A stretch of DNA of 64,000 bases from Amycolatopsis sp. (GTDB taxonomy: Bacteria; Actinomycetota; Actinomycetes; Mycobacteriales; Pseudonocardiaceae), in assembly GCF_025464955.1 (NCBI RefSeq), contig NZ_JAODNM010000072.1, positions 1-64,000 on the forward strand, read 5' to 3'. A program made the position numbers and the translations under genes. This document shows positions 1 to 64,000 of this stretch, one piece after another. The notes under the pieces are model-generated. The model was given only the letters and a program-made list of their open reading frames with translations, did not search any database and had not been told where the DNA came from. The number at the start of each line of letters is the position of its first letter. Within the stretch, counting starts at the first letter, position 1.

Positions 1-190
1 AAACCGCGGACAGCGCGACCGCCCCGACAACGGCCGGGGCGCCCCGTCCCGCCAGCACGGCGGCGGCGAGGATCACTGCGGCGCCGGGCAGCGTCAGCCA
101 GTTCGGTAGCCGGCGTTCCCGGATGTCATACCCGGTGAGCGCCGCAAGCCAGACCACCACGACCGCAACCACAACCGCCCCCATGTTCAC
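1..190 (-). CDS. Prepilin peptidase (A24 family), N-terminal fragment
   Basis: The minus strand reads out of the window from a GTG at 190 (an in-frame ATG lies at 184). The first ~20 residues form a hydrophobic helix and are followed by the block TGYDIRERRLPNWLTLPGA. The Asp of this block plus the following membrane helix is the signature of A24 prepilin leader peptidases, aspartate proteases in the membrane. Only ~63 residues are visible, so the second catalytic Asp is outside the window. It lies 10 bases after the aroE stop on the same strand, the order also recalled from M. tuberculosis Rv2551c-Rv2552c. The family call rests on one motif and the context. Confidence 0.7.
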   Translation of the reverse strand, partial: MNMGAVVVAVVVVWLAALTGYDIRERRLPNWLTLPGAAVILAAAVLAGRGAPAVVGAVALSAV

Positions 191-200
191 GAGGCTAAGG

Positions 201-1019
201 TCAGTTCAGCGCGGCTCTCATCGCTTCTTTGGGTGCCGGGTGCCCGGTGAACAGCTCGACCTGAGTGAATGCCTGGTGCAACAGCATCTGCAGCCCGCTG
301 ATCACCCGGCCGCCGGCCGCCTCGACAGCCGAGGCCAGCGGGGTCGGCCACGGTTCGTAGATCGCGTCGAGCAGCACCGGAGTAGTCGCCAATGCCGGCG
401 CATACGCCGCGGCGGCCGCAGCCGGGATGGTGCTGACCACCACGTCCGTCTCGGCGACGATGCGGGCCAACCCGTCGCTGTCGAGATCACACCAGCGGGC
501 GTCGACGCCGGCCCTGCCGGCGAGTTCCACCAGCGGTGCCGACTTGCCGGCGTTACGCGCGGCGATCGTGATCCGTTGCACCCCCAGCTGAGCCAACCCG
601 ACGACCGCCGCCGGTGCGGTACCGCCGGAGCCGACGACAACTGCGCTGCCCGGTCGCGTCGCGCCGCCCAGTGCACCCGTCACCCCGTCAATGTCGGTGT
701 TGTCGGCCCGCCAACCGGAGGGTGTGCGCACCAATGTGTTGGCCGAGCCGACCAGCTCAGCTCGGGGGGTGCGTTCGTCGGCGAATCGCAGCGCCGCGAA
801 CTTGCCGGGCATGGTGACGGAAACCCCGACCCAGTGAGGGCCGAAACCGCTTATCACCGTCGGCAATTGCTCGGCGGTGCATTCGATGCGGTCGTACGTC
901 CAGCCGTGCAATCCCAGCGCCCGGTAGGCCGCCAGGTGCAACTGTGGTGAGCGGGAATGCCCGATCGGCGAGCCTAATACCGCGGCTTTACGCTCATCGT
1001 GCGGAATCGAGGACGCCAT
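201..1019 (-). CDS. aroE: Shikimate dehydrogenase
   Basis: AroE reduces 3-dehydroshikimate to shikimate with NADPH in the cytosolic shikimate pathway. The 272-residue protein has the substrate loop GSPIGHSRSP (residues 16-25), the catalytic Lys in MPGK (73), the catalytic Asp in NTD (about 109), the dinucleotide loop VGSGGTA (129-135), and a C-terminal GLQMLLHQA segment seen in the family. The start is the ATG at 1019, because a longer in-frame extension only runs antisense-free through mltG coding sequence and has no AroE homology. The gene overlaps the 3' end of mltG by 26 bases, so the two are probably translationally coupled in the alaS-ruvX-mltG-aroE operon. Confidence 0.95.
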   Translation of the reverse strand: MASSIPHDERKAAVLGSPIGHSRSPQLHLAAYRALGLHGWTYDRIECTAEQLPTVISGFGPHWVGVSVTMPGKFAALRFADERTPRAELVGSANTLVRTPSGWRADNTDIDGVTGALGGATRPGSAVVVGSGGTAPAAVVGLAQLGVQRITIAARNAGKSAPLVELAGRAGVDARWCDLDSDGLARIVAETDVVVSTIPAAAAAAYAPALATTPVLLDAIYEPWPTPLASAVEAAGGRVISGLQMLLHQAFTQVELFTGHPAPKEAMRAALN

Positions 1020-2241
1020 TGTGCTTCGCCAACTCGATGTTCGCGAGGTGCTGCTGGTAGTCGCGCGTGAACAGCGTCGTGCCCTGCATGTCGACGGTGA
1101 CGAAGTACAGCCAGTCCCCCGCCGCGGGATGCTCGGCGGCGGCCAGGGCCTGCTCCCCGGGCGAGCAGATCGGCGTAGCCGGAAGTCCTTGGCGCACATA
1201 GGTGTTCCACGACGTCATCTGCGCACGGTCCGCGTCGGTGGTGGCCACCTCCTGCCGGTCCAGTGAATAGTTGACGGTGGAGTCGAACTCCAGCGTGCGG
1301 TGTTCGGCCAGCCGGTTGTAGATTACCCGGGCGACCTTCGCGAAGTCCTGCGGCTTCGCTTCACGCTGCACCAGCGACGCGACGGTCAGAATCTGGTACG
1401 GCGACATGTTCATCGCCTTCGCGGTGTCGAGTATCCCGCCCTGTGCGTACTGGGTGGCGCTTGCTCCGACGAGCGTGGACAGGATTTCCCGGGGCGACGA
1501 CGACGGGTTGATGTTCCAGGTGCCCGGCGTGATCAGCCCCTCCAACCGGCGGTGATCGTTGCCCATCGCGATGACGGCGCTGTTCGCCCAGTCAGGGACG
1601 GACAGTGCAACGGGATCGGTCGAGCCGGCGACCCGACGCAGATCGTCCACCGACACGCAGCGCTGGTCGCCGTCGAAGTTCACACACGTGGCGCGCGAGA
1701 TCAGGCTGAAGATGCCGTCGGTGACGGCGTTGGTCTTGACGTCCTGGAGGTCGTCGAGTTGGCGTCCCTCAGGGATCACCAGCTTGCCCACCCTGTTCTG
1801 CGGATCAGAAAGCCGGTCAACAGCATTGGATGCGGGTATCTCGGTGCGCACCTTGTAGAACCCGGGCTGGATCGACGAGATGGTCGAATTGCGCGCGGCG
1901 GCGTTGACGAACGACTTCACCGTCGCCACCACGTCGTGGTGCTGCAACGTCTCGCCGATCGCGGTCGTCGAATCGCCGTTGTGGATCTCGATCACCACGT
2001 CGTTCACACCCTCACCGGCGTAGTCGTCGCCACCTCCGAACATGGTGTGCCACAACCTCGAGCCGAGGAAAACGACGCCGATGACGACGACGATCAGCAA
2101 AGTCAGCGACAGGCCGGTGACAATACGTCGCTTGCGACGGCTACGCGCCTCGCGGATGCGATCCGAGCGGGTCATTCCGCGCCGCGGCGGTCCCACCGCC
2201 ACGGGCTGCGCGCGTTCGCCGCGCCAGTTGTCAACCATCAC
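994..2241 (-). CDS. mltG: Endolytic murein transglycosylase MltG (YceG family)
   Basis: MltG is a membrane-anchored lytic transglycosylase that cuts nascent peptidoglycan strands. The 415-residue protein has a basic cytoplasmic N-terminus, one transmembrane segment (about residues 41-61), a LysM-like region and the YceG core. The family motif ASLVQREAK places the catalytic Glu near residue 294; the downstream blocks [16 protein letters not shown] and the C-terminal TPICSPG...YFVTVD are typical. Two consecutive ATG codons (2241 and 2238) are possible starts; both overlap the ruvX stop by about ten bases. Context with ruvX and alaS is the usual actinobacterial order. Confidence 0.95.
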
Positions 2242-2737
2242 CGACCTCTCCGTGTGCGGCCAGTGCCGCTCGCCGCTGATCCAGCCAGCCCTGCAGAATT
2301 CCCACCGCTGCGGCCTGGTCGATCACTGCCCGCTGCCCTTTGGCCCGGATACCGGCCTCCCGCAAGGACCGCTGTGCGGTCACGGTGGTCAGTCGTTCAT
2401 CGGCCAACCGTACCGGTACTGGAGCGACCCGCCGGGCCAAGCTATCGGCCAGCTCGATCGCGTCGCGGGCCGACGGCCCGATCCGATCGGCGAGGGTACG
2501 CGGCAGCCCGACAACCACCTCCACCGCCTCGAGTTCGCCGATCAGCTGCGCCAGCCGTATTACATGCCGTGGCGACCGGTCCCGGCGTACGGTCTCCACC
2601 GGGGTCGCCAGGATGCCGTCCGGGTCACTGCTCGCGACCCCGATGCGGACGCTGCCGACGTCGATGCCGATCCGTCGTCCGCGACCAGGGTCATCGCCAC
2701 CGGGCCGGTCCGGCCGGCGGTCGTCAGGATTGGTCAC
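2231..2737 (-). CDS. ruvX: Holliday junction resolvase-like RuvX (YqgF)
   Basis: This 168-residue RNase H-fold protein carries the motif [12 protein letters not shown] (catalytic Asp about residue 26), the VVGLPRTL strand and the [10 protein letters not shown] block that define the YqgF/RuvX family. The family is implicated in pre-16S rRNA 5' processing and was proposed as a Holliday junction resolvase. The N-terminal ~20 residues are Pro/Asp/Gly rich and look disordered. It starts at GTG 2737, 5 bases after the alaS stop, and its end overlaps mltG, so it is the middle of a compact operon. Confidence 0.93.
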
Positions 2738-2742
2738 GGAAG

Positions 2743-5454
2743 TTAGCTCCGACCTATCTCAGCGCGTAGCGCGGCCAATGCCGCGTCGATACCCGCCGCC
2801 CCCTTACCGGAACCCTGTGCCAGATCAGCTTTGCCGCCCCCACGGCCGTTCACCGCCGCGCCCAATTGCTTCACCAGATCGTTCGCGCGCAGACCGAGGT
2901 CCTGGGCCGCCGGATTGACCGCCACCACATAGGGCACGGCGTCGTTCTCGCCTTCGGCGATCAGCGTTATCACGGCCGGGTCCGAGCCCAGCTTGCCGCG
3001 GATGTCGCCGACGAGGCTGCGCAGGTCGTTCGACGAGATCCCGCCGGCCATCCGCTGCGCCACGACGCGCACCTTACCGATGGTCTCCGCGCCCGCGGCG
3101 GCGTTCGCCGCGGCGGCGCGGGCGTTCGCCAGCCGCACCCGGTCGAGTTCCTTCTCCGCTGCGCGCAGGCGCTCCACCAGGTTGGCCACCCGGGCGGGCA
3201 CCTCCTCCGACGGCACCTTGAGGGAGGAGGACAAGCCCGCCATCAGCGCACGCTCCTTGGCGAGGTGTCGGAACGAGTCCAGACCGACGTAGGCCTCGAC
3301 GCGCCGCACCCCGGAGCCGACCGATGATTCACCGAGGATGGTGACGGGGCCGATCTGGGCAGAACTGCGCACGTGGGTACCGCCGCACAGTTCCAGGGAG
3401 AACGGCCCACCGATCTCGACCACCCGCACCTCGTCGGGGTAGTTCTCGCCGAAGAGCGCCATCGCGCCCATCGACTTGGCCTTGTCGAGTTCAGTGGTGA
3501 AGCTGTGCACCTGGTAGTCGGCTTCGACGGCCTCGTTGGTGACCTCTTCAATCTGGGTCCGCTGATCGTCGGACAACGGACCCTGCCAGTTGAAGTCGAA
3601 GCGCAGATAACCCGGCCGGTTCAGTGAGCCGGCCTGAACGGCGTTGGGGCCGAGTACTTGTCGCAGCGCGGCATGGACCATGTGGGTGCCGGAGTGGCCC
3701 TGGGTCGCGCCGTGACGCCAGCGTGGCTCGACTGCGGCAACCACCGTGTCGCCCTCGACGAACTCACCGGACTCCATGTTGACCCGATGCACCCAAAGGG
3801 TTTTGGCGATCTTCTGCACGTCGGTGACCGCCGCCCTCGCGGACAGCGATGAGCCGGTGCCGGTGATCGTGCCCTCGTCGGCGATCTGACCGCCGGACTC
3901 GGCGTACAGCGGCGTGCGGTCCAGGACCAGTTCGACGCGCTCGGGAGCAGCGGGGCCACCGAGATCACCCGAGCCTCCGCGCGTCACCATGGGCACTCGC
4001 CTGCCGTCCACGAAGATCCCGAGAATCCTTGCTTCAGTTGTCAATTCATTGAAGCCGGTGAACTCGGTGGGCCCGGCGTCGACGAGGTCGCGGTAGGCGG
4101 ACAGGTCGGCGTGGGCCTGCTTGCGGGCGGCGGCGTCGGCCTTCGCCCGCTGCCGCTGCTCGGTCATCAGACCGCGGAAGCCTTCCTCGTCCACGGTCAG
4201 ACCGGCCTCGGCGGCCATCTCCAGCGTGAGTTCCAGTGGGAAGCCGTAGGTGTCGTGCAAGGTGAACGCGTCGCTGCCCGACAGCACTGTGGCCCCGGAT
4301 TCCCGGGTGCTCCTGGCGGCGTCGTCGAACAGTCGCGAGCCCGACGCCAGCGTGCGGTTGAACGCCGTCTCCTCGGCGACCGCGATGCGCTGGATCCGGT
4401 CGAAATCATTGACGAGTTCCGGATACGACGGGCCCATCGCGTCACGCACGGTGGCCATGAGGTCGCCGACGATCGGCCGGTCGATCCCGAGCAGTTTGGC
4501 CGACCGGATCACCCGCCGCAGCAGTCGGCGCAACACATAACCCCGACCGTCGTTGCCCGGGCTCACCCCGTCGCCGATGAGGATCGCCGCGGTGCGGCTG
4601 TGGTCGGCGATGATCCGGTAGCGCACGTCGTCCTCGTGACTGCCGACGCCGTACCCGCGCGGGGCGACCGCGGCGACGGTGTCGATCACCGGGCGCAGCA
4701 GGTCGGTCTCGTAGACGTTGTCCACACCCTGCAGCAGAAAGGCGACGCGTTCGACGCCCATGCCGGTGTCGATGTTCTTGCGCGGCAGCGGCCCGAGGAT
4801 CTCGTAGCCCTCCTTGCCGGGACCGGCGCCGCGCTCGTTCTGCATGAACACGAGATTCCAGATCTCGATGTAGCGGTCCTCGTTGGCCTCGGGGCCGCCG
4901 CCCTCCCCGTATTCGGGTCCGCGGTCGTAGTAGATCTCCGAGGATGGACCGCAAGGGCCGGGGATGCCCATCGACCAGTAGTTGTCGGCCATGCCGCGGC
5001 GCTGGATCCGCTCAGGCGGCAGCCCGGCGATCTCCTGCCACAGCTGCGCTGCTTCGTCATCGTCCAGATAGACCGTCGCCCAAAGCCTTTCGGGATCGAA
5101 CCCATAGCCGCCCTCGTCGACCGAATTCGTCAGCAGGCTCCAGGCCAGTTCGATCGCGCCCCGCTTGAAGTAATCGCCGAAGGAGAAGTTCCCGGCCATC
5201 TGGAAGAAGGTGTTGTGCCGGGTGGTCTTGCCGACCTCTTCGATGTCACCGGTGCGCACGCACTTCTGGATGCTGGTCGCGCGCGGGAACGGCGGCGGGA
5301 CCTCGCCGAGGAAGTACGGCTTGAACTGGACCATGCCCGCGTTGACGAACAGCAGGTTCGGGTCTTCGAGGATCAGGGACGCACTGGCGACCCTGGTGTG
5401 GCCGGCCTTCTCGAAGTAGTTCAGGAAGCGGTCGTTGATGTCATGTGTTTCCAC
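2743..5454 (-). CDS. alaS: Alanine--tRNA ligase
   Basis: AlaRS charges tRNA-Ala and edits mischarged Ser/Gly. The 903-residue length is normal. The N-terminal class II core includes [32 protein letters not shown] and the [14 protein letters not shown] loop. The editing domain zinc ligands are HSGTHMVH (about residues 590-600) and CGGTH (about 690). The C-terminal oligomerisation/C-Ala domain ends with [13 protein letters not shown]-like sequence (here [16 protein letters not shown]). Translation starts at GTG 5454; a nearby ATG at 5444 is out of frame. It is the first gene of the alaS-ruvX-mltG-aroE run; 118 bases separate it from the upstream DUF6167 gene. Confidence 0.98.
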
Positions 5455-5572
5455 TGGAGAATTCCTTGCACTTCAGGCTCGGCCGCGGGCAAGCGGTGCG
5501 GCACCGAGCCGGGATCGGGTGAGGGGCCGCGGCGGCGGAGGGACCAGCGTTGCGTGTTCGGACCCGGCTGGA

Positions 5573-5878
5573 TCAGCCCTCCGCCCGGCGAGCTCGCCGG
5601 GCGGGGCGTTCGGCCGCGGCGTGGCGACCATCGCGCAGGCGTGCTGTCACGCCGGAGCGATCCTCGACCATCTCGTGCAACTCGTGCTCCCGCTCACTCA
5701 TTCCGGCGCGCACCTCGGCGCCGAACGAACCCACGGCGCCGGCCAGCTCTCGCACGGCCTCGCCCAGGTTCGAGGCTAATCCGGCGGGGGTGGCCTGGCG
5801 AGCGGTTTCGGTCGCCTTGCGGGACAGCGCGACCCCGGCGACCACCCCGATCCCCAGCCAGAAGAGGCGCTTCATCAT
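5573..5878 (-). CDS. DUF6167 family small membrane protein
   Basis: A 101-residue protein beginning MMKRLFWLGIGVVAGVAL: a short N-terminal transmembrane helix (residues 5-18) followed by an amphipathic, charged helix and a basic Arg/Ala-rich tail. The start ATG at 5878 overlaps the stop of the upstream DUF948 gene as ATGATGA (4 bases), so both are probably made together. The pair sits upstream of alaS as in other actinomycetes. Function unknown; a role at the cell envelope is only inferred from topology. A longer in-frame extension exists but would read through the DUF948 gene. Confidence 0.8.
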   Translation of the reverse strand: MMKRLFWLGIGVVAGVALSRKATETARQATPAGLASNLGEAVRELAGAVGSFGAEVRAGMSEREHELHEMVEDRSGVTARLRDGRHAAAERPARRARRAEG

Positions 5879-6285
5879 TTCTTGCCCCTCTTGCGGGCCG
5901 GGCGCGAGCCCGCGTCGGCGAGCTTCGCGGCCTTCTTCTTGCGGCGCACCCGGATGGCCTTGCTGATGCCGTAGGACAGCGCCGCGGTCTTCACCAGCGG
6001 TCCGCCGAGGGTCGCGGTGAACACCGAGGACAGCGCGGAGACGTTCCCGGACACGGCCTGCGCGTTCGCGGTGATGCCGTCGACCCGCTCCAGCTGGGTG
6101 TTGACGTGGGTGATCGTCTCGTTCGCGCCGGCCAGCAGCGGGTCGGTGTTCTCGTGCGCCTTGCGGATCGCGATCGTGGCCTCGTCGAGGGTGCGACCGA
6201 GCTTGAGCAACGGGATCGCCACCAGCAAGACCAGCAGCACAAAAGCTCCTGCGGCGATCAGCGCGGCTATCTGCCCTGCCGACAC
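5875..6285 (-). CDS. DUF948 domain-containing membrane protein
   Basis: 136 residues with an N-terminal transmembrane helix (about residues 4-27, LIAAGAFVLLVLLVAIPLL), then a long heptad-like helical region (RTLDEATIAIRKAHENTDPLL...) and a very basic Lys/Arg C-terminus. This matches DUF948 proteins, general envelope proteins of Gram-positives with no firm biochemical role. The GTG at 6285 is preceded by a good ribosome site, GAGGAGG, seven bases upstream. Its stop overlaps the DUF6167 start. Confidence 0.85.
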   Translation of the reverse strand: MSAGQIAALIAAGAFVLLVLLVAIPLLKLGRTLDEATIAIRKAHENTDPLLAGANETITHVNTQLERVDGITANAQAVSGNVSALSSVFTATLGGPLVKTAALSYGISKAIRVRRKKKAAKLADAGSRPARKRGKK

Positions 6286-6382
6286 GGGCCCTCCTCGAGA
6301 TCGTCAACATGTACGGGATGAGTGCGGGTCAGGTTACCGCGCTGTGCCCCGTTCGGCCGTGTCGGCCCGCCGGTCCGGTGAC

Positions 6383-7252
6383 TCAGTGCAGTCCTTTTAC
6401 GACAGCTCGGTAGACGGCCGCCATGTCTTCGTCGCCGTAACCGGCTTCGACCGTGTGCGCGAGATGGTCGCGCGTCGCACGGGCACCGGCGAGATCGACC
6501 TTGTCGCCGCCCGCTTCGAGCACCAGCGCGACGTCCTTGAGCGCGAGGTGCGCGGGGAACGACGCTGGGAACTCTCCGTCGATCATCGACTTCCCCTTGA
6601 GCTGCAAGTACGGCATGTCGACTCCGCCGCCCGACACTGCTTGCAGGAACGCCGCGGGATCGACGCCGAGCGCGCGGGCGAGCCCGATGCTTTCCGCCGC
6701 CGCGGTGGTCGTGGCCAGGGTCCACGAGTTGATGACGAGCTTGAGCTTCGACGCGGCGCCGGGCTCGTCCAACCAGACCGTGCGCGAACCGACGACGTCG
6801 AACACCGGGGCGCAGCGGTCATGGAGGTCTTCGGGGGCAGCGGCGAGGACGACCAGCGTGCCCTGGGTGGCGGGCTGGCGACTGCCCATGACCGGGGCGT
6901 CGACGAACGGCGTCCCGGACTTTTCCGCCGCCGCGATGAGCTTCTGGGTCCACTCGACACCGACCGTGCTCATCTGGATCCACAGCGCGCCCGGCTCGAG
7001 CGAGCCGGAGATCTTCTCGAAGACGTCGGCGACGGCCGGCCCGTCGGCGAGCATCGTCACCACGATGTCGGCGCCCTGAACGGCTTCGGCGACGTCCGCG
7101 TGCACGGTCGCACCGCGCTCGACCAGGGACTCCGCCTTCTCGGCCGTCCGGTTCCAGGCGCCTACGGTGAGTCCGGCGCCGGCCAGGTTGGCCGCCATCG
7201 GCAGCCCCATGATCCCGGTGCCGAGCACCGCGACAGTCGGTTGCATGGTCAT
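6383..7252 (-). CDS. NAD(P)-dependent beta-hydroxyacid dehydrogenase (3-hydroxyisobutyrate dehydrogenase-like)
   Basis: The 289-residue protein starts with the Rossmann motif VLGTGIMGLPMAANLAGAG and continues with the substrate block about residues 117-130 (DAPVMGSRQPATQGTL) and the catalytic Lys region GAASKLKLVINSW (about 170). These define the 6-phosphogluconate/3-hydroxyisobutyrate dehydrogenase superfamily; substrate could be 3-hydroxyisobutyrate, tartronate semialdehyde or an imine (IRED-like members also exist), which the sequence does not decide. Starts at 7252 and 7246 are both possible: the AGGGG before them is better spaced for 7246. It sits 31 bases after rarA on the same strand. 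A longer extension overlaps rarA and is rejected. Confidence 0.85.
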   Translation of the reverse strand: MTMQPTVAVLGTGIMGLPMAANLAGAGLTVGAWNRTAEKAESLVERGATVHADVAEAVQGADIVVTMLADGPAVADVFEKISGSLEPGALWIQMSTVGVEWTQKLIAAAEKSGTPFVDAPVMGSRQPATQGTLVVLAAAPEDLHDRCAPVFDVVGSRTVWLDEPGAASKLKLVINSWTLATTTAAAESIGLARALGVDPAAFLQAVSGGGVDMPYLQLKGKSMIDGEFPASFPAHLALKDVALVLEAGGDKVDLAGARATRDHLAHTVEAGYGDEDMAAVYRAVVKGLH

Positions 7253-7283
7253 CTTCCCCTGTCTCTCCCTTGGGTTTTGGGTA

Positions 7284-8651
7284 TCAGCTGCCGCGGATGG
7301 TGCGACGCAGCTTGGGAACGCGCTCGGCGAGTGTTCGCTCGGCTCCGCGCGTGGTCGGGTTGTAGTAGTCCTCGCCGACGAGTTCGTCCGGCGGGTACTG
7401 CTGTGCCAGAACACCCTCGGCGACGTCGTGCGGGTATCGGTAGCCCTGCGCGTTGCCGAGCTTCGCGGCGCCGGCGTAGTGGCCGTCGCGAAGGTGCGGC
7501 GGGACGGTGCCGATGCGCCCGGCGCGCACGTCGGCCAGTGCCGCGTCGATCCCGGCGACCACCGCGTTCGACTTGGGCGCGGTCGCGAGGTGGATGGTGG
7601 CCTGCGCGAGCGCGAGCCTGCCTTCGGGCATGCCGATGAACTGCACGGCGTGCGACGCGGCGACGGCGGCCTGCAACGCCGTCGGGTCGGCCATGCCGAT
7701 GTCCTCGCTGGCGTGGACGACGAGCCGGCGCGCGAGGAAGCGCGGGTCCTCCCCCGCCTCGATCATCCGCGCGAGGTAGTGCAGCGCGGCGTCCACATCG
7801 GAGCCGCGGATCGACTTGATGAACGCGCTGATGACGTCGTAGTGCTGGTCGCCGTCGCGGTCGTAGCGCACCGCTGCCTTGTCCACAGTGGACTCGACGA
7901 TGGCGAGGTCGATGGTCTTGTGCTCGGTGGCGCTCGCCGCGTCGGCGGCCGCCTCCAGCGCGGTCAGCGCGCGCCGCGCGTCACCCGAAGCCAGCCGGAC
8001 GAGGTGAGCCTCCGCGTCCTCCGTCAGCTGCAGCTCGCCGCCGAGCCCGCGCTCGTCGGTCAGCGCCCGTTTGATGAGCGCGCGGATGTCTTCGTCGCCC
8101 AGCGGACGCAGCTGAAGCACCAGCGAACGCGACAGCAGCGGCGAAACGACCGAGAACGACGGGTTCTCCGTCGTCGCCGCGACGAGCAGAACGGTCCGGT
8201 CTTCGACAGCGCCAAGCAGGGCGTCCTGCTGGGTCTTGGAGAAGCGGTGAACCTCGTCGATGAACAGGACGGTGTTCTCGGCGTTGTAGTTGCGGCGGCG
8301 GCGCGCTTCCTCGATAACCCCGCGCACCTCCTTGACCCCGGCCGACAGCGCGGACATGGCGACGAAACGACGTCCGGTCGCGGCCGAGACCAGGTTTGCC
8401 AGCGTGGTCTTCCCGGTCCCGGGCGGCCCGTACAGCAGCACCGAAGCCGGCGCTGCGCCCTCGACGAGCCGGCGCAGCGGAGCGCCCTCGCGGAGCAGGT
8501 GCTGCTGGCCGACGACCTCGTCCAGGGAGGTGGGCCGCATCCGCACGGCGAGCGGCGACTCCGCGGGAGCCGCCTGCACCGAGGATCCCTCGGTCCGCTC
8601 CGGCGGTGGCCCCACATCGGGGTTCACGGTGAAGAGTTCGTCCTGTGCCAC
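7284..8651 (-). CDS. rarA: Replication-associated recombination protein A (RarA/MgsA AAA+ ATPase)
   Basis: RarA is a clamp-loader-like AAA+ ATPase that acts at stalled replication forks. The 455-residue protein has Walker [12 protein letters not shown] (about 73-84), Walker [11 protein letters not shown] (about 130), sensor region TTENPSFSV, the [11 protein letters not shown] block, and the C-terminal tetramerisation domain with [21 protein letters not shown]-type sequence. I take the GTG at 8651 (VAQDELF) as start; the frame opens further to 8687 without a better ribosome site. The divergent phosphoesterase begins 75 bases away, so both promoters share this gap. Confidence 0.94.
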
Positions 8652-8725
8652 AGCGTTGACGTTAGCCGCAACGCCGAGTGCGAACACCGCTGGCCGGGCG
8701 CCGGCGCAACCGGCAGGGTAAGGGT

Positions 8726-9481
8726 GTGAACAGACGAGTCGCGGTGCTTTCGGACATCCACGGTGTGCTTCCGGCGCTCGAGGCGGTGCTCGCGGAGCCC
8801 GACGTGGCTGCCGCGGACCGGATCGTGCTCAGCGGCGACCTCGCGGCAGGCCCCCTACCGGCGCAGACGCTCGATCGACTGCTCGCGCTCGGCGACCGCG
8901 CCAGCTGGGTCCACGGCAACGCCGAACGGGAGTTGCTCCAGCTGGCTCGCGGCGGCGAGACGTCCATACCGGACCCGATCGCGCCCTGGGCGGCCGCCCA
9001 GCTCGAGGAGCGGCACCTCGCGCTGATCGACGGCCTGCCGCTCACGGTGACCCTTGAGGTCGAGTGCCTCGGCGAGGTCCTCTTCTGCCATGCGACTCCC
9101 CGTGACGACGAGGAGGTCGTACTGGTGGACAGCCCGCTGGACCGCTGGGCAGCGGTGCTGGCCGGGGTCACGGCGCCGACCGTGGTCTGCGGCCATACGC
9201 ACATGCCGTTCGTGCGGCTCGTGGACCGGCGGACCGTGGTGAACCCGGGCAGCGTCGGCATGCCGTACGGCACCTCAGGCGCGCACTGGGCGCTCCTCGG
9301 CGGTGCGAACGGGCCTGCCGTGCAGCTCAGGCGCACGCTGTACGACGCCGAATCGGCATGCCGAGCCCTCGTAGCGACGTCGAGCTACCCCGGCATCGAG
9401 ACCTGGGCCGACGACTTCGTCCGCAGCCAGGCTTCCGACGTCGAAGCCCTGGCCGTCTTCACCCCACGCACCCGCGGCTGA
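8726..9481 (+). CDS. Metallophosphoesterase (YfcE/calcineurin-like)
   Basis: The 251-residue protein has the full metal-ligand set of calcineurin-like phosphoesterases: LSDIHG (residues 7-12), SGDLAAG, HGNAE, the late CHATP and CGHTHMPF histidines and VNPGSVGMP. Such proteins hydrolyse phosphodiesters or phosphomonoesters in the cytosol; the substrate is unknown. The GTG at 8726 immediately precedes the first beta strand ([12 protein letters not shown]), so the 16-codon extension of the open frame is unlikely. It is monocistronic and divergent from rarA. A repeat element begins 24 bases after its stop. Confidence 0.9.
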
Positions 9482-9810
9482 GGCAGGTGGCCGGCTCTGT
9501 CCAGAGCAGCAAGGACCCGGGGCGAGTGGGTGCTGGTAGCGGAGTTGAGGGCCAGTCACGTCGACCAGGTGGTGCTGGTGATGGCGATGTGACTGTTGGG
9601 CCCCCGAAGGCACTTTCGGCAGGGCAGAGACGTTGTGAAGGCCTAGTTGGTGCGCTTTCGCCCCGGTCCTTGCTGCGGTAAAGCTGGACCCGCCACCTCA
9701 ACCGGCCAACCACCGGACACCCCTAAGTTCCAGGCATTTGGCGTTGCACGCCCTGCGAGAGTCGCCAGGATGGCCTTGAGGGAACGCCCCCACACCCCAG
9801 GCCGGAACGC
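9482..9810. other. 329-base intergenic region with a repeat element
   Basis: No convincing gene: the open frames here lack start context and family motifs. The gap between the phosphoesterase and the convergent glycosyltransferase holds an element bounded by inverted 18-19 base ends (9506-9524 and 9659-9676) and, after it, a block around 9738-9785 (GGCGTT-CACGCC and AGGATGGCC) that resembles the reverse complement of repeats near 18.25 and 44.84 kb. Confidence 0.7.
9506..9676. repeat. MITE-like intergenic repeat with inverted ends (copy 1)
   Basis: The left end GCAGCAAGGACCCGGGGCG and the right end CGCCCCGGTCCTTGCTGC are inverted copies differing by one base. The ~140-base interior (blocks such as GAGTGGGTGCTGGTAGCGG, GAGGGCCAGTC, TTTCGGCAGGGCAGAGACG) recurs in reverse orientation at about 25.98-26.12 kb. 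It does not encode a recognisable protein. It resembles a miniature non-autonomous element, but no transposase is present in the window and target duplications were not established. Confidence 0.6.
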
Positions 9811-11544
9811 TCACGAGCCCGGGACCTGGCCGGGGCTCACGGTGTTGCCGCAGCTGCGCAGCGGGGATCCGAACGTCAGCCGCTCCATGTCGAGGGCGGT
9901 CGTCTGGCCGTAGGTCTGCAGGGCCTTGAGCTGCGCTGGGTTGGACACGGCGTCCTTGCGGACCCAGTCGCCGTTGGGCGGGCCCTCCGCGGAGTACAGC
10001 AGGATCGTGTCGTAGTCGCGCGCGAGGCGGGGGTCGGACGGGATGCCGTTGCCGGCGCTCCACGGGCCCCAGGAGTGGATGAACGTGGGCTTGACGTCGT
10101 CGAAGACGTAGTTCCGCAGGGTGACGAGGTCGCCGGTCTTGGTGATGTCGGCGATCTTCTTGTCCACCAGGCCCGCCATGTCGACCAGGTCCAACCTGCT
10201 GGTCAGCGACGAACCGCCGAGGTCCGGCAGCAGCAGCGAGCCGTGCTGCAGGCCGAGGATGTCGGCGTAGTCGTTGAACACCCGCCCGAACCGGTCCGCG
10301 ATCAGGCACATCGGCACGGTCGGGTTGGCAGCGAACGTCGTGGCGGCGGTGGCGAACCCGGTCACCGACGGGGCGAGCGCGACGACCAGCCCGACGACGA
10401 CCATGATCCGGCCTCGGACCTTGGCGTGCCCAAGCAGCGCAGCCGTCGCCAAGGTGCCGGTCAGCGACGCCAGCACCCAGACCGGAGTGGCGAAACGGTA
10501 CTGCACCATCCAGTCCGGCATCAGGACGGCGTACGCGATGATGGCGAGCACGAGTGGCACGAGCAGCGCCACCAGCCCGCTGCGCCACCACACCGGCCGA
10601 CCCAGCGCCATGCCGACGGTGACCACGAGCACCAGCACTCCCAGCGCACCCGCGTACGTCACGAGCTCGCTGGCCCGGCCCAGGTCTTGCACACTCGGGA
10701 ACTGCTGGGACTTGGCCACCGCGGGGTTGGACAGCAGCCGCCCGAACTCGAACCATCGCCAGGTGAGGTACGCGCCGAACGGCACTGCAAACGCGCCGAC
10801 CGACCACAGCACGGAACGGACACTGTGCGCCAACGTCGTCCGGCGCACGTGGATCAGCACGACCAGCGGGTACGCGCCCGCGTAGATGACGCCTTCGGGC
10901 CGGGTCAGCGCCGCGAACGCCGCGATGGCACCGGCCGCGATGGCGACCTTCCGGCTCAGCAGCCGATCGTCCAGCACGGCGAGGAACACGGTGACCGCGA
11001 GCCCGACGACGGTGAACCCGAGCAGCGAGTTCTCCAGGCCGGAGAAGCACCAGATCACGAACGACGGAATCGCCGACAGCACGATCCCGATGACCAGCGT
11101 CGCCAGCCAGGGCCGGCGTGTGACCCGCTTCGCGGCGAAGTAACACCAGGTCAGGATCCCGCCGCAGAAGACGAGCGCGAGCGCCTTGGGGAACAGCACA
11201 TAGTCCGGGATGCCGAAGATGGTCCCGCGCTCGAACAGGCCGACGATCCGGCCGAGCGCCAGCAGCACCATCCAGGTCGGGTCCGAGAAGCCCTCGACCG
11301 GCGGCGCACCGGCCTGCAGAACCGGACCGAGGCCTTCGGCGACGCTGCGGGAGTACGCGAAGGTGATGCCCGCGTCGTCCACGATCCACGACCCGTACCG
11401 CGAGGCCTGCCAACCGATCACGGCCGTGCCGCCGAGGATCGACGCGATCGGAAGCACCCTCGGGAGCCAGCGGGACCTCCGGGTGCTTTCGCCCTCGACA
11501 ATCTCGGTGACCTCGGGCGACTTCGTGATCGTGCTTGCTGTCAT
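9811..11544 (-). CDS. Polytopic GT-C-type glycosyltransferase, cell-envelope
   Basis: 577 residues with about ten hydrophobic segments between residues 25 and 420 and a soluble C-terminal domain. After the first helix comes SWIVDDAGITFAYSRSVAEGLG...PVEGFSDPTWM: the DD pair in the first extracytoplasmic loop and the EG(F/Y)(T/S) motif are features of GT-C enzymes such as arabinofuranosyl and mannosyl transferases that use polyprenyl-phosphate sugars. The late LLPDLGGSSLTSRLDLVDMAGL block resembles the C-domain of AftB-like proteins. Sugar and acceptor are not decided by sequence; a role in arabinogalactan or glycolipid assembly is inference. Start ATG 11544 is preferred over an upstream GTG at 11580. 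It appears monocistronic. Confidence 0.75.
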   Translation of the reverse strand: MTASTITKSPEVTEIVEGESTRRSRWLPRVLPIASILGGTAVIGWQASRYGSWIVDDAGITFAYSRSVAEGLGPVLQAGAPPVEGFSDPTWMVLLALGRIVGLFERGTIFGIPDYVLFPKALALVFCGGILTWCYFAAKRVTRRPWLATLVIGIVLSAIPSFVIWCFSGLENSLLGFTVVGLAVTVFLAVLDDRLLSRKVAIAAGAIAAFAALTRPEGVIYAGAYPLVVLIHVRRTTLAHSVRSVLWSVGAFAVPFGAYLTWRWFEFGRLLSNPAVAKSQQFPSVQDLGRASELVTYAGALGVLVLVVTVGMALGRPVWWRSGLVALLVPLVLAIIAYAVLMPDWMVQYRFATPVWVLASLTGTLATAALLGHAKVRGRIMVVVGLVVALAPSVTGFATAATTFAANPTVPMCLIADRFGRVFNDYADILGLQHGSLLLPDLGGSSLTSRLDLVDMAGLVDKKIADITKTGDLVTLRNYVFDDVKPTFIHSWGPWSAGNGIPSDPRLARDYDTILLYSAEGPPNGDWVRKDAVSNPAQLKALQTYGQTTALDMERLTFGSPLRSCGNTVSPGQVPGS

Positions 11545-11756
11545 GGTCCCATCGCAGTGCTGTTCGGCTGTGCTCGTGACCCGAAAGTCCCCCGCACGCA
11601 GGCGGGGGACGGCCGGTAAGAACAAGGCCGGGCCGCGCCAGGGAGACGGGGACCGGCCACTTCAATCTACGAGATCCGGATCGTTACTGAGTCACGACCC
11701 CGATACAGCCCAGCTGCGACCGTCAATACTTGTCGATACCACCCGAGCCGAACCGC

Positions 11757-12611
11757 TCAGCCCTTCAGGGACCGCCACATGATGGAAGCGGCGTAAGGCA
11801 CCAGGTCGCGGCCCCGCCGCCACAGCCACGGGATTCCCTTCACCACGAGCCAGGCGAGATGCGCGGCCGCTCCGTGCTGGGCTCCGCCGGAGCAGGTCAG
11901 GCTCACTGGATTCGGCACCTCGATCCCGGCCGCGGCGGTGAGTTCGGTGAACCCGGTCGCGAGCAGCCGGTGCCCCAGCTCCGACGGATGCAGCCGGTCG
12001 ACGCTCCAGGCCGTCAATTCGTACGCCCCGGGGAGCGCGTCGAGATCGACACAAGGGGCGTCGAGGCGCGTGACGACCCCGTCGATGACTTCGTTGAGCT
12101 CCGCGATTCGCGAGGTCAGCGCCCGGCGCAGCGAACCGGGCAGCCGGAAGACGCGGCCGTGGTCGTGGAACCGGACGGGGATCACCAGCGTGCCTTCGGC
12201 CGACAGCACGGAGATCACCTCGGCGAGGTCCTCGGCCATCGCGGTGGCGTCGAAGTCCGAGCGCAGGGTGTCATTCATGCCGACGACGATCAGCGCGACG
12301 TCCCCGTGGTGCGCTCTGGCGTCGGCGAGCTGGTCGGTGCGCACGCAGCGCATGCGGGCACCGGGGAACGCCAGGTTGAGGTAGCCGCCGGGCTCGACTC
12401 CGAGGGCGTCGGCGACCAGCGGGCCGACCCCACGCCAGCCGCCACCGGGCAGCGGATCGCCGAGCCCCACCGCGGTGGAGTCGCCGAGGACGACCAGGCG
12501 CCGAGCCTGGCGCAGCACCGGAACCGGCGGCTGGAGCTCCGCCGGCTTCTCGGCGCGGGTCTGATCGCGGGGTTCAGGGGCCTGAGTGATTTCAACGCTC
12601 ACCACGGACAC
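11757..12611 (-). CDS. SGNH/GDSL-family hydrolase
   Basis: The 284-residue protein has the four SGNH blocks: block I VVLGDSTAVGLGD with nucleophile Ser (about residue 46), block II Gly in LNLAFPGARM, block III VVGMNDT (Asn about 114), and block V DRLHPSELGH (Asp/His about 209-212). Members are esterases, lipases or acetylhydrolases. There is no clear signal peptide; the C-terminus is hydrophobic/basic and may associate with the membrane. The acyl substrate is unknown. It follows the phosphotransferase-like gene on the same strand after a hairpin, so it may have its own promoter in the 103-base gap. Confidence 0.87.
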   Translation of the reverse strand: MSVVSVEITQAPEPRDQTRAEKPAELQPPVPVLRQARRLVVLGDSTAVGLGDPLPGGGWRGVGPLVADALGVEPGGYLNLAFPGARMRCVRTDQLADARAHHGDVALIVVGMNDTLRSDFDATAMAEDLAEVISVLSAEGTLVIPVRFHDHGRVFRLPGSLRRALTSRIAELNEVIDGVVTRLDAPCVDLDALPGAYELTAWSVDRLHPSELGHRLLATGFTELTAAAGIEVPNPVSLTCSGGAQHGAAAHLAWLVVKGIPWLWRRGRDLVPYAASIMWRSLKG

Positions 12612-12694
12612 ACTGAGAACAATCGGGCATGGACACTCACTGGCGGTGATGCTGGGGTAACGCGGTGAGGACGCCTCGGCGAACCCTCGGTGCC

Positions 12695-12720
12695 AGGTAA
12701 CCAGTGGTAGCCGGTTACCT
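12695..12720 (-). terminator. Hairpin at the end of the phosphotransferase-like gene
   Basis: AGGTAACC and GGTTACCT form perfect 8-base arms around a 10-base loop. The right arm includes the TAA stop of the phosphotransferase-like gene (12715-12717), so the RNA would fold directly at its stop. No U-tract follows, as is common in actinomycetes. Terminator function is inferred. Confidence 0.5.
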
Positions 12721-13896
12721 GAACGCGGGGTAGAGCGCCAGTTCCAAACCGGGGCCGAAGTGGATGTCCAGCATCGTCGCGACCTCGGTGGCGTGCTCCT
12801 TGACGTCGGTCAGCCCGGCGCGGCCCGCCTGCTGGGCCAGATCACGCCACCAGCTGACCAACGCGGCTTGCCTGCTCAACGGTCCCGCGCCGCGTACGCA
12901 GCCCAGCGTCGGCAGGATCTCCCAGGTCACGTGCCACACCAGCAGCAGGAGGCTGTCCATCAGGTAGGCGGCGAGCGCGACGTCGTCAGCGAGCCCCGGC
13001 CAGGCCACGACGACCTCGGCCCGCCATGCGGCGACCATCGCCTCGCTCATTCCGGCGGGCAGGGCCAGCGCGTCGGGGCAGGCCGCGAACGGCAGCCGCA
13101 GATACGCGGCGTCCACCATCGCGTTGCGCACCCGGCCGCGTTCGAAGTCGAGGAACCGGACCCCGGAACTGGTCACCAGGTTGTTGTCCGGGGTGAGGTC
13201 GACCGGGCTGAACGCGCGGTACGACGCCGACCGGGCGTGCTCGGCGGAGCGTTCGGCACGTTGGCGGACCGAGTCAGGGGTCACGACGTTGAGCTTGCGC
13301 TCCAGGATCGCGGGCAACTGCGCGCAGGCGACGACCGGAGTGGCGTCCTCGCCCTGGAACCGGACACCCAGACGCCGCAGCAGCGCGTCGAAATCGGCTT
13401 CGCGGTTGGCCGTGCTGGCGTGCAGCTTGCCGAGCGAACGCGCCCACGACAACAGAGCTCGTTCGGCTCCGCGCGCGTCGCGGGACTTCAGCCTGTCGTG
13501 CAAGGTCGGCGCGTCACCGAGGTCGTCGATGACCAGGACGCGGAGCCGGTGGTCGTGCGCGTGCAGTTCCGGGCACATCCGGTCTTCCGGTGCCAGCGAG
13601 GTGAACAGCTGGTAGCTGACCGCTTCCTGGGCGAACGGGTCGACTTCACCCGCCGGCGGCGGCGCCGGATAGTGCTTGATGACCAAGGTTCTCGGCAGGG
13701 AGAACGGCGAGGACGCGACGCGGGCGCGGACCACCGTGGCCGGACCGCTACCGGGGAGTTCCTCGGGATCGACCAGCTTGATCGCGCTGCCGAACCGGCG
13801 CGCGAGAACCGATTCACCGGCCTCGACCGCCGCCTCGATATGCGCGAGTTCCGCTCCGACTGTCGAATCGTCGGTAGAGGAGGTGTCGACTGTCAT
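12715..13896 (-). CDS. Aminoglycoside phosphotransferase (APH)/choline-kinase-fold protein
   Basis: A 393-residue protein with a kinase-like fold: N-lobe strand LVIKHYPAP (Lys about 74), hinge VLVIDDLGDAPTLHDRL, catalytic loop SPVDLTPDNNLV and metal loop FLDFERGR. The catalytic Asp and the Asn five residues later are present, but the canonical His of HxDxxxxN is replaced (PVD). Small-molecule phosphorylation (sugar, amine or antibiotic) is possible; substrate unknown. I start at ATG 13896 because upstream codons (to 13953) give a nonhomologous leader; the ribosome site is weak. The upstream 317-base gap should contain its promoter. Confidence 0.7.
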   Translation of the reverse strand: MTVDTSSTDDSTVGAELAHIEAAVEAGESVLARRFGSAIKLVDPEELPGSGPATVVRARVASSPFSLPRTLVIKHYPAPPPAGEVDPFAQEAVSYQLFTSLAPEDRMCPELHAHDHRLRVLVIDDLGDAPTLHDRLKSRDARGAERALLSWARSLGKLHASTANREADFDALLRRLGVRFQGEDATPVVACAQLPAILERKLNVVTPDSVRQRAERSAEHARSASYRAFSPVDLTPDNNLVTSSGVRFLDFERGRVRNAMVDAAYLRLPFAACPDALALPAGMSEAMVAAWRAEVVVAWPGLADDVALAAYLMDSLLLLVWHVTWEILPTLGCVRGAGPLSRQAALVSWWRDLAQQAGRAGLTDVKEHATEVATMLDIHFGPGLELALYPAFR

Positions 13897-14213
13897 TGCC
13901 ACCGACCCTACTAGTGAGTGAGTAACCATGACCACTTTCATCCGGATAACCACCTACTGAAACGGTTCTGAAACGACCGCCCGGTTTTTACCACCGCCTG
14001 ACAACGGACGTTGCATCAGGGTGAAACGTTGCAGAGACAGCGGAAAATCAGCTCAATGGCCGTAACCGGCACGGTTTCCGCGGAAAACCCGCACAATGAG
14101 TAGCTGCCGACAGCGTGCGGACACGCCGCGCGGGTGCCTCGGTCGGCCCGGCTGGTTCCGGCCACTACCGAGCGCACCCGCGTGGGCGTTTTGCTACTGC
14201 TTGGGGGCAGCGG
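13897..14213. promoter_or_regulatory. 317-base intergenic region between aspS end and phosphotransferase-like gene
   Basis: No gene is seen. This segment is less GC-rich than its surroundings and must hold the promoter of the phosphotransferase-like gene and the aspS transcription end. It contains a perfect 12-base palindrome TTTCCGCGGAAA at 14075-14086, which could be an operator or part of a terminator; no regulator could be assigned. Confidence 0.4.
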
Positions 14214-16007
14214 CTACTCCTTGGGGGCGGCCGGTTCCTTGGGAGCGGCCGGTTTCGCGTCGACGCCGGCCTCCTTGCGCTGCGCCGGGGTGATCGGCGC
14301 GGGCGCGGCGGTCAGCGGGTCGAAACCGCCGCCGGTTTTCGGGAACGCGATGACGTCACGCAGCGAGTCGGCGCCGGCGAGCAACATCGCGATGCGGTCC
14401 CAGCCGAACGCGATGCCGCCGTGCGGGGGCGGGCCGAACTGGAAGGCGTCGAGCAGGAAACCGAACTTCTCCTGCGCGTCGGCTTCGGTGAGTCCCATGA
14501 TTTCGAACACGCGCTTCTGCAGGTCGGCCTGGTGGATACGGATCGACCCGCCGCCGATCTCGTTGCCGTTGCAGACGATGTCGTAGGCGTAGGCGAGCGC
14601 GCTGCCCGGGTCCTGCTCGAGCTTGTCGATCCACTCGGGCGTCGGCGAGGTGAACGCGTGGTGCAGCGCCGTCCATTTGCCACCGCCGACCGCGACGTCG
14701 TTGTCGTCAAGGTCCGCGACGGACTCGAACATCGGGAAGTCGACGACCCAGACGAACGACCACGCGTTCTCGTCGATCAGGCCGAGCCGCTTGCCGATCT
14801 CGACGCGAGCGAAACCGAGCAGCTGACGGGTTTCGCTGAGCTTGCCGGCGGCGAAGAACACGCAGTCGCCGGGCTTCGCGCCGGCCGCGGCGGCGACGTT
14901 CTCCCGCTCTGCCTCGGACAGGTTCTTGGCGACCGGGCCACCGAGCGTGCCGTCTTCGTTGACCAGGATGTAGGCGAGGCCACGCGCACCGCGCTGCTTC
15001 GCCCAGTCCTGCCAGGCGTCGAGCTGGCGGCGCGGCTGGTCCGCTCCGCCTGCCATGACCACGGCGCCGACGTACGGCGACTGGAAGACGCGGAACGGCG
15101 TGTCGGAGAAGAACTCCGTCATGTCGGTGATTTCGAGGTCGAAGCGGAGGTCCGGCTTGTCCGAGCCGTACCGCGCCATGGCGTCGGCGTAGGTGATCCG
15201 CGCGAACGGGCGCGGGATCTCGTGGCCGATGACCTTCCACAGCGACTCGACTACGTCCTCGCCGATCTTGATGATGTCGTCCTGCTCGACGAAACTCATC
15301 TCGATGTCGAGCTGGGTGAACTCCGGCTGCCTGTCCGCGCGGAAGTCCTCATCCCGATAGCACCTTGCAATCTGGTAGTACCGCTCCAGACCGCCGACCA
15401 TCAGCAGCTGCTTGAACAGCTGGGGCGACTGAGGAAGCGCGTACCAGGAACCGGGACGCAACCGCGCCGGCACCAGGAAGTCGCGGGCGCCTTCTGGGGT
15501 CGAGCGGGTCAGCGTCGGTGTCTCGACCTCGATGAAGTCCTGTGCGTGCAGCACTTCCCGCGCCGCGCGGCTGATGTCGCTGCGCAGCCGCAACGCCTTC
15601 GCGGGGCCGCTGCGGCGGAGGTCGAGGTAGCGGTGTTTGAGCCGCACGTCCTCGCCGACGTCGACGCGCTCGTCGATCGGGAACGGCAGCGCGGCCGACT
15701 CCGACAGCACCACGAGCTCGGTGGCGAGCACCTCGATCGCGCCGGTCGGGATGTCGGCGTTCGCGTTGCCCTCGGGCCGGGTGCCGACCTCGCCGGTGAC
15801 GCGGACGCAGAACTCCGAGCGCAGCAGGTGGGCACGCTCGGCCATCTCGCCCTCGCGGAACACGACCTGGGCGACGCCGCTCGCGTCGCGCAGATCGATG
15901 AAGATCACTCCGCCGTGATCGCGCCGCCGGGCCACCCAGCCGGTAAGGGTGACGGTGTGGCCGGCGTGCTCGGCACGCAATGTGCCGGCGTTGTGGGTGC
16001 GAAGCAC
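14214..16007 (-). CDS. aspS: Aspartate--tRNA ligase
   Basis: Class IIb synthetase of 597 residues that charges tRNA-Asp (possibly also tRNA-Asn where no AsnRS/other route exists). It has the N-terminal OB anticodon-binding domain ([23 protein letters not shown], residues about 22-45), motif 2 [20 protein letters not shown] (about 214), the bacterial GAD insertion domain, and motif 3 [15 protein letters not shown] (about 525). The C-terminal tail is a low-complexity Pro/Ala/Lys stretch with a duplicated PAAPKE unit. A 125-base gap separates it from the radical SAM gene upstream on the same strand. Confidence 0.97.
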
Positions 16008-16132
16008 TGCGCAGGATCCTCTCGCGAAGTCAGTGGAGACGTGTCAGCAGGGAATTCGCCGATGCCAAAGGCTAACGAACACCCCCGGGGGCGGCGCCAC
16101 CAGGTTTGGGTAGCCATCGGTTCGGCGCGGGT

Positions 16133-18118
16133 TCAGAGCAGGCGGAGCTGGTCACCCTCGGTAGCGTTCCGGGTGCTCTCCGCGGGAGTGCGCGGTAGCG
16201 GGAAGCTGCCCGCGGGCCAGCCGGAGGCATCGTCATCAAGCCTGCCACCAGGATTGCCACCAGAGTTGTCACCTGGGATACCGCGCGGGGTTTCGCGCGA
16301 GCCACGGTCCAGCCCGTGCTTGCGCAACAGCCTGCCGACACGTCCGGAGAGCTCGGCGCGGTACTCCTTGCTCGCGTAGGCGCCCTTGCCGTAGATCTCC
16401 CGATAAAGCGGCACCAGACCCGGGTAGTCCTCGGCGAGCCACTGCGCGAACCACTCCCGCGTGCCGGGACGCAGATGCAGCGGCACGACCGTGACGCCGG
16501 TGGCTCCGGCGTCGGCGATCGCGGTGAGCAGTTCGTCGAGGGAGTTTGTCGAGTCGGTCAGGCCCGGCAGGATCGGCGCGACGAACACGCCGCAGGGCAG
16601 GCCCGCGTCCCTGGCCCGGCGGACGAGATCGAGGCGGGCTTGGGGGCTCGGTGTCCCCGGCTCGAGCCGATGCTGCAACTCCCTGTCCAGCAAGGCGATC
16701 GACACCCCGAGCCCGACCGGCACGTCCTTCGCGACCGACGACAGCAGCGGCAGGTCCCGGGTGAGCACGGTGCCCTTCGTGAGGATCGAGAACGGCGTGC
16801 CCGAATCCGCGAGCGCACGGATGATCCGCGGCATCAGTTTGTACCGGCCCTCGGCACGCTGGTACGGGTCGGTGTTGGTGCCCATCGCGACGTGTTCGCG
16901 CTTCCAGGACGGCTTGCGCAACTGCGCGGCGAGCACCTCTGGCGCGTTGACCTTGACCACCACCTGGGTGTCGAAGTCCTTGCCCGCGTCGAAGTCCAGG
17001 TAGGTGTGGGTGTTCCGGGCGAAGCAGTTGTGCGAAACCATGCCGTTCGCGATGAAGTCGCCGGTGCCGGTAGTGATGTCGAAGAGCGGGAGCTCGATCC
17101 CGAGCGGCTCGACCGACACGACGCCGACCCGGGAGGTCGCGCGCAGTGCCGTGCCGTCGATCACCCGCTTCCTGGTGATCGCGGGATCGACCGTGTGCAG
17201 GAAGCGCAGCTGCTCGCCCAGCCCGCCGAGCAACCGGACCGTGCGCGCGCCGGTGGCCCGCTCGTAGTCGCCGATCGTGTGCCGGAAACCGAAGCCTCGC
17301 AAGGCATCGGCGACCACCTCGGAAGCGGCGTCGTCCACACTGGCCACGCGGAGGACCTCCCGCGTGTACGAGCCTGAAGCGTCGAAGACTCCAGCCAGGA
17401 AGCCCTTCTGCCACGACCTGGACGGCGAGATCGGCGGCTCGGAGGCGTCGCTGAGCGTGCGGAAACCCGCGAGGAACTCGCGCGAACGGTCGGACGCCTC
17501 CGGCTCGGCGGACCCTTCGCCTTTGACCATGCCACTGACGTACCCCGCGCGGTACTCGGGGTCGCGGTGCGGCGGGCGGGCGAACCGCCCGGTACCGACG
17601 ATCTTCGTGCCGGGCAACAGATGCGGCCGCTGCGGCGAGCCGGCGCCATGCCCGCCGGTGACGTGCTTCCAGCCGCGGTCGGTGAGGAACCGGTGCTCAC
17701 CGCTCCCGATCAGCTCGGTGCCGTCCTCGAGCACCACGCGGTAAGCGTGCTTGACCGACGACCAGTGCGCGAGCACCCGCGTGCGGGTGTACCGGCGGCG
17801 GGAACCCTCCTGCTCGGTGCCGTAGACCTCGTCGCCGACCACGACGTCGGCAAGCGGCTTGGTGCGCCCGTCGGCCATCAGGATCTCGGTGCTGCCGTCG
17901 AGGCAGTAGGTGCAGGCATGGGAACACCCGCGATATGGGTTCACCGTCCAGCCGAACGGCATGGGCGAGCCCGTCACTTTGTTGAGTACCGACTTGGCGT
18001 GCACCTCGTGAAAGGTCACGTCGTCGAACTCGGGCGAGCGCACCGAGCGCACCAGCCCGTCGAGCTGCACCAACGCCTGTTCGGACCGGTCGTCAGTCCG
18101 CTGCCTGTCCCATCGCAC
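16133..18118 (-). CDS. Intein-containing Rv2578c-family radical SAM protein
   Basis: Precursor of 661 residues. The host protein is a SplB-like radical SAM enzyme of the M. tuberculosis Rv2578c family: LVRSVRSPEFDDVTFHEVHAKS, GYRGCSHACTYC-type cluster motif and, after the insertion, FARNTHTYLDF, GTNTDPYQRAEGRY, SILTKGT, LPGLTDS and GVTVVPLHLRPGTREWF. The cluster motif CxxxCxxC (C65, C69, C72 by this start) is interrupted by an intein that starts at the third Cys; the Cys after the intein restores the motif on splicing, giving ~368 residues. I take GTG 18118 (VRWDRQ; recalled mycobacterial proteins start MRW) rather than ATG 18136, which lies inside a LexA-like box. Substrate unknown; DNA repair is a family-based guess. 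Confidence 0.9.
   Translation of the reverse strand: MRWDRQRTDDRSEQALVQLDGLVRSVRSPEFDDVTFHEVHAKSVLNKVTGSPMPFGWTVNPYRGCSHACTYCLDGSTEILMADGRTKPLADVVVGDEVYGTEQEGSRRRYTRTRVLAHWSSVKHAYRVVLEDGTELIGSGEHRFLTDRGWKHVTGGHGAGSPQRPHLLPGTKIVGTGRFARPPHRDPEYRAGYVSGMVKGEGSAEPEASDRSREFLAGFRTLSDASEPPISPSRSWQKGFLAGVFDASGSYTREVLRVASVDDAASEVVADALRGFGFRHTIGDYERATGARTVRLLGGLGEQLRFLHTVDPAITRKRVIDGTALRATSRVGVVSVEPLGIELPLFDITTGTGDFIANGMVSHNCFARNTHTYLDFDAGKDFDTQVVVKVNAPEVLAAQLRKPSWKREHVAMGTNTDPYQRAEGRYKLMPRIIRALADSGTPFSILTKGTVLTRDLPLLSSVAKDVPVGLGVSIALLDRELQHRLEPGTPSPQARLDLVRRARDAGLPCGVFVAPILPGLTDSTNSLDELLTAIADAGATGVTVVPLHLRPGTREWFAQWLAEDYPGLVPLYREIYGKGAYASKEYRAELSGRVGRLLRKHGLDRGSRETPRGIPGDNSGGNPGGRLDDDASGWPAGSFPLPRTPAESTRNATEGDQLRLL
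17027..17905 (-). other. Intein (Hint domain with degenerate LAGLIDADG endonuclease)
   Basis: A 293-residue insertion, residues C72-N364 of the precursor. Splice block A is CLDGSTEILMADGRTKPL with Cys1; block B is GEHRFLTDRGWKH (His); blocks F/G are ELPLFDITTGTGDFIANGMVSHN, ending in the standard His-Asn with Cys as +1 extein residue. Between them are two LAGLIDADG-like helices, GYVSGMVKGEGSAE and GFLAGVFDASGSY. The second has Ser where the metal-binding acidic residue is expected, so the endonuclease is probably inactive while splicing should be intact. Confidence 0.92.
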
Positions 18119-18126
18119 CCAGCCAG

Positions 18127-18142
18127 TCGAACACATGTTCTA
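18127..18142 (-). promoter_or_regulatory. LexA (SOS) box upstream of the radical SAM gene
   Basis: TCGAACACATGTTCTA matches the mycobacterial/actinobacterial SOS box TCGAAC-N4-GTTCGA at 11 of 12 defined positions. It lies 9-24 bases upstream of the GTG start chosen for the radical SAM protein, a typical operator position, and overlaps an upstream ATG. I recall the M. tuberculosis homologue being DNA-damage inducible; binding here is inferred. Confidence 0.65.
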
Positions 18143-18244
18143 ACGGCGTGTCAACGCAGGCCCCCACCAGCGGCTTCCAGCTTGTGTAACTGCTGTGGCG
18201 GGTGGTGCTGTTGTGGCGACGCGGGTGGGTGGCGCGGACCCCTC

Positions 18245-18305
18245 GGGGCCATCCTGATGGCGGCCGCCGCGTTGGCGTTGAACGCCACCAGGGTGACCCG
18301 GAGGG
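18245..18305. repeat. Intergenic repeat module (GGCCATCCTGATGGCGGCC type, copy 1)
   Basis: About 61 bases containing CCATCCTGATGGCGGCC, the near-palindrome GGCGTTGAACGCC and AGGGTGACCCGGAGGG. A second copy in the same orientation is at 44834-44894. It lies in the gap between sthA and the radical SAM gene and immediately precedes the sthA stop. Confidence 0.6.
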
Positions 18306-18321
18306 AACTTTGGTGCCCGCC

Positions 18322-19734
18322 CTACGAGGTGAACCGGTCCAGGGCGCGGATTTTGTTCGTCGCGTCCAGGGCGGCGACCTTGTAGGCCTCGGAGAGGGTC
18401 GGGTAGTTGAAGACGGCGTCGACGAGGTAGTCGACGGTGCCGCCGCAGCCCATCACGGCCTGTCCGATGTGGACGAGGTCGGTCGCGCCGGTGCCGAAGA
18501 CGTGGACGCCGAGAAGCGTCCGATCGACTGTCGACACGAGCAGTTTCAGCATGCCGTAGGAGTCGCCGGTGATCTGTCCCCTGGCGAGCTCGCGATAGCG
18601 GGCCGTGCCGACCTCGTAGGGCACCGAGGACGACGTCAGCGCTGCCTCTGTCGCACCGCAGTACGAGATCTCCGGGATGCTGTAGATGCCGATCGGCTGC
18701 AGCGCCGCCAGCTCGTTCGCCGGCTCGCCGAACGCGTGGTAGGCGGCCAGCCGTCCCTGGTCCATCGACGTCGCGGCGAGCGCGGGGAAGCCGATCACGT
18801 CGCCGACGGCGTAGATGTGCTCGACCGGCGTGCGGTAGTGGTTGTCGACGCTCAGCCGGCCGCGTTTGTCCGCTTGGAGGCCGGCGGCCCCCAAGTTCAG
18901 CACCTCGGTGAGCCCCTGCCGCCCGGCGGAGTACATCACCGCGTCAGCCGGGATCCGCTTGCCGCTGACCAGCGTCGTCACGGTCGCCTTGTCCGAAACG
19001 ACGACACTCGCCACCTTTTCCCCGAAGCGGAAGGTGACCGCCTGGTCGCGCAGGTGGAACTTGAGGGACTCGACGATCTCGGGATCGCAGAAGTCCAACA
19101 TGTTGTCGCGCTGTTCGACGACGGTCACGCGGGTCCCGAGCGCGGCGAACATCGACGCGTACTCGATGCCGATCACCCCGGCTCCGACGACCACGAGCGA
19201 GGACGGGACGGACTCCATCTGCAGGATCTCGTCGGAATCGAGGACCCGTTCGGCGTCGAAGTCCACTTCGGCCGGTCGTGCCGGTTTTGTCCCGGTCGCG
19301 ATGACGATGTAGTCGCTGCTCATCGTCGTCCGGTCGCCGCGGTGGACACCCTCGACGGAGACGGTGTGCTCGTCGACGAACGTCCCCATGCCGACGATCA
19401 GGTCGATGTGGTTGCGCATCAGCTGCGCGCGCACGACCTGGACCTCTCGGTCGACGACGTGCCGGGTCCGCGCCATCAGATCCGCGATGGTGATGTCCTG
19501 CTTGACCCGGTAGCTCGCGCCGTACAGCTCGCGCTGGTTCATCCCGGTCAGGTAGAGCACGGCCTCACGCAGGGTTTTCGACGGTATTGTCCCCGTGTTG
19601 ACACAGACGCCACCGAGCATGTCGTTCTTGTCGATGATCGCCACCCGCTTGCCGAGCTTGGACGCCGCGATGGCCGCCTTCTGCCCGCCCGGGCCGGAAC
19701 CGATCACTATCAGGTCATAATCGCGCTCGCTCAC
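18322..19734 (-). CDS. sthA: Soluble (Si-specific) NAD(P)+ transhydrogenase
   Basis: SthA is a soluble FAD flavoprotein that moves hydride between NADPH and NAD+. The 470-residue protein has the FAD motif [13 protein letters not shown] (about residues 8-20), the NAD motif [20 protein letters not shown] (about 178), the [12 protein letters not shown] flavin block and the C-terminal dimerisation domain. The redox-active region reads [15 protein letters not shown]: the second Cys of lipoamide-type enzymes is missing, as in SthA. The start is the GTG at 19734 (VSERDYDL); a long upstream extension overlaps the GS-like gene. It lies 55 bases after that gene and could share its transcript. Confidence 0.92.
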
Positions 19735-19789
19735 AGTCGTAAGCGTGCTGAACTCGGACCGGTCGGCGCAAGTGGGGACCGCGTGAATG

Positions 19790-21148
19790 TTACGAGCGAA
19801 GCGCTCCTCGTGTCCGTTGCCAGTCGGTGACCGCCGAGCACCCGGCGTCGATTTCCGCCTCCAGGAGGGCGACCTGCTGGGCGGCGACCTCCTCGCCGAG
19901 CAGCTCCGCGCCGCGGCCGTTCCCGGTGAACGCCTGCAACGCCTCCCACGGCGTCGCGGCCAGGCTGCCGAGAACCTGATCGGCGGCGGGCAGCGGCAGC
20001 TTCTCCTCGATCCCGGCGCGTCCGGCAGCGAGGAGGGCGGCGACAACCAGGTGCGGCTGCGCGTCGGCACCAGGGAAGCGGAACTCGAGCCGCAGCGACG
20101 CGCCGGAACCGGCCACCCGGACCGACGCCGTACGGTCGTCGATGCCCCAGCGCAGCACGCGCGGCGAAAACGGCGCGGTGCGCAGCCTCACGTAGCTGTT
20201 CCAAGTCGGCGCCCAGATGGGCGTCAGCGCTCGCGCGTCGCGCAGCACCCCGGCGAGGAACTGTCCGAAAAGCGGCGAAAGCACCGTGCCGCACGCCGCG
20301 GACGCCTGCTTGCCGTCCAACCTCGACAACGAAAGGTGCACATGTCCGGAACTGCCCTGTCCCGCCGCGGGCGCGGCGAGGTAGCTCGCCGTGACACCGT
20401 GCTCGGCGACGGCGGTGCGAACGATCCATTGCTGCAGCAGGACGTCGTCGCAGGCCGCGAGCGCGTCACGGTGTCTCAGCACGATCTCGTACTGCCCCGG
20501 GTGACACTCCGCGCGAGCGGACTCGGCGCCCAACTCCGCATTGGCGAGCGCCGCGCGCACGTCTCGCAGCACGGGCTGAAGACGTTCGGTGCCACCGAGG
20601 GCGTAGTCGCCACCATGGGAAGTCAACGGCTTTCCGTCGCCGTCGAGCAGGACGAACTCGTGCTCGATCCCGATCGACGGAATCAACCCGGCCAGTTCCA
20701 ATTGACTCAGCTGGGCTGTCAGCGCCTGGCGCGGTGACGCCTCGACCGGCTCGCCGTCGGGCCACTCGACGTCGCACACGAGCGCCCAGGTGCGCCCGTC
20801 CGCCGACAACGGCACAGCAGTGGCGGCATCGGGATGCATCCGCACATCGCCGAACTTTGTCACATACCTGCCCAACGGACCTGACGGATCCACAGTGGAC
20901 AACGTGTCGCGGTGGACGTCCCAAGCGAACACGTAACCGCACAGCCCGTACCCGCCGCCTAGCACTTCCTCCTCGACGAACCGGTGATCCAGCTCGACGG
21001 CCGCAAACCGCGAGTGGGCGTCCGGCACCACGAGCAGGACGGTCTCGATGGCGCCGGCCGACAGCGAGCGACGCAAATCCACGTCCATCGCCCTGGCCAC
21101 GGCCGCCCTCGCCGCCAGCGACCGCGGGCCGACCGGACGCCGCTTCAC
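19790..21148 (-). CDS. Glutamine synthetase-family ligase of the siderophore operon
   Basis: The 452-residue protein is a GS-fold ATP ligase that would join the gamma-carboxylate of glutamate to an amine. The N-terminal beta-grasp region (about 85-135) is followed by the catalytic domain. The metal and nucleotide residues are kept: GIEHEF (two Glu), [10 protein letters not shown] (two Glu), SGHVHLSL (His), [16 protein letters not shown] and [16 protein letters not shown]. The divergence suggests a gamma-glutamylpolyamine synthetase-like enzyme, not housekeeping GlnA. GTG 21148 overlaps the IucA/IucC stop as GTGA (GTG 21151 also possible). As last of four coupled genes, it likely acts on the diamine or N-hydroxydiamine made upstream; this is inference. 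Confidence 0.8.
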
Positions 21149-22944
21149 CACGCGCCCGCCGGATCCGCTGCCCGCAGCGGATTGGTCGCGCGGCCCCAGC
21201 GGACGTCGAACTCGTCGTCCCGCTCGACCTTGTCGAACCCTTGCCCAGCCAGATGTTCCCTGTTCAACGTGACGCGCTCGACGTCTTCGGCGAACAGGCG
21301 GCAGGCGTCGAACCGGACGGACAGCTCCGGGTTCCGGTCGCGGAACCTCGACACCACCTCGCGAACGGGCGCCCAGAAAAGGGAACGTTCGAAGCCGAGA
21401 TCATCGAAGAGGATCTCGGCCCAGAACCGCAGCTGGCCCGCGAAAACCGAGCTGAACAGCGACTGTGCGAGCAGATGTGCCGGCCAGCGGAGCATCTCTT
21501 CGGCCACCTCGGAAGGGAGCGAGCCATAGCAGTCGAGGTCCTCGTCGAGCAGGTCGACGCCCTGGGCGAAGTCCTTGATCGCCACCCGGGACGGCTGGCT
21601 TTCGGCGTCGAGCACGAGAATCAGGTTCTGCCCGTGCGGGCAGAAGCCGACCCCGTAACGCAGCAACCACTGCAGCAGCGGGGTCAGCAGCAGGTCGAAA
21701 ACCCGAGCACACCACTGTTGAGTGTCCAAACTGGACTGCCGGATCAGGTCGACCAGCACGGTGTCACCGGCCGGATCGCGATACGGCAAGGCAGCGAAAG
21801 ACACCGCCCGCTCCCCCTCCACGAGCCGACCGACCAGCGGCTCGCGCCAGAGCGCACCGAGCGTTTCGTGGAAGCGGTACGGCAGCTCCTCGATCGAGCC
21901 GAACAGCGGGTGCCGGACGGACACGCTCGCAACCTCGCCGAGCAGCTCGAAACGATAATCCTTGGACAGCAGCGGATCGGCCGCGCTGAGAGCACGCAGC
22001 CAACTGGTGACGGCCGGGCCGGCGAGCGTCGCCGCCGACGCCAGCCCGCGGTAGACCAGGGTGTTGCGAACGGACACCGCGGTCTTGACATCGCGGCGGC
22101 CGGGATCGCTCAGGTTCGCCAGCGTCCGGATCGTCTGATGTGGACGGTAGCGGTCGCGGCTCTCGCCGAGCTCGACGAGCGTGCCGTTCGCGATCTCCGC
22201 CGCGTACAACGTGCCGATGGTCTCGTCGGCCTGCCACGGGTGCACGGGCACCCAAACGTAGTCAGCCGGGTCTCCGACTTCGGCCAGGCGTGCGGTGAAC
22301 TCGGCGCGTTGCCCGTCGTCGAGTTCCTGGGCCCTGAGCCCGTCTTCGCTGAGTTCGTCGACACAACGGAACTCGGCGTGGTCGCGGTGGACGGCGAACC
22401 AGCGCAGGAAGATGTCGGCTCCCGCCTCAGGTGCGTACTTCGCGCGATCGGACGCGGAAAACCCGACGCGCCCCTTGTTGAGGACCAGCCTCGGATGCCC
22501 GGTGAGATGACCGTCCGCGAGGTTGTAGTCCATCGTGGACAGTTCGGCCGCGCTCGGCGCTCGCCGCAGTCGCGCGGCCTCGTTGGCGACCGTGGCCGTC
22601 AGCTCCGCGAGGACGTCCGCCAGCCGAAGCCCGGTGAGGCCGAGCACGGTTCGCGCATCGGTGACCAGTACACGGGGATCGTCCGCAGGAAACTCGTTCC
22701 TCAGCGCGCTGCCGGATTCGACCGTCCACGAGTCGAACGCACCCCTCCGCGCCCGGAAGGTGTAGGTCACATCGGCAAGCGGCAACCGCCAGCCGGAATA
22801 CCCGTTGACGCCTTCATCGTCGGCAGGCTCAGGCTTCAACAAGCCCTCGTACGACAGCTCGCCCAGCATCTTGTGGACGATGAGCGCACCGGCCTCACAC
22901 CAGGCGCCTGCCGCGTCGATCCGTTCCCCCGGAATGAAACTCAC
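21145..22944 (-). CDS. IucA/IucC family (NIS) siderophore synthetase
   Basis: NRPS-independent siderophore synthetases adenylate a carboxylate (citrate or a dicarboxylate half-unit) and condense it with an amine or hydroxylamine. The 599-residue protein has LADGHLTGHPRLVLNKGRVGFS (about 145-165), the VPVHPWQ motif, the ATP block TIRTLANLSDPGRRDVKTAVSVRNT, the C-terminal FhuF-like part with GVGFCPHGQNLILVL, and the acidic IKDFAQGVDLLDED. The GTG at 22944 overlaps the monooxygenase stop as GTGA; 36 upstream codons in the open frame are excluded. Substrate class (A, B or C) cannot be fixed by eye. Confidence 0.93.
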   Translation of the reverse strand: MSFIPGERIDAAGAWCEAGALIVHKMLGELSYEGLLKPEPADDEGVNGYSGWRLPLADVTYTFRARRGAFDSWTVESGSALRNEFPADDPRVLVTDARTVLGLTGLRLADVLAELTATVANEAARLRRAPSAAELSTMDYNLADGHLTGHPRLVLNKGRVGFSASDRAKYAPEAGADIFLRWFAVHRDHAEFRCVDELSEDGLRAQELDDGQRAEFTARLAEVGDPADYVWVPVHPWQADETIGTLYAAEIANGTLVELGESRDRYRPHQTIRTLANLSDPGRRDVKTAVSVRNTLVYRGLASAATLAGPAVTSWLRALSAADPLLSKDYRFELLGEVASVSVRHPLFGSIEELPYRFHETLGALWREPLVGRLVEGERAVSFAALPYRDPAGDTVLVDLIRQSSLDTQQWCARVFDLLLTPLLQWLLRYGVGFCPHGQNLILVLDAESQPSRVAIKDFAQGVDLLDEDLDCYGSLPSEVAEEMLRWPAHLLAQSLFSSVFAGQLRFWAEILFDDLGFERSLFWAPVREVVSRFRDRNPELSVRFDACRLFAEDVERVTLNREHLAGQGFDKVERDDEFDVRWGRATNPLRAADPAGAW

Positions 22945-24245
22945 CGTGCCTCCGCTATCCGATCGAGCCCGAACGAGGTATAGGCCGTGCGCTGCGGCAG
23001 GTCGTAGACGGCCCGCCCGCACACCGTGTTGAGGATGGACGCGGCCCGCCACGCGCCGAGGCCGAGATCCGGCGCGCCGACGCCGTTGCGGTGGCGCTCG
23101 GCGTTCTGCACGAAGATCGACCCGGTGATACCGTCCGGTAGCCGCAGGCGGTATTCGGCGTCGACGGCGAACCGCCCGCGGGTGTCACGTTCGGCCTTCT
23201 CCCCCAGCTCGCCGAGCAGGTGCTCCACCGGCGTCTCGGCGTACCCTGTCGCGGCCACGACGGCGTCCGTTCGCACGACGGCTTGCGCGTCCTGCTGCGC
23301 ATGGCGCACATCGAGCAACACGGCGTCGCCTGTCCGGCGTGCGGCGAGGATCTCGACACCCGGTGTCAGCACGACGTCCGGCCAGGAGTCCCGGACGCTG
23401 AGCTGATAGAGCTCCTCGTGGATGGCCGCGATGGTTTCCGCGTCGATTCCCTTGTACAGCTGCCATTGCGCGGGAAACAACTGCTCGCGCACGGGCTCGG
23501 CGAGGCCGCGGAAATACGCCGTGTAATCCGGGGTGAACTGCTCCAGGCCAAGTTTCGAATACTCCATCGGCGCGAACGACGGCGTGCGGGCCAGCCAGCG
23601 CAACCCGTCGGCGCTCGGCCGCCGTCGCAACAGATCAAGAAAGACCTCGGCCCCGGACTGCCCGGAACCGACCACTGTTACGGTTTTCGCGGCGATCAGC
23701 GCGTCGCGGTGGGCAAGGTAGTCGGCGGAGTGCAGCGCAAGGACATCCGGATCGGCGACAACGTCGGCCAGCGCGTCCGGAACCGACGGCGACGTACCGA
23801 CGCCGAGCACGACATTGCGAGCCAGCACCGGATCGCGCCCGTCGACGTTGACTTCGAACGCCTCCGCGGGCGCATTCCAGCGCACTGCGGTGACCGCGCT
23901 CGAAAACCGGCAGCTTTCCAGGCGCGCACTCGCCCAGCGTCCGTAGTCGTCGTACTCGGCGCGTTGGACGTGGAATCGTTCCGAGAAATAGAAAGGAAAG
24001 AGCCGGCCGCGGATCCGCAGGTAGTTCAAAAAGGACAGTGCGCTCGTCGGGTCGACCAACGTGACGAGGTCGGCCAGGAACGGGACCTGCAGCGTCGCGC
24101 CCTCGATGAGCAAGCCCGGGTGCCAGCGGAACTCGTCGCGGCGGTCGAACAGCACCACGTCCAGGCCGACGATCGGGTCCGCCAGCGCGGCCAGGGAAAG
24201 ATTGAACGGGCCGATGCCGACCCCGGCCAGATCAAGAGGGCTCAC
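22941..24245 (-). CDS. L-lysine/L-ornithine/diamine N-monooxygenase (siderophore)
   Basis: FAD- and NADPH-dependent N-hydroxylase of 434 residues, DesB/IucD/AlcA-like. Features: FAD motif LAGVGIGPFNLSLAAL (residues 5-20), the FRWHPGL...LQVPFLADLVTLVDPTS substrate block, NADPH motif TVVGSGQSGAEVFLDLL (about 190), an ATGYAETP motif, and the C-terminal GAPDLGLGAWRAA. It should hydroxylate the terminal amine of the diamine produced by the decarboxylase (cadaverine or putrescine) or of the free amino acid. GTG 24245 overlaps the decarboxylase stop as GTGA, so the two are coupled. Confidence 0.92.
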   Translation of the reverse strand: MSPLDLAGVGIGPFNLSLAALADPIVGLDVVLFDRRDEFRWHPGLLIEGATLQVPFLADLVTLVDPTSALSFLNYLRIRGRLFPFYFSERFHVQRAEYDDYGRWASARLESCRFSSAVTAVRWNAPAEAFEVNVDGRDPVLARNVVLGVGTSPSVPDALADVVADPDVLALHSADYLAHRDALIAAKTVTVVGSGQSGAEVFLDLLRRRPSADGLRWLARTPSFAPMEYSKLGLEQFTPDYTAYFRGLAEPVREQLFPAQWQLYKGIDAETIAAIHEELYQLSVRDSWPDVVLTPGVEILAARRTGDAVLLDVRHAQQDAQAVVRTDAVVAATGYAETPVEHLLGELGEKAERDTRGRFAVDAEYRLRLPDGITGSIFVQNAERHRNGVGAPDLGLGAWRAASILNTVCGRAVYDLPQRTAYTSFGLDRIAEAR

Positions 24246-25678
24246 GAAACGACCGTGCTCTGCTGGGGTACCAAGGCTTCCGCCGCGGCCGTGGCCACGA
24301 CCACGTCGAGCAGACCGCGGTAGTCCGCTGCCTCGGCGTGCGGCTGCAGCAGGGTCAGTTTCAGCCACAGGCGGAAGCCGCCGTCGCCGGTGGGCATCAG
24401 GGCACGGCCGACGACAGCCGTTCCCGCCTCCAGCAGTGCGCGCCGAACCCTGGCGATCAACGCGTCTCCACCGGCCACCGGCCGGAAGAGCACTGTGGAC
24501 AGGGTGGGTTCGCCCCAGAGTTCCACTGACGGATGCGCGTCGATCAGGCGCGCGACTTCGGACGCGGTTTCACAGCAGCGTTCGATGAGCGCGCCGACCC
24601 CGACGGTACCCAGCGCCCGAACGGTCACGGCCATCCGGAACGCGTCCGGGCGGCGGGAGGTCCGGATCGACCGGCCGAGCAGGTCGGGCAGCCCGGCTTC
24701 GGTGTCGTCGTCGGCGTTCAGGTACTCGGCGCGCACGGTGAGCGCGTCCAGCCCGCGACCGTCGCGACAGGCGAACAACCCGGCGGAAATCGGCTGCCAG
24801 CCGAACTTGTGCATGTCCAAGGCGACCGAATCCGCTTCGGCCAACCCACGCAGGAGCGGCTTGAGCGCGGAGCTGAACAGGAGCATGCCGCCGTACGCGG
24901 CGTCGACGTGGAACCGTGCGCCGAACTCGCGGCAGGTCGCGGCGAGCGCGGGGAGCGGGTCGATCTCTCCGGTGTTCGTGGTGCCGGCCGTCGCGACGAC
25001 CAACGCCGGAGAACCCAGCGAGCGCAGGACTTCGGCCAGTGCGCCAGGTGTCATCCGGTCGCCCTCGCAGTCGACGAGGACCGGCGCGGGCAAACCCAGC
25101 AGCCAAGCCGCGCGGGTGACACTGTGGTGCGCGTTGCGGCCGCAGACGACTGTCGTGATCCCGTTTTCCCTGGCCAGCAGGAGGCCGAGCAGGTTCGATT
25201 CGGTTCCGCCCGTGGTGACCACGGCGTCCGGCCCGGGGTCGGACGGGTAGCACAGGCGGGCGATGCCAGTGGTGAACTCGCGCTCCAACTCGCTCGCGAC
25301 CGGCGCCTGGTCCCACGAGTCCATCGACGGGTTGAGCGCGCTGGCGACGACGTCGGCCGCGACAGCGACAGCGAGCGGCGGGCAGTGCAGATGCGCTGCG
25401 CACCAGGGGTCCGCGGGATCGGCCGAACCCGCCGCGAGGAGCCGGCTCAACTCGGTCAGCGCGGCTTCCGCGCCGACCCCTGTCGCGGGGAAGCCGGGTT
25501 CGAGCGTCGATGCGAGGCCTGCCGCGACGGCGGCCGGCCCCCCTGCGGGCGCCGGGCCCCCGCGTTCGACCGCGCCCGCGGCAAACCCCTTGAGTGCCAG
25601 CGGGATCAGCTCGGCAAGCCGGTCCGCCCCCGGCACCCCGCCGGCCAGCGAGGTCACCACCGCCGTTTCCTCTGGCAT
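24242..25678 (-). CDS. PLP-dependent amino acid decarboxylase (DesA/DABA-decarboxylase-like)
   Basis: Group II pyridoxal-phosphate decarboxylase of 478 residues. It shows AHLHCPPL, DSWDQAPVASELE, TTGGTESNLLGLLLAR, NAHHSVTRAAWLLG, ATAGTTNTGEIDPL, HVDAAYGG (Asp binding the pyridine N) and the PLP Lys in LDMHKFGWQP (about 300). Siderophore relatives decarboxylate lysine, ornithine or diaminobutyrate to a diamine. It is the first gene of the operon; the ATG at 25678 is only 18 bases from an iron box. The diamine product then feeds the coupled monooxygenase. Exact substrate is inferred. Confidence 0.9.
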   Translation of the reverse strand: MPEETAVVTSLAGGVPGADRLAELIPLALKGFAAGAVERGGPAPAGGPAAVAAGLASTLEPGFPATGVGAEAALTELSRLLAAGSADPADPWCAAHLHCPPLAVAVAADVVASALNPSMDSWDQAPVASELEREFTTGIARLCYPSDPGPDAVVTTGGTESNLLGLLLARENGITTVVCGRNAHHSVTRAAWLLGLPAPVLVDCEGDRMTPGALAEVLRSLGSPALVVATAGTTNTGEIDPLPALAATCREFGARFHVDAAYGGMLLFSSALKPLLRGLAEADSVALDMHKFGWQPISAGLFACRDGRGLDALTVRAEYLNADDDTEAGLPDLLGRSIRTSRRPDAFRMAVTVRALGTVGVGALIERCCETASEVARLIDAHPSVELWGEPTLSTVLFRPVAGGDALIARVRRALLEAGTAVVGRALMPTGDGGFRLWLKLTLLQPHAEAADYRGLLDVVVATAAAEALVPQQSTVVS

Positions 25679-25696
25679 CGACTCACCACTCCGCTC

Positions 25697-25715
25697 TTAG
25701 GCTTGCCTACCCTCA
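25697..25715 (-). promoter_or_regulatory. Iron box (DmdR/IdeR operator) of the siderophore operon
   Basis: TTAGGCTTGCCTACCCTCA matches the actinobacterial iron-box consensus TTAGGTTAGGCTAACCTAA at 14 of 19 positions with the dyad preserved. It is directly upstream of the decarboxylase start, so Fe(II)-loaded DmdR/IdeR would repress the whole operon. No regulator gene lies in the window. Confidence 0.78.
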
Positions 25716-26215
25716 GCCACAATACGGATACCCGCCGAGTTGCCCGATCCGGGTAACGACCACTGCCCATCATGGTGGAATCGCGGCCCCCGGCGTCGGC
25801 CATCCGGCTTAGGCGGGCGGCGTTCGGCTCTACTGCAGCAAGGACCGGGGCGAGTTTGTGCACGCGCACGGTGGTCCGAGGGCCTGTCGCGTCATGTCGG
25901 GGTGACTGGCGGGGTCGAGGTGGCAGGTGTGGCGTTGTGACGTGCTGTGAAGGCCACCTTCACGGCGTAAGGCGTACTCAACTAGGCCTTGACGCCGTCT
26001 CTGCCCTGCCGAAACTGCCGTCAAGGGTCCCAACGGTCACATCGCCATCGCCATCGCCAGCACCACCTGCATGACGCGACTGGCCCTCAACCCCGCTACC
26101 AGCACCCACTCGCCCCAGTCCTGCTGCGCTGGACAGAACAGCCCACCCCGGCCCTGAAATTCCAGGTATGGGCGTTGGACGCCCATGGCCCCGAGGGGTC
26201 CGACGGGACGGCGGC
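25716..26215. other. 500-base intergenic region, repeat mosaic
   Basis: This gap upstream of the siderophore operon and downstream of an LLM oxidoreductase has no supportable gene. The first ~110 bases after the iron box should hold the operon promoter. The rest is an inverted arrangement of repeat copies (25835-26127) with a small hairpin GTGAAGG-CCA-CCTTCAC at 25947-25963 in the centre, then a block GGGCGTTGGACGCCCATGGCCCCGAGGGG-like at about 26167-26199 related to modules at 18.25 and 44.84 kb. Confidence 0.65.
25835..26127. repeat. MITE-like intergenic repeat with inverted ends (copy 2)
   Basis: The left end GCAGCAAGGACCGGGGCG (25835-25852) is inverted at the right end (CGCCCCAGTCCTGCTGC, 26111-26127) with one mismatch and one gap. 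The right half (about 25985-26127) is the reverse complement of the interior of the 9506-9676 element; the left half is a more diverged copy in the opposite direction, so the unit looks like two elements facing each other. Confidence 0.6.
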
Positions 26216-27169
26216 CTACCGGCGAGGAGCCAGGCCGCGGACGAGGTCGAACTGGTCGCCGCCGGTGGGCAGCAGCGCGATCACCGGGGTGGTCAGCCCG
26301 TTGTCCACATAGGACTGGACCTTCTCCCGGCACTCGTCGACGCTGCCATGCACGATAAGGTCGTCGACGACCTCGTCCGGGATGACGGCGTTCGCCTTCT
26401 TGCGGTCACCGGCGGCCCACGCCTCGTGCATCGGCGCCAGCGCCTCACCGCGGCCGAGCCACTCGTGGAAGGCTCGGTAGACGGGCACCGTGAGGTAGCT
26501 GCTGATCAGCATGCGACCGAGGCCACGGGCGGCGTCGGCGTCTTCGGTGGGGCACACGAAGACCCGCGCCGCAAGCTCCAGGTCGGGGCCGACCTCGGCC
26601 CGCACCTTTGGCACGTCCGTCGGCGCGAGCCAGTTGGTGATCGCGCCGTCGGCCTCTGCCGCGGCCAGCTTCAGCATGCCTGGACGCAGCGCCGCGAGCA
26701 TGATCGACGGCGGCGGCACGGGCGGCCGCTCGAGCCGGAACTTGCTGATCGAGAACGTCTCGTACTCCTCGGTCACCTTCTCCCCGGCCAGTGCCGAACG
26801 CAGGAACCGCAGCGTGTCGCGCGAGCGCGCGAACGGCTTCTCGAACGGCTGCGCGTTCCAGCCCGACACGATCACCGGCGACGACGTGCCGATACCCAGG
26901 ACGAACCGCCCCGGTGCCAGCTCGGCCACCGCCGCCGCGCTCATCGCGAGCAGCCCGGGCCCGCGGGTGTACACCGGCACGATCGCCGTCCCGAGCCGCA
27001 GCTGCGGCGCCCACTGCGACGCCAGCACGAGCGGCGTGAACGCGTCGACGCCGGCAGTTTCGGCCGACCACGCGTCGGTGTACCCGAGGTCCGGCAGCTG
27101 CTCGACGAGCTCCCGGTGCTCGGCAAGCGGGACGCCGGTGAGCGGGATCGTGATTCCCCAACGGTTCAT
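26216..27169 (-). CDS. LLM-class (luciferase-like) flavin-dependent oxidoreductase
   Basis: A 317-residue TIM-barrel monooxygenase/dehydrogenase of the luciferase-like family, using FMN or F420. Markers are the GITIPLTGVPLAEH start, LGYTDAWSAETAG, APQLRLGTAIVPVYTR, GRFVLGIGTSSPVIVSGWN and a C-terminal DDLIVHGSVDECREKVQSY. Substrate unknown. ATG 27169 overlaps the stop of the S9 peptidase as ATGA; the open frame runs 15 codons further, inside that gene. Confidence 0.85.
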   Translation of the reverse strand: MNRWGITIPLTGVPLAEHRELVEQLPDLGYTDAWSAETAGVDAFTPLVLASQWAPQLRLGTAIVPVYTRGPGLLAMSAAAVAELAPGRFVLGIGTSSPVIVSGWNAQPFEKPFARSRDTLRFLRSALAGEKVTEEYETFSISKFRLERPPVPPPSIMLAALRPGMLKLAAAEADGAITNWLAPTDVPKVRAEVGPDLELAARVFVCPTEDADAARGLGRMLISSYLTVPVYRAFHEWLGRGEALAPMHEAWAAGDRKKANAVIPDEVVDDLIVHGSVDECREKVQSYVDNGLTTPVIALLPTGGDQFDLVRGLAPRR

Positions 27170-29274
27170 GAACGGCCTTTCTGGGCGTGGGCGGCAAGTT
27201 CGGTTTTGATCCACTCGACCTGGACGCGCATGAGGTTCTCCGCGACTTCCTCAGCCTGCGGGGTCATGTGCGTCGCGCCGGCCAGCGGCAGGAACGTGTG
27301 CGCCTTGCCGGCCGCCAGTAGGGCCGACGACAGCCGCAGCGAATGCGCGACGAACACGTTGTCGTCCGCGAGGCCGTGCACGATGAGCAGCGCGCGGCTG
27401 AGTTCCCCGGCGTCGGCGATCAGCGAGTTGTGCCGGTAGGACTCCGGCTCGTCCTGCGGGGTACCGAGATAGCGCTCGGTGTAGTGCGTGTCGTACAACG
27501 ACCAGTCCGTGACCGGCGCGCCCGCGATCCCCGCGTGAAAGACGTCCGGGCGCCGGAGCACGGCCAACGCCGAGAGATAGCCGCCGTAGGACCAGCCGCG
27601 GATCGCGACCCGCTCCAGATCGAGCTCCGGCCGGGTCGCCGCGACCGCGTGCAGGGCGTCGACCTGGTCGGCGAGAGTGACCTCTGCGAGCTTGCCGGCG
27701 ATCTCCTGTTCCCAGGCCGGACCGCGACCCGGCGTACCGCGACCGTCCGCGACGAGTACCGCGAAGCCCTGGTCGGCAAGCCACTGCGGCACGAGGAAGG
27801 CGTTGCGGCTCTGCAGGACCCGCTGGGCGTGCGGGCCGCCGTACGGATCGAGTAGGACCGGAAGCTTCCCGTCGGCCGGGTCGTAGCCCGTCGGCAACAG
27901 CAGCGCCGCGCGCAGCCCGCGCTCACCCAGCGTCAGCCACTTCAGGTTCAGCACGAGCCCAGGGTCCACTGTGGACGACGAGATCCCGGCGACCGGCTTG
28001 CCGTCGTCGAGGACCGTGACCTCGGGGCCGTTGTGTGTCAGGCTCCACGACGACAGCACGGTCAGCTCGGCGCTACCCGCGCCGGCGTGGACCCCGTCCG
28101 TCCCGGACAGGCGCCGGACGGCGTCGCCTTCGGTGCGGTAGACGTGGATCTGCGTCGGATCCTGTTCGGACGCGCTGAACAGCACCTCGTTGCCGACAGC
28201 GACCACCGAGCGCACCTGCAGCCCTGGTTCGGTGACCGCGGTGCCGTCGATCGTGAGCCGGTGGCTGCCTTCCGACGCCCGGACGTCCACGAGCCGGCCA
28301 CCGGCCGTCCACGCGGGCACCCCCGGCACGAGGTCGATCCAGACCGGGTCGGTCTCGGTGTGCAACGTGGTCACCGAGCCGTCCGCGGGATCGACCGCCA
28401 GGATCTGCTTCCGGCGCTGGTCACGCGACTGCACGGCGAGCAGCGGCGGGCCGCCGGCCGACCAGTGCACGCTCGCCAGGTACTCCCAGTCGCCGCGCTG
28501 GACGTCGACGTGGGCGCCGTCCAGCCCGAGGATCGCCAGTGACACCTCGACGTTCGGCACGCCGGCCGCCGGGTAGGCGACGACGTTGGCGGGCTGGTCC
28601 GGGTTCACCGGGTCCGCGATGGTCCAGCGGGGCACCGGCGTCCGGTCGTACCGCTCGACCAGCAGGCTCAGGCCGTCCGGCGACCACCAGTAGCCGTTCG
28701 ACCGGTCCATCTCCTCGCCGGCGATGAATTCCGCGAGGCCCCAGGCGATCTCGTCGCCGTCCTCGCCGACGATCTCGCTGTCCTCGCCCGTGGCCAGGTC
28801 GACCACGCGAAGTCGTCGATCGCGGACATACGCGACATGCGTGCCGGTGGGGTTGGGCCGAGGATCGATCACCGCGCCGTCGACGCGCTTGGTGACCTCG
28901 CCCGTGGCCAGGTCGAGCGTGTAGAGCTTGCCCGACAACGAAAACGCGGCGACGCTGAACTCGTCGTCGACCGTGTAGCCGACGACCCCGCCGGAAGTCT
29001 CCCGGCTGCGCTCACGCCGCGCGCGCTCTTCCGGCGGCAACTCCTCCTCGCCGGGCAGCAGCTCCACGGCGTCCACCAGCTTCGACTCCGTACCGGACGC
29101 GACGTCGAGCGACCAGAGGCTGTTGCGCGGGTCGGTGCCGGTCTCGGAGCGCAGGAACAGGACCCGCGTGTGGTCCGGGGAAACCCGGAAGCCCTTGGGC
29201 GCGCCCAAGGTGAATCGCCGGGTGCGGGCTTGCAGGCGGAGGAACGAGTTCGCGGGATCGGTCACACCAGGCAC
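27166..29274 (-). CDS. S9 family prolyl (dipeptidyl) peptidase
   Basis: The 702-residue protein has a DPP-IV-type beta-propeller (about residues 40-440) and an alpha/beta-hydrolase catalytic domain. The propeller shows GLAEFIAGEEMDRSNGYWWSPDG, whose paired Glu residues anchor the substrate N-terminus in dipeptidyl peptidases. The triad is Ser in RGWSYGGYLS (about 560), Asp in GLADDNV and His in GATHMTP. No signal peptide is visible, so a cytoplasmic role in peptide turnover is likely. Start GTG 29274 or 29265. It is coupled with the LLM oxidoreductase by ATGA overlap. Confidence 0.92.
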   Translation of the reverse strand: MPGVTDPANSFLRLQARTRRFTLGAPKGFRVSPDHTRVLFLRSETGTDPRNSLWSLDVASGTESKLVDAVELLPGEEELPPEERARRERSRETSGGVVGYTVDDEFSVAAFSLSGKLYTLDLATGEVTKRVDGAVIDPRPNPTGTHVAYVRDRRLRVVDLATGEDSEIVGEDGDEIAWGLAEFIAGEEMDRSNGYWWSPDGLSLLVERYDRTPVPRWTIADPVNPDQPANVVAYPAAGVPNVEVSLAILGLDGAHVDVQRGDWEYLASVHWSAGGPPLLAVQSRDQRRKQILAVDPADGSVTTLHTETDPVWIDLVPGVPAWTAGGRLVDVRASEGSHRLTIDGTAVTEPGLQVRSVVAVGNEVLFSASEQDPTQIHVYRTEGDAVRRLSGTDGVHAGAGSAELTVLSSWSLTHNGPEVTVLDDGKPVAGISSSTVDPGLVLNLKWLTLGERGLRAALLLPTGYDPADGKLPVLLDPYGGPHAQRVLQSRNAFLVPQWLADQGFAVLVADGRGTPGRGPAWEQEIAGKLAEVTLADQVDALHAVAATRPELDLERVAIRGWSYGGYLSALAVLRRPDVFHAGIAGAPVTDWSLYDTHYTERYLGTPQDEPESYRHNSLIADAGELSRALLIVHGLADDNVFVAHSLRLSSALLAAGKAHTFLPLAGATHMTPQAEEVAENLMRVQVEWIKTELAAHAQKGRS

Positions 29275-29286
29275 TCTTTCAGACGA

Positions 29287-30156
29287 TCACGCGGGGACGC
29301 CAACACCCTTCAGTTTCTTCAGTTCGGCCTTGACGTCGAAGTGGGATTCCGGGAAGGCCGGTGCGAGGTCCTTCAACGTCTCCGTGAGCAGCTGGGCGAC
29401 CGCCCAGTTGCGGTACCACTTGTGGTCTGACGGCACGACGTACCAGGGCGCGGCGTCGGTCGACGTCTCACGCAGGACGTCGAGGTAGGCGGCGTCGTAG
29501 TCCGCCCATTGGGAGCGGGCTTCGAGGTCGGACGGGTCGTACTTCCACCACTTCGTCGGGTCGAGCAGCCGCGCCTTGAGCCGCTTGCGCTGGGCCTCGG
29601 GCGAGATGTGCAGGAACGCCTTCACGATCGTCATACCGCCGTCGACGAGCTCATGTTCGAACTCGTTGATCTCGGCGAAGCGCCTGGCCTGCTCGTCGTC
29701 GGTCAGCAGCCCCTGCACCCGCGGGACCAGCACGTCTTCGTAGTGCGAGCGGTCGAACACGCCGATGTGACCGGGCGTGGGCAGCTTCTTGCGCACCCGC
29801 CACAGGTAGTGGTGGCGGCGTTCGGCCGGGGTCGGCTTCTTGAACGCCTCGTACTGCACGCCCATCGGGTTGACCAGGCCCAGCACGTGCCGGACGGTGC
29901 CGCCCTTGCCCGAGGTGTCCATCCCCTGCAGGACGAGGAGGACGCTGCGGTCGCCTCCGGCCGCGCCCTCGGCGTACAGGGCCTCCTGCATGTTCTCGAG
30001 CCGTTCGCCGGCGCCGAGCAGCTTCTTCTGGGCCTTGATCCTGGTGTCGGGTCCGGCGGGGAACGAGCCCGGCTCGGGAAGCACGCTGAGATCCGCGACC
30101 CCAACCCCGACCCGCAACACGTCCCGCACCGAAGCCTTCGTCTGATCCTTGGTCAT
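29287..30156 (-). CDS. Polyphosphate kinase 2 family protein (PPK2)
   Basis: A 289-residue P-loop enzyme moving phosphate between polyphosphate and nucleotides. Walker A is LQGMDTSGKGGTVRHVLG (about residues 76-93), the lid/Walker B region is IGVFDRSHYEDVLVPRV, and the Arg-rich lid AERRHHYLWRVRKKLP is present. Length fits single-domain PPK2 (class I/III subtypes not separated by eye). It is 12 bases after the S9 peptidase start region on the same strand and may head that transcript. Confidence 0.92.
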   Translation of the reverse strand: MTKDQTKASVRDVLRVGVGVADLSVLPEPGSFPAGPDTRIKAQKKLLGAGERLENMQEALYAEGAAGGDRSVLLVLQGMDTSGKGGTVRHVLGLVNPMGVQYEAFKKPTPAERRHHYLWRVRKKLPTPGHIGVFDRSHYEDVLVPRVQGLLTDDEQARRFAEINEFEHELVDGGMTIVKAFLHISPEAQRKRLKARLLDPTKWWKYDPSDLEARSQWADYDAAYLDVLRETSTDAAPWYVVPSDHKWYRNWAVAQLLTETLKDLAPAFPESHFDVKAELKKLKGVGVPA

Positions 30157-30195
30157 CGGTCGACCTTAGCCACCCACGCCTGAACAGGCCGTTCG

Positions 30196-30669
30196 TCAGG
30201 CCGCGGCGGCGGTCGCGAACAGCCGCAGAAGGCCTTCGTGACCGTCCGGGCTGTCGACGCCGCTCCGCACCGACTCGGCACCCTCGCCGTGGCGTTCGAA
30301 CCCGCGATGCTCCAGCTCCACGCGGGTGGCGGCGGGGCCTTCGGCGATGAACCTGACCTCGATCTCACTGGCGTGCGAGACGTCCGGGTCGTACGCCCAG
30401 TCGCCGTTGAGCTGCCACGTCAGAACCACTCTGGAGGGTGGCTCGTAGGCGAGCACGGTGCCCCAGTCGCACTCGCTGCCGTCGACCCCGATCTCGTACC
30501 AGCGCCCGCCGACCTTCGGCTCCAGGACGACGTCGGACTGGGCGGCCTCGCCGATGCTGTGCTGACGCGGCCACCAGGTGCCGAAGCCCTCGGTGTAAAC
30601 CTGGAACGCCCGCGCCTGCCCGCAGGCCACGGTGATGGTCTTGCGCACGGATTCGATCGTCTGCGTCAT
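30196..30669 (-). CDS. SRPBCC (AHSA1-like) domain protein
   Basis: 157 residues of the START/SRPBCC fold: ARAFQVYTEGFGTWWPRQHSIG, EPKVGGRWYEIGVDGSECDWGTVLAYEPPSRVVLTWQ and VELEHRGFERHG are typical of the Aha1-like ligand-binding group. Its ATG at 30669 overlaps the ArsR stop (ATGA); such ArsR-SRPBCC pairs are common, the SRPBCC protein probably binding a hydrophobic ligand or detoxifying it. Ligand unknown. Confidence 0.88.
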   Translation of the reverse strand: MTQTIESVRKTITVACGQARAFQVYTEGFGTWWPRQHSIGEAAQSDVVLEPKVGGRWYEIGVDGSECDWGTVLAYEPPSRVVLTWQLNGDWAYDPDVSHASEIEVRFIAEGPAATRVELEHRGFERHGEGAESVRSGVDSPDGHEGLLRLFATAAAA

Positions 30670-30995
30670 GGCTGTTCTCCACTTTCCCGTTCCGCCGCCT
30701 CCGCTGCCTGCGCGAAGGACGTCATCGCCTCGGACCACATCCGGTCGAGGTACGCCCGCAACCCGGCGATGCCCTCCGGCCTGAGCCGGTAGAGGCGTTT
30801 CGTGCCGGCGGCCTGGTCGGCGACCAGGCCCGCGTCCTTGAGCACCTTGAGGTGCTGGGACACCGCGGGACGACTGATCGGCAGCCCGTCGGCGAGCTCT
30901 CCGACAGCACGCGGCCCGTCGCGGAGCGCCTCGAAGATGGCGCGTCGCGACGGGTCGGCCAACGAGGCCAGCGCGTCGACTCCGTAAGTCGTCAC
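30666..30995 (-). CDS. ArsR/SmtB-family winged-helix regulator
   Basis: 109 residues: ALASLADPSRRAIFEALRDGPRAVGELADGLPISRPAVSQHLKVLKDAGLV is a classic ArsR HTH, followed by RLYRLRPEGIAGLRAYLDRMW. No metal-binding Cys pairs are seen, so it is likely of the SRPBCC-associated, non-metal class. Start is GTG 30995; the open frame extends to 32012 but is antisense to rocD and is rejected. It probably represses its own two-gene operon. Confidence 0.9.
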   Translation of the reverse strand: MTTYGVDALASLADPSRRAIFEALRDGPRAVGELADGLPISRPAVSQHLKVLKDAGLVADQAAGTKRLYRLRPEGIAGLRAYLDRMWSEAMTSFAQAAEAAERESGEQP

Positions 30996-31000
30996 GAACG

Positions 31001-31016
31001 GTAAGTTACGGCTTAC
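31001..31016 (-). promoter_or_regulatory. Candidate ArsR operator
   Basis: GTAAGttacggCTTAC: 5-base arms separated by six bases, six bases upstream of the ArsR GTG start. An AT-richer dyad in a GC-rich gap at this position fits autorepression. Inferred. Confidence 0.4.
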
Positions 31017-31148
31017 TGAGCAGTGGGTCAACCAATCGGACCCCCAACGCAACGTTCCGCCGCCGAATAGCGGATCTCCGCAACGAACAACCCAGACGAG
31101 CAACGTTTCCCGGCTGAACTCCTCGCTCAAGCCACCTAACCTGAACGT

Positions 31149-32369
31149 ATGACGACGTTTGCCTCGCAGCACGCCACGGCCGGCTTCATCGCGCTCGACG
31201 AGCAGTGGAGCACGCACAACTACCACCCGCTGCCGGTCGTGATCGCCGAGGCCGAAGGCGCCTCCGTGACCGACGTCGACGGCAAGAGCTACCTGGACTT
31301 CCTGTCCGGGTATTCGGCGATGAACTTCGGGCATCGCCACCCCGCGCTGATCGCCGCCGCGACGGAGCAGCTCGGCCGGGTGACACTGACCTCGCGCGCC
31401 TTCCACCATGACCAGCTGGGCCTGTTCTGCCAGGAGCTGGCCGAGCTGACCGGGACCGAGATGGTGCTGCCGATGAACTCCGGTGCCGAAGCCGTCGAGT
31501 CCGCGGTGAAGGTCGCGCGCAAATGGGCGTACCAGGTCAAGGGCGTCCCGGACGGCCAAGCTGAGATCGTCGTCGCGGGGTCGAACTTCCACGGCCGCAC
31601 CACGACGATCGTCTCGTTCTCCACCGACGAGACGGCGCGAGCCGACTTCGGCCCGTTCACGCCCGGGTTCGTCACGGTCGCCTACGGCGATGCCGCGGCG
31701 CTGCGTGACGCCATCAACGAGCGCACAGCCGCGGTGCTGCTGGAGCCGATCCAAGGCGAGGCCGGCGTCATCGTCCCGCCCGCCGGCTACCTGGCTGAGG
31801 CCCGCCGCCTGTGCGACGAGCACAACGTCCTGCTCATCGCCGATGAGATCCAGTCCGGCCTCGCCCGCACTGGCGAACTCCTGGCACTCGACCACGAAGG
31901 CGTCCGCGCCGATCTCTACACCCTCGGCAAGGCGCTCGGCGGCGGCATCCTGCCGGTGTCCGCAGTAGTGGGCAGCCGCGCCGTGCTCGGTGTGCTGAAG
32001 CCGGGCGAACACGGCTCGACGTTCGGCGGCAACCCGCTGGCCTGCGCCGTCGGCCGCGCGGTCATCCGGCTACTGGCCACCGGCGAGTTCCAGCAGCGCT
32101 CGACGGAACTGGGCGCGCACCTGCACTCGCGGCTGGGCGCACTGGTCGGCCACGGCCTGTCCGCGGTCCGCGGCCGCGGCCTGTGGGCCGGCATCGACAT
32201 CGCCCCCGGCGGCCCGAGCGGCCGCGAGGCATCGCAGGCACTGATGGCCGAAGGCGTGCTGTGCAAGGAAACCCACGACCACACCTTGCGTATCGCACCC
32301 CCGCTGGTGATCACCCGCGAGGAACTCGACCGCGGCATCGACGCCATCACCCGCGCCGTCACCCGGTAG
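31149..32369 (+). CDS. rocD: Ornithine--oxo-acid aminotransferase
   Basis: Class III PLP aminotransferase of 406 residues converting ornithine to glutamate-5-semialdehyde. It has ALDEQWSTHNYHPLPVVIAEAEG (ornithine-AT N-terminus), LSGYSAMNFGHRHP, NSGAEAVESAVKVARKWAY, EPIQGEAGVIVPPAGYL, LLIADEIQSGLARTG and the PLP-Lys block TLGKALGGG (about 260). It is divergent from the arsR gene by 153 bases. Product joins the proline/glutamate route encoded at 45-48 kb. The 3' 454 bases overlap an antisense open frame of the hypothetical gene that converges on it. Confidence 0.95.
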   Translation: MTTFASQHATAGFIALDEQWSTHNYHPLPVVIAEAEGASVTDVDGKSYLDFLSGYSAMNFGHRHPALIAAATEQLGRVTLTSRAFHHDQLGLFCQELAELTGTEMVLPMNSGAEAVESAVKVARKWAYQVKGVPDGQAEIVVAGSNFHGRTTTIVSFSTDETARADFGPFTPGFVTVAYGDAAALRDAINERTAAVLLEPIQGEAGVIVPPAGYLAEARRLCDEHNVLLIADEIQSGLARTGELLALDHEGVRADLYTLGKALGGGILPVSAVVGSRAVLGVLKPGEHGSTFGGNPLACAVGRAVIRLLATGEFQQRSTELGAHLHSRLGALVGHGLSAVRGRGLWAGIDIAPGGPSGREASQALMAEGVLCKETHDHTLRIAPPLVITREELDRGIDAITRAVTR

Positions 32370-32881
32370 CCCAGGTGGGCCACGGCCGCCGGCGGTGAGG
32401 TGAAAGGGACGTTTCTTGCGTTGAGCGCGCAATCGGCATATTCCCAGCCGGCCACGAGATCACGGCACAAGATCGTCAGGGACCCCGACAAGAAGGCGAT
32501 CTCCTGACTACATCCACGCGGGCCGGGGAGAATCTCGTCGAGGATGACCGTGCCGACCCGGTTCCAGTCCCGCGGAGAGCTGCCGGTGTCCAAGTCGAAG
32601 CCACTGACGCCGGTATAGCGAATCGTCAGGTTCTCTTCGTGTTTCCAGCAGTTGTGCCGAAATCTGAGGATCAGATCGACCTCGCCGCCAGCGCCACCGA
32701 ACTCGATCTGTTCGAGAGCCAGGTCCTTCACGCATCGTTTGCCGTAGTAGTCGTAGTGGCCAGAGTCTGTCGCGAAAGCCTTCGCACCCGGGGGCAGGTC
32801 TTCAGCGAAGCCGGCGAGTCGTTCCTGGTACTCGACCGGGGAACTGTAGTTGTCCGGCGTCCTCGCGACGACGTACTTCAC
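31916..32881 (-). CDS. Hypothetical protein, third gene of the ABC-F operon; 3' end uncertain
   Basis: The GTG at 32881 overlaps the D-amino acid oxidase stop as GTGA, and the first ~145 residues (KYVVARTPDNYSSPVEYQ..., SGHYDYYGKRC, FRHNCWKHEENLTIRYTG, DWNRVGTVILDE) look like a real globular domain with several Cys and aromatic residues; I do not recognise the family. From about 32440 the frame runs into the dispersed repeat core GAAACGTCCC and then 454 bases antisense through rocD before a stop at 31916. The natural C-terminus was probably lost or replaced by the repeat. Treat only 32440-32881 as reliable. Confidence 0.45.
   Translation of the reverse strand: MKYVVARTPDNYSSPVEYQERLAGFAEDLPPGAKAFATDSGHYDYYGKRCVKDLALEQIEFGGAGGEVDLILRFRHNCWKHEENLTIRYTGVSGFDLDTGSSPRDWNRVGTVILDEILPGPRGCSQEIAFLSGSLTILCRDLVAGWEYADCALNARNVPFTSPPAAVAHLGYRVTARVMASMPRSSSSRVITSGGAIRKVWSWVSLHSTPSAISACDASRPLGPPGAMSMPAHRPRPRTADRPWPTSAPSRECRCAPSSVERCWNSPVASSRMTARPTAQASGLPPNVEPCSPGFSTPSTARLPTTADTGRMPPPSALPRV
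32398..32435. repeat. Short dispersed repeat fragment (AAAGGGACGTTTC type)
   Basis: GAAAGGGACGTTTCTTGCG followed by TTGAGCGCGCAA; the core GGGACGTTTC recurs inverted at about 45074-45083. It lies at the 3' junction of rocD and the hypothetical gene. Fragment only. Confidence 0.4.
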
Positions 32882-33756
32882 CCGACCAGAGCCAAGACAT
32901 CGTCGGCACAGCCCCAGGAGAGGGTGATCCCGGCGCCGCCGTGGCCGTAGCAGTGGATGACGTCGCCGACGCGCTCCAGGCGGACTTCGGGACGGTACGG
33001 GCGAAGGCCGACTTTCGTGCCCAGTATGGGAGCGTCCGCGAGGGCAGGGACGAGTTCCCGGCAGCGCCGGACGATGGCGGCGGCGACGTCCGGGTCCGGG
33101 TCGACGTCCGGCCGTCCGGGTTCCTCGGTGCCGCCGCAGACGACGTGCGTGCCGTGGGGGATCACGTAGGCGACCGGGTCGAGTCCTTGGTTGCAAGCCC
33201 ATTCCGTCAAGCCCGGGTCGGCCAGGTGCACGACCTGTCCCCCGACCGCCCGCACCGAGTCGTCCCCGGCCAGGTCACCACCGCCGAGACCCGCCGCGTT
33301 CACGACCAGGTCCGCGTCGACGTCGTCCAGATCGTGCACGCGCCGGTACTCGAAGCGCACTCCGGCGGACGCGACGCCGGCGGCGAGCCGGTCCAGGTAC
33401 ACGGGGGTGTCGACGACGGCCGTGGTGAAGGTCAGCGTGGCGCCTTCCCAAGCCACGTCGTCCATCGCGACCGTCCACTCAGGATCGGGGACGCGCTCGG
33501 CGTGGATCAGCCGCCCCGGCATCATCCGAATACCCGGACCGCCCATCCCGCGGAATTCGGCCACACTCGTCGAGGTCCAAGCCGCACACCGGTCGAACGG
33601 CCGAGTCCCGGGCGGGTAGATCAACCCGCCCGCGATCGCGGAGGTCGTCTCCGAAGGCTTGCCCTCGCTGATCACCGTGACGGCGTGCCCGGCGTGAACG
33701 AGCCGCGAAGCGCAGCTCAGCCCGATGACCCCGCCGCCGACCACCGCCACCCTCAT
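32878..33756 (-). CDS. FAD-dependent D-amino acid oxidase-family protein
   Basis: 292 residues of the DAAO/D-aspartate oxidase group, oxidising D-amino acids to oxo-acids with H2O2. FAD motif RVAVVGGGVIGLSCASRLVHAG (residues 2-22), SETTSAIAGGLIYPPGTRPFDR, LVVNAAGLGGGDLAGD, and the C-terminal substrate/FAD block GLRPYRPEVRLER...CYGHGGAGITLSWG match. ATG 33756 overlaps the ABC-F stop as ATGA; the frame open to 33786 is inside that gene. Confidence 0.9.
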   Translation of the reverse strand: MRVAVVGGGVIGLSCASRLVHAGHAVTVISEGKPSETTSAIAGGLIYPPGTRPFDRCAAWTSTSVAEFRGMGGPGIRMMPGRLIHAERVPDPEWTVAMDDVAWEGATLTFTTAVVDTPVYLDRLAAGVASAGVRFEYRRVHDLDDVDADLVVNAAGLGGGDLAGDDSVRAVGGQVVHLADPGLTEWACNQGLDPVAYVIPHGTHVVCGGTEEPGRPDVDPDPDVAAAIVRRCRELVPALADAPILGTKVGLRPYRPEVRLERVGDVIHCYGHGGAGITLSWGCADDVLALVG

Positions 33757-35375
33757 CGCGCGCGGACAACCCTTCGGTGCGACCAAACCGGTTCGTCCAC
33801 CTCGGACACTTGACCGTCCGAATCGAACAGCACGTACCGGTCGAACGAGCGCGCGAACCAGCGGTCGTGCGTCACCGCGACAACCGTGCCGGTGAACTCG
33901 GCCAACGCGTCCTGCAACGCCTCGGCCGAAACGAGGTCGAGGTTGTCGGTCGGCTCGTCGAGTAGCAGCAGCGTCGCCCCGGACAGCTCGAGCAGCAGCA
34001 CCTGGAACCGCGCCTGCTGGCCGCCGGACAGGCTTTCGAACCGCTGCTCGGCCGACGCCGCGAGCCCGTAACGGCTCAGCACACCGGTCGCCGACCCGCG
34101 TTCGCGCCCGGCCCTGCCCCCTTCACCGCTACCGAGAATGTCGATGAGTGTGCGGCCGACCCACTCAGGATGTTGGTGCGTCTGCGCGAACAGCCCAGGC
34201 ACGACCCGCGAGCCCAGCCGGCAGACGCCGGTGTGCGCCACGCTTACGTCTCCGCCGAGCAGCCGCAGGAAGTGGCTCTTGCCCGACCCGTTGGCACCGA
34301 GCACGCACACGCGGTCGCCGAAGAACAGCTCCAGGCCGAACGGCTTCATCAGCCCGGTCAGCTCAAGGGACTCGCACGTCACGGCCCGGATCGCGGTCCG
34401 GCCGCCGCGCAGTCGCGGGTCGACCTTCTGCTCCCTCGCGGGGGTCGGTGGCGCGCCTTCCTCCTCGAACTTCCGCAACCGGGTCTGCGAGGCCCGATAC
34501 CTCGACGCCAGTTCGTGGCTCATGCTCGCCGCGCGTTGCAGCGACGCGACAAGCTCCTTGAGCTGCTCGTGCTTCTCGTCCCAGCGCCGACGCAGCTCGG
34601 CCATCCGGTCCGCCCGTGCGAGGCGGGCTTCATGCCAGTTGCCGAACCCGCCGCCGTGCACCCAGCACGTCTTGCCTTCGAGCGACACGATGTGCGTCGC
34701 CGCGGCGGCAAGCAGCTCGCGATCGTGACTGACCAGCAGCACGGCCTTACCGGTCTCAGCGAGCTTGTCCTCGAGCCAGCGCTTGCCCGGCACGTCGAGG
34801 TAGTTGTCCGGCTCATCGAGCACGAGTACCTGCTCGGTCCCCCGCAGGAGTACTTCGAGCACGAGCCGCTTCTGCTCACCGCCGGACAGCGTGCCGACAT
34901 CGCGGAACCTCGCCCGGTCGTACGGGACGCCGAGAGCCGCGACGGTCACGGTGTCCCAGAGCACTTCGGCGTCGTACCCGCCTGCCTCACCCCACGCGGT
35001 GAGCGCGTCGGCGTAGCGGAACTGCGTGGGCTCGTCGTCGACGTCCATCAGCGAGAGTTCGGCCGCGTCCAGTTCCACGGCGGCGGCACGCAACGCGGCG
35101 GGCGCGACGTCGAGCAGCAGGTCGCGCACGCTCCGGCCGTCCCGCACCGAACCGACGAACTGCGGCATCACCGCGAGCCCGCCCTGGATCTGGAACGAAC
35201 CCGCAAGCGCCGGGAGCTCACCGGAGAGGATGCGCAGCAGCGTTGTCTTCCCCGCGCCGTTGTCGCCGACGAGCGCCACGACGTCGCCCGCCGAAACCCG
35301 GAACGAGACGTCCGAGAACAGGTCTCTGCCGTCGTTGAGGCGGTATGCCAGTGCGCTGGCTTCGAGGAATCCCAC
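33753..35375 (-). CDS. ABC-F family ATPase (ribosome-acting type)
   Basis: 540 residues with two ABC domains and no membrane part. Domain 1: GDNGAGKTTLLRILSG (about 36-51), signature LSGGEQKRLVLEVLL, Walker B VLVLDEPDNYLD. Domain 2: GANGSGKSHFLRLLGG, LSGGQQARFQVLL, LLLLDEPTDNLD. A charged helical linker (about 240-310) separates them. ABC-F proteins act on the ribosome in translation control or antibiotic protection; which applies is unknown. GTG 35375 (VGFLEASALAYRL) is taken; GTG 35399 is an alternative. First of three coupled genes. Confidence 0.9.
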   Translation of the reverse strand: MGFLEASALAYRLNDGRDLFSDVSFRVSAGDVVALVGDNGAGKTTLLRILSGELPALAGSFQIQGGLAVMPQFVGSVRDGRSVRDLLLDVAPAALRAAAVELDAAELSLMDVDDEPTQFRYADALTAWGEAGGYDAEVLWDTVTVAALGVPYDRARFRDVGTLSGGEQKRLVLEVLLRGTEQVLVLDEPDNYLDVPGKRWLEDKLAETGKAVLLVSHDRELLAAAATHIVSLEGKTCWVHGGGFGNWHEARLARADRMAELRRRWDEKHEQLKELVASLQRAASMSHELASRYRASQTRLRKFEEEGAPPTPAREQKVDPRLRGGRTAIRAVTCESLELTGLMKPFGLELFFGDRVCVLGANGSGKSHFLRLLGGDVSVAHTGVCRLGSRVVPGLFAQTHQHPEWVGRTLIDILGSGEGGRAGRERGSATGVLSRYGLAASAEQRFESLSGGQQARFQVLLLELSGATLLLLDEPTDNLDLVSAEALQDALAEFTGTVVAVTHDRWFARSFDRYVLFDSDGQVSEVDEPVWSHRRVVRAR

Positions 35376-35467
35376 CCGGTCATAGTGTCCGATCCCCACC
35401 CGCGACGGCGACCGGGTTTCCCCGAACGCCTGCCGTAGGCTGCGCGGACGAGGCTTCAGGAGGGGTT

Positions 35468-36064
35468 TTGGTCGAGCGGAGGCTCGCGGTCGGATCGGCG
35501 GTCTGCGCGCTGCTGACGCTCGCGTTGGGGCTCGTCTACGCCGGTGAAAGCACACCCGGCCGAGTCGACGCGGCCGTAAAGTCGGCGATCGACAGCCGCC
35601 TCGGCAGCCACTCCACGGTCCTCTATTGGCTCGTCCTGGCCACCCAGCCGTATTTGTGGATCCCGGTGATCCTGGTCACGGCCGCGATCTGCCTACGTCT
35701 CCGTCGATGCCGTGACGCCGCCTTTGCCCTACTCGGCCCGCCGGTCGCGATCGGGCTCAACTCCTGGGTGCTCAAACCGCTGTTCGACCGCCACTACCAA
35801 GGTGTTCTGGTCTACCCGAGCGGCCACACGGTGAGCCTGGTATCGACGCTGACGATGCTGGCACTGCTCGTTCCGGCGGGAACGGCGACCAGGACCGTTC
35901 TCGGTGTCGGCACGCTGGGGCTCGTCTGCGCCTGTGTCGGCATGATCGGGCTGAGCTACCACTACTTCACCGACATCGTCGGCGGCACGCTCTTCGGCGT
36001 GACGGTCGTGCTGGCTATGGCGTCGTTGTGGCCGCGTCTCGGGCCAGCGCGGTCAACCGGCTGA
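35468..36064 (+). CDS. PAP2-family membrane phosphatase
   Basis: 198 residues with about five or six transmembrane helices. Phosphatase motifs: KPLFDRHYQ (C1-like, variant), YPSGHTVS (C2 Ser/His) and GLSYHYFTDIVGG (C3-like, with His and Asp). Members dephosphorylate lipid phosphates such as undecaprenyl or phosphatidyl phosphates at the membrane. The start is a TTG at 35468 with a strong AGGAGGGG four bases upstream; the longer frame from 35345 is antisense to the ABC-F start. Its last 50 bases overlap zapE convergently. Confidence 0.82.
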   Translation: MVERRLAVGSAVCALLTLALGLVYAGESTPGRVDAAVKSAIDSRLGSHSTVLYWLVLATQPYLWIPVILVTAAICLRLRRCRDAAFALLGPPVAIGLNSWVLKPLFDRHYQGVLVYPSGHTVSLVSTLTMLALLVPAGTATRTVLGVGTLGLVCACVGMIGLSYHYFTDIVGGTLFGVTVVLAMASLWPRLGPARSTG

Positions 36065-37043
36065 CAGCGCGCAGGTACTTCTTCCGGTAGCCGCCGTTCA
36101 CCATCTCCTCGGTGAACAGCTCCGGCAGCGGCGACCCCGAAACGACGACCGGGATGGCGCTGTCGTAGAGCCGGTCGGCCAGCGCGACGAGCCGCAGCCC
36201 GACGTTCTGGTCGCCGGCCGGCCGCACGTGGCGCAGGTGCACCATCGACACGCCCTCGATCATCCGGCCGTACCGCGAAGGATGCAGCTTCGCGAGATGC
36301 TCGCACAGCGCGTCGAAGTCGTCGAGCGTCGAACCGGGATGGGCTTCGGCGGATGCCTCTAGCTCGTCGTCGCCGACCGGCTCGGGCGCGTCCGGCAGGC
36401 CGCGGTGCCGGAAGTCGGGACCGTCCACCCGGACGACCGAGAATCGGCTCGACAGCGTCTGGATCTCCCGCAGGAAGTCGTCGGCGGCGAACCGGCCCTC
36501 GCCCAGCTTGTCCGGCAAGGTGTTCGACGTCGCGGCGACGAAAACACCGGCGGCCATCAGCTCGCCCAGCAGCCGGGCCACCAGTGTCGTGTCGCCGGGG
36601 TCGTCCAGCTCGAACTCGTCGATCGCCACGAACCGGTGCTCCGAAAGCCGCGCGACCGCTTCGCGGAATCCCAGCGCACCAACGAGGTTGGTCAGTTCAA
36701 CGAACGTCCCATACGCCTTGGGCGACGGCACGCCGTGCCACGTCGACGCGAGCAGGTGGGTCTTGCCGACACCGAATCCGCCGTCGAGGTACAGCCCCAT
36801 CGGTCCGGTTTGGACCTGCTCGCCGCCGAACAGCGAGCGCAGCTTCGACTTCTTCGCGGGCTTGACCGCGACCCGTTCGACGAACGCCGAGCAGTCCGTG
36901 ACGGCGGCGGCCTGGCTCGGCTCGTCCGGGTCCGGAACGTAGGTCGAGAACCGCACGGCGTCGAACCGCGGCGGCGGCACGAGGGCCGCGATCAGTTCCT
37001 CGGCGCCGATTTCGGGGAACCGATCGATGAGCTGTGCGGGCAT
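36015..37043 (-). CDS. zapE: AFG1/ZapE-like ATPase
   Basis: 342-residue P-loop ATPase. Walker A GLYLDGGFGVGKTHLLAS (about 83-100), Walker B HRFVAIDEFELDDPGD (about 135), ATSNTLPDKLGEGRF sensor, and the C-terminal RYGRMIEGVSMVHLRHV block define the AFG1 family; ZapE is linked to cell division in Gram-negatives. Divergent from the ribD-like gene with about 90 bases between, the same arrangement recalled for Rv2670c/Rv2671. Confidence 0.88.
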   Translation of the reverse strand: MPAQLIDRFPEIGAEELIAALVPPPRFDAVRFSTYVPDPDEPSQAAAVTDCSAFVERVAVKPAKKSKLRSLFGGEQVQTGPMGLYLDGGFGVGKTHLLASTWHGVPSPKAYGTFVELTNLVGALGFREAVARLSEHRFVAIDEFELDDPGDTTLVARLLGELMAAGVFVAATSNTLPDKLGEGRFAADDFLREIQTLSSRFSVVRVDGPDFRHRGLPDAPEPVGDDELEASAEAHPGSTLDDFDALCEHLAKLHPSRYGRMIEGVSMVHLRHVRPAGDQNVGLRLVALADRLYDSAIPVVVSGSPLPELFTEEMVNGGYRKKYLRAVSRLTALARDAATTTP

Positions 37044-37141
37044 GGGCCGAGCGTAGACGGGGAGTCACCTGCGACGACCACCACCGGGCAACGCCTATCC
37101 CCCGGTCGGGGGCGGTTTGGCTGCGTGCTGGGATAGTGCGT

Positions 37142-37906
37142 GTGCAGAGTCTGTGGCCAACACCACCAGCAGGCGGCAGCGCCGAAACCGTGAGCGACGC
37201 CGACCTCGAACGGATCTACGGCTATCCAGAGACCCTCACCGGTTCTTGGGTCCAGGTCAACTTCACCTGTTCCGTCGACGGCGCGGTCGCCATCGACGGG
37301 GTGTCCGACGGCCTGTCCCACCCGGCCGACAAGCGCATTTTCCTGATGGGCCGCGACCTCGCCGACGTCGTCCTGGTCGGCGCGGGCACCGCCATCGCCG
37401 AGGACTACCGCGGCGCCCGCTCCAGTGGCGAACGGGCCGAGCGGCGCGCGCGCCACAACCTCGCGCCCGTCTCGCCGATCGCGGTGGTGACCGGCAGCGC
37501 GTCGATCGCGCCGGATTCGAGCCTGCTGACCGACACCGCCGTCCCGCCGATCATCATCACCACCGAGGCCGCACCCGCCGAACGCCGCGCGAAGCTCGCC
37601 GACGCCGGCGCCGAAGTGCTCATCGTCGGCGATGAGAAGGTGGACCTGCGGGCCGCGCTGGCTGAGCTGGCACGCCGCGGGCTGCACCGGATCGACTGCG
37701 AGGGCGGCCCCAGCCTGTTCGGCCAGTTGATCGCCGAGGACCTCGTCGACCAGCTGTGCCTGACCATCGCGCCGCTGCTTGCCGGCGCCGGCGCCGGCCG
37801 GATCGCCGGCGGCGAGCTGCCGAGTGCCGCGCGAAAGCTGGAACTCGCTTCGATGCTGCACGAGGAGGGTTTCTCGATGCTGCGGTACCGCCGGAGCACA
37901 GGCTGA
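37142..37906 (+). CDS. RibD C-terminal-like pyrimidine/dihydrofolate reductase (Rv2671 type)
   Basis: 254 residues of the RibD reductase fold: WVQVNFTCSVDGAVAIDGVSDGLSHPADKRIF, DLADVVLVGAGTAIAEDYRG, LAPVSPIAVVTGSASI, IDCEGGPSLFGQLIAEDLVDQLCLTIAPLLAGAG. It binds NADPH and a pteridine/pyrimidine; the mycobacterial relative is reported to have dihydrofolate reductase-like activity. Starts at GTG 37136 and 37142 are equally possible. The stop shares TGATG with the sigma-factor start, so it begins the downstream operon. Confidence 0.86.
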   Translation: MQSLWPTPPAGGSAETVSDADLERIYGYPETLTGSWVQVNFTCSVDGAVAIDGVSDGLSHPADKRIFLMGRDLADVVLVGAGTAIAEDYRGARSSGERAERRARHNLAPVSPIAVVTGSASIAPDSSLLTDTAVPPIIITTEAAPAERRAKLADAGAEVLIVGDEKVDLRAALAELARRGLHRIDCEGGPSLFGQLIAEDLVDQLCLTIAPLLAGAGAGRIAGGELPSAARKLELASMLHEEGFSMLRYRRSTG

Positions 37907-38496
37907 TGGACGCGGCCGACGAGAAAGCTGACGAGAAACTCGTCGCCAGCGCGGTCCAGGGCGATCACGGCGCGTTCGACACGCTGGTCCGGGCGCACAC
38001 GCCCAGGATGTACCGGGTCGCGCTGCGGATCACCGGGTCCGCGGCGGAAGCGGAGGACGTCGTACAGGAAGCGTGGATCTCGGCGTGGCGTGCCCTGCCG
38101 TTGTTCCGCCATGAGTCCGCGGTGTCCACCTGGCTGTACCGCGTCGTCACCAACAGCGCGCTCGCCAGTGTCCGGCGCCGCCGTCCCACCGTGTCACTGG
38201 ACGCGGCCTTGCACGCCGAGCAACGCGGCGACGGCCCACTCCTCGGCTCCGGGGTCCTCGCCGACTCGCGCTCGAACCCCGAAGGCCAGGTGGTGCGGGC
38301 TGAGCAGATCGACGCCGTACTCGCCGCCATCGCCGAACTCGACCTCCCCCAGCGGGTCCCGCTGGTGCTGCGGGAGCTGGAAGGCCTCAGCTACGAGGAG
38401 GTCGCCGAGGTGCTCGAGGTCAGCGTGCCCGCCTTGCGCTCGCGACTGCACCGGGCCAGGGTGGCGTTGCTCGCGAAACTCAGGGAGCAGCGATGA
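37906..38496 (+). CDS. ECF RNA polymerase sigma factor
   Basis: 196 residues. Region 2 is AFDTLVRAHTPRMYRVALRITGSAAEAEDVVQEAWISAWRALPLF (about 25-70) and region 4 is LDLPQRVPLVLRELEGLSYEEVAEVLEVSVPALRSRLHRARVALL (about 143-190). An acidic N-terminal stretch (DEKADEKL) precedes it. The next gene starts within its stop (ATGA) but is an Asp23-like protein and not an ordinary zinc-finger anti-sigma factor. It probably directs transcription of the following envelope-protein operon; this is inference. Confidence 0.92.
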   Translation: MDAADEKADEKLVASAVQGDHGAFDTLVRAHTPRMYRVALRITGSAAEAEDVVQEAWISAWRALPLFRHESAVSTWLYRVVTNSALASVRRRRPTVSLDAALHAEQRGDGPLLGSGVLADSRSNPEGQVVRAEQIDAVLAAIAELDLPQRVPLVLRELEGLSYEEVAEVLEVSVPALRSRLHRARVALLAKLREQR

Positions 38497-38942
38497 GCAC
38501 GAGGGACGACGGGCCCGCCGGCGATCCGCGGCAGGACCCGCAATGGGACTTGGTCCGCGCCGCGGCCCGCGCCACCGTGCCCACCCCGCCCGGTCTCATC
38601 GCGCGCGTGCTGCGGTCGATCGGCGGCGTCCGCGGGACGACGTCAGCGAAACCCCTTGAATTCGAGGTGGACGGCGACCGGGTGCGCGTCGACGAGCGGG
38701 TCGTGGTGCTGCTGGCACGCCGCCTCGGCGCGGACCTCGGCCGGGAAATCGGCGGCGTACATCTGTCCGCCGTCGCGCTCGAGGACATCGGCCTGCAGGT
38801 GCTGATCACGGTCGGCTACGGCGTCGTCGCCGACAAGGCGGCCGCCCTGCTGAGCACGCGCCTTCGGGCCGCGCTGACCAAGCAACTCGGCGAGCCGGCC
38901 CCGCCGGTCCACGTGCACGTCGTCGATGTCCACCCCGGCTGA
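38493..38942 (+). CDS. Asp23-like small protein in the anti-sigma position
   Basis: 149 residues. After a charged, Pro-rich N-terminus and a helix (WDLVRAAARATVP...ARVLRSIGG), the segment VDERVVVLLARRLGADLGREIGGVHLSAVALEDIGLQVLITVGYGVVADKAAALLSTRLRAALTKQLG...VHVHVVDVHPG repeats the beta-alpha-beta pattern of Asp23/Gls24 proteins. It has no transmembrane helix and no HxxxCxxC zinc motif. Because its ATG overlaps the sigma stop, a modulating role on the sigma factor is plausible but unproven. Confidence 0.7.
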   Translation: MSTRDDGPAGDPRQDPQWDLVRAAARATVPTPPGLIARVLRSIGGVRGTTSAKPLEFEVDGDRVRVDERVVVLLARRLGADLGREIGGVHLSAVALEDIGLQVLITVGYGVVADKAAALLSTRLRAALTKQLGEPAPPVHVHVVDVHPG

Positions 38943-39084
38943 TACACCCGATCGGGCGATAGTGCGCAACGCCGGACCGAGGGGCGGCATCGTGACCAGT
39001 GAGACCCTGGCAGAGTTGCCGGACAGCGTGGCCAACCAGCGTCGCCACCCAGAGTCCGCCCAGCGCTACGGAGGAGTACGCCCC

Positions 39085-39522
39085 ATGACGCAGCCGAGCA
39101 CGAGCCGGCCCGATTCGATCGCGGCGCTGAACGAGGAGACGACGGCCGGCAGGACGACCATCTCCTCGATGGTGGTGCAGAAGGTCGCCGGGCTGGCCGC
39201 GCGGGAGGTCTCTGGCGTCTACACCCTCGGCGGCGGGGTGTCGCGCGCGTTCGGCGCGATCAAGGAACGCATCCCCGGCTCCGGCACGGTCACCACCTCC
39301 GGGGTCTCGGTGGAGGTCGGCGAAAAGCAGGCCGCGGTGGATCTCGATCTGGTGGTCGAGTACGGCGCGCGCATCGTGGATGTCGCGCGGGCCGTGCGGC
39401 GCAACGTGATCGCGATCGTCGAGCAGATCACCGGGCTCGAGGTGATCGAGGTGAACATCGCGGTCAACGATGTCCATCTGCCCGACGACGACGGCGAGCT
39501 CGAAAACTCCCGCGTCGAGTGA
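39085..39522 (+). CDS. Asp23/Gls24 family envelope stress protein (1)
   Basis: 145 residues: TTISSMVVQKVAGLAAREVSGVYTLGGG, SGVSVEVGEKQAAVDLDLVVEYGARIVDVARAVRRNVIAIVEQITGLEVIEVNIAVNDVHLP is the full Asp23 domain. In Firmicutes such proteins attach to the membrane through AmaP. ATG 39085 has GGAGGAG eight bases upstream; an ORF extension to 38926 overlaps the previous gene and is unlikely. A 142-base gap precedes it and may contain a promoter. Confidence 0.92.
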   Translation: MTQPSTSRPDSIAALNEETTAGRTTISSMVVQKVAGLAAREVSGVYTLGGGVSRAFGAIKERIPGSGTVTTSGVSVEVGEKQAAVDLDLVVEYGARIVDVARAVRRNVIAIVEQITGLEVIEVNIAVNDVHLPDDDGELENSRVE

Positions 39523-39580
39523 TCACCGTGGCAGTCGTGGAGAAAACCCGGCAGGCACTGGACTTATCCGAGGAGAGACG

Positions 39581-39763
39581 ATGAACGCAACGCAGACCGG
39601 CGTACTCGGCGGGCTCATTCTCGGCTTGGCCGCGACACAGGGCTTCACCGCTTTCCTGGTCACCCTCGCGGTCGGGGTGATCGGGCTGGTAGTCGGCCGG
39701 GTGGTCGACGGGCAGCTCGACCTGAGCGACTTGTTCGGCCGCGGCAAGGACAGCGACCGGTGA
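39581..39763 (+). CDS. Small membrane protein (DUF2273-like)
   Basis: 60 residues with two hydrophobic segments (TGVLGGLILGLAATQG and FLVTLAVGVIGLVVGRVVDG) and a charged C-terminus DLFGRGKDSDR. DUF2273-like small proteins accompany Asp23 genes. ATG 39581 follows GAGGAGAG with correct spacing. Its stop overlaps the GTG of the next gene. Confidence 0.85.
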   Translation: MNATQTGVLGGLILGLAATQGFTAFLVTLAVGVIGLVVGRVVDGQLDLSDLFGRGKDSDR

Positions 39764-40122
39764 GCACGCCGGCACTGCCCGAGCCCGAGGAGCGCGGCAC
39801 GCTCAGTATCGACCATGCCGTCGTGCGCAAGGTGGCCCAGCGAGCCGCGGACCAGATCGCGGGCACCGCGAAGGTCGAGCGCCGCGTCGCCGGGGTCGCG
39901 GTCGGCAGCCAGGGCGCCAGCGCGCGGGTTTCTGGCCGCGACAACGATGTCGACCTGCGTCTCGACGTCGCGCTGCACTACCCGGCGCCGGTGCGCGAGG
40001 TCGTCGGGACGGTGCGCGCGGCGGTCACCGAAGAGGTCGAGCACATCACTTCGTACACCGTCCGCTCGCTCGCGGTGACGGTGTCCGCGCTCGTGCCCGA
40101 TGTGCCACCACGCGTGCGATAG
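39760..40122 (+). CDS. Asp23/Gls24 family protein (2)
   Basis: 120 residues: ERGTLSIDHAVVRKVAQRAADQIAGTAKVERRVAGVAVG followed by VDLRLDVALHYPAPVREVVGTVRAAVTEEVEHITSYTVRSLAVTVSALVP gives the Asp23 pattern. Second full paralogue in the operon. GTG 39760 overlaps the previous stop by 4 bases. Confidence 0.88.
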   Translation: MSTPALPEPEERGTLSIDHAVVRKVAQRAADQIAGTAKVERRVAGVAVGSQGASARVSGRDNDVDLRLDVALHYPAPVREVVGTVRAAVTEEVEHITSYTVRSLAVTVSALVPDVPPRVR

Positions 40123-40131
40123 GGGAACACA

Positions 40132-40677
40132 GTGCGCTTGTTCGTCCGTCTGCTTTCGACGCTGCTCGCCTTGGCCGCGGCGGCCGCCGGTGCCCTGCTC
40201 GTGCTCGAAGTCGGCTGGTACTGGGCGCGGCCGGCCCAAGCCAGGGAGTCCGGGCTGGTGGTGCCGTGGCCGGCGTGGCGCGATCAGCTCGGCGCGGTCG
40301 GCTGGGACTCGTTCGCGGTCCGCCTGATCGCGGGGATCGCCGCCGCCGCCGGGCTGGTCCTGGTGGTCCTCGCCGCCGTCGCGGGCAGCCGGGCCGTGCG
40401 GCTGACGGACCCGGCGGACGAAGTCAGCGTCACGACGTCGCCGCGTTCGCTGGCCAGGATGGTCGGGCAGGCCGTCCGCTCGCAGGACAACGTCACGAGC
40501 GCGTCGGTCACAGCCAGCGCGAAGCGGGTCCGAGTACGCGCGACAAGCCGTCTGGAGAGCGAAGGCGAGTTACGTCCGCGTCTCAGCGCCGTGGTCACGG
40601 AGTTGCTCAGCGAAGTACCGCTGGTCAGGCAGCCGAAAGTCTCCGTCGTCGTCGACTCCCCGAAGGACCGCGGATGA
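40132..40677 (+). CDS. DUF6286 family membrane protein
   Basis: 181 residues with two transmembrane helices (about 5-26 and 62-84, LIAGIAAAAGLVLVVLAAVAG) and a C-terminal domain (VSVTTSPRSLARMVGQAVRSQDNV...VRVRATSRL...VPLVRQPKVSVVVD) with an Asp23/AmaP-like strand-helix-strand order. Starts at GTG 40132; stop overlaps the next ATG. It is a likely membrane partner of the Asp23 proteins. Confidence 0.82.
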   Translation: MRLFVRLLSTLLALAAAAAGALLVLEVGWYWARPAQARESGLVVPWPAWRDQLGAVGWDSFAVRLIAGIAAAAGLVLVVLAAVAGSRAVRLTDPADEVSVTTSPRSLARMVGQAVRSQDNVTSASVTASAKRVRVRATSRLESEGELRPRLSAVVTELLSEVPLVRQPKVSVVVDSPKDRG

Positions 40678-41276
40678 GCCGCCGCTCCACCTCTGCCAAG
40701 GCACTCGGCCGGTCCTATGGCACCGAGCGGGCGTTGACGTTCTCGGTCGGCCTGCTCGCGGTGCTCGTCTGCGCGGTGGTGTTCGGTGTCAGCTTCGGCC
40801 TGTTCGGCCGGTACCGGGCGCAGCGATCCGTGCTTGACCCGATGGCGCTCACCTGGCTCTGGCGGCATCCCACGCTGACCCAGTGCCTCGGCCTCGCCGT
40901 CGGAGTCGTGCTGCTGGTCGGCGGGCTGTGGTGGTTCTTCCGGTCACTGCGGCCGGAGGGACGCCCCGACCTGGAGCTCGACCGGACGCCCGATACCGCG
41001 CTGACGGTCACCGCCGCGGCGATCGCGGGCGCCGTGCAGGTCGACGCGGAGACCGTCGAGGGGGTCAGCCGGGCACGCGCCCGCGCGGTCGGCGACGTCG
41101 ACAACCCGGCGCTTCGGCTCACGCTGTGGCTGTTCGCCGGCACGGACGTCAAGAAGGTGTGGGAGGAGCTCGACACGCGGGTCCTGGCCAGGGCGCGCGA
41201 GTCACTCGGCATCGACGTCCTGCCGACCGCCGTGCACCTCGAACTGGACACCGGAACCCGCAGCCGCGTCGTCTGA
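40674..41276 (+). CDS. AmaP-like alkaline shock membrane anchor protein
   Basis: 200 residues with two transmembrane segments (about 20-43 and 68-90) and a C-terminal domain (LTVTAAAIAGAVQVDAETVEGVSRARARAVGD...LRLTLWLFAGTDVKKVWEELDTRVLARARESLGIDVLPTAVHLEL) resembling AmaP, the anchor for Asp23. It closes the operon that starts with the reductase and ECF sigma genes. Confidence 0.82.
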   Translation: MSRRSTSAKALGRSYGTERALTFSVGLLAVLVCAVVFGVSFGLFGRYRAQRSVLDPMALTWLWRHPTLTQCLGLAVGVVLLVGGLWWFFRSLRPEGRPDLELDRTPDTALTVTAAAIAGAVQVDAETVEGVSRARARAVGDVDNPALRLTLWLFAGTDVKKVWEELDTRVLARARESLGIDVLPTAVHLELDTGTRSRVV

Positions 41277-41287
41277 TCTGAGGCAGA

Positions 41288-42367
41288 ATGTCGGCCATGC
41301 CGCTGAAGCCGCCGATCAAGCCGATGCTCGCGCGTCCCGCGAAGGCGATCCCCGACTCGGGCGGGTTGCTGTTCGAGCCGAAGTGGGACGGCTTCCGCTG
41401 CCTGGTCTTCCGCGACAGCGACGAGCTGACGTTGCAGTCCCGTTCCGGCAAACCGCTCAACCGGTACTTCCCGGAGGTGCTCGAGCGGCTCGGGGCGACG
41501 TTGCCGGACAAGGTCGTGCTCGACGGCGAACTCGTCGTCGCCCGCGACGGACGGCTGGACTTCGACGCGCTGACCGAGCGCATTCATCCGGCCGAAAGCC
41601 GCGTGAAGCTGCTCGCCGAGCAGACACCCGCGGCCTATGTCGCGTTCGACCTGCTGGCACTCGGCGATGAGTCCTTTGTGGATGAACCGACCTCGGAACG
41701 CCGCGGCCGCTTGGAGAAACTCGCCGTCGAGGGCGTGCACCTGACCCCGGCGACCACGGATCCTCAACTGGCCAGGAAGTGGTTCGAACTCTTCGAAGGT
41801 GCTGGGCTCGACGGCGTCATCGGCAAACCGCTCGACGCCGCGTACTCCCCCGGCAAGCGCACGATGTTCAAATACAAGCACTCCCGGACCGCGGACTGCG
41901 TGCTCGCCGGACTGCGCTGGCACGTCGACGGCGAGCCCGGCGAAGCGGTCGGGTCGTTCCTGCTCGGGCTGTACGACGACGCCGGGATCCTGCACCACGT
42001 CGGCGTGGTCGGCTCGTTCTCCGTCGCCCGGCGGCGTGAACTCGCCGAGGAACTCGCGCCGCTGATCACCGACGGGGAGCACCCATGGCTCGGCGACGCG
42101 ACCATCGAAGGCCAGCGTCTGCCCGGCGGGATCACGAGGTGGCGGGCGGGCGAGCATCCTTGGGTCCCGCTGCGGCCCGAGCGCGTCGTCGAGGTCGGCT
42201 ATGAGCACACCGAAGGCGGTCAGCCATCGAGGTTCAGGCACACCGCGCAGTTCAGCCGGTGGCGCCCGGACCGTGAACCGTCCTCCTGCGACTACGGTCA
42301 ATTGGAGGAGCCGGCCCGGTACGACCTCGATGCCGTGTTCCGCGGCGAAGTCCGGCGTACCCGCTAA
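41288..42367 (+). CDS. ligC: ATP-dependent DNA ligase (LigC type)
   Basis: 359 residues, about the size of the minimal mycobacterial LigC. The nucleotidyltransferase domain has motif I FEPKWDGFRCL (AMP-Lys about 33), LDGELVV (motif III region), AYVAFDLLA, GLDGVIGKPLDAAYSPGKRTMFKYKH (motifs IV-V), and a C-terminal OB fold ending RWRPDREPSSCDYGQLEEPARYDL. It seals nicks with ATP. ATG 41288 or 41297 may be the start. It carries no polymerase or nuclease domain; a LigD-type polymerase is encoded at 52-53 kb. Confidence 0.92.
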   Translation: MSAMPLKPPIKPMLARPAKAIPDSGGLLFEPKWDGFRCLVFRDSDELTLQSRSGKPLNRYFPEVLERLGATLPDKVVLDGELVVARDGRLDFDALTERIHPAESRVKLLAEQTPAAYVAFDLLALGDESFVDEPTSERRGRLEKLAVEGVHLTPATTDPQLARKWFELFEGAGLDGVIGKPLDAAYSPGKRTMFKYKHSRTADCVLAGLRWHVDGEPGEAVGSFLLGLYDDAGILHHVGVVGSFSVARRRELAEELAPLITDGEHPWLGDATIEGQRLPGGITRWRAGEHPWVPLRPERVVEVGYEHTEGGQPSRFRHTAQFSRWRPDREPSSCDYGQLEEPARYDLDAVFRGEVRRTR

Positions 42368-42434
42368 CGCGACCCCCACACCAGACGTGCGAGGCTCACT
42401 CGGACTGCCCCAGGAAGTGAGTGAGGACCCGCCC

Positions 42435-44033
42435 GTGCGCCGCCGTGGTTTCGCCAGCAGCCCCAGAGCGCATCTCAGCCGGAGCACGCGGCTCGCGCTG
42501 GCCACCACCCTCGCGGCGGCCGCTCTCGCGGGCTGCACGGCCGGACCGTCGACGCGGCCCGAGGTGATCGTCAACGACGGCACTGGAGCCCACCAGTCGA
42601 GTCAGGCGCCGCCCCCGCCGCCGGCTGTCCCGCTCCCCGCGCTGACCCCGCCGCAGTCGCCGAGCATCAGGTGGAGCGACTGCACGCAGGACACGCGCGA
42701 CAGGCTCGGCCAGCCGGGTGTGCCGGACAACCTGGCGTTCTCGTGCGGCAAGGTCAACAGCACGCTGGACTCCCCGGACCTGCCGAACCGCGGCCTGGCC
42801 CGGATCGCCGTGCTCAAGGTCGGGACCGGCCCGATCCCGCTGGTGGTGGTCAACGACATCGCCGGCGACCCCGGCACGCTGTACGCCGCCCGCCTCGCCG
42901 CGGTCGCGCCGCCGGCGCTGCTGCAGAAGTTCTCGCTGATCGGCGTCGACCGCCGCGGCACCGGGCAGTCGATGCCCATGATGTGTGTGCCCGCCGGCGT
43001 CCGCCAGGACCTGCTGGACCAGGACCCGGCGTCCGGCGACCTCGACGGCATCCTGCAGGCCGCGCGCCGTGCCGGCCAGCAGTGCGCGATCGACCTCGAC
43101 ACCGCCACCACCGCGCTCGACAGCTGGCGGACCGCTGCCGACCTCGACCAGGTGCGCCAGCAGCTGGGGATGACCAAGCTCAACGCGTTCGGGCACGGTG
43201 ACGGCTCGAAAGTGCTCAGCGAATACGCCGTCCGGTACCCGGGCCAGGTCGGCCGGTTCGCGCTCGACGGCGTGCCCGACCCGAGCACGGACGCCGCTGC
43301 GGTCCTCGACAGCGTCGCGGCCGGTCTGCAGGCGACGGTGACGGCGTTCGGCCAGGACTGCGCGCAGCGCGGGTGCGCACTCGGCGCGGACGCGGGCACC
43401 GCGATCGGCGCGCTGGTCACGAAGGTCCGCGCGACCCCGTTGATCACGCAGGACGGTAGTTCGGCCGGTCCCGGACTGACGCTGTCCGCGATCAGCGCCG
43501 GGCTCGCGCAACGCGCCCGCTGGCCGGAACTGGCGGACGCGATCAGCGCCGCGGTGGCCGGTGACTTCACCAAGCTCGAGGTGTTCTCCGACCCGCTGAG
43601 CCAGGAGACGCGGCTCAACCCGTCCCGGCTCGACGCGACGATTGCCACCAAGTGCAACGACTCCGCGACGCGCATGCCCGCCGACCAGATCACCAAGGTC
43701 ATCCAGACGCTGCGGCAGAAGTACCCGCTGTTCGGCGACTTCACCGCGCGTCAGCTCGCGTGGTGCCTGCCGTGGCAGGGACGCTCGGAGCCGTTGCCGG
43801 CGGCCGGTGCGCCCGGCGCGCCGCCGATCCTCGTCGCGAGCACGGTCGTCGACCCGGTGACCCCCGGCGACGGCACGTCGAAGGCCGCCGACCAGATGCC
43901 GAGCGCGGTGCAGATCAGCTGGCAGGGCGCCGGTCACGGGGCTTTCGGCAACTCGACCTGCGCGACCGACGCCATCAGCTCGTTCCTCGTCGACGGCACC
44001 GTCCCCCGAGACGGCACCCTCTGCCCGGCTTGA
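42435..44033 (+). CDS. Lipoprotein with tripeptidyl-aminopeptidase-like alpha/beta hydrolase fold
   Basis: 532 residues with a basic N-terminus, hydrophobic stretch and lipobox LAGC (Cys about 35), so exported and lipid-anchored. The hydrolase core shows VDRRGTGQSMPM (oxyanion loop), a nucleophile-elbow region AFGHGDGSKVLSEYAVRYPGQVGRFALDGVPDPS, STVVDPVTP (acid) and GHGAFGN (His). The usual GxSxG is GHGDG: Ser is replaced by Gly, so peptidase activity is doubtful. GTG 42435 has GAGGA nine bases upstream; GTG 42417 is an alternative. Relatives include Hip1/Rv2672-type mycobacterial proteases. Confidence 0.85.
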   Translation: MRRRGFASSPRAHLSRSTRLALATTLAAAALAGCTAGPSTRPEVIVNDGTGAHQSSQAPPPPPAVPLPALTPPQSPSIRWSDCTQDTRDRLGQPGVPDNLAFSCGKVNSTLDSPDLPNRGLARIAVLKVGTGPIPLVVVNDIAGDPGTLYAARLAAVAPPALLQKFSLIGVDRRGTGQSMPMMCVPAGVRQDLLDQDPASGDLDGILQAARRAGQQCAIDLDTATTALDSWRTAADLDQVRQQLGMTKLNAFGHGDGSKVLSEYAVRYPGQVGRFALDGVPDPSTDAAAVLDSVAAGLQATVTAFGQDCAQRGCALGADAGTAIGALVTKVRATPLITQDGSSAGPGLTLSAISAGLAQRARWPELADAISAAVAGDFTKLEVFSDPLSQETRLNPSRLDATIATKCNDSATRMPADQITKVIQTLRQKYPLFGDFTARQLAWCLPWQGRSEPLPAAGAPGAPPILVASTVVDPVTPGDGTSKAADQMPSAVQISWQGAGHGAFGNSTCATDAISSFLVDGTVPRDGTLCPA

Positions 44034-44048
44034 GCCGGCTTCATTCGA

Positions 44049-44095
44049 CTCAGGGGACCCCTGGTACGAATGGTTCGTGCCAGGGGTCCCCTGAG
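44049..44095. terminator. Very strong hairpin between convergent genes
   Basis: 22-base arms (44049-44070 and 44074-44095) with a 3-base loop TGG; the only imperfection becomes a G-U pair in RNA. The arms begin CTCAGGGGACCCCTGG. It lies 15 bases after the lipoprotein stop and 17 bases from the end of the convergent DUF2630 gene, so it could end both transcripts. The central TACGAATGGTTCGTG resembles a palindrome at 45088-45102. Confidence 0.7.
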
Positions 44096-44112
44096 CCACT
44101 TGCTGTGGCGCG

Positions 44113-44355
44113 CTACTGGCGGTAAGACTCGACCTGGTTGACGGTCCGGGCCTCGGCCGCGTTCGGGTCCTCGTGGAACTCGGTGCGGGCGCGGCGCTGA
44201 CGCAGCAGGTCCCAGCACTGGTCGAGGCGCTGTTCGAGCTCGCCGAGACGGCCTTGCTCGTCCACGGTCAGTCCTACACCGGTCACCTTGGAACGCAGTT
44301 CGTGCTCCTGGGCAATCAGCTCGTCGATGCGGCTGAGAATCTCGCCGTCGGCCAT
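44113..44355 (-). CDS. DUF2630 family protein
   Basis: 80 residues, predicted all-helical: ILSRIDELIAQEHELRSKVTGVGLTVDEQGRLGELEQRLDQCWDLLRQRRARTEFHEDPN fits DUF2630, small actinobacterial proteins of unknown function. ATG 44355 is preceded by GGAGGAAGA. It is divergent from the thioredoxin gene (89 bases). Confidence 0.87.
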   Translation of the reverse strand: MADGEILSRIDELIAQEHELRSKVTGVGLTVDEQGRLGELEQRLDQCWDLLRQRRARTEFHEDPNAAEARTVNQVESYRQ

Positions 44356-44444
44356 CTTCTTCCTCCTGGTCGTCCCCGCTCCGCGCACGACGCTACGCGC
44401 TGCGGCGGGAATGTGCGCGAGCCCCCGGTTTGTTGTCCCGGAGT

Positions 44445-44810
44445 ATGAGCACTGTTGAGCTGACCGTGGAAAACTTCGACGAGGTCGTCTCCGCGAACGA
44501 CTTCGTCGTGATCGACTTCTGGGCGAGCTGGTGCGGCCCGTGCCGCCAGTTCGCCCCGGTCTACGAGCGCGCGGCGAACAAGCACGAGGACATCGTGTTC
44601 GCGACGGTGGACACCGAGGCCCAGCAGCAGCTCGCGGCCGCGTTCGAGGTCCGGTCGATCCCGACGCTCGCGGTCATCCGCGAGAAGGTGCTGGTCTACG
44701 CGAACCCCGGCGCCATCCCCGAGTCGACGCTGGAAGACCTGCTCCAGCAGGCTCGCGACCTCGACATGGACGAGGTCCGCGCCAAGTCCGTCCCGCCCGC
44801 CGAGTCCTGA
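44445..44810 (+). CDS. Thioredoxin
   Basis: 121 residues with the redox motif WASWCGPC (Cys about 32 and 35), upstream FVVIDF strand, and the cis-Pro loop RSIPTL. The C-terminus is extended by an acidic tail (DEVRAKSVPPAES). It is a cytosolic disulfide reductase acting with thioredoxin reductase, which is not in the window. Confidence 0.93.
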   Translation: MSTVELTVENFDEVVSANDFVVIDFWASWCGPCRQFAPVYERAANKHEDIVFATVDTEAQQQLAAAFEVRSIPTLAVIREKVLVYANPGAIPESTLEDLLQQARDLDMDEVRAKSVPPAES

Positions 44811-44833
44811 CCCGGCAGCGTTACGGACCCGTC

Positions 44834-44894
44834 GGAGCCATCCTGATGGCGGCCGGCGAGTTGGCGTTGAACGCCACAAGGGTGGCCCCGAGGG
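44834..44894. repeat. Intergenic repeat module (GGCCATCCTGATGGCGGCC type, copy 2)
   Basis: Shares CCATCCTGATGGCGGCC, TTGGCGTTGAACGCCAC and AGGGTG-CC-GAGGG with 18245-18305 in the same orientation; most positions agree. Non-coding. Confidence 0.6.
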
Positions 44895-44949
44895 GTCTTC
44901 GGCGTACGGCGGCGCGAGGCCGGGACGTCGTGTCGGGCTGCGGTCGACG

Positions 44950-45039
44950 GCAGCGGGGACTGGGGCGCGGCCTGTCCACGTGGACTGGATCGGAGGCCCA
45001 GGTCCGTATGGCTGGTGGGGCTGGTGGTGTCGGTGTGAC
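44950..45039. repeat. Intergenic repeat with GCAGC-GGGACTGGGGCG end (copy B1)
   Basis: Begins GCAGCGGGGACTGGGGCG and ends GGGCTGGTGGTGTCGGTGTGAC, with GGATCGGAGGCCC in between. The same order is found at 62594-62672. No inverted right end is seen, unlike the elements at 9.5 and 25.8 kb. Confidence 0.55.
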
Positions 45040-45075
45040 TGCTGGGGTTGGCGGGTCGGGTGCCGTTGTGTACGA

Positions 45076-45117
45076 AACGTCCCCCGATACAAATGATTTG
45101 TACTCAACGTCCCCCGA
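45076..45117. repeat. 12-base direct repeats flanking an AT-rich palindrome
   Basis: AACGTCCCCCGA at 45076-45087 and again at 45106-45117; between them TACAAATGATTTGTA (45088-45102) is a palindrome around one central base, unusually AT-rich for this genome. It could be a terminator, an operator or part of a repeat family. Confidence 0.6.
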
Positions 45118-45203
45118 GGTCGCTCGCGCGCGGGCCGCAACGCCACAGCAGCACCCGCTGCCCCATCAGCCCCACGGCAGCTGCGCTACGGAACCTGGCG
45201 GCG

Positions 45204-46133
45204 CTAGCTCTTGGTCACCAGGCCGCGGAGGAAGAACGTCAGGTTGGCCGGGCGCTCGGCGAGGCGGCGCATGAAGTACCCGTACCACTCGTCGCCGTAG
45301 GGGACGTAGACCCGCATCGACTCGCCGCCGCGGGCGATGCGGCTCTGCTCGTCGGGCCTGATGCCGTACAGCATCTGGAACTCGTGGTCGCCCGGCGCGC
45401 GCTCGGTGTCCAGCACCAGCTTCTCGGCGATCGCGATCATCCGCGGGTCATGCGTGGCGACCATCGGGTAGCCCTTGCCGCGCATGAGGATCGTCAAGCA
45501 ACGGACGTACGACTTGTCCACGTCCGCCTTCTCTCCGAACGCGACGGAAGCCGGTTCGGAGTAGGCGCCCTTGCACAGACGCACCCGGGAACCCTCGCCC
45601 GAGAGGTCCCGGCAGTCCTGTTCGGTACGTCGCAGGTAGGCCTGCAGCACCGCGCCCACCCAGGGGAAGTCGACACGCAGCTCGCGCAGGATCCCGAGGG
45701 TCGAGTCGGTGGTGGTGTGATCCTCCATGTCGAGCGTGACCGTGGCCCCGACCGCGGCCGCCGCCACGCAGATCTTCCGGGCGTTCTCGAGCGCGATCTT
45801 CTGGCCGTCGACCGGGAGCGACTGCCCCACGGCCGAGAGCTTCACCGAAACGTCCGCGCCCTCGGCGACGCCGTCCGCCGCCAACGCGGCCAGCATCACC
45901 TTGTAGGCATCGACGGTCTTCGCCGCCTGCGCGGCGTCGGTGGTGTCCTCGCCCAGGTGGTCCAGGCTGATCCGCAGCCCGGTCGAAGTCAACTCACGGA
46001 CGACCCGCACCGCGTCCTCGGGCTGCGACCCGGCGACGAACCGGCCCACCACCGACCTCGTCGCGGGCACGGTCTCGATCAGCGACCGCATCCGCTTCGA
46101 GCGGGCAGCGGCGAGCAACGGCGAACGCAGCAT
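45204..46133 (-). CDS. Proline dehydrogenase
   Basis: Monofunctional FAD proline dehydrogenase of 309 residues oxidising proline to pyrroline-5-carboxylate. The TIM-barrel motifs are SLDHLGEDTT (55-64), SVKLSAVG (96-103), TVTLDMEDHT (131-140), AVLQAYLRRTEQD (161-173), VRLCKGAYSEP (184-194), ATHDP (226-230) and the C-terminal YVPYGDEWYGYFMRRLAERP helix that covers proline. ATG 46133 is 32 bases after the dehydrogenase gene upstream, so they form one operon. A much longer open frame upstream is antisense-frame shadow of that gene. Confidence 0.95.
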   Translation of the reverse strand: MLRSPLLAAARSKRMRSLIETVPATRSVVGRFVAGSQPEDAVRVVRELTSTGLRISLDHLGEDTTDAAQAAKTVDAYKVMLAALAADGVAEGADVSVKLSAVGQSLPVDGQKIALENARKICVAAAAVGATVTLDMEDHTTTDSTLGILRELRVDFPWVGAVLQAYLRRTEQDCRDLSGEGSRVRLCKGAYSEPASVAFGEKADVDKSYVRCLTILMRGKGYPMVATHDPRMIAIAEKLVLDTERAPGDHEFQMLYGIRPDEQSRIARGGESMRVYVPYGDEWYGYFMRRLAERPANLTFFLRGLVTKS

Positions 46134-46165
46134 GGCGAACTCCTCGGTTCCGAAGGGTCTGGGAC

Positions 46166-47794
46166 TCAGCCCTGGTGGGGGTAGCGGACGCTGGTCGGCG
46201 GCACGAACGTCTCCTTGATCGAGCGCGGGCTCGTCCAGCGGAGCAGGTTGAAGATCGAGCCGGCCTTGTCGTTGGTGCCCGACGCGCGAGCCCCGCCGAA
46301 CGGCTGCTGGCCGACGACCGCGCCGGTCGGCTTGTCGTTGACGTAGAAGTTGCCGGCGGCGAAGCGCAGGGCTTCCATCGTCTTCGCGACGGCCGTGCGG
46401 TCGTTCGCGATGACCGCTCCGGTGAGCGCGTAGTCCGCGGTCTCGTCGACGAGCTTGAGGACGTTGTCGTAGTCCGCGTCCTCGTAGACGTGCAGCGCGA
46501 GGATCGGGCCGAAGAACTCGGTGCGGAACACGTCGTGCTTCGGGTTGTCCGAGACGATGACGGTCGGCCGCACGAAGTACCCGACCGAGTCGTCCGCGGT
46601 TCCGCCGGCGATGACGTCGAGCTCGGGGTCCGCCGCGGCGCGCTTGAGGACGTCGGCGTGCTTGTCGAACGCGCGCCGGTCGATGACCGCGCCCGCGAAG
46701 TTGCCGAGGTCGGTGACGTCGCCGACAGTCAGCGCCTCGGTCTCGGCGATCAGGTCGTCCTTCAGCTTGCCCCAGAGCGAACGCGGGACGTACGCGCGGG
46801 AAGCGGCCGAGCACTTCTGGCCCTGGTACTCGAACGAACCGCGGACGAGCGCGGTACGCAGGATGTCGATGTCGGCCGACGGGTGGGCGAGCACGAAGTC
46901 CTTGCCGCCGGTCTCGCCGACGATCCGCGGGTAGCTGCGGTAGCCGGAGATGTTCGCGCCGACGGTGCCCCACAGGTGCTGGAACGTGGCGGTCGACCCG
47001 GTGAAGTGGATACCCGCGAGGTCGCGGTGCGCCAGTGCGACGTCGGACACGGCCTTGCCGTCGCCGGGCAGCAGGTTGATCACACCCGGCGGCATGCCGG
47101 CCTCTTCGAGCAGGCGCATGGTCAGGTGCGCGGCGAAGCTCTGCGTCGGCGAGGGCTTCCACAGCACGACGTTGCCCATCAGCGCGGGCGCGGTCGGCAG
47201 GTTCGCGGCGATCGCGGTGAAGTTGAACGGCGTGATCGCGTAGACGAAGCCTTCCAGCGGCCGCTGCTCCATGCGGTTCCAGATGCCCGGGGAGCTGGCG
47301 GGCTGCTCGGCCAGCAGCCGGTGGCCGAACTCGACATTGAAGCGCCAGAAGTCGGCCAGCTCGCAGGCCGCGTCGATCTCGGCCTGGGTGGCCGTCTTGG
47401 ACTGGCCAAGCATGGTCGCGGCGTTGATCCGCGCGCGCCAGGGGCCGGTCAACAGGTCGGCGGCGCGCAGCAGCACGGCCGCGCGGTCGTCGTAGGACAG
47501 CCCGCGCCACGCCGGGGCGGCGTCGTGGGCCGCGGCGATGGCGTCGGTGGCGTCCTGCGCCGTGGCGTTGTGGATCGTGCCGAGCACCGCGCTGTGGTTG
47601 TGCGGCTGGACGACGTCGATCTTCTCGCCGCCGCCGATCCGCTGCTCACCGCCGATGGTCGCGGTCAGGTCGATCGGGTCCGCATTGCCCAGCTGCTTGA
47701 GCGCGCCCTCGAGCTCAGCGCGCTCAGCGCTGCCGGGTGCGTAGGTCAGCACCGTCTCGTTCCGGGGGGCGGGGGTCTGGGTCACTGCGTCCAC
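46166..47794 (-). CDS. pruA: L-glutamate gamma-semialdehyde (P5C) dehydrogenase
   Basis: 542 residues, aldehyde dehydrogenase superfamily, NAD-dependent oxidation of glutamate-5-semialdehyde to glutamate. Key blocks: EGFVYAITPFNFTAIAANLP, WKPSPTQSFAAH, HFTGSTATFQHLW, catalytic Glu in VGETGGKDFV, catalytic Cys in FEYQGQKCSAASRAYV (about 300), FFGPILALHVY, and PFGGARASGTNDKAG. First gene of the pruA-proline dehydrogenase operon; it is divergent from the PucR regulator and can also consume RocD product. Confidence 0.96.
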   Translation of the reverse strand: MDAVTQTPAPRNETVLTYAPGSAERAELEGALKQLGNADPIDLTATIGGEQRIGGGEKIDVVQPHNHSAVLGTIHNATAQDATDAIAAAHDAAPAWRGLSYDDRAAVLLRAADLLTGPWRARINAATMLGQSKTATQAEIDAACELADFWRFNVEFGHRLLAEQPASSPGIWNRMEQRPLEGFVYAITPFNFTAIAANLPTAPALMGNVVLWKPSPTQSFAAHLTMRLLEEAGMPPGVINLLPGDGKAVSDVALAHRDLAGIHFTGSTATFQHLWGTVGANISGYRSYPRIVGETGGKDFVLAHPSADIDILRTALVRGSFEYQGQKCSAASRAYVPRSLWGKLKDDLIAETEALTVGDVTDLGNFAGAVIDRRAFDKHADVLKRAAADPELDVIAGGTADDSVGYFVRPTVIVSDNPKHDVFRTEFFGPILALHVYEDADYDNVLKLVDETADYALTGAVIANDRTAVAKTMEALRFAAGNFYVNDKPTGAVVGQQPFGGARASGTNDKAGSIFNLLRWTSPRSIKETFVPPTSVRYPHQG

Positions 47795-47915
47795 TACGGC
47801 TCCTCCACGATCTCACCGACGTTCCTGCGCCGAACGGTATGCCTGCGAGGGCGACTTTATTTTGTCCGAACGGCTAGAATCGGGACCTCACACTTGTACG
47901 ATCGGATGAATCTCG
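47795..47915. promoter_or_regulatory. Divergent promoter region, pruA / PucR regulator
   Basis: 121 bases between divergent starts. A run ATTTTGTCC and a plausible -10 TAGAAT (47875-47880) point toward the regulator, about 36 bases before its ATG. The regulator probably binds here to activate pruA; no operator could be defined. Confidence 0.4.
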
Positions 47916-49484
47916 ATGGCGACCACGCTCAGGCACATCCTCGGCACCTTGGGCGATCCCCTGGTCGAGGTGCTGGCCGCGCCGAACGGGCTCGGGGTGA
48001 CGGTCGACGACGTGGTCATCGTCGATCCGGAAGACCCGCCCGAGGCACATCCGGGCGACCTGGTACTGGTCATCGGCGCGCGCGGCCGGGCGGCGGCCCC
48101 GGCGATCCGGGCAGCCGGACGCGGCGGAGCCTCGGTGGTGGCGGTCAAGGGCGCGAAGGGGCTCGCGGACGTCGCGTCGGACGTCGGGATCGCGCTACTC
48201 GCCGTCGGCGAAGAAGCCCGATGGGAGCAGGTCGAAGCACTGGCCAGAGGCGTCGTGGACGCGGCGAGGCTGGGTGGCGAGGCGGAGACCGGTGAGGTGC
48301 TGGGCGACCTGTTCTCGTTCGCGCAGACCATCGCGACCCTCACCGGCGGCCTCGTCAGCATCGAGGACACCGCGAGCCGCGTACTGGCGTATTCACGGGC
48401 CGGGGACGAGGTCGACGAGCTGCGGAGGCTGTCGATCCTCGGCCGTGAAGGGCCGGAGCGGTATCTCGCGATGCTGCGCGAATGGGGTGTCTACCAGCGG
48501 CTTCGCGCGGGCGAAGGGATCGTCCGCATCGACGAGCGGCCCGATCTCGGGATCCGGCGGCGGATCGCGGCCGGAATCCACGCCGGCTCGCAGCCCTTGG
48601 GCACCATCTGGGTCCAGGAAGGTTCACAGCCGCTCACCGAACAGGCGGAAGTCGCGCTGCTGGGGGCCAGCCGCGCGCTCGCGCCGCAGCTCGTGCGGCA
48701 TCGGACATTGCCGAGCCCGGAACTGCGACTGCGCGAGGATCTACTGATCAGCCTGCTTGACGGGAGGCTGGACAGCGAGTCCGTCGCCGGGGAGATCGGT
48801 GCGGATCCGGCGCGAAGGGCACTGGTCGTCGCGTTCTCGCTGGAGCGCGAGGGCACGGACGCCGGGCGTCAGCTGCACCGGGCGGAGCTGGTGAACCTGA
48901 TTTCGGTGCACACGGCCGCGTATCGCCGCAGCGCGCTGGTGAGCGTCATCGGCGGCCGGGTGTACGCGCTGTTGCCCGACCTCCCCGAACGCGCCGAAGC
49001 CACGGTTTTGGCGCTGGCGAAGGAAATCGTGAGTACGGCACGACAGCATCTCGACGTCGGGGTGCGCGCGGCGATCGGCGGGGTCGTGACGCGGCTGTCG
49101 GAGAGCGCGGCGTCACGCGCTGACGCGGACAGGGTGCTCGAGACGATGGCGCGTGGGCATTGGCACGCCGACGTCGCCTCGCTGGCCGACGTCCGCGCCG
49201 AGGTCCTGCTGTCGGAGATCCTCGCGTTCCTCACCGGTGAGCCGCGGATCCGCGATCCCCGGCTCACCGAGCTCGTCGCGCACGACGTTGCCCACGGCGG
49301 CATCCTCGTACCCTCGCTCCAGGCGTATCTCGATGCCTTCGGCGACGTCCGCCGCGCGTCGGCGAAGTTGACCATCCACCCCAACACCCTGCGCTACCGC
49401 GTCCGCCGCGCCGGCGAGGTCTCCGGCATCGACCTGGACGACCCCGCCCAACGCCTCCTCACCCAACTCCAGCTCCGCCTTTGA
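47916..49484 (+). CDS. PucR-family regulator of proline catabolism
   Basis: 522 residues: an N-terminal PucR/sensor part (about 1-120), a GGDEF-like CdaR region (about 270-410) and a C-terminal HTH LQAYLDAFGDVRRASAKLTIHPNTLRYRVRRAGEVSGIDLDDP. PucR proteins often activate adjacent catabolic genes in response to substrate; divergence from pruA suggests it senses proline or P5C. ATG 47916. Confidence 0.9.
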   Translation: MATTLRHILGTLGDPLVEVLAAPNGLGVTVDDVVIVDPEDPPEAHPGDLVLVIGARGRAAAPAIRAAGRGGASVVAVKGAKGLADVASDVGIALLAVGEEARWEQVEALARGVVDAARLGGEAETGEVLGDLFSFAQTIATLTGGLVSIEDTASRVLAYSRAGDEVDELRRLSILGREGPERYLAMLREWGVYQRLRAGEGIVRIDERPDLGIRRRIAAGIHAGSQPLGTIWVQEGSQPLTEQAEVALLGASRALAPQLVRHRTLPSPELRLREDLLISLLDGRLDSESVAGEIGADPARRALVVAFSLEREGTDAGRQLHRAELVNLISVHTAAYRRSALVSVIGGRVYALLPDLPERAEATVLALAKEIVSTARQHLDVGVRAAIGGVVTRLSESAASRADADRVLETMARGHWHADVASLADVRAEVLLSEILAFLTGEPRIRDPRLTELVAHDVAHGGILVPSLQAYLDAFGDVRRASAKLTIHPNTLRYRVRRAGEVSGIDLDDPAQRLLTQLQLRL

Positions 49485-49534
49485 CCGTGCTGCGCGAATG
49501 TTGCTCGGAGTTCTAGCGGTGCTAGCGTGGCGGC

Positions 49535-50107
49535 GTGTCCATTCAGGAGCGCCGCGAGCGCGAGCGGGCCGACCGCCATCAGCTGATCGTGAAGTCCGCG
49601 CGCGAACTGGCCGAGGCCGAGGGCTGGGACGCCGTGACGACCCGGCGGCTGGCCGAGCTGATCGACTACAGCCAACCCGTGCTGTACGGCCATTTCGCGA
49701 ACCGGAACGCCATCATCACGGCGGTCGCGATCGAGGGTTTCACCGAACTCGCCGAGGCCATGGGCACCAGCCGCGGCAAGGCGAAGAAACCGCGTGACGC
49801 CTTCGCGGCCATCGTCCGGGCGTACGTCGCGTTCGCCGAAGCCAACCCGGCCCTCTACCTCGCGATGTTCACCCTCTCCACCGAACTGCCGTTCTCACAG
49901 CCGGACGCGCCCGAGTCGCTGAAAGCGGGCTTCGGCGAAATCGAAAGCGCGCTCGCGCCACATGCCGGTAACCGCAACTCCGGGACCTTCACCGAAGTCT
50001 GCTGGAGCGCGCTACACGGCCTGATCACGCTCAACCGCGACGGCCGGCTCAGCCCGGGCGACCAGGAGAAGCGCCTCGCCATGCTGGTGGACCTGCTGGT
50101 CAGCTGA
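49535..50107 (+). CDS. TetR/AcrR-family regulator
   Basis: 190 residues. HTH: RHQLIVKSARELAEAEGWDAVTTRRLAELIDYSQPVLYGHFANRNAIITAVAIEGF (about 14-68). The C-terminal domain (TetR_C-WHG-like: VRAYVAFAEANPALYLAMFTL...CWSALHGLITLNRDGRL) binds an unknown ligand. GTG 49535; no adjacent target gene is obvious on the other strand, so autoregulation or a distant target is possible. Confidence 0.9.
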   Translation: MSIQERRERERADRHQLIVKSARELAEAEGWDAVTTRRLAELIDYSQPVLYGHFANRNAIITAVAIEGFTELAEAMGTSRGKAKKPRDAFAAIVRAYVAFAEANPALYLAMFTLSTELPFSQPDAPESLKAGFGEIESALAPHAGNRNSGTFTEVCWSALHGLITLNRDGRLSPGDQEKRLAMLVDLLVS

Positions 50108-50198
50108 GATGAACTCGGCAGCCTCGTTGCGCACGCTGGCTATTGCACGCGCAATGACCCCACAAAGCGCAAAAGTGCGACCGCCTTGAGTCGGGACG

Positions 50199-50723
50199 CT
50201 AGGAGCAGGCTGTGAACAGCTGCACTCCTAGGGAACCGGCTGCGGCGTCGCCGGCCCCGCCGACAGCCGCATGGAGCAGAGCCACGGCGGTGTCGTGGCA
50301 CGCCTGGTAGCCGAGGGCTTTGCTTTCGGCAGCCTGCTGGGCTTTCACGGCCGTGTCCGCCTTCTGAGCGGCGTCACTCAGCGCTTTGTCCTTGTCCGCC
50401 AACGTTTTGTCCTTGTCGACCAGTTGAGCGCTCACGGCGTTGTGGTCGGACTTCTCCGAAAGGTAGAGCCCACCGAACGCACCGGCCGCCCCCAGGAAGA
50501 GCACCGCGAGAATCGACACGACGACGAGCCCGGTCTTCTTCGACTTGGCGGGTGGCGCCGAAACGGGCCACTGCTCCGTCGTCGGCTCGGGGCTGTACGG
50601 CGTGCCTTCGCCGACATAAGCAACCGGCTGTGGCGCAGCCGGCCATTCCGGTTGCTGCGACGTCGAAGGCCCACCGTTGGAAGGCTGGGTGCTTCTCGGT
50701 CTGTCGTCTGCGGTGTCGGTCAT
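50199..50723 (-). CDS. Hypothetical single-pass membrane protein with coiled coil
   Basis: 174 residues: a Pro/Ser/Gln-rich, probably disordered cytoplasmic N-terminus (1-60), basic KSKK, one transmembrane helix (TGLVVVSILAVLFLGAAGAFGGLYL, about 64-88), then a Lys/Asp/Ala helix with repeating DKDKTLADKDKALSDA units and two Cys residues (CHDTAV, FTACS) that could form a disulfide outside the cell. ATG 50723 has GGGGGA upstream. No family recognised; such proteins are common in actinomycetes. Confidence 0.75.
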   Translation of the reverse strand: MTDTADDRPRSTQPSNGGPSTSQQPEWPAAPQPVAYVGEGTPYSPEPTTEQWPVSAPPAKSKKTGLVVVSILAVLFLGAAGAFGGLYLSEKSDHNAVSAQLVDKDKTLADKDKALSDAAQKADTAVKAQQAAESKALGYQACHDTAVALLHAAVGGAGDAAAGSLGVQLFTACS

Positions 50724-50834
50724 CGGTCCCCCATCAGGAAATCGGAAAGGAGACGCAAGTATGCGGCTTCACGCCGATTTCGCACCCGTGTTTTCTCGTA
50801 GATCACACCCATGGCGACCGGGTGGGCCGAATCG

Positions 50835-51857
50835 TTACCCGGTAACGGTTTTTGTTGTTAATCCGATGTCCGCGACCCGGGCGAGACGTTGGTAAGAATC
50901 CAACCGCTCAGCCGGATCGTGAACGCTGGTTGTCACCAGTACCTCGTCAGCGCAAGTGCGCTCGACGAGCCCGCGGAGCGCGTCGGACACCTCCGCCTCC
51001 GTGCCGTAGATCTGTCCGGCGAGCGAGCTGTCGAGCAGCCTGCGCTCGCGGTCTGTCATCGGCTGGGCAAGTACGGCGGCGGGAGGCAACAATGGCGGGA
51101 ACACACCATGCGTGCGCGAATACGTCGTGGACCACGCCTCGGACAACAACATCCGCCACGCTCGTTCGGAGCTGTCCGCGACCGCAACCGCGCTGGACAC
51201 CACCACATACGGCGACGGGGACAGCGCCGACGGCCTGAAGCTGTCCCGGTACCGGCCGATCGCGTCGAGCATCGTCTGCTCCCCTCGGACGGCCGCGATC
51301 ACCAGCGGCAGGCCGAGTTCGGCGGCCTGGTCCGCGCCCGATCCGGTGGCCAGCAGGAAAACCGGCACCCGCAGCCCCTCGGCGGGGATCGCGTGGACCC
51401 CGGGAAACGACTCCTGCTTGCCGGTGAAGTAGCCGAGCAGCTCGGTCACCTGCTCGCCGAACCCGGCGGCCGCGTCCTTGCCGTGGCCCAACGCTCGCCG
51501 GACTCCCTCGGTGAAGCCCACCGATCGACCGAGCCCCATATCGATCCGCCCGGGGAACAGCGACTCCAGCACGCCGAACTGCTCGGCGACGACCAGCGGC
51601 TGATGGTTCGGCAGCATGACACCACCGGTGCCTACCCGGATCGTCGACGTCGCCGACGCCACAGCGGCAGCCAGGACGGTCGGCGCGGACCCCGAGATCC
51701 CGGGCACGCTGTGGTGCTCCGAAACCCAGAACCGGTGATACCCCAGCGCTTCGACGTCGGCGGCAAAACGGACGGTGTCGCGCAGCGCAGTGGCGTGGTC
51801 GCCGCCCTGGCGGGCCGGTGAACGGTCCAATACGGACAGTCGCAACGGGGAGTTCAC
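50835..51857 (-). CDS. LLM-class flavin-dependent oxidoreductase (MsnO8/YceB-like)
   Basis: 340 residues with LSVLDRSPARQGGDHATALRDTVRFAADVEALGYHRFWVSEHHSVPG, STIRVGTGGVMLPNHQPLVVAEQFGVLESLFPGRIDMGLGRS; this opening is typical of the luciferase-like family group 1 (alkanal monooxygenase-like). Substrate unknown. GTG 51857. It is transcribed alone between the hypothetical membrane protein and a DUF6221 gene. Confidence 0.87.
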   Translation of the reverse strand: MNSPLRLSVLDRSPARQGGDHATALRDTVRFAADVEALGYHRFWVSEHHSVPGISGSAPTVLAAAVASATSTIRVGTGGVMLPNHQPLVVAEQFGVLESLFPGRIDMGLGRSVGFTEGVRRALGHGKDAAAGFGEQVTELLGYFTGKQESFPGVHAIPAEGLRVPVFLLATGSGADQAAELGLPLVIAAVRGEQTMLDAIGRYRDSFRPSALSPSPYVVVSSAVAVADSSERAWRMLLSEAWSTTYSRTHGVFPPLLPPAAVLAQPMTDRERRLLDSSLAGQIYGTEAEVSDALRGLVERTCADEVLVTTSVHDPAERLDSYQRLARVADIGLTTKTVTG

Positions 51858-51896
51858 ACTCGGTTAAACGCCACCCACGGCCCACAATTCCCGCGG

Positions 51897-52289
51897 CTAG
51901 GGACGCCACTTCTGGTCGTAGGCCGGGTGGTCGGCATACGGCAGCGCGAGCAGCCGCATTGTCGGGCACCAGTTCGAACCGGCTTCGTCGCCGGGCACGT
52001 GGCAGGTCTCACACCAGTATTCGCCGCCGTGCATCGGGAACCCGGGCACCCGATCGGTCACCGAGGTGCGATGGGCGCCCATGATCCTGCGGACCGACTC
52101 GACTTCGGAAATCATCTGGGTGACGACATCGAGCTCGACGTCCGCCATCCCGCGAATCCGCTGCTCGATGGCGACTTTGGCCTCGCCACGATCGACTCGT
52201 TCGCCGGTTCTGCTCTTCCGGACCGCGTTCATGATCACGGCCTGGCGTTCCGCGACCCGCGCGGTCAAGAACGACACCAGGTCTACCAC
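51897..52289 (-). CDS. DUF6221-like protein with possible zinc site
   Basis: 130 residues: LVSFLTARVAERQAVIMNAVR...IEQRIRGMADVELDVVTQMISEVESVRRIMGAH, then HGGEYWCETCHVPGDEAGSNWCPTMRLLALPYADHPAYDQKW. The C-terminal CxxC plus later Cys/His look like a zinc ribbon. This pattern fits DUF6221, often found in actinobacteria and phages. Function unknown. Confidence 0.78.
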   Translation of the reverse strand: MVDLVSFLTARVAERQAVIMNAVRKSRTGERVDRGEAKVAIEQRIRGMADVELDVVTQMISEVESVRRIMGAHRTSVTDRVPGFPMHGGEYWCETCHVPGDEAGSNWCPTMRLLALPYADHPAYDQKWRP

Positions 52290-52439
52290 TGTCGACGTGC
52301 CTCCTCAGCTGGCCTCCCCTGGCCTTCCGCGTTCCCATGTCGTCGGGAGAACGTCGGACGTTACGCTGGGACGATCACGATCTCCACCTGGCTGACCTGC
52401 GGATTAGCCCGTTCGGCCCACCCCGTGACCGGTCGGCTA

Positions 52440-53459
52440 CTAGGTGTCCGCGCGGGCCTTGCTCGGCTGGACGCGCTTCGGCTCGCCGGGCATTTTGGGA
52501 TAGTCGGGCGGATACGGCATCTCGCCGAGACCGTGGTCACGCTCATCTCGGGCGTACCACTCCAGCAGTGTCTCGAGCCCGAACGACTGCTCGTTGATGG
52601 CCGCGTGCTGGTCGCCGTGCTCGGCCAGCCAGTCCGGCACGGTCAGCACGTCGAAGTCGTCCGGGTGAACCTCGCCCAGCTGCGCCCAGGTGAGCGGGGT
52701 GGACACGGTCGCGCGGGCGGTGCCGCGGACCGACCAGCTCGACGCGACCGTGCGATCCCGCGCGGCCTGGTTGTAGTCGAGGAAGACGCGTCCGGCGCGC
52801 TCCTCCTTCCACCACGCGATGGTCGCGCGCTCGGGGATGCGGCGCTCCACCTCGCGGCCGAGCGCGATGACCGCGTGCCGTACTTCGACGAAGTCCCATT
52901 CCGGCCGGATCCGCACGAGGACGTGCACCCCGCGGCCGCCCGAGGTCTTCGGGTAGCCGACCAGCCCAGCCGTATCGAGCACCTCGCGCACGGTGTCCGC
53001 CACGGCGACCGCGTCGGAGAAGCCGGCCGCGTCCGGCGGGTCGACGTCGATCCGGAGCTCGTCGGGGTGGTCGACGTCCGGGCGGCGCACCGGCCACGGG
53101 TGGAAATCGAGCGTGCCCAGGTTCGCCGCCCAGGCGAACACCGCGGGCTCGGTCGGGCAGACCTCCTCGGCCTTGCGGCCGGACGGGAAGGTGATCTCCA
53201 CCTTGTCCACCCACTCGGGCGCGCCCTTGGGCACCCGCTTCGCGTAGAACGGATCGCCGGTGACGCCGTCGACGAAGCGCTTCAACGTTGTCGGGCGCTC
53301 CCCGATCGCGCGCAGCAGCGGCTCGCCGACGGCGATGTAGTACTCCACGACCTGGCGCTTGGTGATGCCGCGCTCGGGGAAGTACACCTTGTCCGGGCTC
53401 GACACCCGGACCGACCGCCGGCCAACTTGGTACTCGATCGGATCGCCGTTCTTGGGCAT
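52440..53459 (-). CDS. LigD-type DNA polymerase/primase domain (PrimPol, NHEJ)
   Basis: 339 residues of the archaeo-eukaryotic primase-like LigD polymerase family. Motifs: KVYFPERGITKRQVVEYY, TLKRFVDGVTGDPFYAKRVP, ELRIDVDPPDAAGFSDAV (catalytic DxD), YPKTSGGRGVHVLVRI (SGGRGVH), RVFLDYNQAARDRTVASSWSVRGTARATVSTPLTW. It would fill gaps at double-strand breaks and can use ribonucleotides. ATG 53459; longer frame to 53654 is antisense to the next gene. Resembles stand-alone Rv3730c. No Ku gene is in the window. Confidence 0.92.
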   Translation of the reverse strand: MPKNGDPIEYQVGRRSVRVSSPDKVYFPERGITKRQVVEYYIAVGEPLLRAIGERPTTLKRFVDGVTGDPFYAKRVPKGAPEWVDKVEITFPSGRKAEEVCPTEPAVFAWAANLGTLDFHPWPVRRPDVDHPDELRIDVDPPDAAGFSDAVAVADTVREVLDTAGLVGYPKTSGGRGVHVLVRIRPEWDFVEVRHAVIALGREVERRIPERATIAWWKEERAGRVFLDYNQAARDRTVASSWSVRGTARATVSTPLTWAQLGEVHPDDFDVLTVPDWLAEHGDQHAAINEQSFGLETLLEWYARDERDHGLGEMPYPPDYPKMPGEPKRVQPSKARADT

Positions 53460-53537
53460 GGCGACACGGTAACCGGGGACACCGACATTCTGCCGGGCCA
53501 TTTCACCGGGTTCGGGCCCTGCCCTACCGTGGGGAGC

Positions 53538-54212
53538 ATGTCCGGCCGACTGAAACTCATCGTGGCGCTCGCGCTGCTCGCCGTGCTCGTCACGGCTGCG
53601 TTCGTGCTGCCCGTGCCCAGCCCGGCCGAACTGCGCACCTGGGCCGGCGGTCACGGCGTGAGCACGGCGCTGCTGCTCCTGGTGGCGTACTCGCTGCTGA
53701 CCGTGATCCCGATCCCACGCACGGTGTTCAACCTCGCCGCCGGGCTGCTGCTGGGCAACTTCGTCGGCATCGTGGTCGCGATCGTCGCCACTACGATCGC
53801 GTCCGGCCTCGCGTTCGGCCTCGCCCGGCTCCTCGGCCGTGACCTGGTGTCACGGCATCTGCACCGAAAGTCGGTCCGGGCGGTCAACGACCGGCTGTCC
53901 GGCGGTGGTGTGCTGGCGATCACCTCGCTGCGGCTGATCCCGGTGGTCCCGTTCGCCCCGCTGAGCTACTGCTGCGGGATCTCCTCGGTCCGACTGGGGC
54001 CGTATCTCCTGGGGACGGCCCTCGGCAGCCTGCCCGGGACGGTCGCGGTGGTCATCCTCGGCGACGCCCTCACCGGCGACACGCCACCGGCGCTGTTGGC
54101 CTGTTATGGGGTCTTTGCCCTCGTTGGCGCGGTCGGCCTGGTCAAAGTGCTACGCACCAGGGTGCCCGCACCGGCCGAACCGGAATTGGCCGACTCGACA
54201 CCCGCTGGCTGA
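53538..54212 (+). CDS. TVP38/TMEM64 (VTT-domain) membrane protein
   Basis: 224 residues with about five transmembrane segments. The VTT pattern PIPRTVFNLAAGLLLGNFVGIVVAIVATTIASGLAFGLARLLGRD...RLIPVVPFAPLSYCCGISSVRLGPYLLGTALGSLPGTV matches DedA-like TVP38 proteins, putative lipid scramblases/transporters. ATG 53538 has GTGGGGAGC upstream; it is divergent from the LigD-type gene (78 bases). Confidence 0.9.
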   Translation: MSGRLKLIVALALLAVLVTAAFVLPVPSPAELRTWAGGHGVSTALLLLVAYSLLTVIPIPRTVFNLAAGLLLGNFVGIVVAIVATTIASGLAFGLARLLGRDLVSRHLHRKSVRAVNDRLSGGGVLAITSLRLIPVVPFAPLSYCCGISSVRLGPYLLGTALGSLPGTVAVVILGDALTGDTPPALLACYGVFALVGAVGLVKVLRTRVPAPAEPELADSTPAG

Positions 54213-54277
54213 CGCTGCGGCGGAACGCCGCCCCGCTACACTCGATCGGGTGCGCCGGGCAAGGTTGCGCACAGTTG

Positions 54278-56053
54278 ATGCCACCATCGCGAAAGCCACC
54301 ATCGCGGGATATTTCGTCAGGAGCAGGCGCTATCGACACCGGTCAGCTGATCGCAGGGCACTACCGCCTGGTCGAACACATCGGCAGCGGTGCCATGGGC
54401 GTGGTCTGGCGCGCCATCGATGTGCGTCTCGAACGCTCTGTCGCGGTCAAACAGATCCTCGCCCAGCCAGGATTGTCCGAGGCCGAGCGCGACAACATGC
54501 GCCAGCGCGCCATGCGCGAGGCGAAGAACGCAGCTCGCCTGCAGCATCCCAACGCGATCGTCGTGTTCGACATCGCCGAGCACGGCGGCGACCCCTGCCT
54601 GGTGATGGAATACCTGCCCGGCCGCAGTCTGTCCGCCCTGCTGGGCGAAGAGCAGACGCTGCCGCTGTCGCAGGTCGCCCGGATCGGCGAGCAGGTCGCG
54701 TCGGCGCTGGTGGCCGCGCACCGCGCCGGGATCGTGCACCGCGACGTCAAGCCCGGGAACATCCTGCTCGACGACCACGGCACGGTGAAGATCACCGACT
54801 TCGGCATCTCCCGCGCCGCAGGCGACATGGCGCTCACCCAGACCGGCCTGATCGGCGGCACCCCGGCCTACCTGGCGCCCGAACTGGCCAGGGGCTCGGA
54901 CCCGGTGCCCAGCTCGGACGTCTTCGCGCTCGGCGCCACGCTGTACCAGGCGCTGGAGGGCGAGACCCCGTATGGAAACAGCTCCAACCAGCTGGCCCTG
55001 CTCTACGCGGCGGCGAACGGCAACATCAACCCGCCGAAGCAGTCCGGCGCGGCCACGGCGCTGTTGATGCACCTGCTGCGCACGAACCCCGAAGAGCGGC
55101 CCACCATGGCCGAGGCGCGCGACAGGCTCGCCGCGCTGGCTGCGCAGGAGCCCACTCCGCCCGGCACGGAGGTCTCACCGGCGCTGTTCAGCACCGGCAA
55201 CGGCGCGGGCCGACAGCCCGTAACCCCGCTCGCCGAGCCCGCGGGAATCCGGACACCCGGCGGCTCCAGGCCGCCATGGCAGCGCGTCGAGCCTGCCGCC
55301 GTCCAGCAGGCCCCCGCTGCTCCACCGATGACCCCGCCGCGCCCGGTGAACCCGCCGCCGACCGCAGCGTACATGCCCACCCAGGCACGTCCGCCTGCCC
55401 AGCAGCAGCCACGCTCGGGACCGATCCCCATCCAGCAGCGCCCCGCCGCGCCCCGCCGGCCCGCCGCGGCGCCAAGGTCCCCGAACTCGGGAAACAGACC
55501 GCCGGACTCGAAGCGCAAGATGGCGCTGTACGCGTCCATCGGCGCCGGTGTCGTGGTGGTCGCCGTCGTGGTGTTCCTGATCCTCAGCTCCGGCACTGAC
55601 AACAAGAAGACGTCCACCGGCTCGTCGCCCAGCGGCTCGCAGTCGAACTCGTCTCAGCAGAGCAGCTCCGGCGCACAGACGCCGTCGAGCCCTGCCGCCT
55701 CAGCGCTCGGACAGACTCCGAACACCGGTGGCTCTGTCGGGTACACACCCGCCGGGAATTTCGTGCTCAAGTACTTCGGCGAAAAGGGGTCGGACCTGGC
55801 GTGGACCATGCTGACGCCCGCGGCACAGGAAGTCTTCGGCAACCAGACCGCGTTCGCCCAGTACTGGAGCCAGTTTCAGAAGGACATCCCGGCCAAGACC
55901 GCACGCGCCGACAAGGGACTGAACGCCGACGGCTCGGTTGACATGTACGTGGACATGGGTTCGCTCGGTCGTCGATCGTTCCGCGTGGTCAGTACGGCCG
56001 ACGGCCTGAAGATCGACGCGAACACGAAGGTAGACGGCCTCCCGACGTCGTAA
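54278..56053 (+). CDS. Transmembrane Ser/Thr protein kinase (PknB-like)
   Basis: 591 residues. Kinase domain about 27-285: Gly loop IGSGAMGVVW, VAVKQ Lys, GIVHRDVKPGNIL, ITDFGISRAAGD, GTPAYLAPELARG. A Pro-rich linker (about 320-425) leads to one transmembrane helix (ALYASIGAGVVVVAVVVFLIL) and an extracytoplasmic Ser/Gln linker with a C-terminal ~100-residue domain (FVLKYFGEKGSDLAWTMLTPAAQEVFGN...) that is not PASTA; its ligand is unknown. ATG 54278 (a TTG precedes it). Likely signals envelope state through phosphorylation. Confidence 0.93.
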   Translation: MPPSRKPPSRDISSGAGAIDTGQLIAGHYRLVEHIGSGAMGVVWRAIDVRLERSVAVKQILAQPGLSEAERDNMRQRAMREAKNAARLQHPNAIVVFDIAEHGGDPCLVMEYLPGRSLSALLGEEQTLPLSQVARIGEQVASALVAAHRAGIVHRDVKPGNILLDDHGTVKITDFGISRAAGDMALTQTGLIGGTPAYLAPELARGSDPVPSSDVFALGATLYQALEGETPYGNSSNQLALLYAAANGNINPPKQSGAATALLMHLLRTNPEERPTMAEARDRLAALAAQEPTPPGTEVSPALFSTGNGAGRQPVTPLAEPAGIRTPGGSRPPWQRVEPAAVQQAPAAPPMTPPRPVNPPPTAAYMPTQARPPAQQQPRSGPIPIQQRPAAPRRPAAAPRSPNSGNRPPDSKRKMALYASIGAGVVVVAVVVFLILSSGTDNKKTSTGSSPSGSQSNSSQQSSSGAQTPSSPAASALGQTPNTGGSVGYTPAGNFVLKYFGEKGSDLAWTMLTPAAQEVFGNQTAFAQYWSQFQKDIPAKTARADKGLNADGSVDMYVDMGSLGRRSFRVVSTADGLKIDANTKVDGLPTS

Positions 56054-56116
56054 CTTTGACACGCCGGTTACGTGGCGACAGGTGCGCGGACCGGGGTTCG
56101 TGGCCTACCGTGGGGC

Positions 56117-56422
56117 ATGGCCGATATCGGACCAACCGGGTCGGGCCCACATCCTCGCTTCCACGAGGACCTCGTCGGGCTGGATCCGTTCGACCCCGAA
56201 GCACGAGCCTTCGCCGAGCACCTGGACCGGATCGAACGCTGCGGTCCCAACTTCACCATCGAGGCCTCCATCAGCGGCGTTGCCGATTTCGCCGAGTCCA
56301 GCAACCGCCTCGGCGGGCTGCGCTGGTGGGCGTCGGTCGCGCTGGTGATCCTGATCATCTTCGGCGTCCTGGTCGCCGCTTGGGACATTGTCGGGCAGGC
56401 CATCACCTGGCTCGGCTGGTAG
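56117..56422 (+). CDS. Hypothetical small membrane protein
   Basis: 101 residues: soluble N-terminal ~70 residues (FHEDLVGLDPFDPEARAFAEHLDRIERCGPNFTIEASISGVADFAESSNR) and one C-terminal transmembrane helix (WWASVALVILIIFGVLVAAWDIV). No family recognised. ATG 56117 with TGGGGC upstream; 63 bases after the kinase stop on the same strand, so it could be cotranscribed. Confidence 0.75.
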   Translation: MADIGPTGSGPHPRFHEDLVGLDPFDPEARAFAEHLDRIERCGPNFTIEASISGVADFAESSNRLGGLRWWASVALVILIIFGVLVAAWDIVGQAITWLGW

Positions 56423-56494
56423 TTCTTACCGACTGCGGACAGTGGGCGCGTTCACGCCCGCAGACCGGGCGGAGGGGGCTCCGGCAGGCGTACC

Positions 56495-56935
56495 GTGAAA
56501 CGCGTGAAAGGCATGAAACCCGTCGTCGGCGCCACCCCTCGTGTAGTGAAATCCGAGCAGGAGTGGCGGGAGCAATTGGGGCCCGAGGAGTACGCGGTGC
56601 TCCGTCAGGCCGGCACCGAACGTCCGTTCGTCGGTGAGTACACCGACACCACCGAGACCGGCGTCTACGAGTGCCGCGCATGCGGGGCGGAGCTGTTCCG
56701 CAGCGACACGAAGTTCGAAAGTCACTGCGGCTGGCCGTCCTTCTTCGACCCGGCAGACACCAAGGCCGTCATCCTGCGCGAAGACCGCGAGATGGGGATG
56801 AAGCGCGTCGAGGTCCTGTGCGCGTCCTGCCACAGCCACCTCGGCCACGTCTTCGAGGGCGAGGGTTACAACACCCCCACCGACCAGCGCTACTGCATCA
56901 ACTCCATCTCACTGAAGATGGTGCCCAAGCCGTAA
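56495..56935 (+). CDS. msrB: Peptide-methionine (R)-S-oxide reductase
   Basis: 146 residues. MsrB repairs methionine-R-sulfoxide. Zinc ligands are in YECRACGAEL and VEVLCASCHSHLGHVF (two CxxC), the fold motif is SHCGWPSFFDP, and the catalytic Cys is in QRYCINSISL. GTG 56495 is used; ATG 56513 is an alternative start that leaves the domain intact. Confidence 0.95.
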   Translation: MKRVKGMKPVVGATPRVVKSEQEWREQLGPEEYAVLRQAGTERPFVGEYTDTTETGVYECRACGAELFRSDTKFESHCGWPSFFDPADTKAVILREDREMGMKRVEVLCASCHSHLGHVFEGEGYNTPTDQRYCINSISLKMVPKP

Positions 56936-57297
56936 CCTGTCGAAAGCCACCTGGCCCCGCTCCCCGGCGTTAACGTCGACAAAGCACACGTCGTGGGGGC
57001 AGGGGCGAGGCAAATGAGCGATCCCTGGGACCATTCGGGCAGCTAGTGCACTGGGCGCAGTACGCCTGGTGGGTGCCGCTCTGGATTGGCGTGATGACCA
57101 GCCCGGGCATGCTGGCGAAACAGAGCCCGGCTCGGGCACTGCCCAGCGTTTACGATGGCCCCGACCGGCAGCACGACCTTCGGCCCTTACGGTCGCGAAC
57201 AACGGCCTCGCAACTTACCCCGACCAGGCACTCGCCACGGCGCTGCTGCATCGCAGGCTCAAGCCCGAGGCCTTGGCTTCACCCGGAGGCCGTTGAG
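56936..57297. other. 362-base gap without a clear gene
   Basis: A ten-codon ORF (57014-57046, MSDPWDHSGS) is followed by frames around 57046-57296 with a hydrophobic stretch (WWVPLWIGVMTSPGMLAK) and then, in another frame, LATYPDQALATALLHRRLKPEAL. These look like pieces of a decayed small gene on the plus strand, but no family could be assigned. The downstream end abuts the stop of the convergent CoA transferase. Confidence 0.4.
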
Positions 57298-58644
57298 TTA
57301 CCACACAGGCGCGTCGCTGCCCGGTAGGTGCGTGCCGTCCGTCCACATCGGACTCGCGCCGGGCAGGACACCCGGTGCCCGCACGTGGGTCAGCCTGCCG
57401 AACTGGCTCTCGGTTTGGTCGAGCAGATCGCTGATGTCCGGCAGCTCACCAGCAGAATCCTTTCGACCCAAGGAATCCAGCCAGTTCCCGGTCGCCGCGA
57501 GCGACAGCTTCGCGTGCCAGCTGCCACCTTCGGCGACCTGACGTCGCACAGCCGTCATGACAGCTGCGGCAGCGAGCCAACCGGTGGCGTGGTCCAGCGC
57601 CTGTGCCGGAAGCGGCCGAGGTTCGTCAAGCCCTTCCTCGGCGGCGATACCGCTCGCCATCTGCACGAGGCTGTCGAACCCGCGCCGACCCGCCCAGGGA
57701 CCGGACGGCCCGTACGCGGAAATGTCGACCACGACCAGGCCGGGGCGCAGCTCGAACAGCTCGTCGAGGCTGAACCCCTGCTTCGCCAGAGCGCCCGGCC
57801 GGAACGACTGGATGAGCACGTCGGCGCGGCTGACCAGCTTGCGCAAGCGGTTGCGGCCGCCGTCGATGGTCAGGTTGATGTGCGTCGAGCGTTTGCCCAG
57901 TCCGGTGTCGATCACCAGCGGACGCACTGTCGGCAGGTGAGCGGCGCCGACGTGCAGGACGTTGGCGCCGTGCGCGGCCAACGTCCGTCCGGCGACGGGG
58001 CCGGCGATGACGTGGGTCAGGTCGAGGATCCGCAGGCCGCCCGCGGCCCGGTCCGAATCCCACAGCGCCCGCTGGGGCGCGTCCCCGGCCTGTTCGAGGT
58101 CGACCAGCGGCGACGCGGCGACGGCCTGGCCCTGCGGATGCGCGCGCCACTCGTCCGCGCTACGCATCAGCGCGGCAGCGCCGCCCGACCAGATGACGGC
58201 TTCCTGGACCTCTTGCGCGGTCTTCCCTGCGACGACCGCCGCGATGGCGTCCTTGGTGGCCGGGGCCCCGAGGGCCCAGCACACCGCCGACACGTGGTCC
58301 GGGTAGTTGCAGTGCAGGCGGACCCAGCCGTCCCTGGCCCGGTAGTCACCCGAAAGCGGTGCCCACCCGGCGCCCGGGGACTCGCCGTCGACCAGCAGGT
58401 GCCGCTCGCTCTGGAACGCCGCGGCCGCGTGCCGCGTGTCCACCACGACTTGACCGGGTTCGATCCCGCGCAGCCGCAGCAGTTCGGCGGCGGCCAGCGT
58501 CGTTGCCGCGACAGCGGTGGACGCCGCGGCAGCGACGCGGAACGGCCCGGGCAAGACGGATTCGTCGCCGGTGAGCTCGACGGCGTCCGGCTCGAGCGCG
58601 TCGCCCGTCAGGTTCTTCCACAGCCCGGTCAGTTCGGAATTCAT
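57298..58644 (-). CDS. CoA transferase family III (CaiB/BaiF-like)
   Basis: 448 residues: LRILDLTHVIAGPVAGRTLAAHGANVLHV, NLTIDGGRNRLRKLVSRADVLIQSFRPGAL, LFELRPGLVVVDISAYGPSGPWAGRRGFDSLVQMASGIA define CaiB/BaiF. The usual catalytic Asp region (LDLTHVIAGP...) is preceded by a ~200-residue N-terminal half that looks like a second, divergent CoA-transferase lobe. Acyl substrate unknown. It ends next to a gap with gene debris; upstream it is 37 bases from hemQ. Confidence 0.85.
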   Translation of the reverse strand: MNSELTGLWKNLTGDALEPDAVELTGDESVLPGPFRVAAAASTAVAATTLAAAELLRLRGIEPGQVVVDTRHAAAAFQSERHLLVDGESPGAGWAPLSGDYRARDGWVRLHCNYPDHVSAVCWALGAPATKDAIAAVVAGKTAQEVQEAVIWSGGAAALMRSADEWRAHPQGQAVAASPLVDLEQAGDAPQRALWDSDRAAGGLRILDLTHVIAGPVAGRTLAAHGANVLHVGAAHLPTVRPLVIDTGLGKRSTHINLTIDGGRNRLRKLVSRADVLIQSFRPGALAKQGFSLDELFELRPGLVVVDISAYGPSGPWAGRRGFDSLVQMASGIAAEEGLDEPRPLPAQALDHATGWLAAAAVMTAVRRQVAEGGSWHAKLSLAATGNWLDSLGRKDSAGELPDISDLLDQTESQFGRLTHVRAPGVLPGASPMWTDGTHLPGSDAPVW

Positions 58645-58681
58645 CAGACCACCTCGGTCTCGGACGCCCGGGCGGGCAAGG

Positions 58682-59374
58682 TCACGGCAGGTTGGTGATC
58701 AGGTCGGTGGGGTCGACCTTCGTGCCGGTGTAGAACGGGACCTCTTCGCGCACGTGCCGGCGCGCCTCGGTGGACCGCAGGTGCCGCATGAGGTCGACGA
58801 TGCGGTGCAATTCGTCCGCCTCGAACGCCAGGATCCACTCGTAGTCGCCGAGCGCGAACGCCGGGACCGTGTTGGCGCGGACGTCCGGGTAGTCCCTGGC
58901 CTCCATGCCGTGGTCTGCGAGCATCTTGCGGCGCTCGTCGTCGGGCAGGAGGTACCACTCGTAGGACCGGACGAACGGGTACACGCAGACGTACTTGTGC
59001 GCTTCTTCCCCGGCGATGAACGCGGGGACGTGGCTCTTGTTGAACTCGGCCGGCCGGTGCACGGCGACCTGGCTCCAGACCGGGCTCGACGCCTTGCCGA
59101 GCGGAGTGCGCCGGAAACCGGTGTACGCGGCCTGGATCTGCTCGATCTCCTCGGCGTGCCACCAGACGAGGTAGTCGGCGTCCGCGCGCAGGCCCGCGAC
59201 GTCGTACACCCCGCGCACCACGACGCCCTTGTCCGCGAGCGCGTCGAGGTATGCCGTCGTCTCGCTCGCCGCCGGGCCGCGGTCGTCAGGGAGCTTCCCC
59301 TGCTCGGCCTTGAACACCGACCACGCGGTGTAGACGATCTTGTCGTTGAGTTCGTTGTAGTTCAGCCGCGCCAT
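58682..59374 (-). CDS. hemQ: Coproheme decarboxylase HemQ
   Basis: HemQ performs the last step of the coproporphyrin-dependent haem route, decarboxylating coproheme to haem b with peroxide. The 230-residue chlorite-dismutase-fold protein shows [73 protein letters not shown] (catalytic Tyr and proximal His region) and [27 protein letters not shown]. It follows hemY by 33 bases. Confidence 0.95.
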
Positions 59375-59407
59375 AGGTCCATCTTGGCACTCGCGGTTTT
59401 CGGCCTG

Positions 59408-60850
59408 CTACCGCGCCAGCCATGACGTGATGCGCATCGCCGCCGCGTCGGCCGTGGCGACGCACGCCGGGAGCCCGACACCATGCAGGGTCGCGCCCGC
59501 GACGGCGAGGCCCGGCAGCTCGGCGACGGCCCGCTCGATCCGGTCGACGCGGTCGAGGTGTCCCCAGCCGTACTGCGGCAGTCCCCCGCCCCAGCGCGTG
59601 ACGACGGCGTCCAGCGGGTCCGTCGTGATGCCGGTGAGTTCGGCCAGGTCCGCCCGCACGACGCCGATCAGCTCCTCATCGGAGGCCTGCAGCGTCGCGA
59701 TGTCGCCGAACCGGCCGACCGAGCCGCGCAGCACCACCGGGGCGTCCGGGTCCTCGGTGCCCAGGTGTGCCCACTTGCGCGAAGAGAAGGTGAACGCCTT
59801 GGCCGCGAAGGGCGTCCCACCGGCATACCGCTCGCCGACTCCGATCAGCACGCCCGAGTCCTCGGGCAGTTTCGTCCCCGGCGGCAGCGCCAGCGCGACA
59901 ACGGCCATCGACGCGAGTTCCACCTCGCCGTAGGCGGCTGCGGCTTCGGGAGCGACGCCGTCCAGCAGACGACGCGCGGCGGGAGCCGGAACGGCGAGCA
60001 CCACGGCGTCGACGTCGAACGGGCTGTCGGCCGGCGCGTGCGCATGAGCGGCGGCACCGAACTCGAGATGCCAACCACTGGCAGTGTGGGACGTGTTGCG
60101 GGACAAGGTGCGAACCGTGGTCCCGAGCCGGACGTCCGCATTCGCCAGCTCCGCCAGCTTGTCGACGAGCGTGCCGAGGCCGCCGACAAGGGTGCCGAAG
60201 ACTGGTGCGGTGCTCGGCGAAGCGGGCATCAACTGCGAAGCGGCCTCCGTCAGCGAGATCGCTCCGGCGTCGACCTTGGCGGCCAGCGCGGGCATCACAG
60301 CGCGCAGGCCGAGCCCGTCGGCGCCGCCCGCGTACACGCCACCAAGCAGCGGGTCGACGAGCCTGTCGACGAGCTCGTCCCCGAACCGCTCCCGCAGCAG
60401 AGCGCCGAGAGCGACGTCTTCATGCTGCGGCAGCACCGGCGGCGGCAAGGTCGATTCCGCAGCGACAGCGCGACGGCCGTGTTCGGACAGCACGCCCGCA
60501 ACGGCGTCGGCCGAGGCCGGGACGCCCATGACAGTGCCGCTCGGCAGGCCGAGCACGGATCCGCCCGCGTGGACCTTCGCTCGGGCGCCGGTCGGGTGAA
60601 CGAGCAGGTCGCCGAGCCCGATCTCACGCACCAACGCCGTCATCTCGGGCCTGCGCGCGAGGAACGCCTCGGCACCGACGTCATAACGGCGTCCGGCCAG
60701 GTCGATCGTGCGGAGCTTGCCGCCCAGCGCCGAGGCCGACTCGAACACGGTGATCTCGACGGACGTCCCGAGCTCACGACGCAGCCGGTATGCGGCGACC
60801 AGCCCGGACAGCCCGCCGCCGACGACCGCGATGCGACTGCCGAGTGTCAT
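59408..60850 (-). CDS. hemY: Coproporphyrinogen III / protoporphyrinogen oxidase
   Basis: FAD oxidase of 480 residues. [20 protein letters not shown] (residues 7-26), [33 protein letters not shown] (dinucleotide and GG motif), [11 protein letters not shown] and the C-terminal [24 protein letters not shown] match. In actinobacteria with HemQ it most likely oxidises coproporphyrinogen III. ATG 60850 overlaps the hemE stop as ATGA; the frame open to 61000 lies inside hemE. Confidence 0.94.
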
Positions 60851-61926
60851 GGTTCGAGTGAGTGGACGAGCCCGACGACCCTGGTCAGCACATCCGGGTC
60901 GACGCCGGGCAAGACGCCGTGGCCGAGGTTGAAGATGTGCCCGCCGGCCGAGCGGCCTTCCTCCACGATGCGGCGCACCTCGGCTTCGAGCACCGGCCAC
61001 GACGCGTGCAGCAGCGCCGGGTCGAGGTTGCCCTGGACCACGGGTACGGGCGCGCCGGGGACGGCCAGGCGGCGCACGGCCTCGTCGAGCGGGATGCGCC
61101 AGTCGATGCCGACGATGTCGGCCCCGGCGTCACGCATCGACGTCAGCAGCTCGCCGGTGCCGACCCCGAAGTGGATCTTCGGGACGTCGTACTCGGCGAC
61201 CCCGGCGAAGACCTTCGCCGAATGCGGCAGCACGAACTCACGGTAGTCGCGGACGGACAGCGCACCGGCCCAGGAGTCGAACAGCTGGACGGCGTCGACC
61301 CCGGCGTCGAGCTGGGCCCGCAGGAAGGTGAGCGCGATGTCGGCAAGCTTGCCCGCCAGCGCGTGCCAGACCTCGGGCTCCGAGTGCATGAGCGCCTTGG
61401 TCTTCGCGTGGTCGCGGCTCGGGCCGCCTTCGATGAGATAGGACGCCAACGTGAAGGGCGCGCCCGCGAAACCGATCAACGGGGTCTCGCCGAGCGACGA
61501 CACCAGCAGGCGGATGCCGTCGGCCACCCGCGAAACCTGCTCCGGCTCGAGCGTCGGCATGGCGTCGACGGCGGCCTTGGTGCGGATCGGGTGCTCCACC
61601 ACCGGCCCGGTGCCGGGGACGATTTCGACGCCGATCCCGGCCGCCTTCAGCGGCACCACGATGTCGCTGAACAAGATGGCCGCGTCGACATCGTGCCTGC
61701 GCACGGGCTGGATTGTGATCTCGGCGAGCATCTCCGGGTCGAAGCAGGAGTCGAGCATCGCGACGCCCTCGCGCAGCTTGCGGTACTCGGGCAGCGAGCG
61801 ACCGGCCTGCCGCATGAACCACACCGGCAACCTGGCCGGTCGGCCGCCTCGGGCGGCGACGAGGAACGGGGCGTCCGGCAGGGTGCGGCGGGCGCCCAGA
61901 GCGCGCGCCGGAGCTGTGTTTGACAT
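60847..61926 (-). CDS. hemE: Uroporphyrinogen decarboxylase
   Basis: 359 residues; decarboxylates uroporphyrinogen III to coproporphyrinogen III. Signature [20 protein letters not shown] (about 34-53, Arg residues bind substrate), [13 protein letters not shown] (Asp), [41 protein letters not shown] and [12 protein letters not shown] 61926 preferred (ATG 61944 in frame upstream). It heads the hemE-hemY-hemQ operon, which is divergent from the DUF3000 gene. Confidence 0.96.
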
Positions 61927-62015
61927 CAGGTCCCATGGTGCCATGCGACCCTGGACGCGGGTCCCTCGGCGCGTCTGCCCCGATCTGGAGCCCGCGCCGC
62001 CTTACAGTCGGGAAC

Positions 62016-62579
62016 GTGACCGCCATGACGCAAGCGCCCGAGCTGTTCCGCGAAGCCGTGGCGACGCTGCGATCCGTGCGGCCGAGGCCGGAAGTCGCAC
62101 TCGAAGAGATGCGCGCGCCGAAGCGACTCGCACCCTGGTCGTACGCGATCAGCTGCGAGATGACGGGCCCGGCCGACGTGCTGGCGTCGGGCAGGCTGGT
62201 GCTGCTGCACGACCCGGACGGCCAGGAAGGCTGGGACGGGCTCCTGCGCATGGTGCTGTACGTGCGCGCCGAACTGGACACCGAACTCGCGACCGACCCG
62301 TTCCTGCCGACCGTGGGCTGGTCGTGGCTGACCGATGCGCTCGAGACGTCCGGCGCGACCTGGACGGCACTCGGCGGGACGGTCACGGAAACGTCGTCGG
62401 CCCGCTTCGGCGACATCTCGGGCCCGACGACCACCGACGACCTCGAACTGCGGGCGTCCTGGACGCCCACCGACGCCGACCTCCGGCCGCACGGCGACGC
62501 CTTCTGCCAGGTGATGGCCAGCGTCGTCGGCCTGCCGCCGGTCGGCGTGACGTTCTTCGGCCAGCGGCAAGGCTCGTAG
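62016..62579 (+). CDS. DUF3000 family protein
   Basis: 187 residues: LFREAVATLRSVRPRPEVALEEMRAPKRLAPWSYAISCEM, GRLVLLHDPDGQEGWDGLLRMVLYVRAELDTELATDPFLPTVGWSWLTDAL, FCQVMASVVGLPPVGVTFF. This is DUF3000, an actinobacterial protein of unknown function that habitually sits divergent to hemE. GTG 62016 is used (ATG 62025 also possible); the upstream frame to 61920 overlaps hemE. Confidence 0.9.
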   Translation: MTAMTQAPELFREAVATLRSVRPRPEVALEEMRAPKRLAPWSYAISCEMTGPADVLASGRLVLLHDPDGQEGWDGLLRMVLYVRAELDTELATDPFLPTVGWSWLTDALETSGATWTALGGTVTETSSARFGDISGPTTTDDLELRASWTPTDADLRPHGDAFCQVMASVVGLPPVGVTFFGQRQGS

Positions 62580-63256
62580 CGGCCAGTCTTAGGGCAGCAG
62601 GGACTGGGGCGGCCGGGGCACGCGGACCGGATCAGAGGCCCGCGTCCGTGGGGCTGGTGGTGTCGGTGTGACCCCCGCACGCGCCCCCGCACGACGGCCG
62701 CGATGGGGCCGAATGGAGGCAGCCGGGGGACGGGCCTTCTCGCCGGCGGGGGCGTTCACTATCGTGAAGCACCGGTCGTCACGGACGGCAACTTGATCTT
62801 GGTCGCCATCCGGCGCCGGACACGGCCACTCGGGGCGTTTTGGGCGGTTCGGGGCTTCGTCGCGACAGACACCGCGTGCCGGAGAGCGGGACGAGCCGAC
62901 GCCGGGGAGAGGGCCTTTTTACGCCTGGGCGGACTCGATAGCACAGCCGGTGAAAAGGTCGCTCGCGCGGTTGCGGGAGCCATCTGCACGAGCAGAACGT
63001 CACCGGTAACTGGGTTTCATCGTGTTATGCGCATGATCCGTTAGCAACCGCCCATTCGCTAGCCCAATCGTGTGACGGCGACCGCAGAAAGTGACGACTT
63101 CATCCGGATAGATACCCATTCGATCCCCCCGCAGACCCTCCGAGGGAGATACAGTGCCTCCGACGACACCACTTTCGGTCTAAAGCTGGCGCGGCTAAAT
63201 GGCCGAAGGTCCCGGTGCCGGTCGGGGGGCACGACCGACTCCAGGGAGGTAGTGAC
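62580..63256. other. 677-base intergenic region: repeat copy and long leader of the response regulator
   Basis: The first ~95 bases contain repeat copy B2 (62594-62672). No gene is supported in the rest; frames here (for example 62703-63044 plus, 62759-62989 minus) lack recognisable domains. The last ~250 bases before the response regulator are less GC-rich (for example around 63005-63060) and probably contain its promoter and a long untranslated leader. Confidence 0.6.
62594..62672. repeat. Intergenic repeat with GCAGCAGGGACTGGGGCG end (copy B2)
   Basis: Begins GCAGCAGGGACTGGGGCG, contains GGATCAGAGGCCC and ends GGGCTGGTGGTGTCGGTGTGAC, colinear with 44950-45039. It starts 14 bases after the DUF3000 stop. 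Confidence 0.55.
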
Positions 63257-63973
63257 GTGGCTACCGTCGGCTTATCTCAGGCCGTCCGATCCACGCCAGC
63301 CGGTGCTTTGCCGGCGAGCATGGTTCCGCATCCACGGGAAGAGCTGTTTTCCGTGTTAGTGGTCGATGACCACCCGCTGTTGAGGGAGGCAATCGCAGCA
63401 AGACTCGCACAGATGGGTGCGGGCACAGTCCACGAGGCCGCCACGGTGGCCGAGGCGAGGGCAAGGGCACAGGCCACAGGACCCTGTGACCTGGCAATCC
63501 TCGATCTCGGTCTGCCCGATGGCAGCGGCATAGAACTGGTCACGGAACTTCGTAGCCAGGGCTGGCCTCGTGTTGTCGTTCTTGCTTCATCCGACGACCC
63601 GTACGCGGTCAGGTCGGCGTTCCAGGCCGGTGCTCAGGCATACCTGCTCAAGTCGGCGTCCCCGGTGGTTGTCACCGATGGCGTCCGCAGGGTGCTCGAG
63701 GGCGGCGTGTACGCGGACCCGAGCGTGGCTCCGGTCCTGGCCACCGGCACTCGTGTTGCCGGCACCGACAACACCCCGCGTGAGCTTTCAGCTCGCGAGG
63801 TGGAGGTGCTGCAGCTCGTCGCCGACGGCCAGTCCAACAAGGAGATCGGCGAGGAGCTCAGCCTCTCCGCTCTCACGGTCAAGTCACACTTGTCCCGCAT
63901 CGGCCGGAAGCTCGGCACCGGGGACAGGGCACAGATGGTCGCGTTGGCGATGCGCGCAGGCGTAATCCGCTGA
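63257..63973 (+). CDS. NarL/LuxR-family response regulator
   Basis: 238 residues. Receiver domain about 30-150: SVLVVDDHPLLREAI (acidic pair), phospho-Asp in LAILDLGLPDGSG, VVVLASSD and LLKSASPV (Lys). LuxR HTH: RELSAREVEVLQLVADGQSNKEIGEELSLSALTVKSHLSRIGRKLGTGDRAQMV. An N-terminal ~28-residue extension (ATVGLSQAVRSTPAG...) precedes the receiver. GTG 63257 has a strong AGGGAGGT seven bases upstream, which decides the start. No histidine kinase is adjacent, so its partner is unknown. Confidence 0.93.
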   Translation: MATVGLSQAVRSTPAGALPASMVPHPREELFSVLVVDDHPLLREAIAARLAQMGAGTVHEAATVAEARARAQATGPCDLAILDLGLPDGSGIELVTELRSQGWPRVVVLASSDDPYAVRSAFQAGAQAYLLKSASPVVVTDGVRRVLEGGVYADPSVAPVLATGTRVAGTDNTPRELSAREVEVLQLVADGQSNKEIGEELSLSALTVKSHLSRIGRKLGTGDRAQMVALAMRAGVIR

Positions 63974-64000
63974 CGGAGACGAATCACCTTCTGGGACGGG

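Follow-up and report, generated by a model that had tools for sequence, protein, structure and literature searches.

A four-gene operon of Amycolatopsis encodes a glutamine-synthetase-fold ligase (GS) together with a decarboxylase (DEC), an N-monooxygenase (MOX) and an IucA/IucC synthetase (IUC), and the view that GS is a dedicated member of the pathway is supported by co-occurrence, translational coupling and an iron box. GS probably gamma-glutamylates N-hydroxy-diaminopropane and IUC joins the resulting units. The operon is conserved in soil bacteria related to Amycolatopsis and probably iron-regulated; no description of it was found in the open-access literature searched. In the analysed window (the whole stretch of 64,000 nucleotides) it occupies the minus strand, with the following features in order of transcription:

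25697..25715, minus strand: IdeR/DmdR-like iron box, reading TGAGGGTAGGCAAGCCTAA in the direction of the operon, 18 bp ahead of DEC
24242..25678, minus strand: DEC, PLP-dependent decarboxylase (PF00282), 478 aa, ATG start
24242-24245, minus strand: GTGA overlap of DEC and MOX
22941..24245, minus strand: MOX, flavin N-monooxygenase of the diamine type (PF13434), 434 aa, GTG start
22941-22944, minus strand: GTGA overlap of MOX and IUC
21145..22944, minus strand: IUC, IucA/IucC synthetase type C (PF04183 and PF06276), 599 aa, GTG start
21145-21148, minus strand: GTGA overlap of IUC and GS
19790..21148, minus strand: GS, glutamine-synthetase-fold ligase (PF00120), 452 aa, GTG start

The open reading frames, their order and the three overlaps joining each neighbouring pair agree exactly with the original prediction of four genes behind an iron box. 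A genome search for this gene order, proposed along with it, recovered all four genes in order at 48 of the 51 named loci (IUC identity 53% or higher), and IUC without the rest at the other three; the order was the same in 29/29 best-scoring family loci. Conservation of the order across loci excludes a chance arrangement. Carriers of the operon include A. tucumanensis ABO and A. rifamycinica DSM 46095. When two genome lists were compared at thresholds of at least 56% identity for IUC and at least 52% for GS, orthologues of both co-occurred in 48 of the 297 family genomes, with two genomes carrying IUC only and two GS only. At 46 of 48 loci an in-frame GS start gives an overlap of exactly 4 bp with the IUC stop, as determined by a script that sought the start nearest to the expected overlap position, and pairwise distances of GS and IUC were correlated (r 0.89, 48 loci). 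GS as a mere housekeeping neighbour was ruled out by this co-occurrence and coupling with IUC.

Solo copies were seen in a few genomes and are read as deletion remnants. The three genomes with an isolated IUC (L058, L061 and L080) contained no MOX match above 36% identity, and the IUC of L080 has kept only 205 of 308 invariant positions. At the two GS-only loci (L153 and L154), GS stands behind a luciferase-like gene. Such a gene also lies upstream of the operon in the window (26216-27214) and adjoins 40 of the 44 named Pseudonocardiaceae operons, in some cases fragmentary or reversed. It was not detected at the four Streptomyces/Nocardia loci and was therefore ruled out as a pathway member.

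The iron box differs from a 19-bp IdeR/DmdR-type consensus at 4 of 19 positions, and no other site in the 64 kb of the window comes within five mismatches. Scored against the same consensus between -350 and +60 relative to the first gene, a site with at most six mismatches is present at the operon in 44 of 48 relatives; such sites occurred in 0.3% of 410-nt stretches after shuffling and in 2.1% of random ones. The predicted IdeR/DmdR box upstream is a conserved feature of the operon.

The substrates and the product given here for the operon are all inferred. The product would be an NRPS-independent hydroxamate siderophore. Diaminobutyrate, probably supplied by EctB in this genome and elsewhere by a transaminase adjoining DEC, would be decarboxylated by DEC to 1,3-diaminopropane, one amine of which MOX would hydroxylate. 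GS would then convert the gamma-carboxylate of glutamate into an acyl phosphate and pass the acyl group on to the hydroxylamine, yielding a hydroxamate; this step would stand for the RhbD or DesC step of related pathways, which draw on acyl-CoA. Finally, IUC would adenylate the carboxylate left on the gamma-glutamyl unit and couple it with the free amine of a further unit, modelled on DesD with N-succinyl-N-hydroxycadaverine, to give an oligohydroxamate, linear or cyclic, whose alpha-amino groups stay free. We regard the whole scheme of diaminopropane, GS-made hydroxamate and IUC oligomerisation as having close to an even chance of being right.

The active site of GS was compared across 63 sequences, in an alignment that contained PuuA; GlnA3, GlnA4 and PauA7 were compared from papers. 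The metal ligands E129, E131, E212, E220, H269 and E357 and the arginines R321, R339, R344, R355 and R359 were kept in 63/63 sequences. The ammonium site is altered: D50 is replaced by C in 61/63 sequences, S53 by Y or F, and E327 by F in 63/63, and Y179 is deleted in 63. D50 and E327 are reported to be lost also in the amine ligases GlnA3 and PauA7 (PMC5403932). These residues are consistent with a ligase of glutamate and a bulky amine and do not fit an ammonia ligase; GS is a candidate gamma-glutamyl-(N-hydroxy)diamine ligase. Its nearest paralogues outside the operon share 36-38% identity (seven genomes); the nearest one within Streptomyces sp. ISL-36 is grouped with aldehyde dehydrogenase, permease and GntR genes, a context that resembles amine catabolism. 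A second GS branch adjoins the same gene types elsewhere, partly with an acyltransferase nearby. Other gene orders that include GS are DEC-NIS(A)-MOX-NIS(C)-GS and DAT-DEC-MOX-GS, and in the latter (e.g. L151) GS directly follows the N-hydroxylase gene.

Neither the window nor any of the 48 operon loci yielded a hit at E<=1 to the siderophore-type acyltransferase (GNAT) profile, which bears out the earlier statement that an acyltransferase is missing. Two comparable operons, L088 and L182, do contain PF13523 proteins. Elsewhere in this genome six PF13523 matches were obtained; the one strong match (129.7 bits) belongs to a different cluster, which has a DEC and a MOX of its own along with an aromatic ammonia-lyase, a DAHP synthase and an AMP ligase. 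This GNAT was matched at 1e-10 in only 3/23 operon genomes, and a dedicated DesC homologue elsewhere, the finding that had been named as speaking against replacement of DesC, was rejected on these grounds. A PF13523 protein was found somewhere at E<=1e-10 in 12 of the 23 operon genomes and none in the other 11, so that no acyltransferase consistently accompanies the operon in the genomes tested. The idea that GS replaces DesC is partly supported: it retains a dedicated GS, amine-ligase residues and a neighbourhood without a DesC-like match, and has lost the cadaverine or putrescine substrate first assigned to it. With a GS-like enzyme in place of the acyltransferase, the siderophore may contain glutamate. 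Among GS-free NIS operons, 4/7 fetched (L157, L159, L160 and L163) likewise gave no match to a siderophore-type GNAT, a point against the preferred reading.

An alternative that we consider unlikely, but best placed among those weighed, has GS glutamylating a primary amine that is still free, on diaminopropane, on N-hydroxydiaminopropane or on an IUC product; the resulting gamma-glutamyl amide would protect, cap or tailor the siderophore, and the acyl group of the hydroxamate would be supplied by IUC itself or by an acyltransferase encoded elsewhere. The 12 genomes with PF13523 proteins are consistent with it. So are the characterised Streptomyces GS-like relatives, which are reported to glutamylate primary amines using glutamate (PMC8998196, PMC5403932). 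In addition, one genus has GS and a siderophore-type GNAT side by side; the five genomes with the DAT-DEC-MOX-GS order (L151, L152, L164, L180 and L181) carry such a GNAT in a neighbouring NIS operon, the second NIS gene being confirmed in L151 and L181 only, and GS may not replace the acyltransferase there. However, this same order sets GS right behind the N-hydroxylase, and both the 11 genomes without a PF13523 match and the rarity of the GNAT of the other cluster argue against this alternative.

IUC contains PF04183 (237.7 bits) and a C-terminal FhuF-like PF06276 domain (94.7 bits). In phmmer comparisons, DfoC, the AlcC-type alcaligin enzyme, NcdF, DesD and IucC scored 251-287 bits, as against 29 bits for IucA, and in the tree IUC falls into type C, which is split from type A with supports of 100 and 98. 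It is thus a type C NIS synthetase, predicted to adenylate a carboxylate and couple it to an amine. No other PF04183 protein was matched in this genome assembly, and this search showed no type A partner for IUC, which argues against a citrate-based, schizokinen-like product in which IUC alone would put two gamma-glutamyl-N-hydroxydiaminopropane units on citrate. This possibility is rather improbable, even though, in the trees, DEC and MOX lie close to their counterparts from actinobacterial operons that have two NIS genes, one operon (L174) combines NIS-A, NIS-C and GS, and a single NIS enzyme reportedly suffices for the citrate-based rhizoferrin (PMC7857480). Fradiamine was not adopted as the product, since it is described as two alkyl amines on citrate with no glutamate (PMC6836290); the Amycolatopsis siderophore described in PMC6024995 is an ornithine hydroxamate and offered no lead for the operon.

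The best NCBIfam model for DEC is RhbB (261 bits, below the cut-off of 900), and its nearest solved structures are 5o5c, a desferrioxamine decarboxylase, and then 2qma, a diaminobutyrate enzyme; those of MOX are the monooxygenase 6xbb, the putrescine N-hydroxylase 7us3 and the desferrioxamine monooxygenase 5o8p. In trees, DEC and MOX are placed on branches apart from DesA and DesB of L182, and with midpoint rooting the RhbB of Ensifer lies on the DesA side, away from the operon DEC. A diaminobutyrate (DABA) transaminase gene precedes DEC in 3/4 operons outside Pseudonocardiaceae (L073, L074 and L076, Streptomyces/Nocardia), overlapping it by 4 bp and scoring 499-512 bits with TIGR00709 (cut-off 401.6), which makes 1,3-diaminopropane likelier than cadaverine or putrescine. 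It was recognised in only these 3 of 48 operons and is absent at the Amycolatopsis operon of the window; the other kind of GS-bearing operon (L151) likewise has a diaminobutyrate transaminase before DEC. An EctB-type enzyme occurs in 23/23 operon genomes tested and elsewhere in this genome. In a test that ignored kinship, EctB was present in 47/48 operon genomes (G179 had none at 1e-150) and 168/249 others; because 215/297 family genomes have it, EctB is weak proof of diaminobutyrate supply and was set aside as such. DEC is a putative L-2,4-diaminobutyrate decarboxylase.

The original prediction had proposed cadaverine or putrescine as the diamine, with which the product would be a glutamyl desferrioxamine. 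This is in keeping with the nearest solved decarboxylase, with two of the nearest solved N-hydroxylases, whose roles are in putrescine hydroxylation or desferrioxamine synthesis, and with the failure of Ensifer RhbB to group with DEC. The reading was demoted and is now improbable, given the DABA transaminase at 3/4 operons outside Pseudonocardiaceae and in the second operon type, and the split from DesA and DesB. That GS uses another carboxylic acid such as succinate, which would allow an ordinary succinyl hydroxamate, is very improbable: the glutamate contact N264 has given way to Q, T, A or other residues and E131 is also a metal binder, so that the residues by themselves are no proof of glutamate, but R321 and R359 are invariant, G265 is kept in 62/63 sequences, and the characterised relatives reportedly use glutamate, including GlnA2, which also lacks N264 (PMC8998196; for the relatives also PMC5403932).

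Under the preferred scheme of a GS-made gamma-glutamyl hydroxamate, a new scaffold is conceivable, although doubtful: a macrocyclic or linear gamma-glutamyl-N-hydroxy-1,3-diaminopropane oligomer, for which GS would form the hydroxamate from glutamate and ATP, free of CoA, and IUC would use the alpha-carboxylate. The gamma-glutamyl-N-hydroxy-1,3-diaminopropane unit has 10 backbone atoms, as has succinyl-N-hydroxyputrescine; a dimer would thus have the ring size of putrebactin while carrying free amino groups. If true, the scheme would establish a second, CoA-independent route to hydroxamates in NIS siderophores via a recruited glutamine-synthetase fold, account for an orphan operon of many Amycolatopsis, Actinokineospora and Actinophytocola genomes, and predict glutamate-containing hydroxamates with ionisable amines. 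A GS gene adjoining a MOX or NIS gene would then serve as a genome-mining marker, and the vague label "glutamine synthetase family protein" would become a testable enzyme.

Among known systems, the gamma-glutamyl-amine ligases GlnA3, GlnA4, PuuA and PauA7 share with GS the domain, the metal ligands, the active-site arginines and a replaced ammonium site, but serve amine use or detoxification, whereas the GS gene is coupled to siderophore genes in an operon headed by an iron box. The desferrioxamine system DesABCD likewise has one decarboxylase, one N-monooxygenase and one type C NIS synthetase, and presumably the same logic of coupling N-hydroxydiamine monoamides; in contrast, the GS operon lacks DesC, its DEC and MOX lie outside the DesA and DesB branches, and diaminopropane and glutamate probably take the place of cadaverine and succinate. 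The Des labels in L182 (Streptomyces sp. ISL-36) are ones that we presume from gene order and PF13523. The rhizobactin 1021/schizokinen system (rhbABCDEF, which we take L088 of Ensifer aridi to be from its gene order) shares the decarboxylase, the N-monooxygenase, the type C NIS synthetase and, at some operons, the DABA transaminase, and its diaminopropane is likewise the presumed diamine of the GS operon. The GS operon differs from it in a DEC outside the Ensifer RhbB branch and in having neither a type A NIS synthetase nor an RhbD-type acetyltransferase, but a GS-like ligase instead.

The 9.2 Mb assembly contains the window within contig C62. Four genes on its minus strand form a putative siderophore operon, in which each gene overlaps the preceding one by GTGA:

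25678-24242, minus: PLP-dependent decarboxylase (DEC), Pfam Pyridoxal_deC
24245-22941, minus: diamine N-monooxygenase (MOX), Pfam Lys_Orn_oxgnase
22944-21145, minus: type C IucA/IucC synthetase (IUC), Pfam IucA_IucC and FhuF
21148-19790, minus: glutamine-synthetase-fold ligase (GS), Pfam Gln-synt_C

DEC is preceded, at a distance of 18 bp, by an IdeR/DmdR-like box; scored against the IdeR/DmdR consensus, no other site in the 64 kb has five mismatches or fewer. The gene order and overlaps under an iron-box-like site had been noted originally and proved exact. Sites with at most six mismatches were found between -350 and +60 of the first gene in 44 of 48 relatives' operons (not in L038, L045, L054 and L066); shuffled sequences gave such a site in 0.3% of cases and random stretches in 2.1%. 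The window also encodes a 667-aa radical SAM protein (16133-18136, minus strand), whose N-terminal half gave weak, sub-cut-off Hint and LAGLIDADG matches and is perhaps an intein; similarly long proteins recur in other Amycolatopsis.

The closest relatives of the window IUC are proteins from Amycolatopsis species. A family search with a loose cut-off gave matches in 173 of 297 genomes; among the best 30 matches, for which loci were obtained and of which the window is one, all four genes were present in every one of the other 29, DEC being partial because the loci were short. Scanning named genomes with the IUC alignment yielded 65 loci, not a census since exact peptide words were required. A genome search for the four-gene order had been proposed with the original prediction, and the order recurs in 48 of the 51 scan loci whose IUC reaches 53% identity; three (L058, L061, L080) hold IUC alone, and the other 14 scan loci are weak matches or contain a more distant IUC. 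In 46 of the 48, the IUC stop and an in-frame start for GS overlap, by exactly 4 bp each time. Comparison of genome lists by hand showed that among the 297 family genomes IUC (at least 56% identity) and GS (at least 52%, next-best GS 41%) each occur in 50 and together in 48, with IUC but no GS in G209 and G263 and GS but no IUC in G201 and G228.

A luciferase-like gene flanks 40 of the 44 named operons from Pseudonocardiaceae (hand count) and precedes the ligase in both GS-only genomes, from which DEC, MOX and IUC were therefore probably deleted. The two lone GS genes (L153, L154; genomes of the genus including Actinokineospora) and the lone IUC genes of three Amycolatopsis genomes adjoin the usual neighbour of the complete operon. 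Of 308 invariant IUC positions, L058 keeps 279, L061 270 and L080 only 205. In locus L023 (G246) one TGA interrupts the IUC frame, which may reflect decay or a sequencing error; the adjoining genes match throughout.

The alignment to E. coli GlnA covered 63 distinct GS sequences of the operon clade (at least 50% identity; window copy and two lone GS included). All 63 retain the six metal ligands as well as R321, R339, R344, R355 and R359, and the ammonium site is lost: D50 is replaced by C in 61 of 63, S53 by Y or F, and in all 63 E327 by F; Y179 is deleted. N264 is replaced, chiefly by Q. The amine ligases GlnA3 and PauA7 are described as having lost D50 and E327 (PMC5403932), and GlnA2 as lacking N264; polyamines are given as substrates of GlnA2 and GlnA3, monoamines of GlnA4 (PMC8998196). 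GS likely joins glutamate to one of the pathway's amines, in line with this part of the proposed gamma-glutamyl ligase function; that it makes the hydroxamate, we infer.

In a maximum-likelihood tree of a chosen subset, operon GS form a single clade (UFBoot 100), whose sister clade (100) unites a second branch linked to siderophore genes and a paralogue widespread in these genomes; in Streptomyces sp. ISL-36 this paralogue adjoins aldehyde dehydrogenase, permease and GntR regulator genes. A class-wide sample gave GS matches at 1e-78 in 4 of 394 genomes. The window genome and G045 carry the operon clade and G598 a related GS linked to siderophore genes; that of G335 belongs with the ordinary paralogues. 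The second branch (UFBoot 90) comprises G598 and five genomes of one genus. All five have DEC-MOX-GS, preceded by a transaminase in L151, L152 and L181, the three loci whose fetched region extends that far; G598 has DEC-NIS(A)-MOX-NIS(C)-GS, NIS being IucA/IucC synthetases of type A or C. GS thus stands directly behind an N-hydroxylase or NIS gene in two further arrangements. Three of the four junctions in the G598 operon (L174:797-10582) are 4-bp overlaps, and a PF02784 decarboxylase gene lies upstream of it.

It had been proposed that GS may replace the acyltransferase DesC. A GNAT profile trained on RhbD, DesC and three further GNATs (L158, L151, L118) found nothing at E<=1, either in the window or in the 48 operon loci, which extend up to 10 kb on each side of IUC (less in several), in line with the lack of an acyltransferase first noted for the operon. 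The profile recovered six GNATs outside its training set (L152, L164, L180, L181, L161, L162). Absence alone is not proof, since four of seven fetched GS-free NIS operons (L157, L159, L160, L163) also lacked a match; the second NIS gene of L162 and L163 was assumed from place and size. A siderophore-type GNAT in a neighbouring NIS operon of all five DEC-MOX-GS genomes counts against simple replacement. Genome-wide, some protein matched PF13523 at 1e-10 in 12 of 23 operon genomes and none in 11. The strong GNAT of the window genome, a PF13523 acyltransferase, belongs to a separate cluster without a NIS gene (L118, G000:C77:36000-52000). Its DesABC-like partners there are a decarboxylase (35%) and an N-monooxygenase (41%), and genes for an aromatic ammonia-lyase, a class II DAHP synthase, an AMP-binding ligase and a LuxR regulator lie alongside; the cluster possibly encodes an aryl-acyl hydroxamate pathway.

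Beyond Pseudonocardiaceae, the operon occurs in Streptomyces gossypii, S. candidus, Streptomyces sp. ISL-36 and Nocardia inohanensis. In the last three a class III aminotransferase gene precedes DEC with a 4-bp overlap, its product reaching 499-512 bits with the diaminobutyrate--2-oxoglutarate transaminase model, for which the cut-off is 401.6. Because of this transaminase, DEC is predicted to convert diaminobutyrate to 1,3-diaminopropane, which speaks against the cadaverine or putrescine first proposed. No transaminase was found before DEC in S. gossypii or recognised at Pseudonocardiaceae operons. The window genome encodes the ectoine-pathway transaminase EctB (658 bits, cut-off 552), and all 23 operon genomes tested have an EctB-type match (22 over cut-off); because most family genomes have EctB (215 of 297), its presence is permissive, not diagnostic. 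DEC scored 261 bits against the RhbB model (cut-off 900) and falls outside the Ensifer RhbB group, so its substrate is not readable from sequence. Iron-siderophore transport genes accompany the operons outside Pseudonocardiaceae: a binding protein and FecCD permease (L074), a FecCD permease (L070), an ABC ATPase (L073) and a ferric-siderophore binding protein (L076). Elsewhere, diaminobutyrate transaminase homologues stand beside IucA/IucC-like genes in Streptomyces loci L183 and L186, with no DEC or MOX labelled, and (45-46%) directly behind genes for ~1350-aa proteins in two Actinokineospora genomes (L176, L178). A rhizobactin-like Streptomyces cluster is mentioned in a text that, where it does so, gives no product (PMC3848822).

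Taken together, comparative evidence comes close to establishing a siderophore operon in which GS is a functional member. No description of it was found in a search of open-access literature, so an earlier report in subscription journals is possible. A PF04183 search of the genome gave no match besides IUC. Type C enzymes use monoamides of dicarboxylic acids, the substrate class to which a gamma-glutamyl hydroxamate would belong. For the product we infer an oligomer. Trees place DEC and MOX close to their counterparts in actinobacterial two-NIS operons, apart from DesA and DesB, several inner supports being weak; the operon may have arisen from a two-NIS one by loss of NIS-A and gain of GS. 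IUC is similar to DfoC, the alcaligin enzyme, NcdF and DesD, and groups with the type C enzymes as a separate branch.
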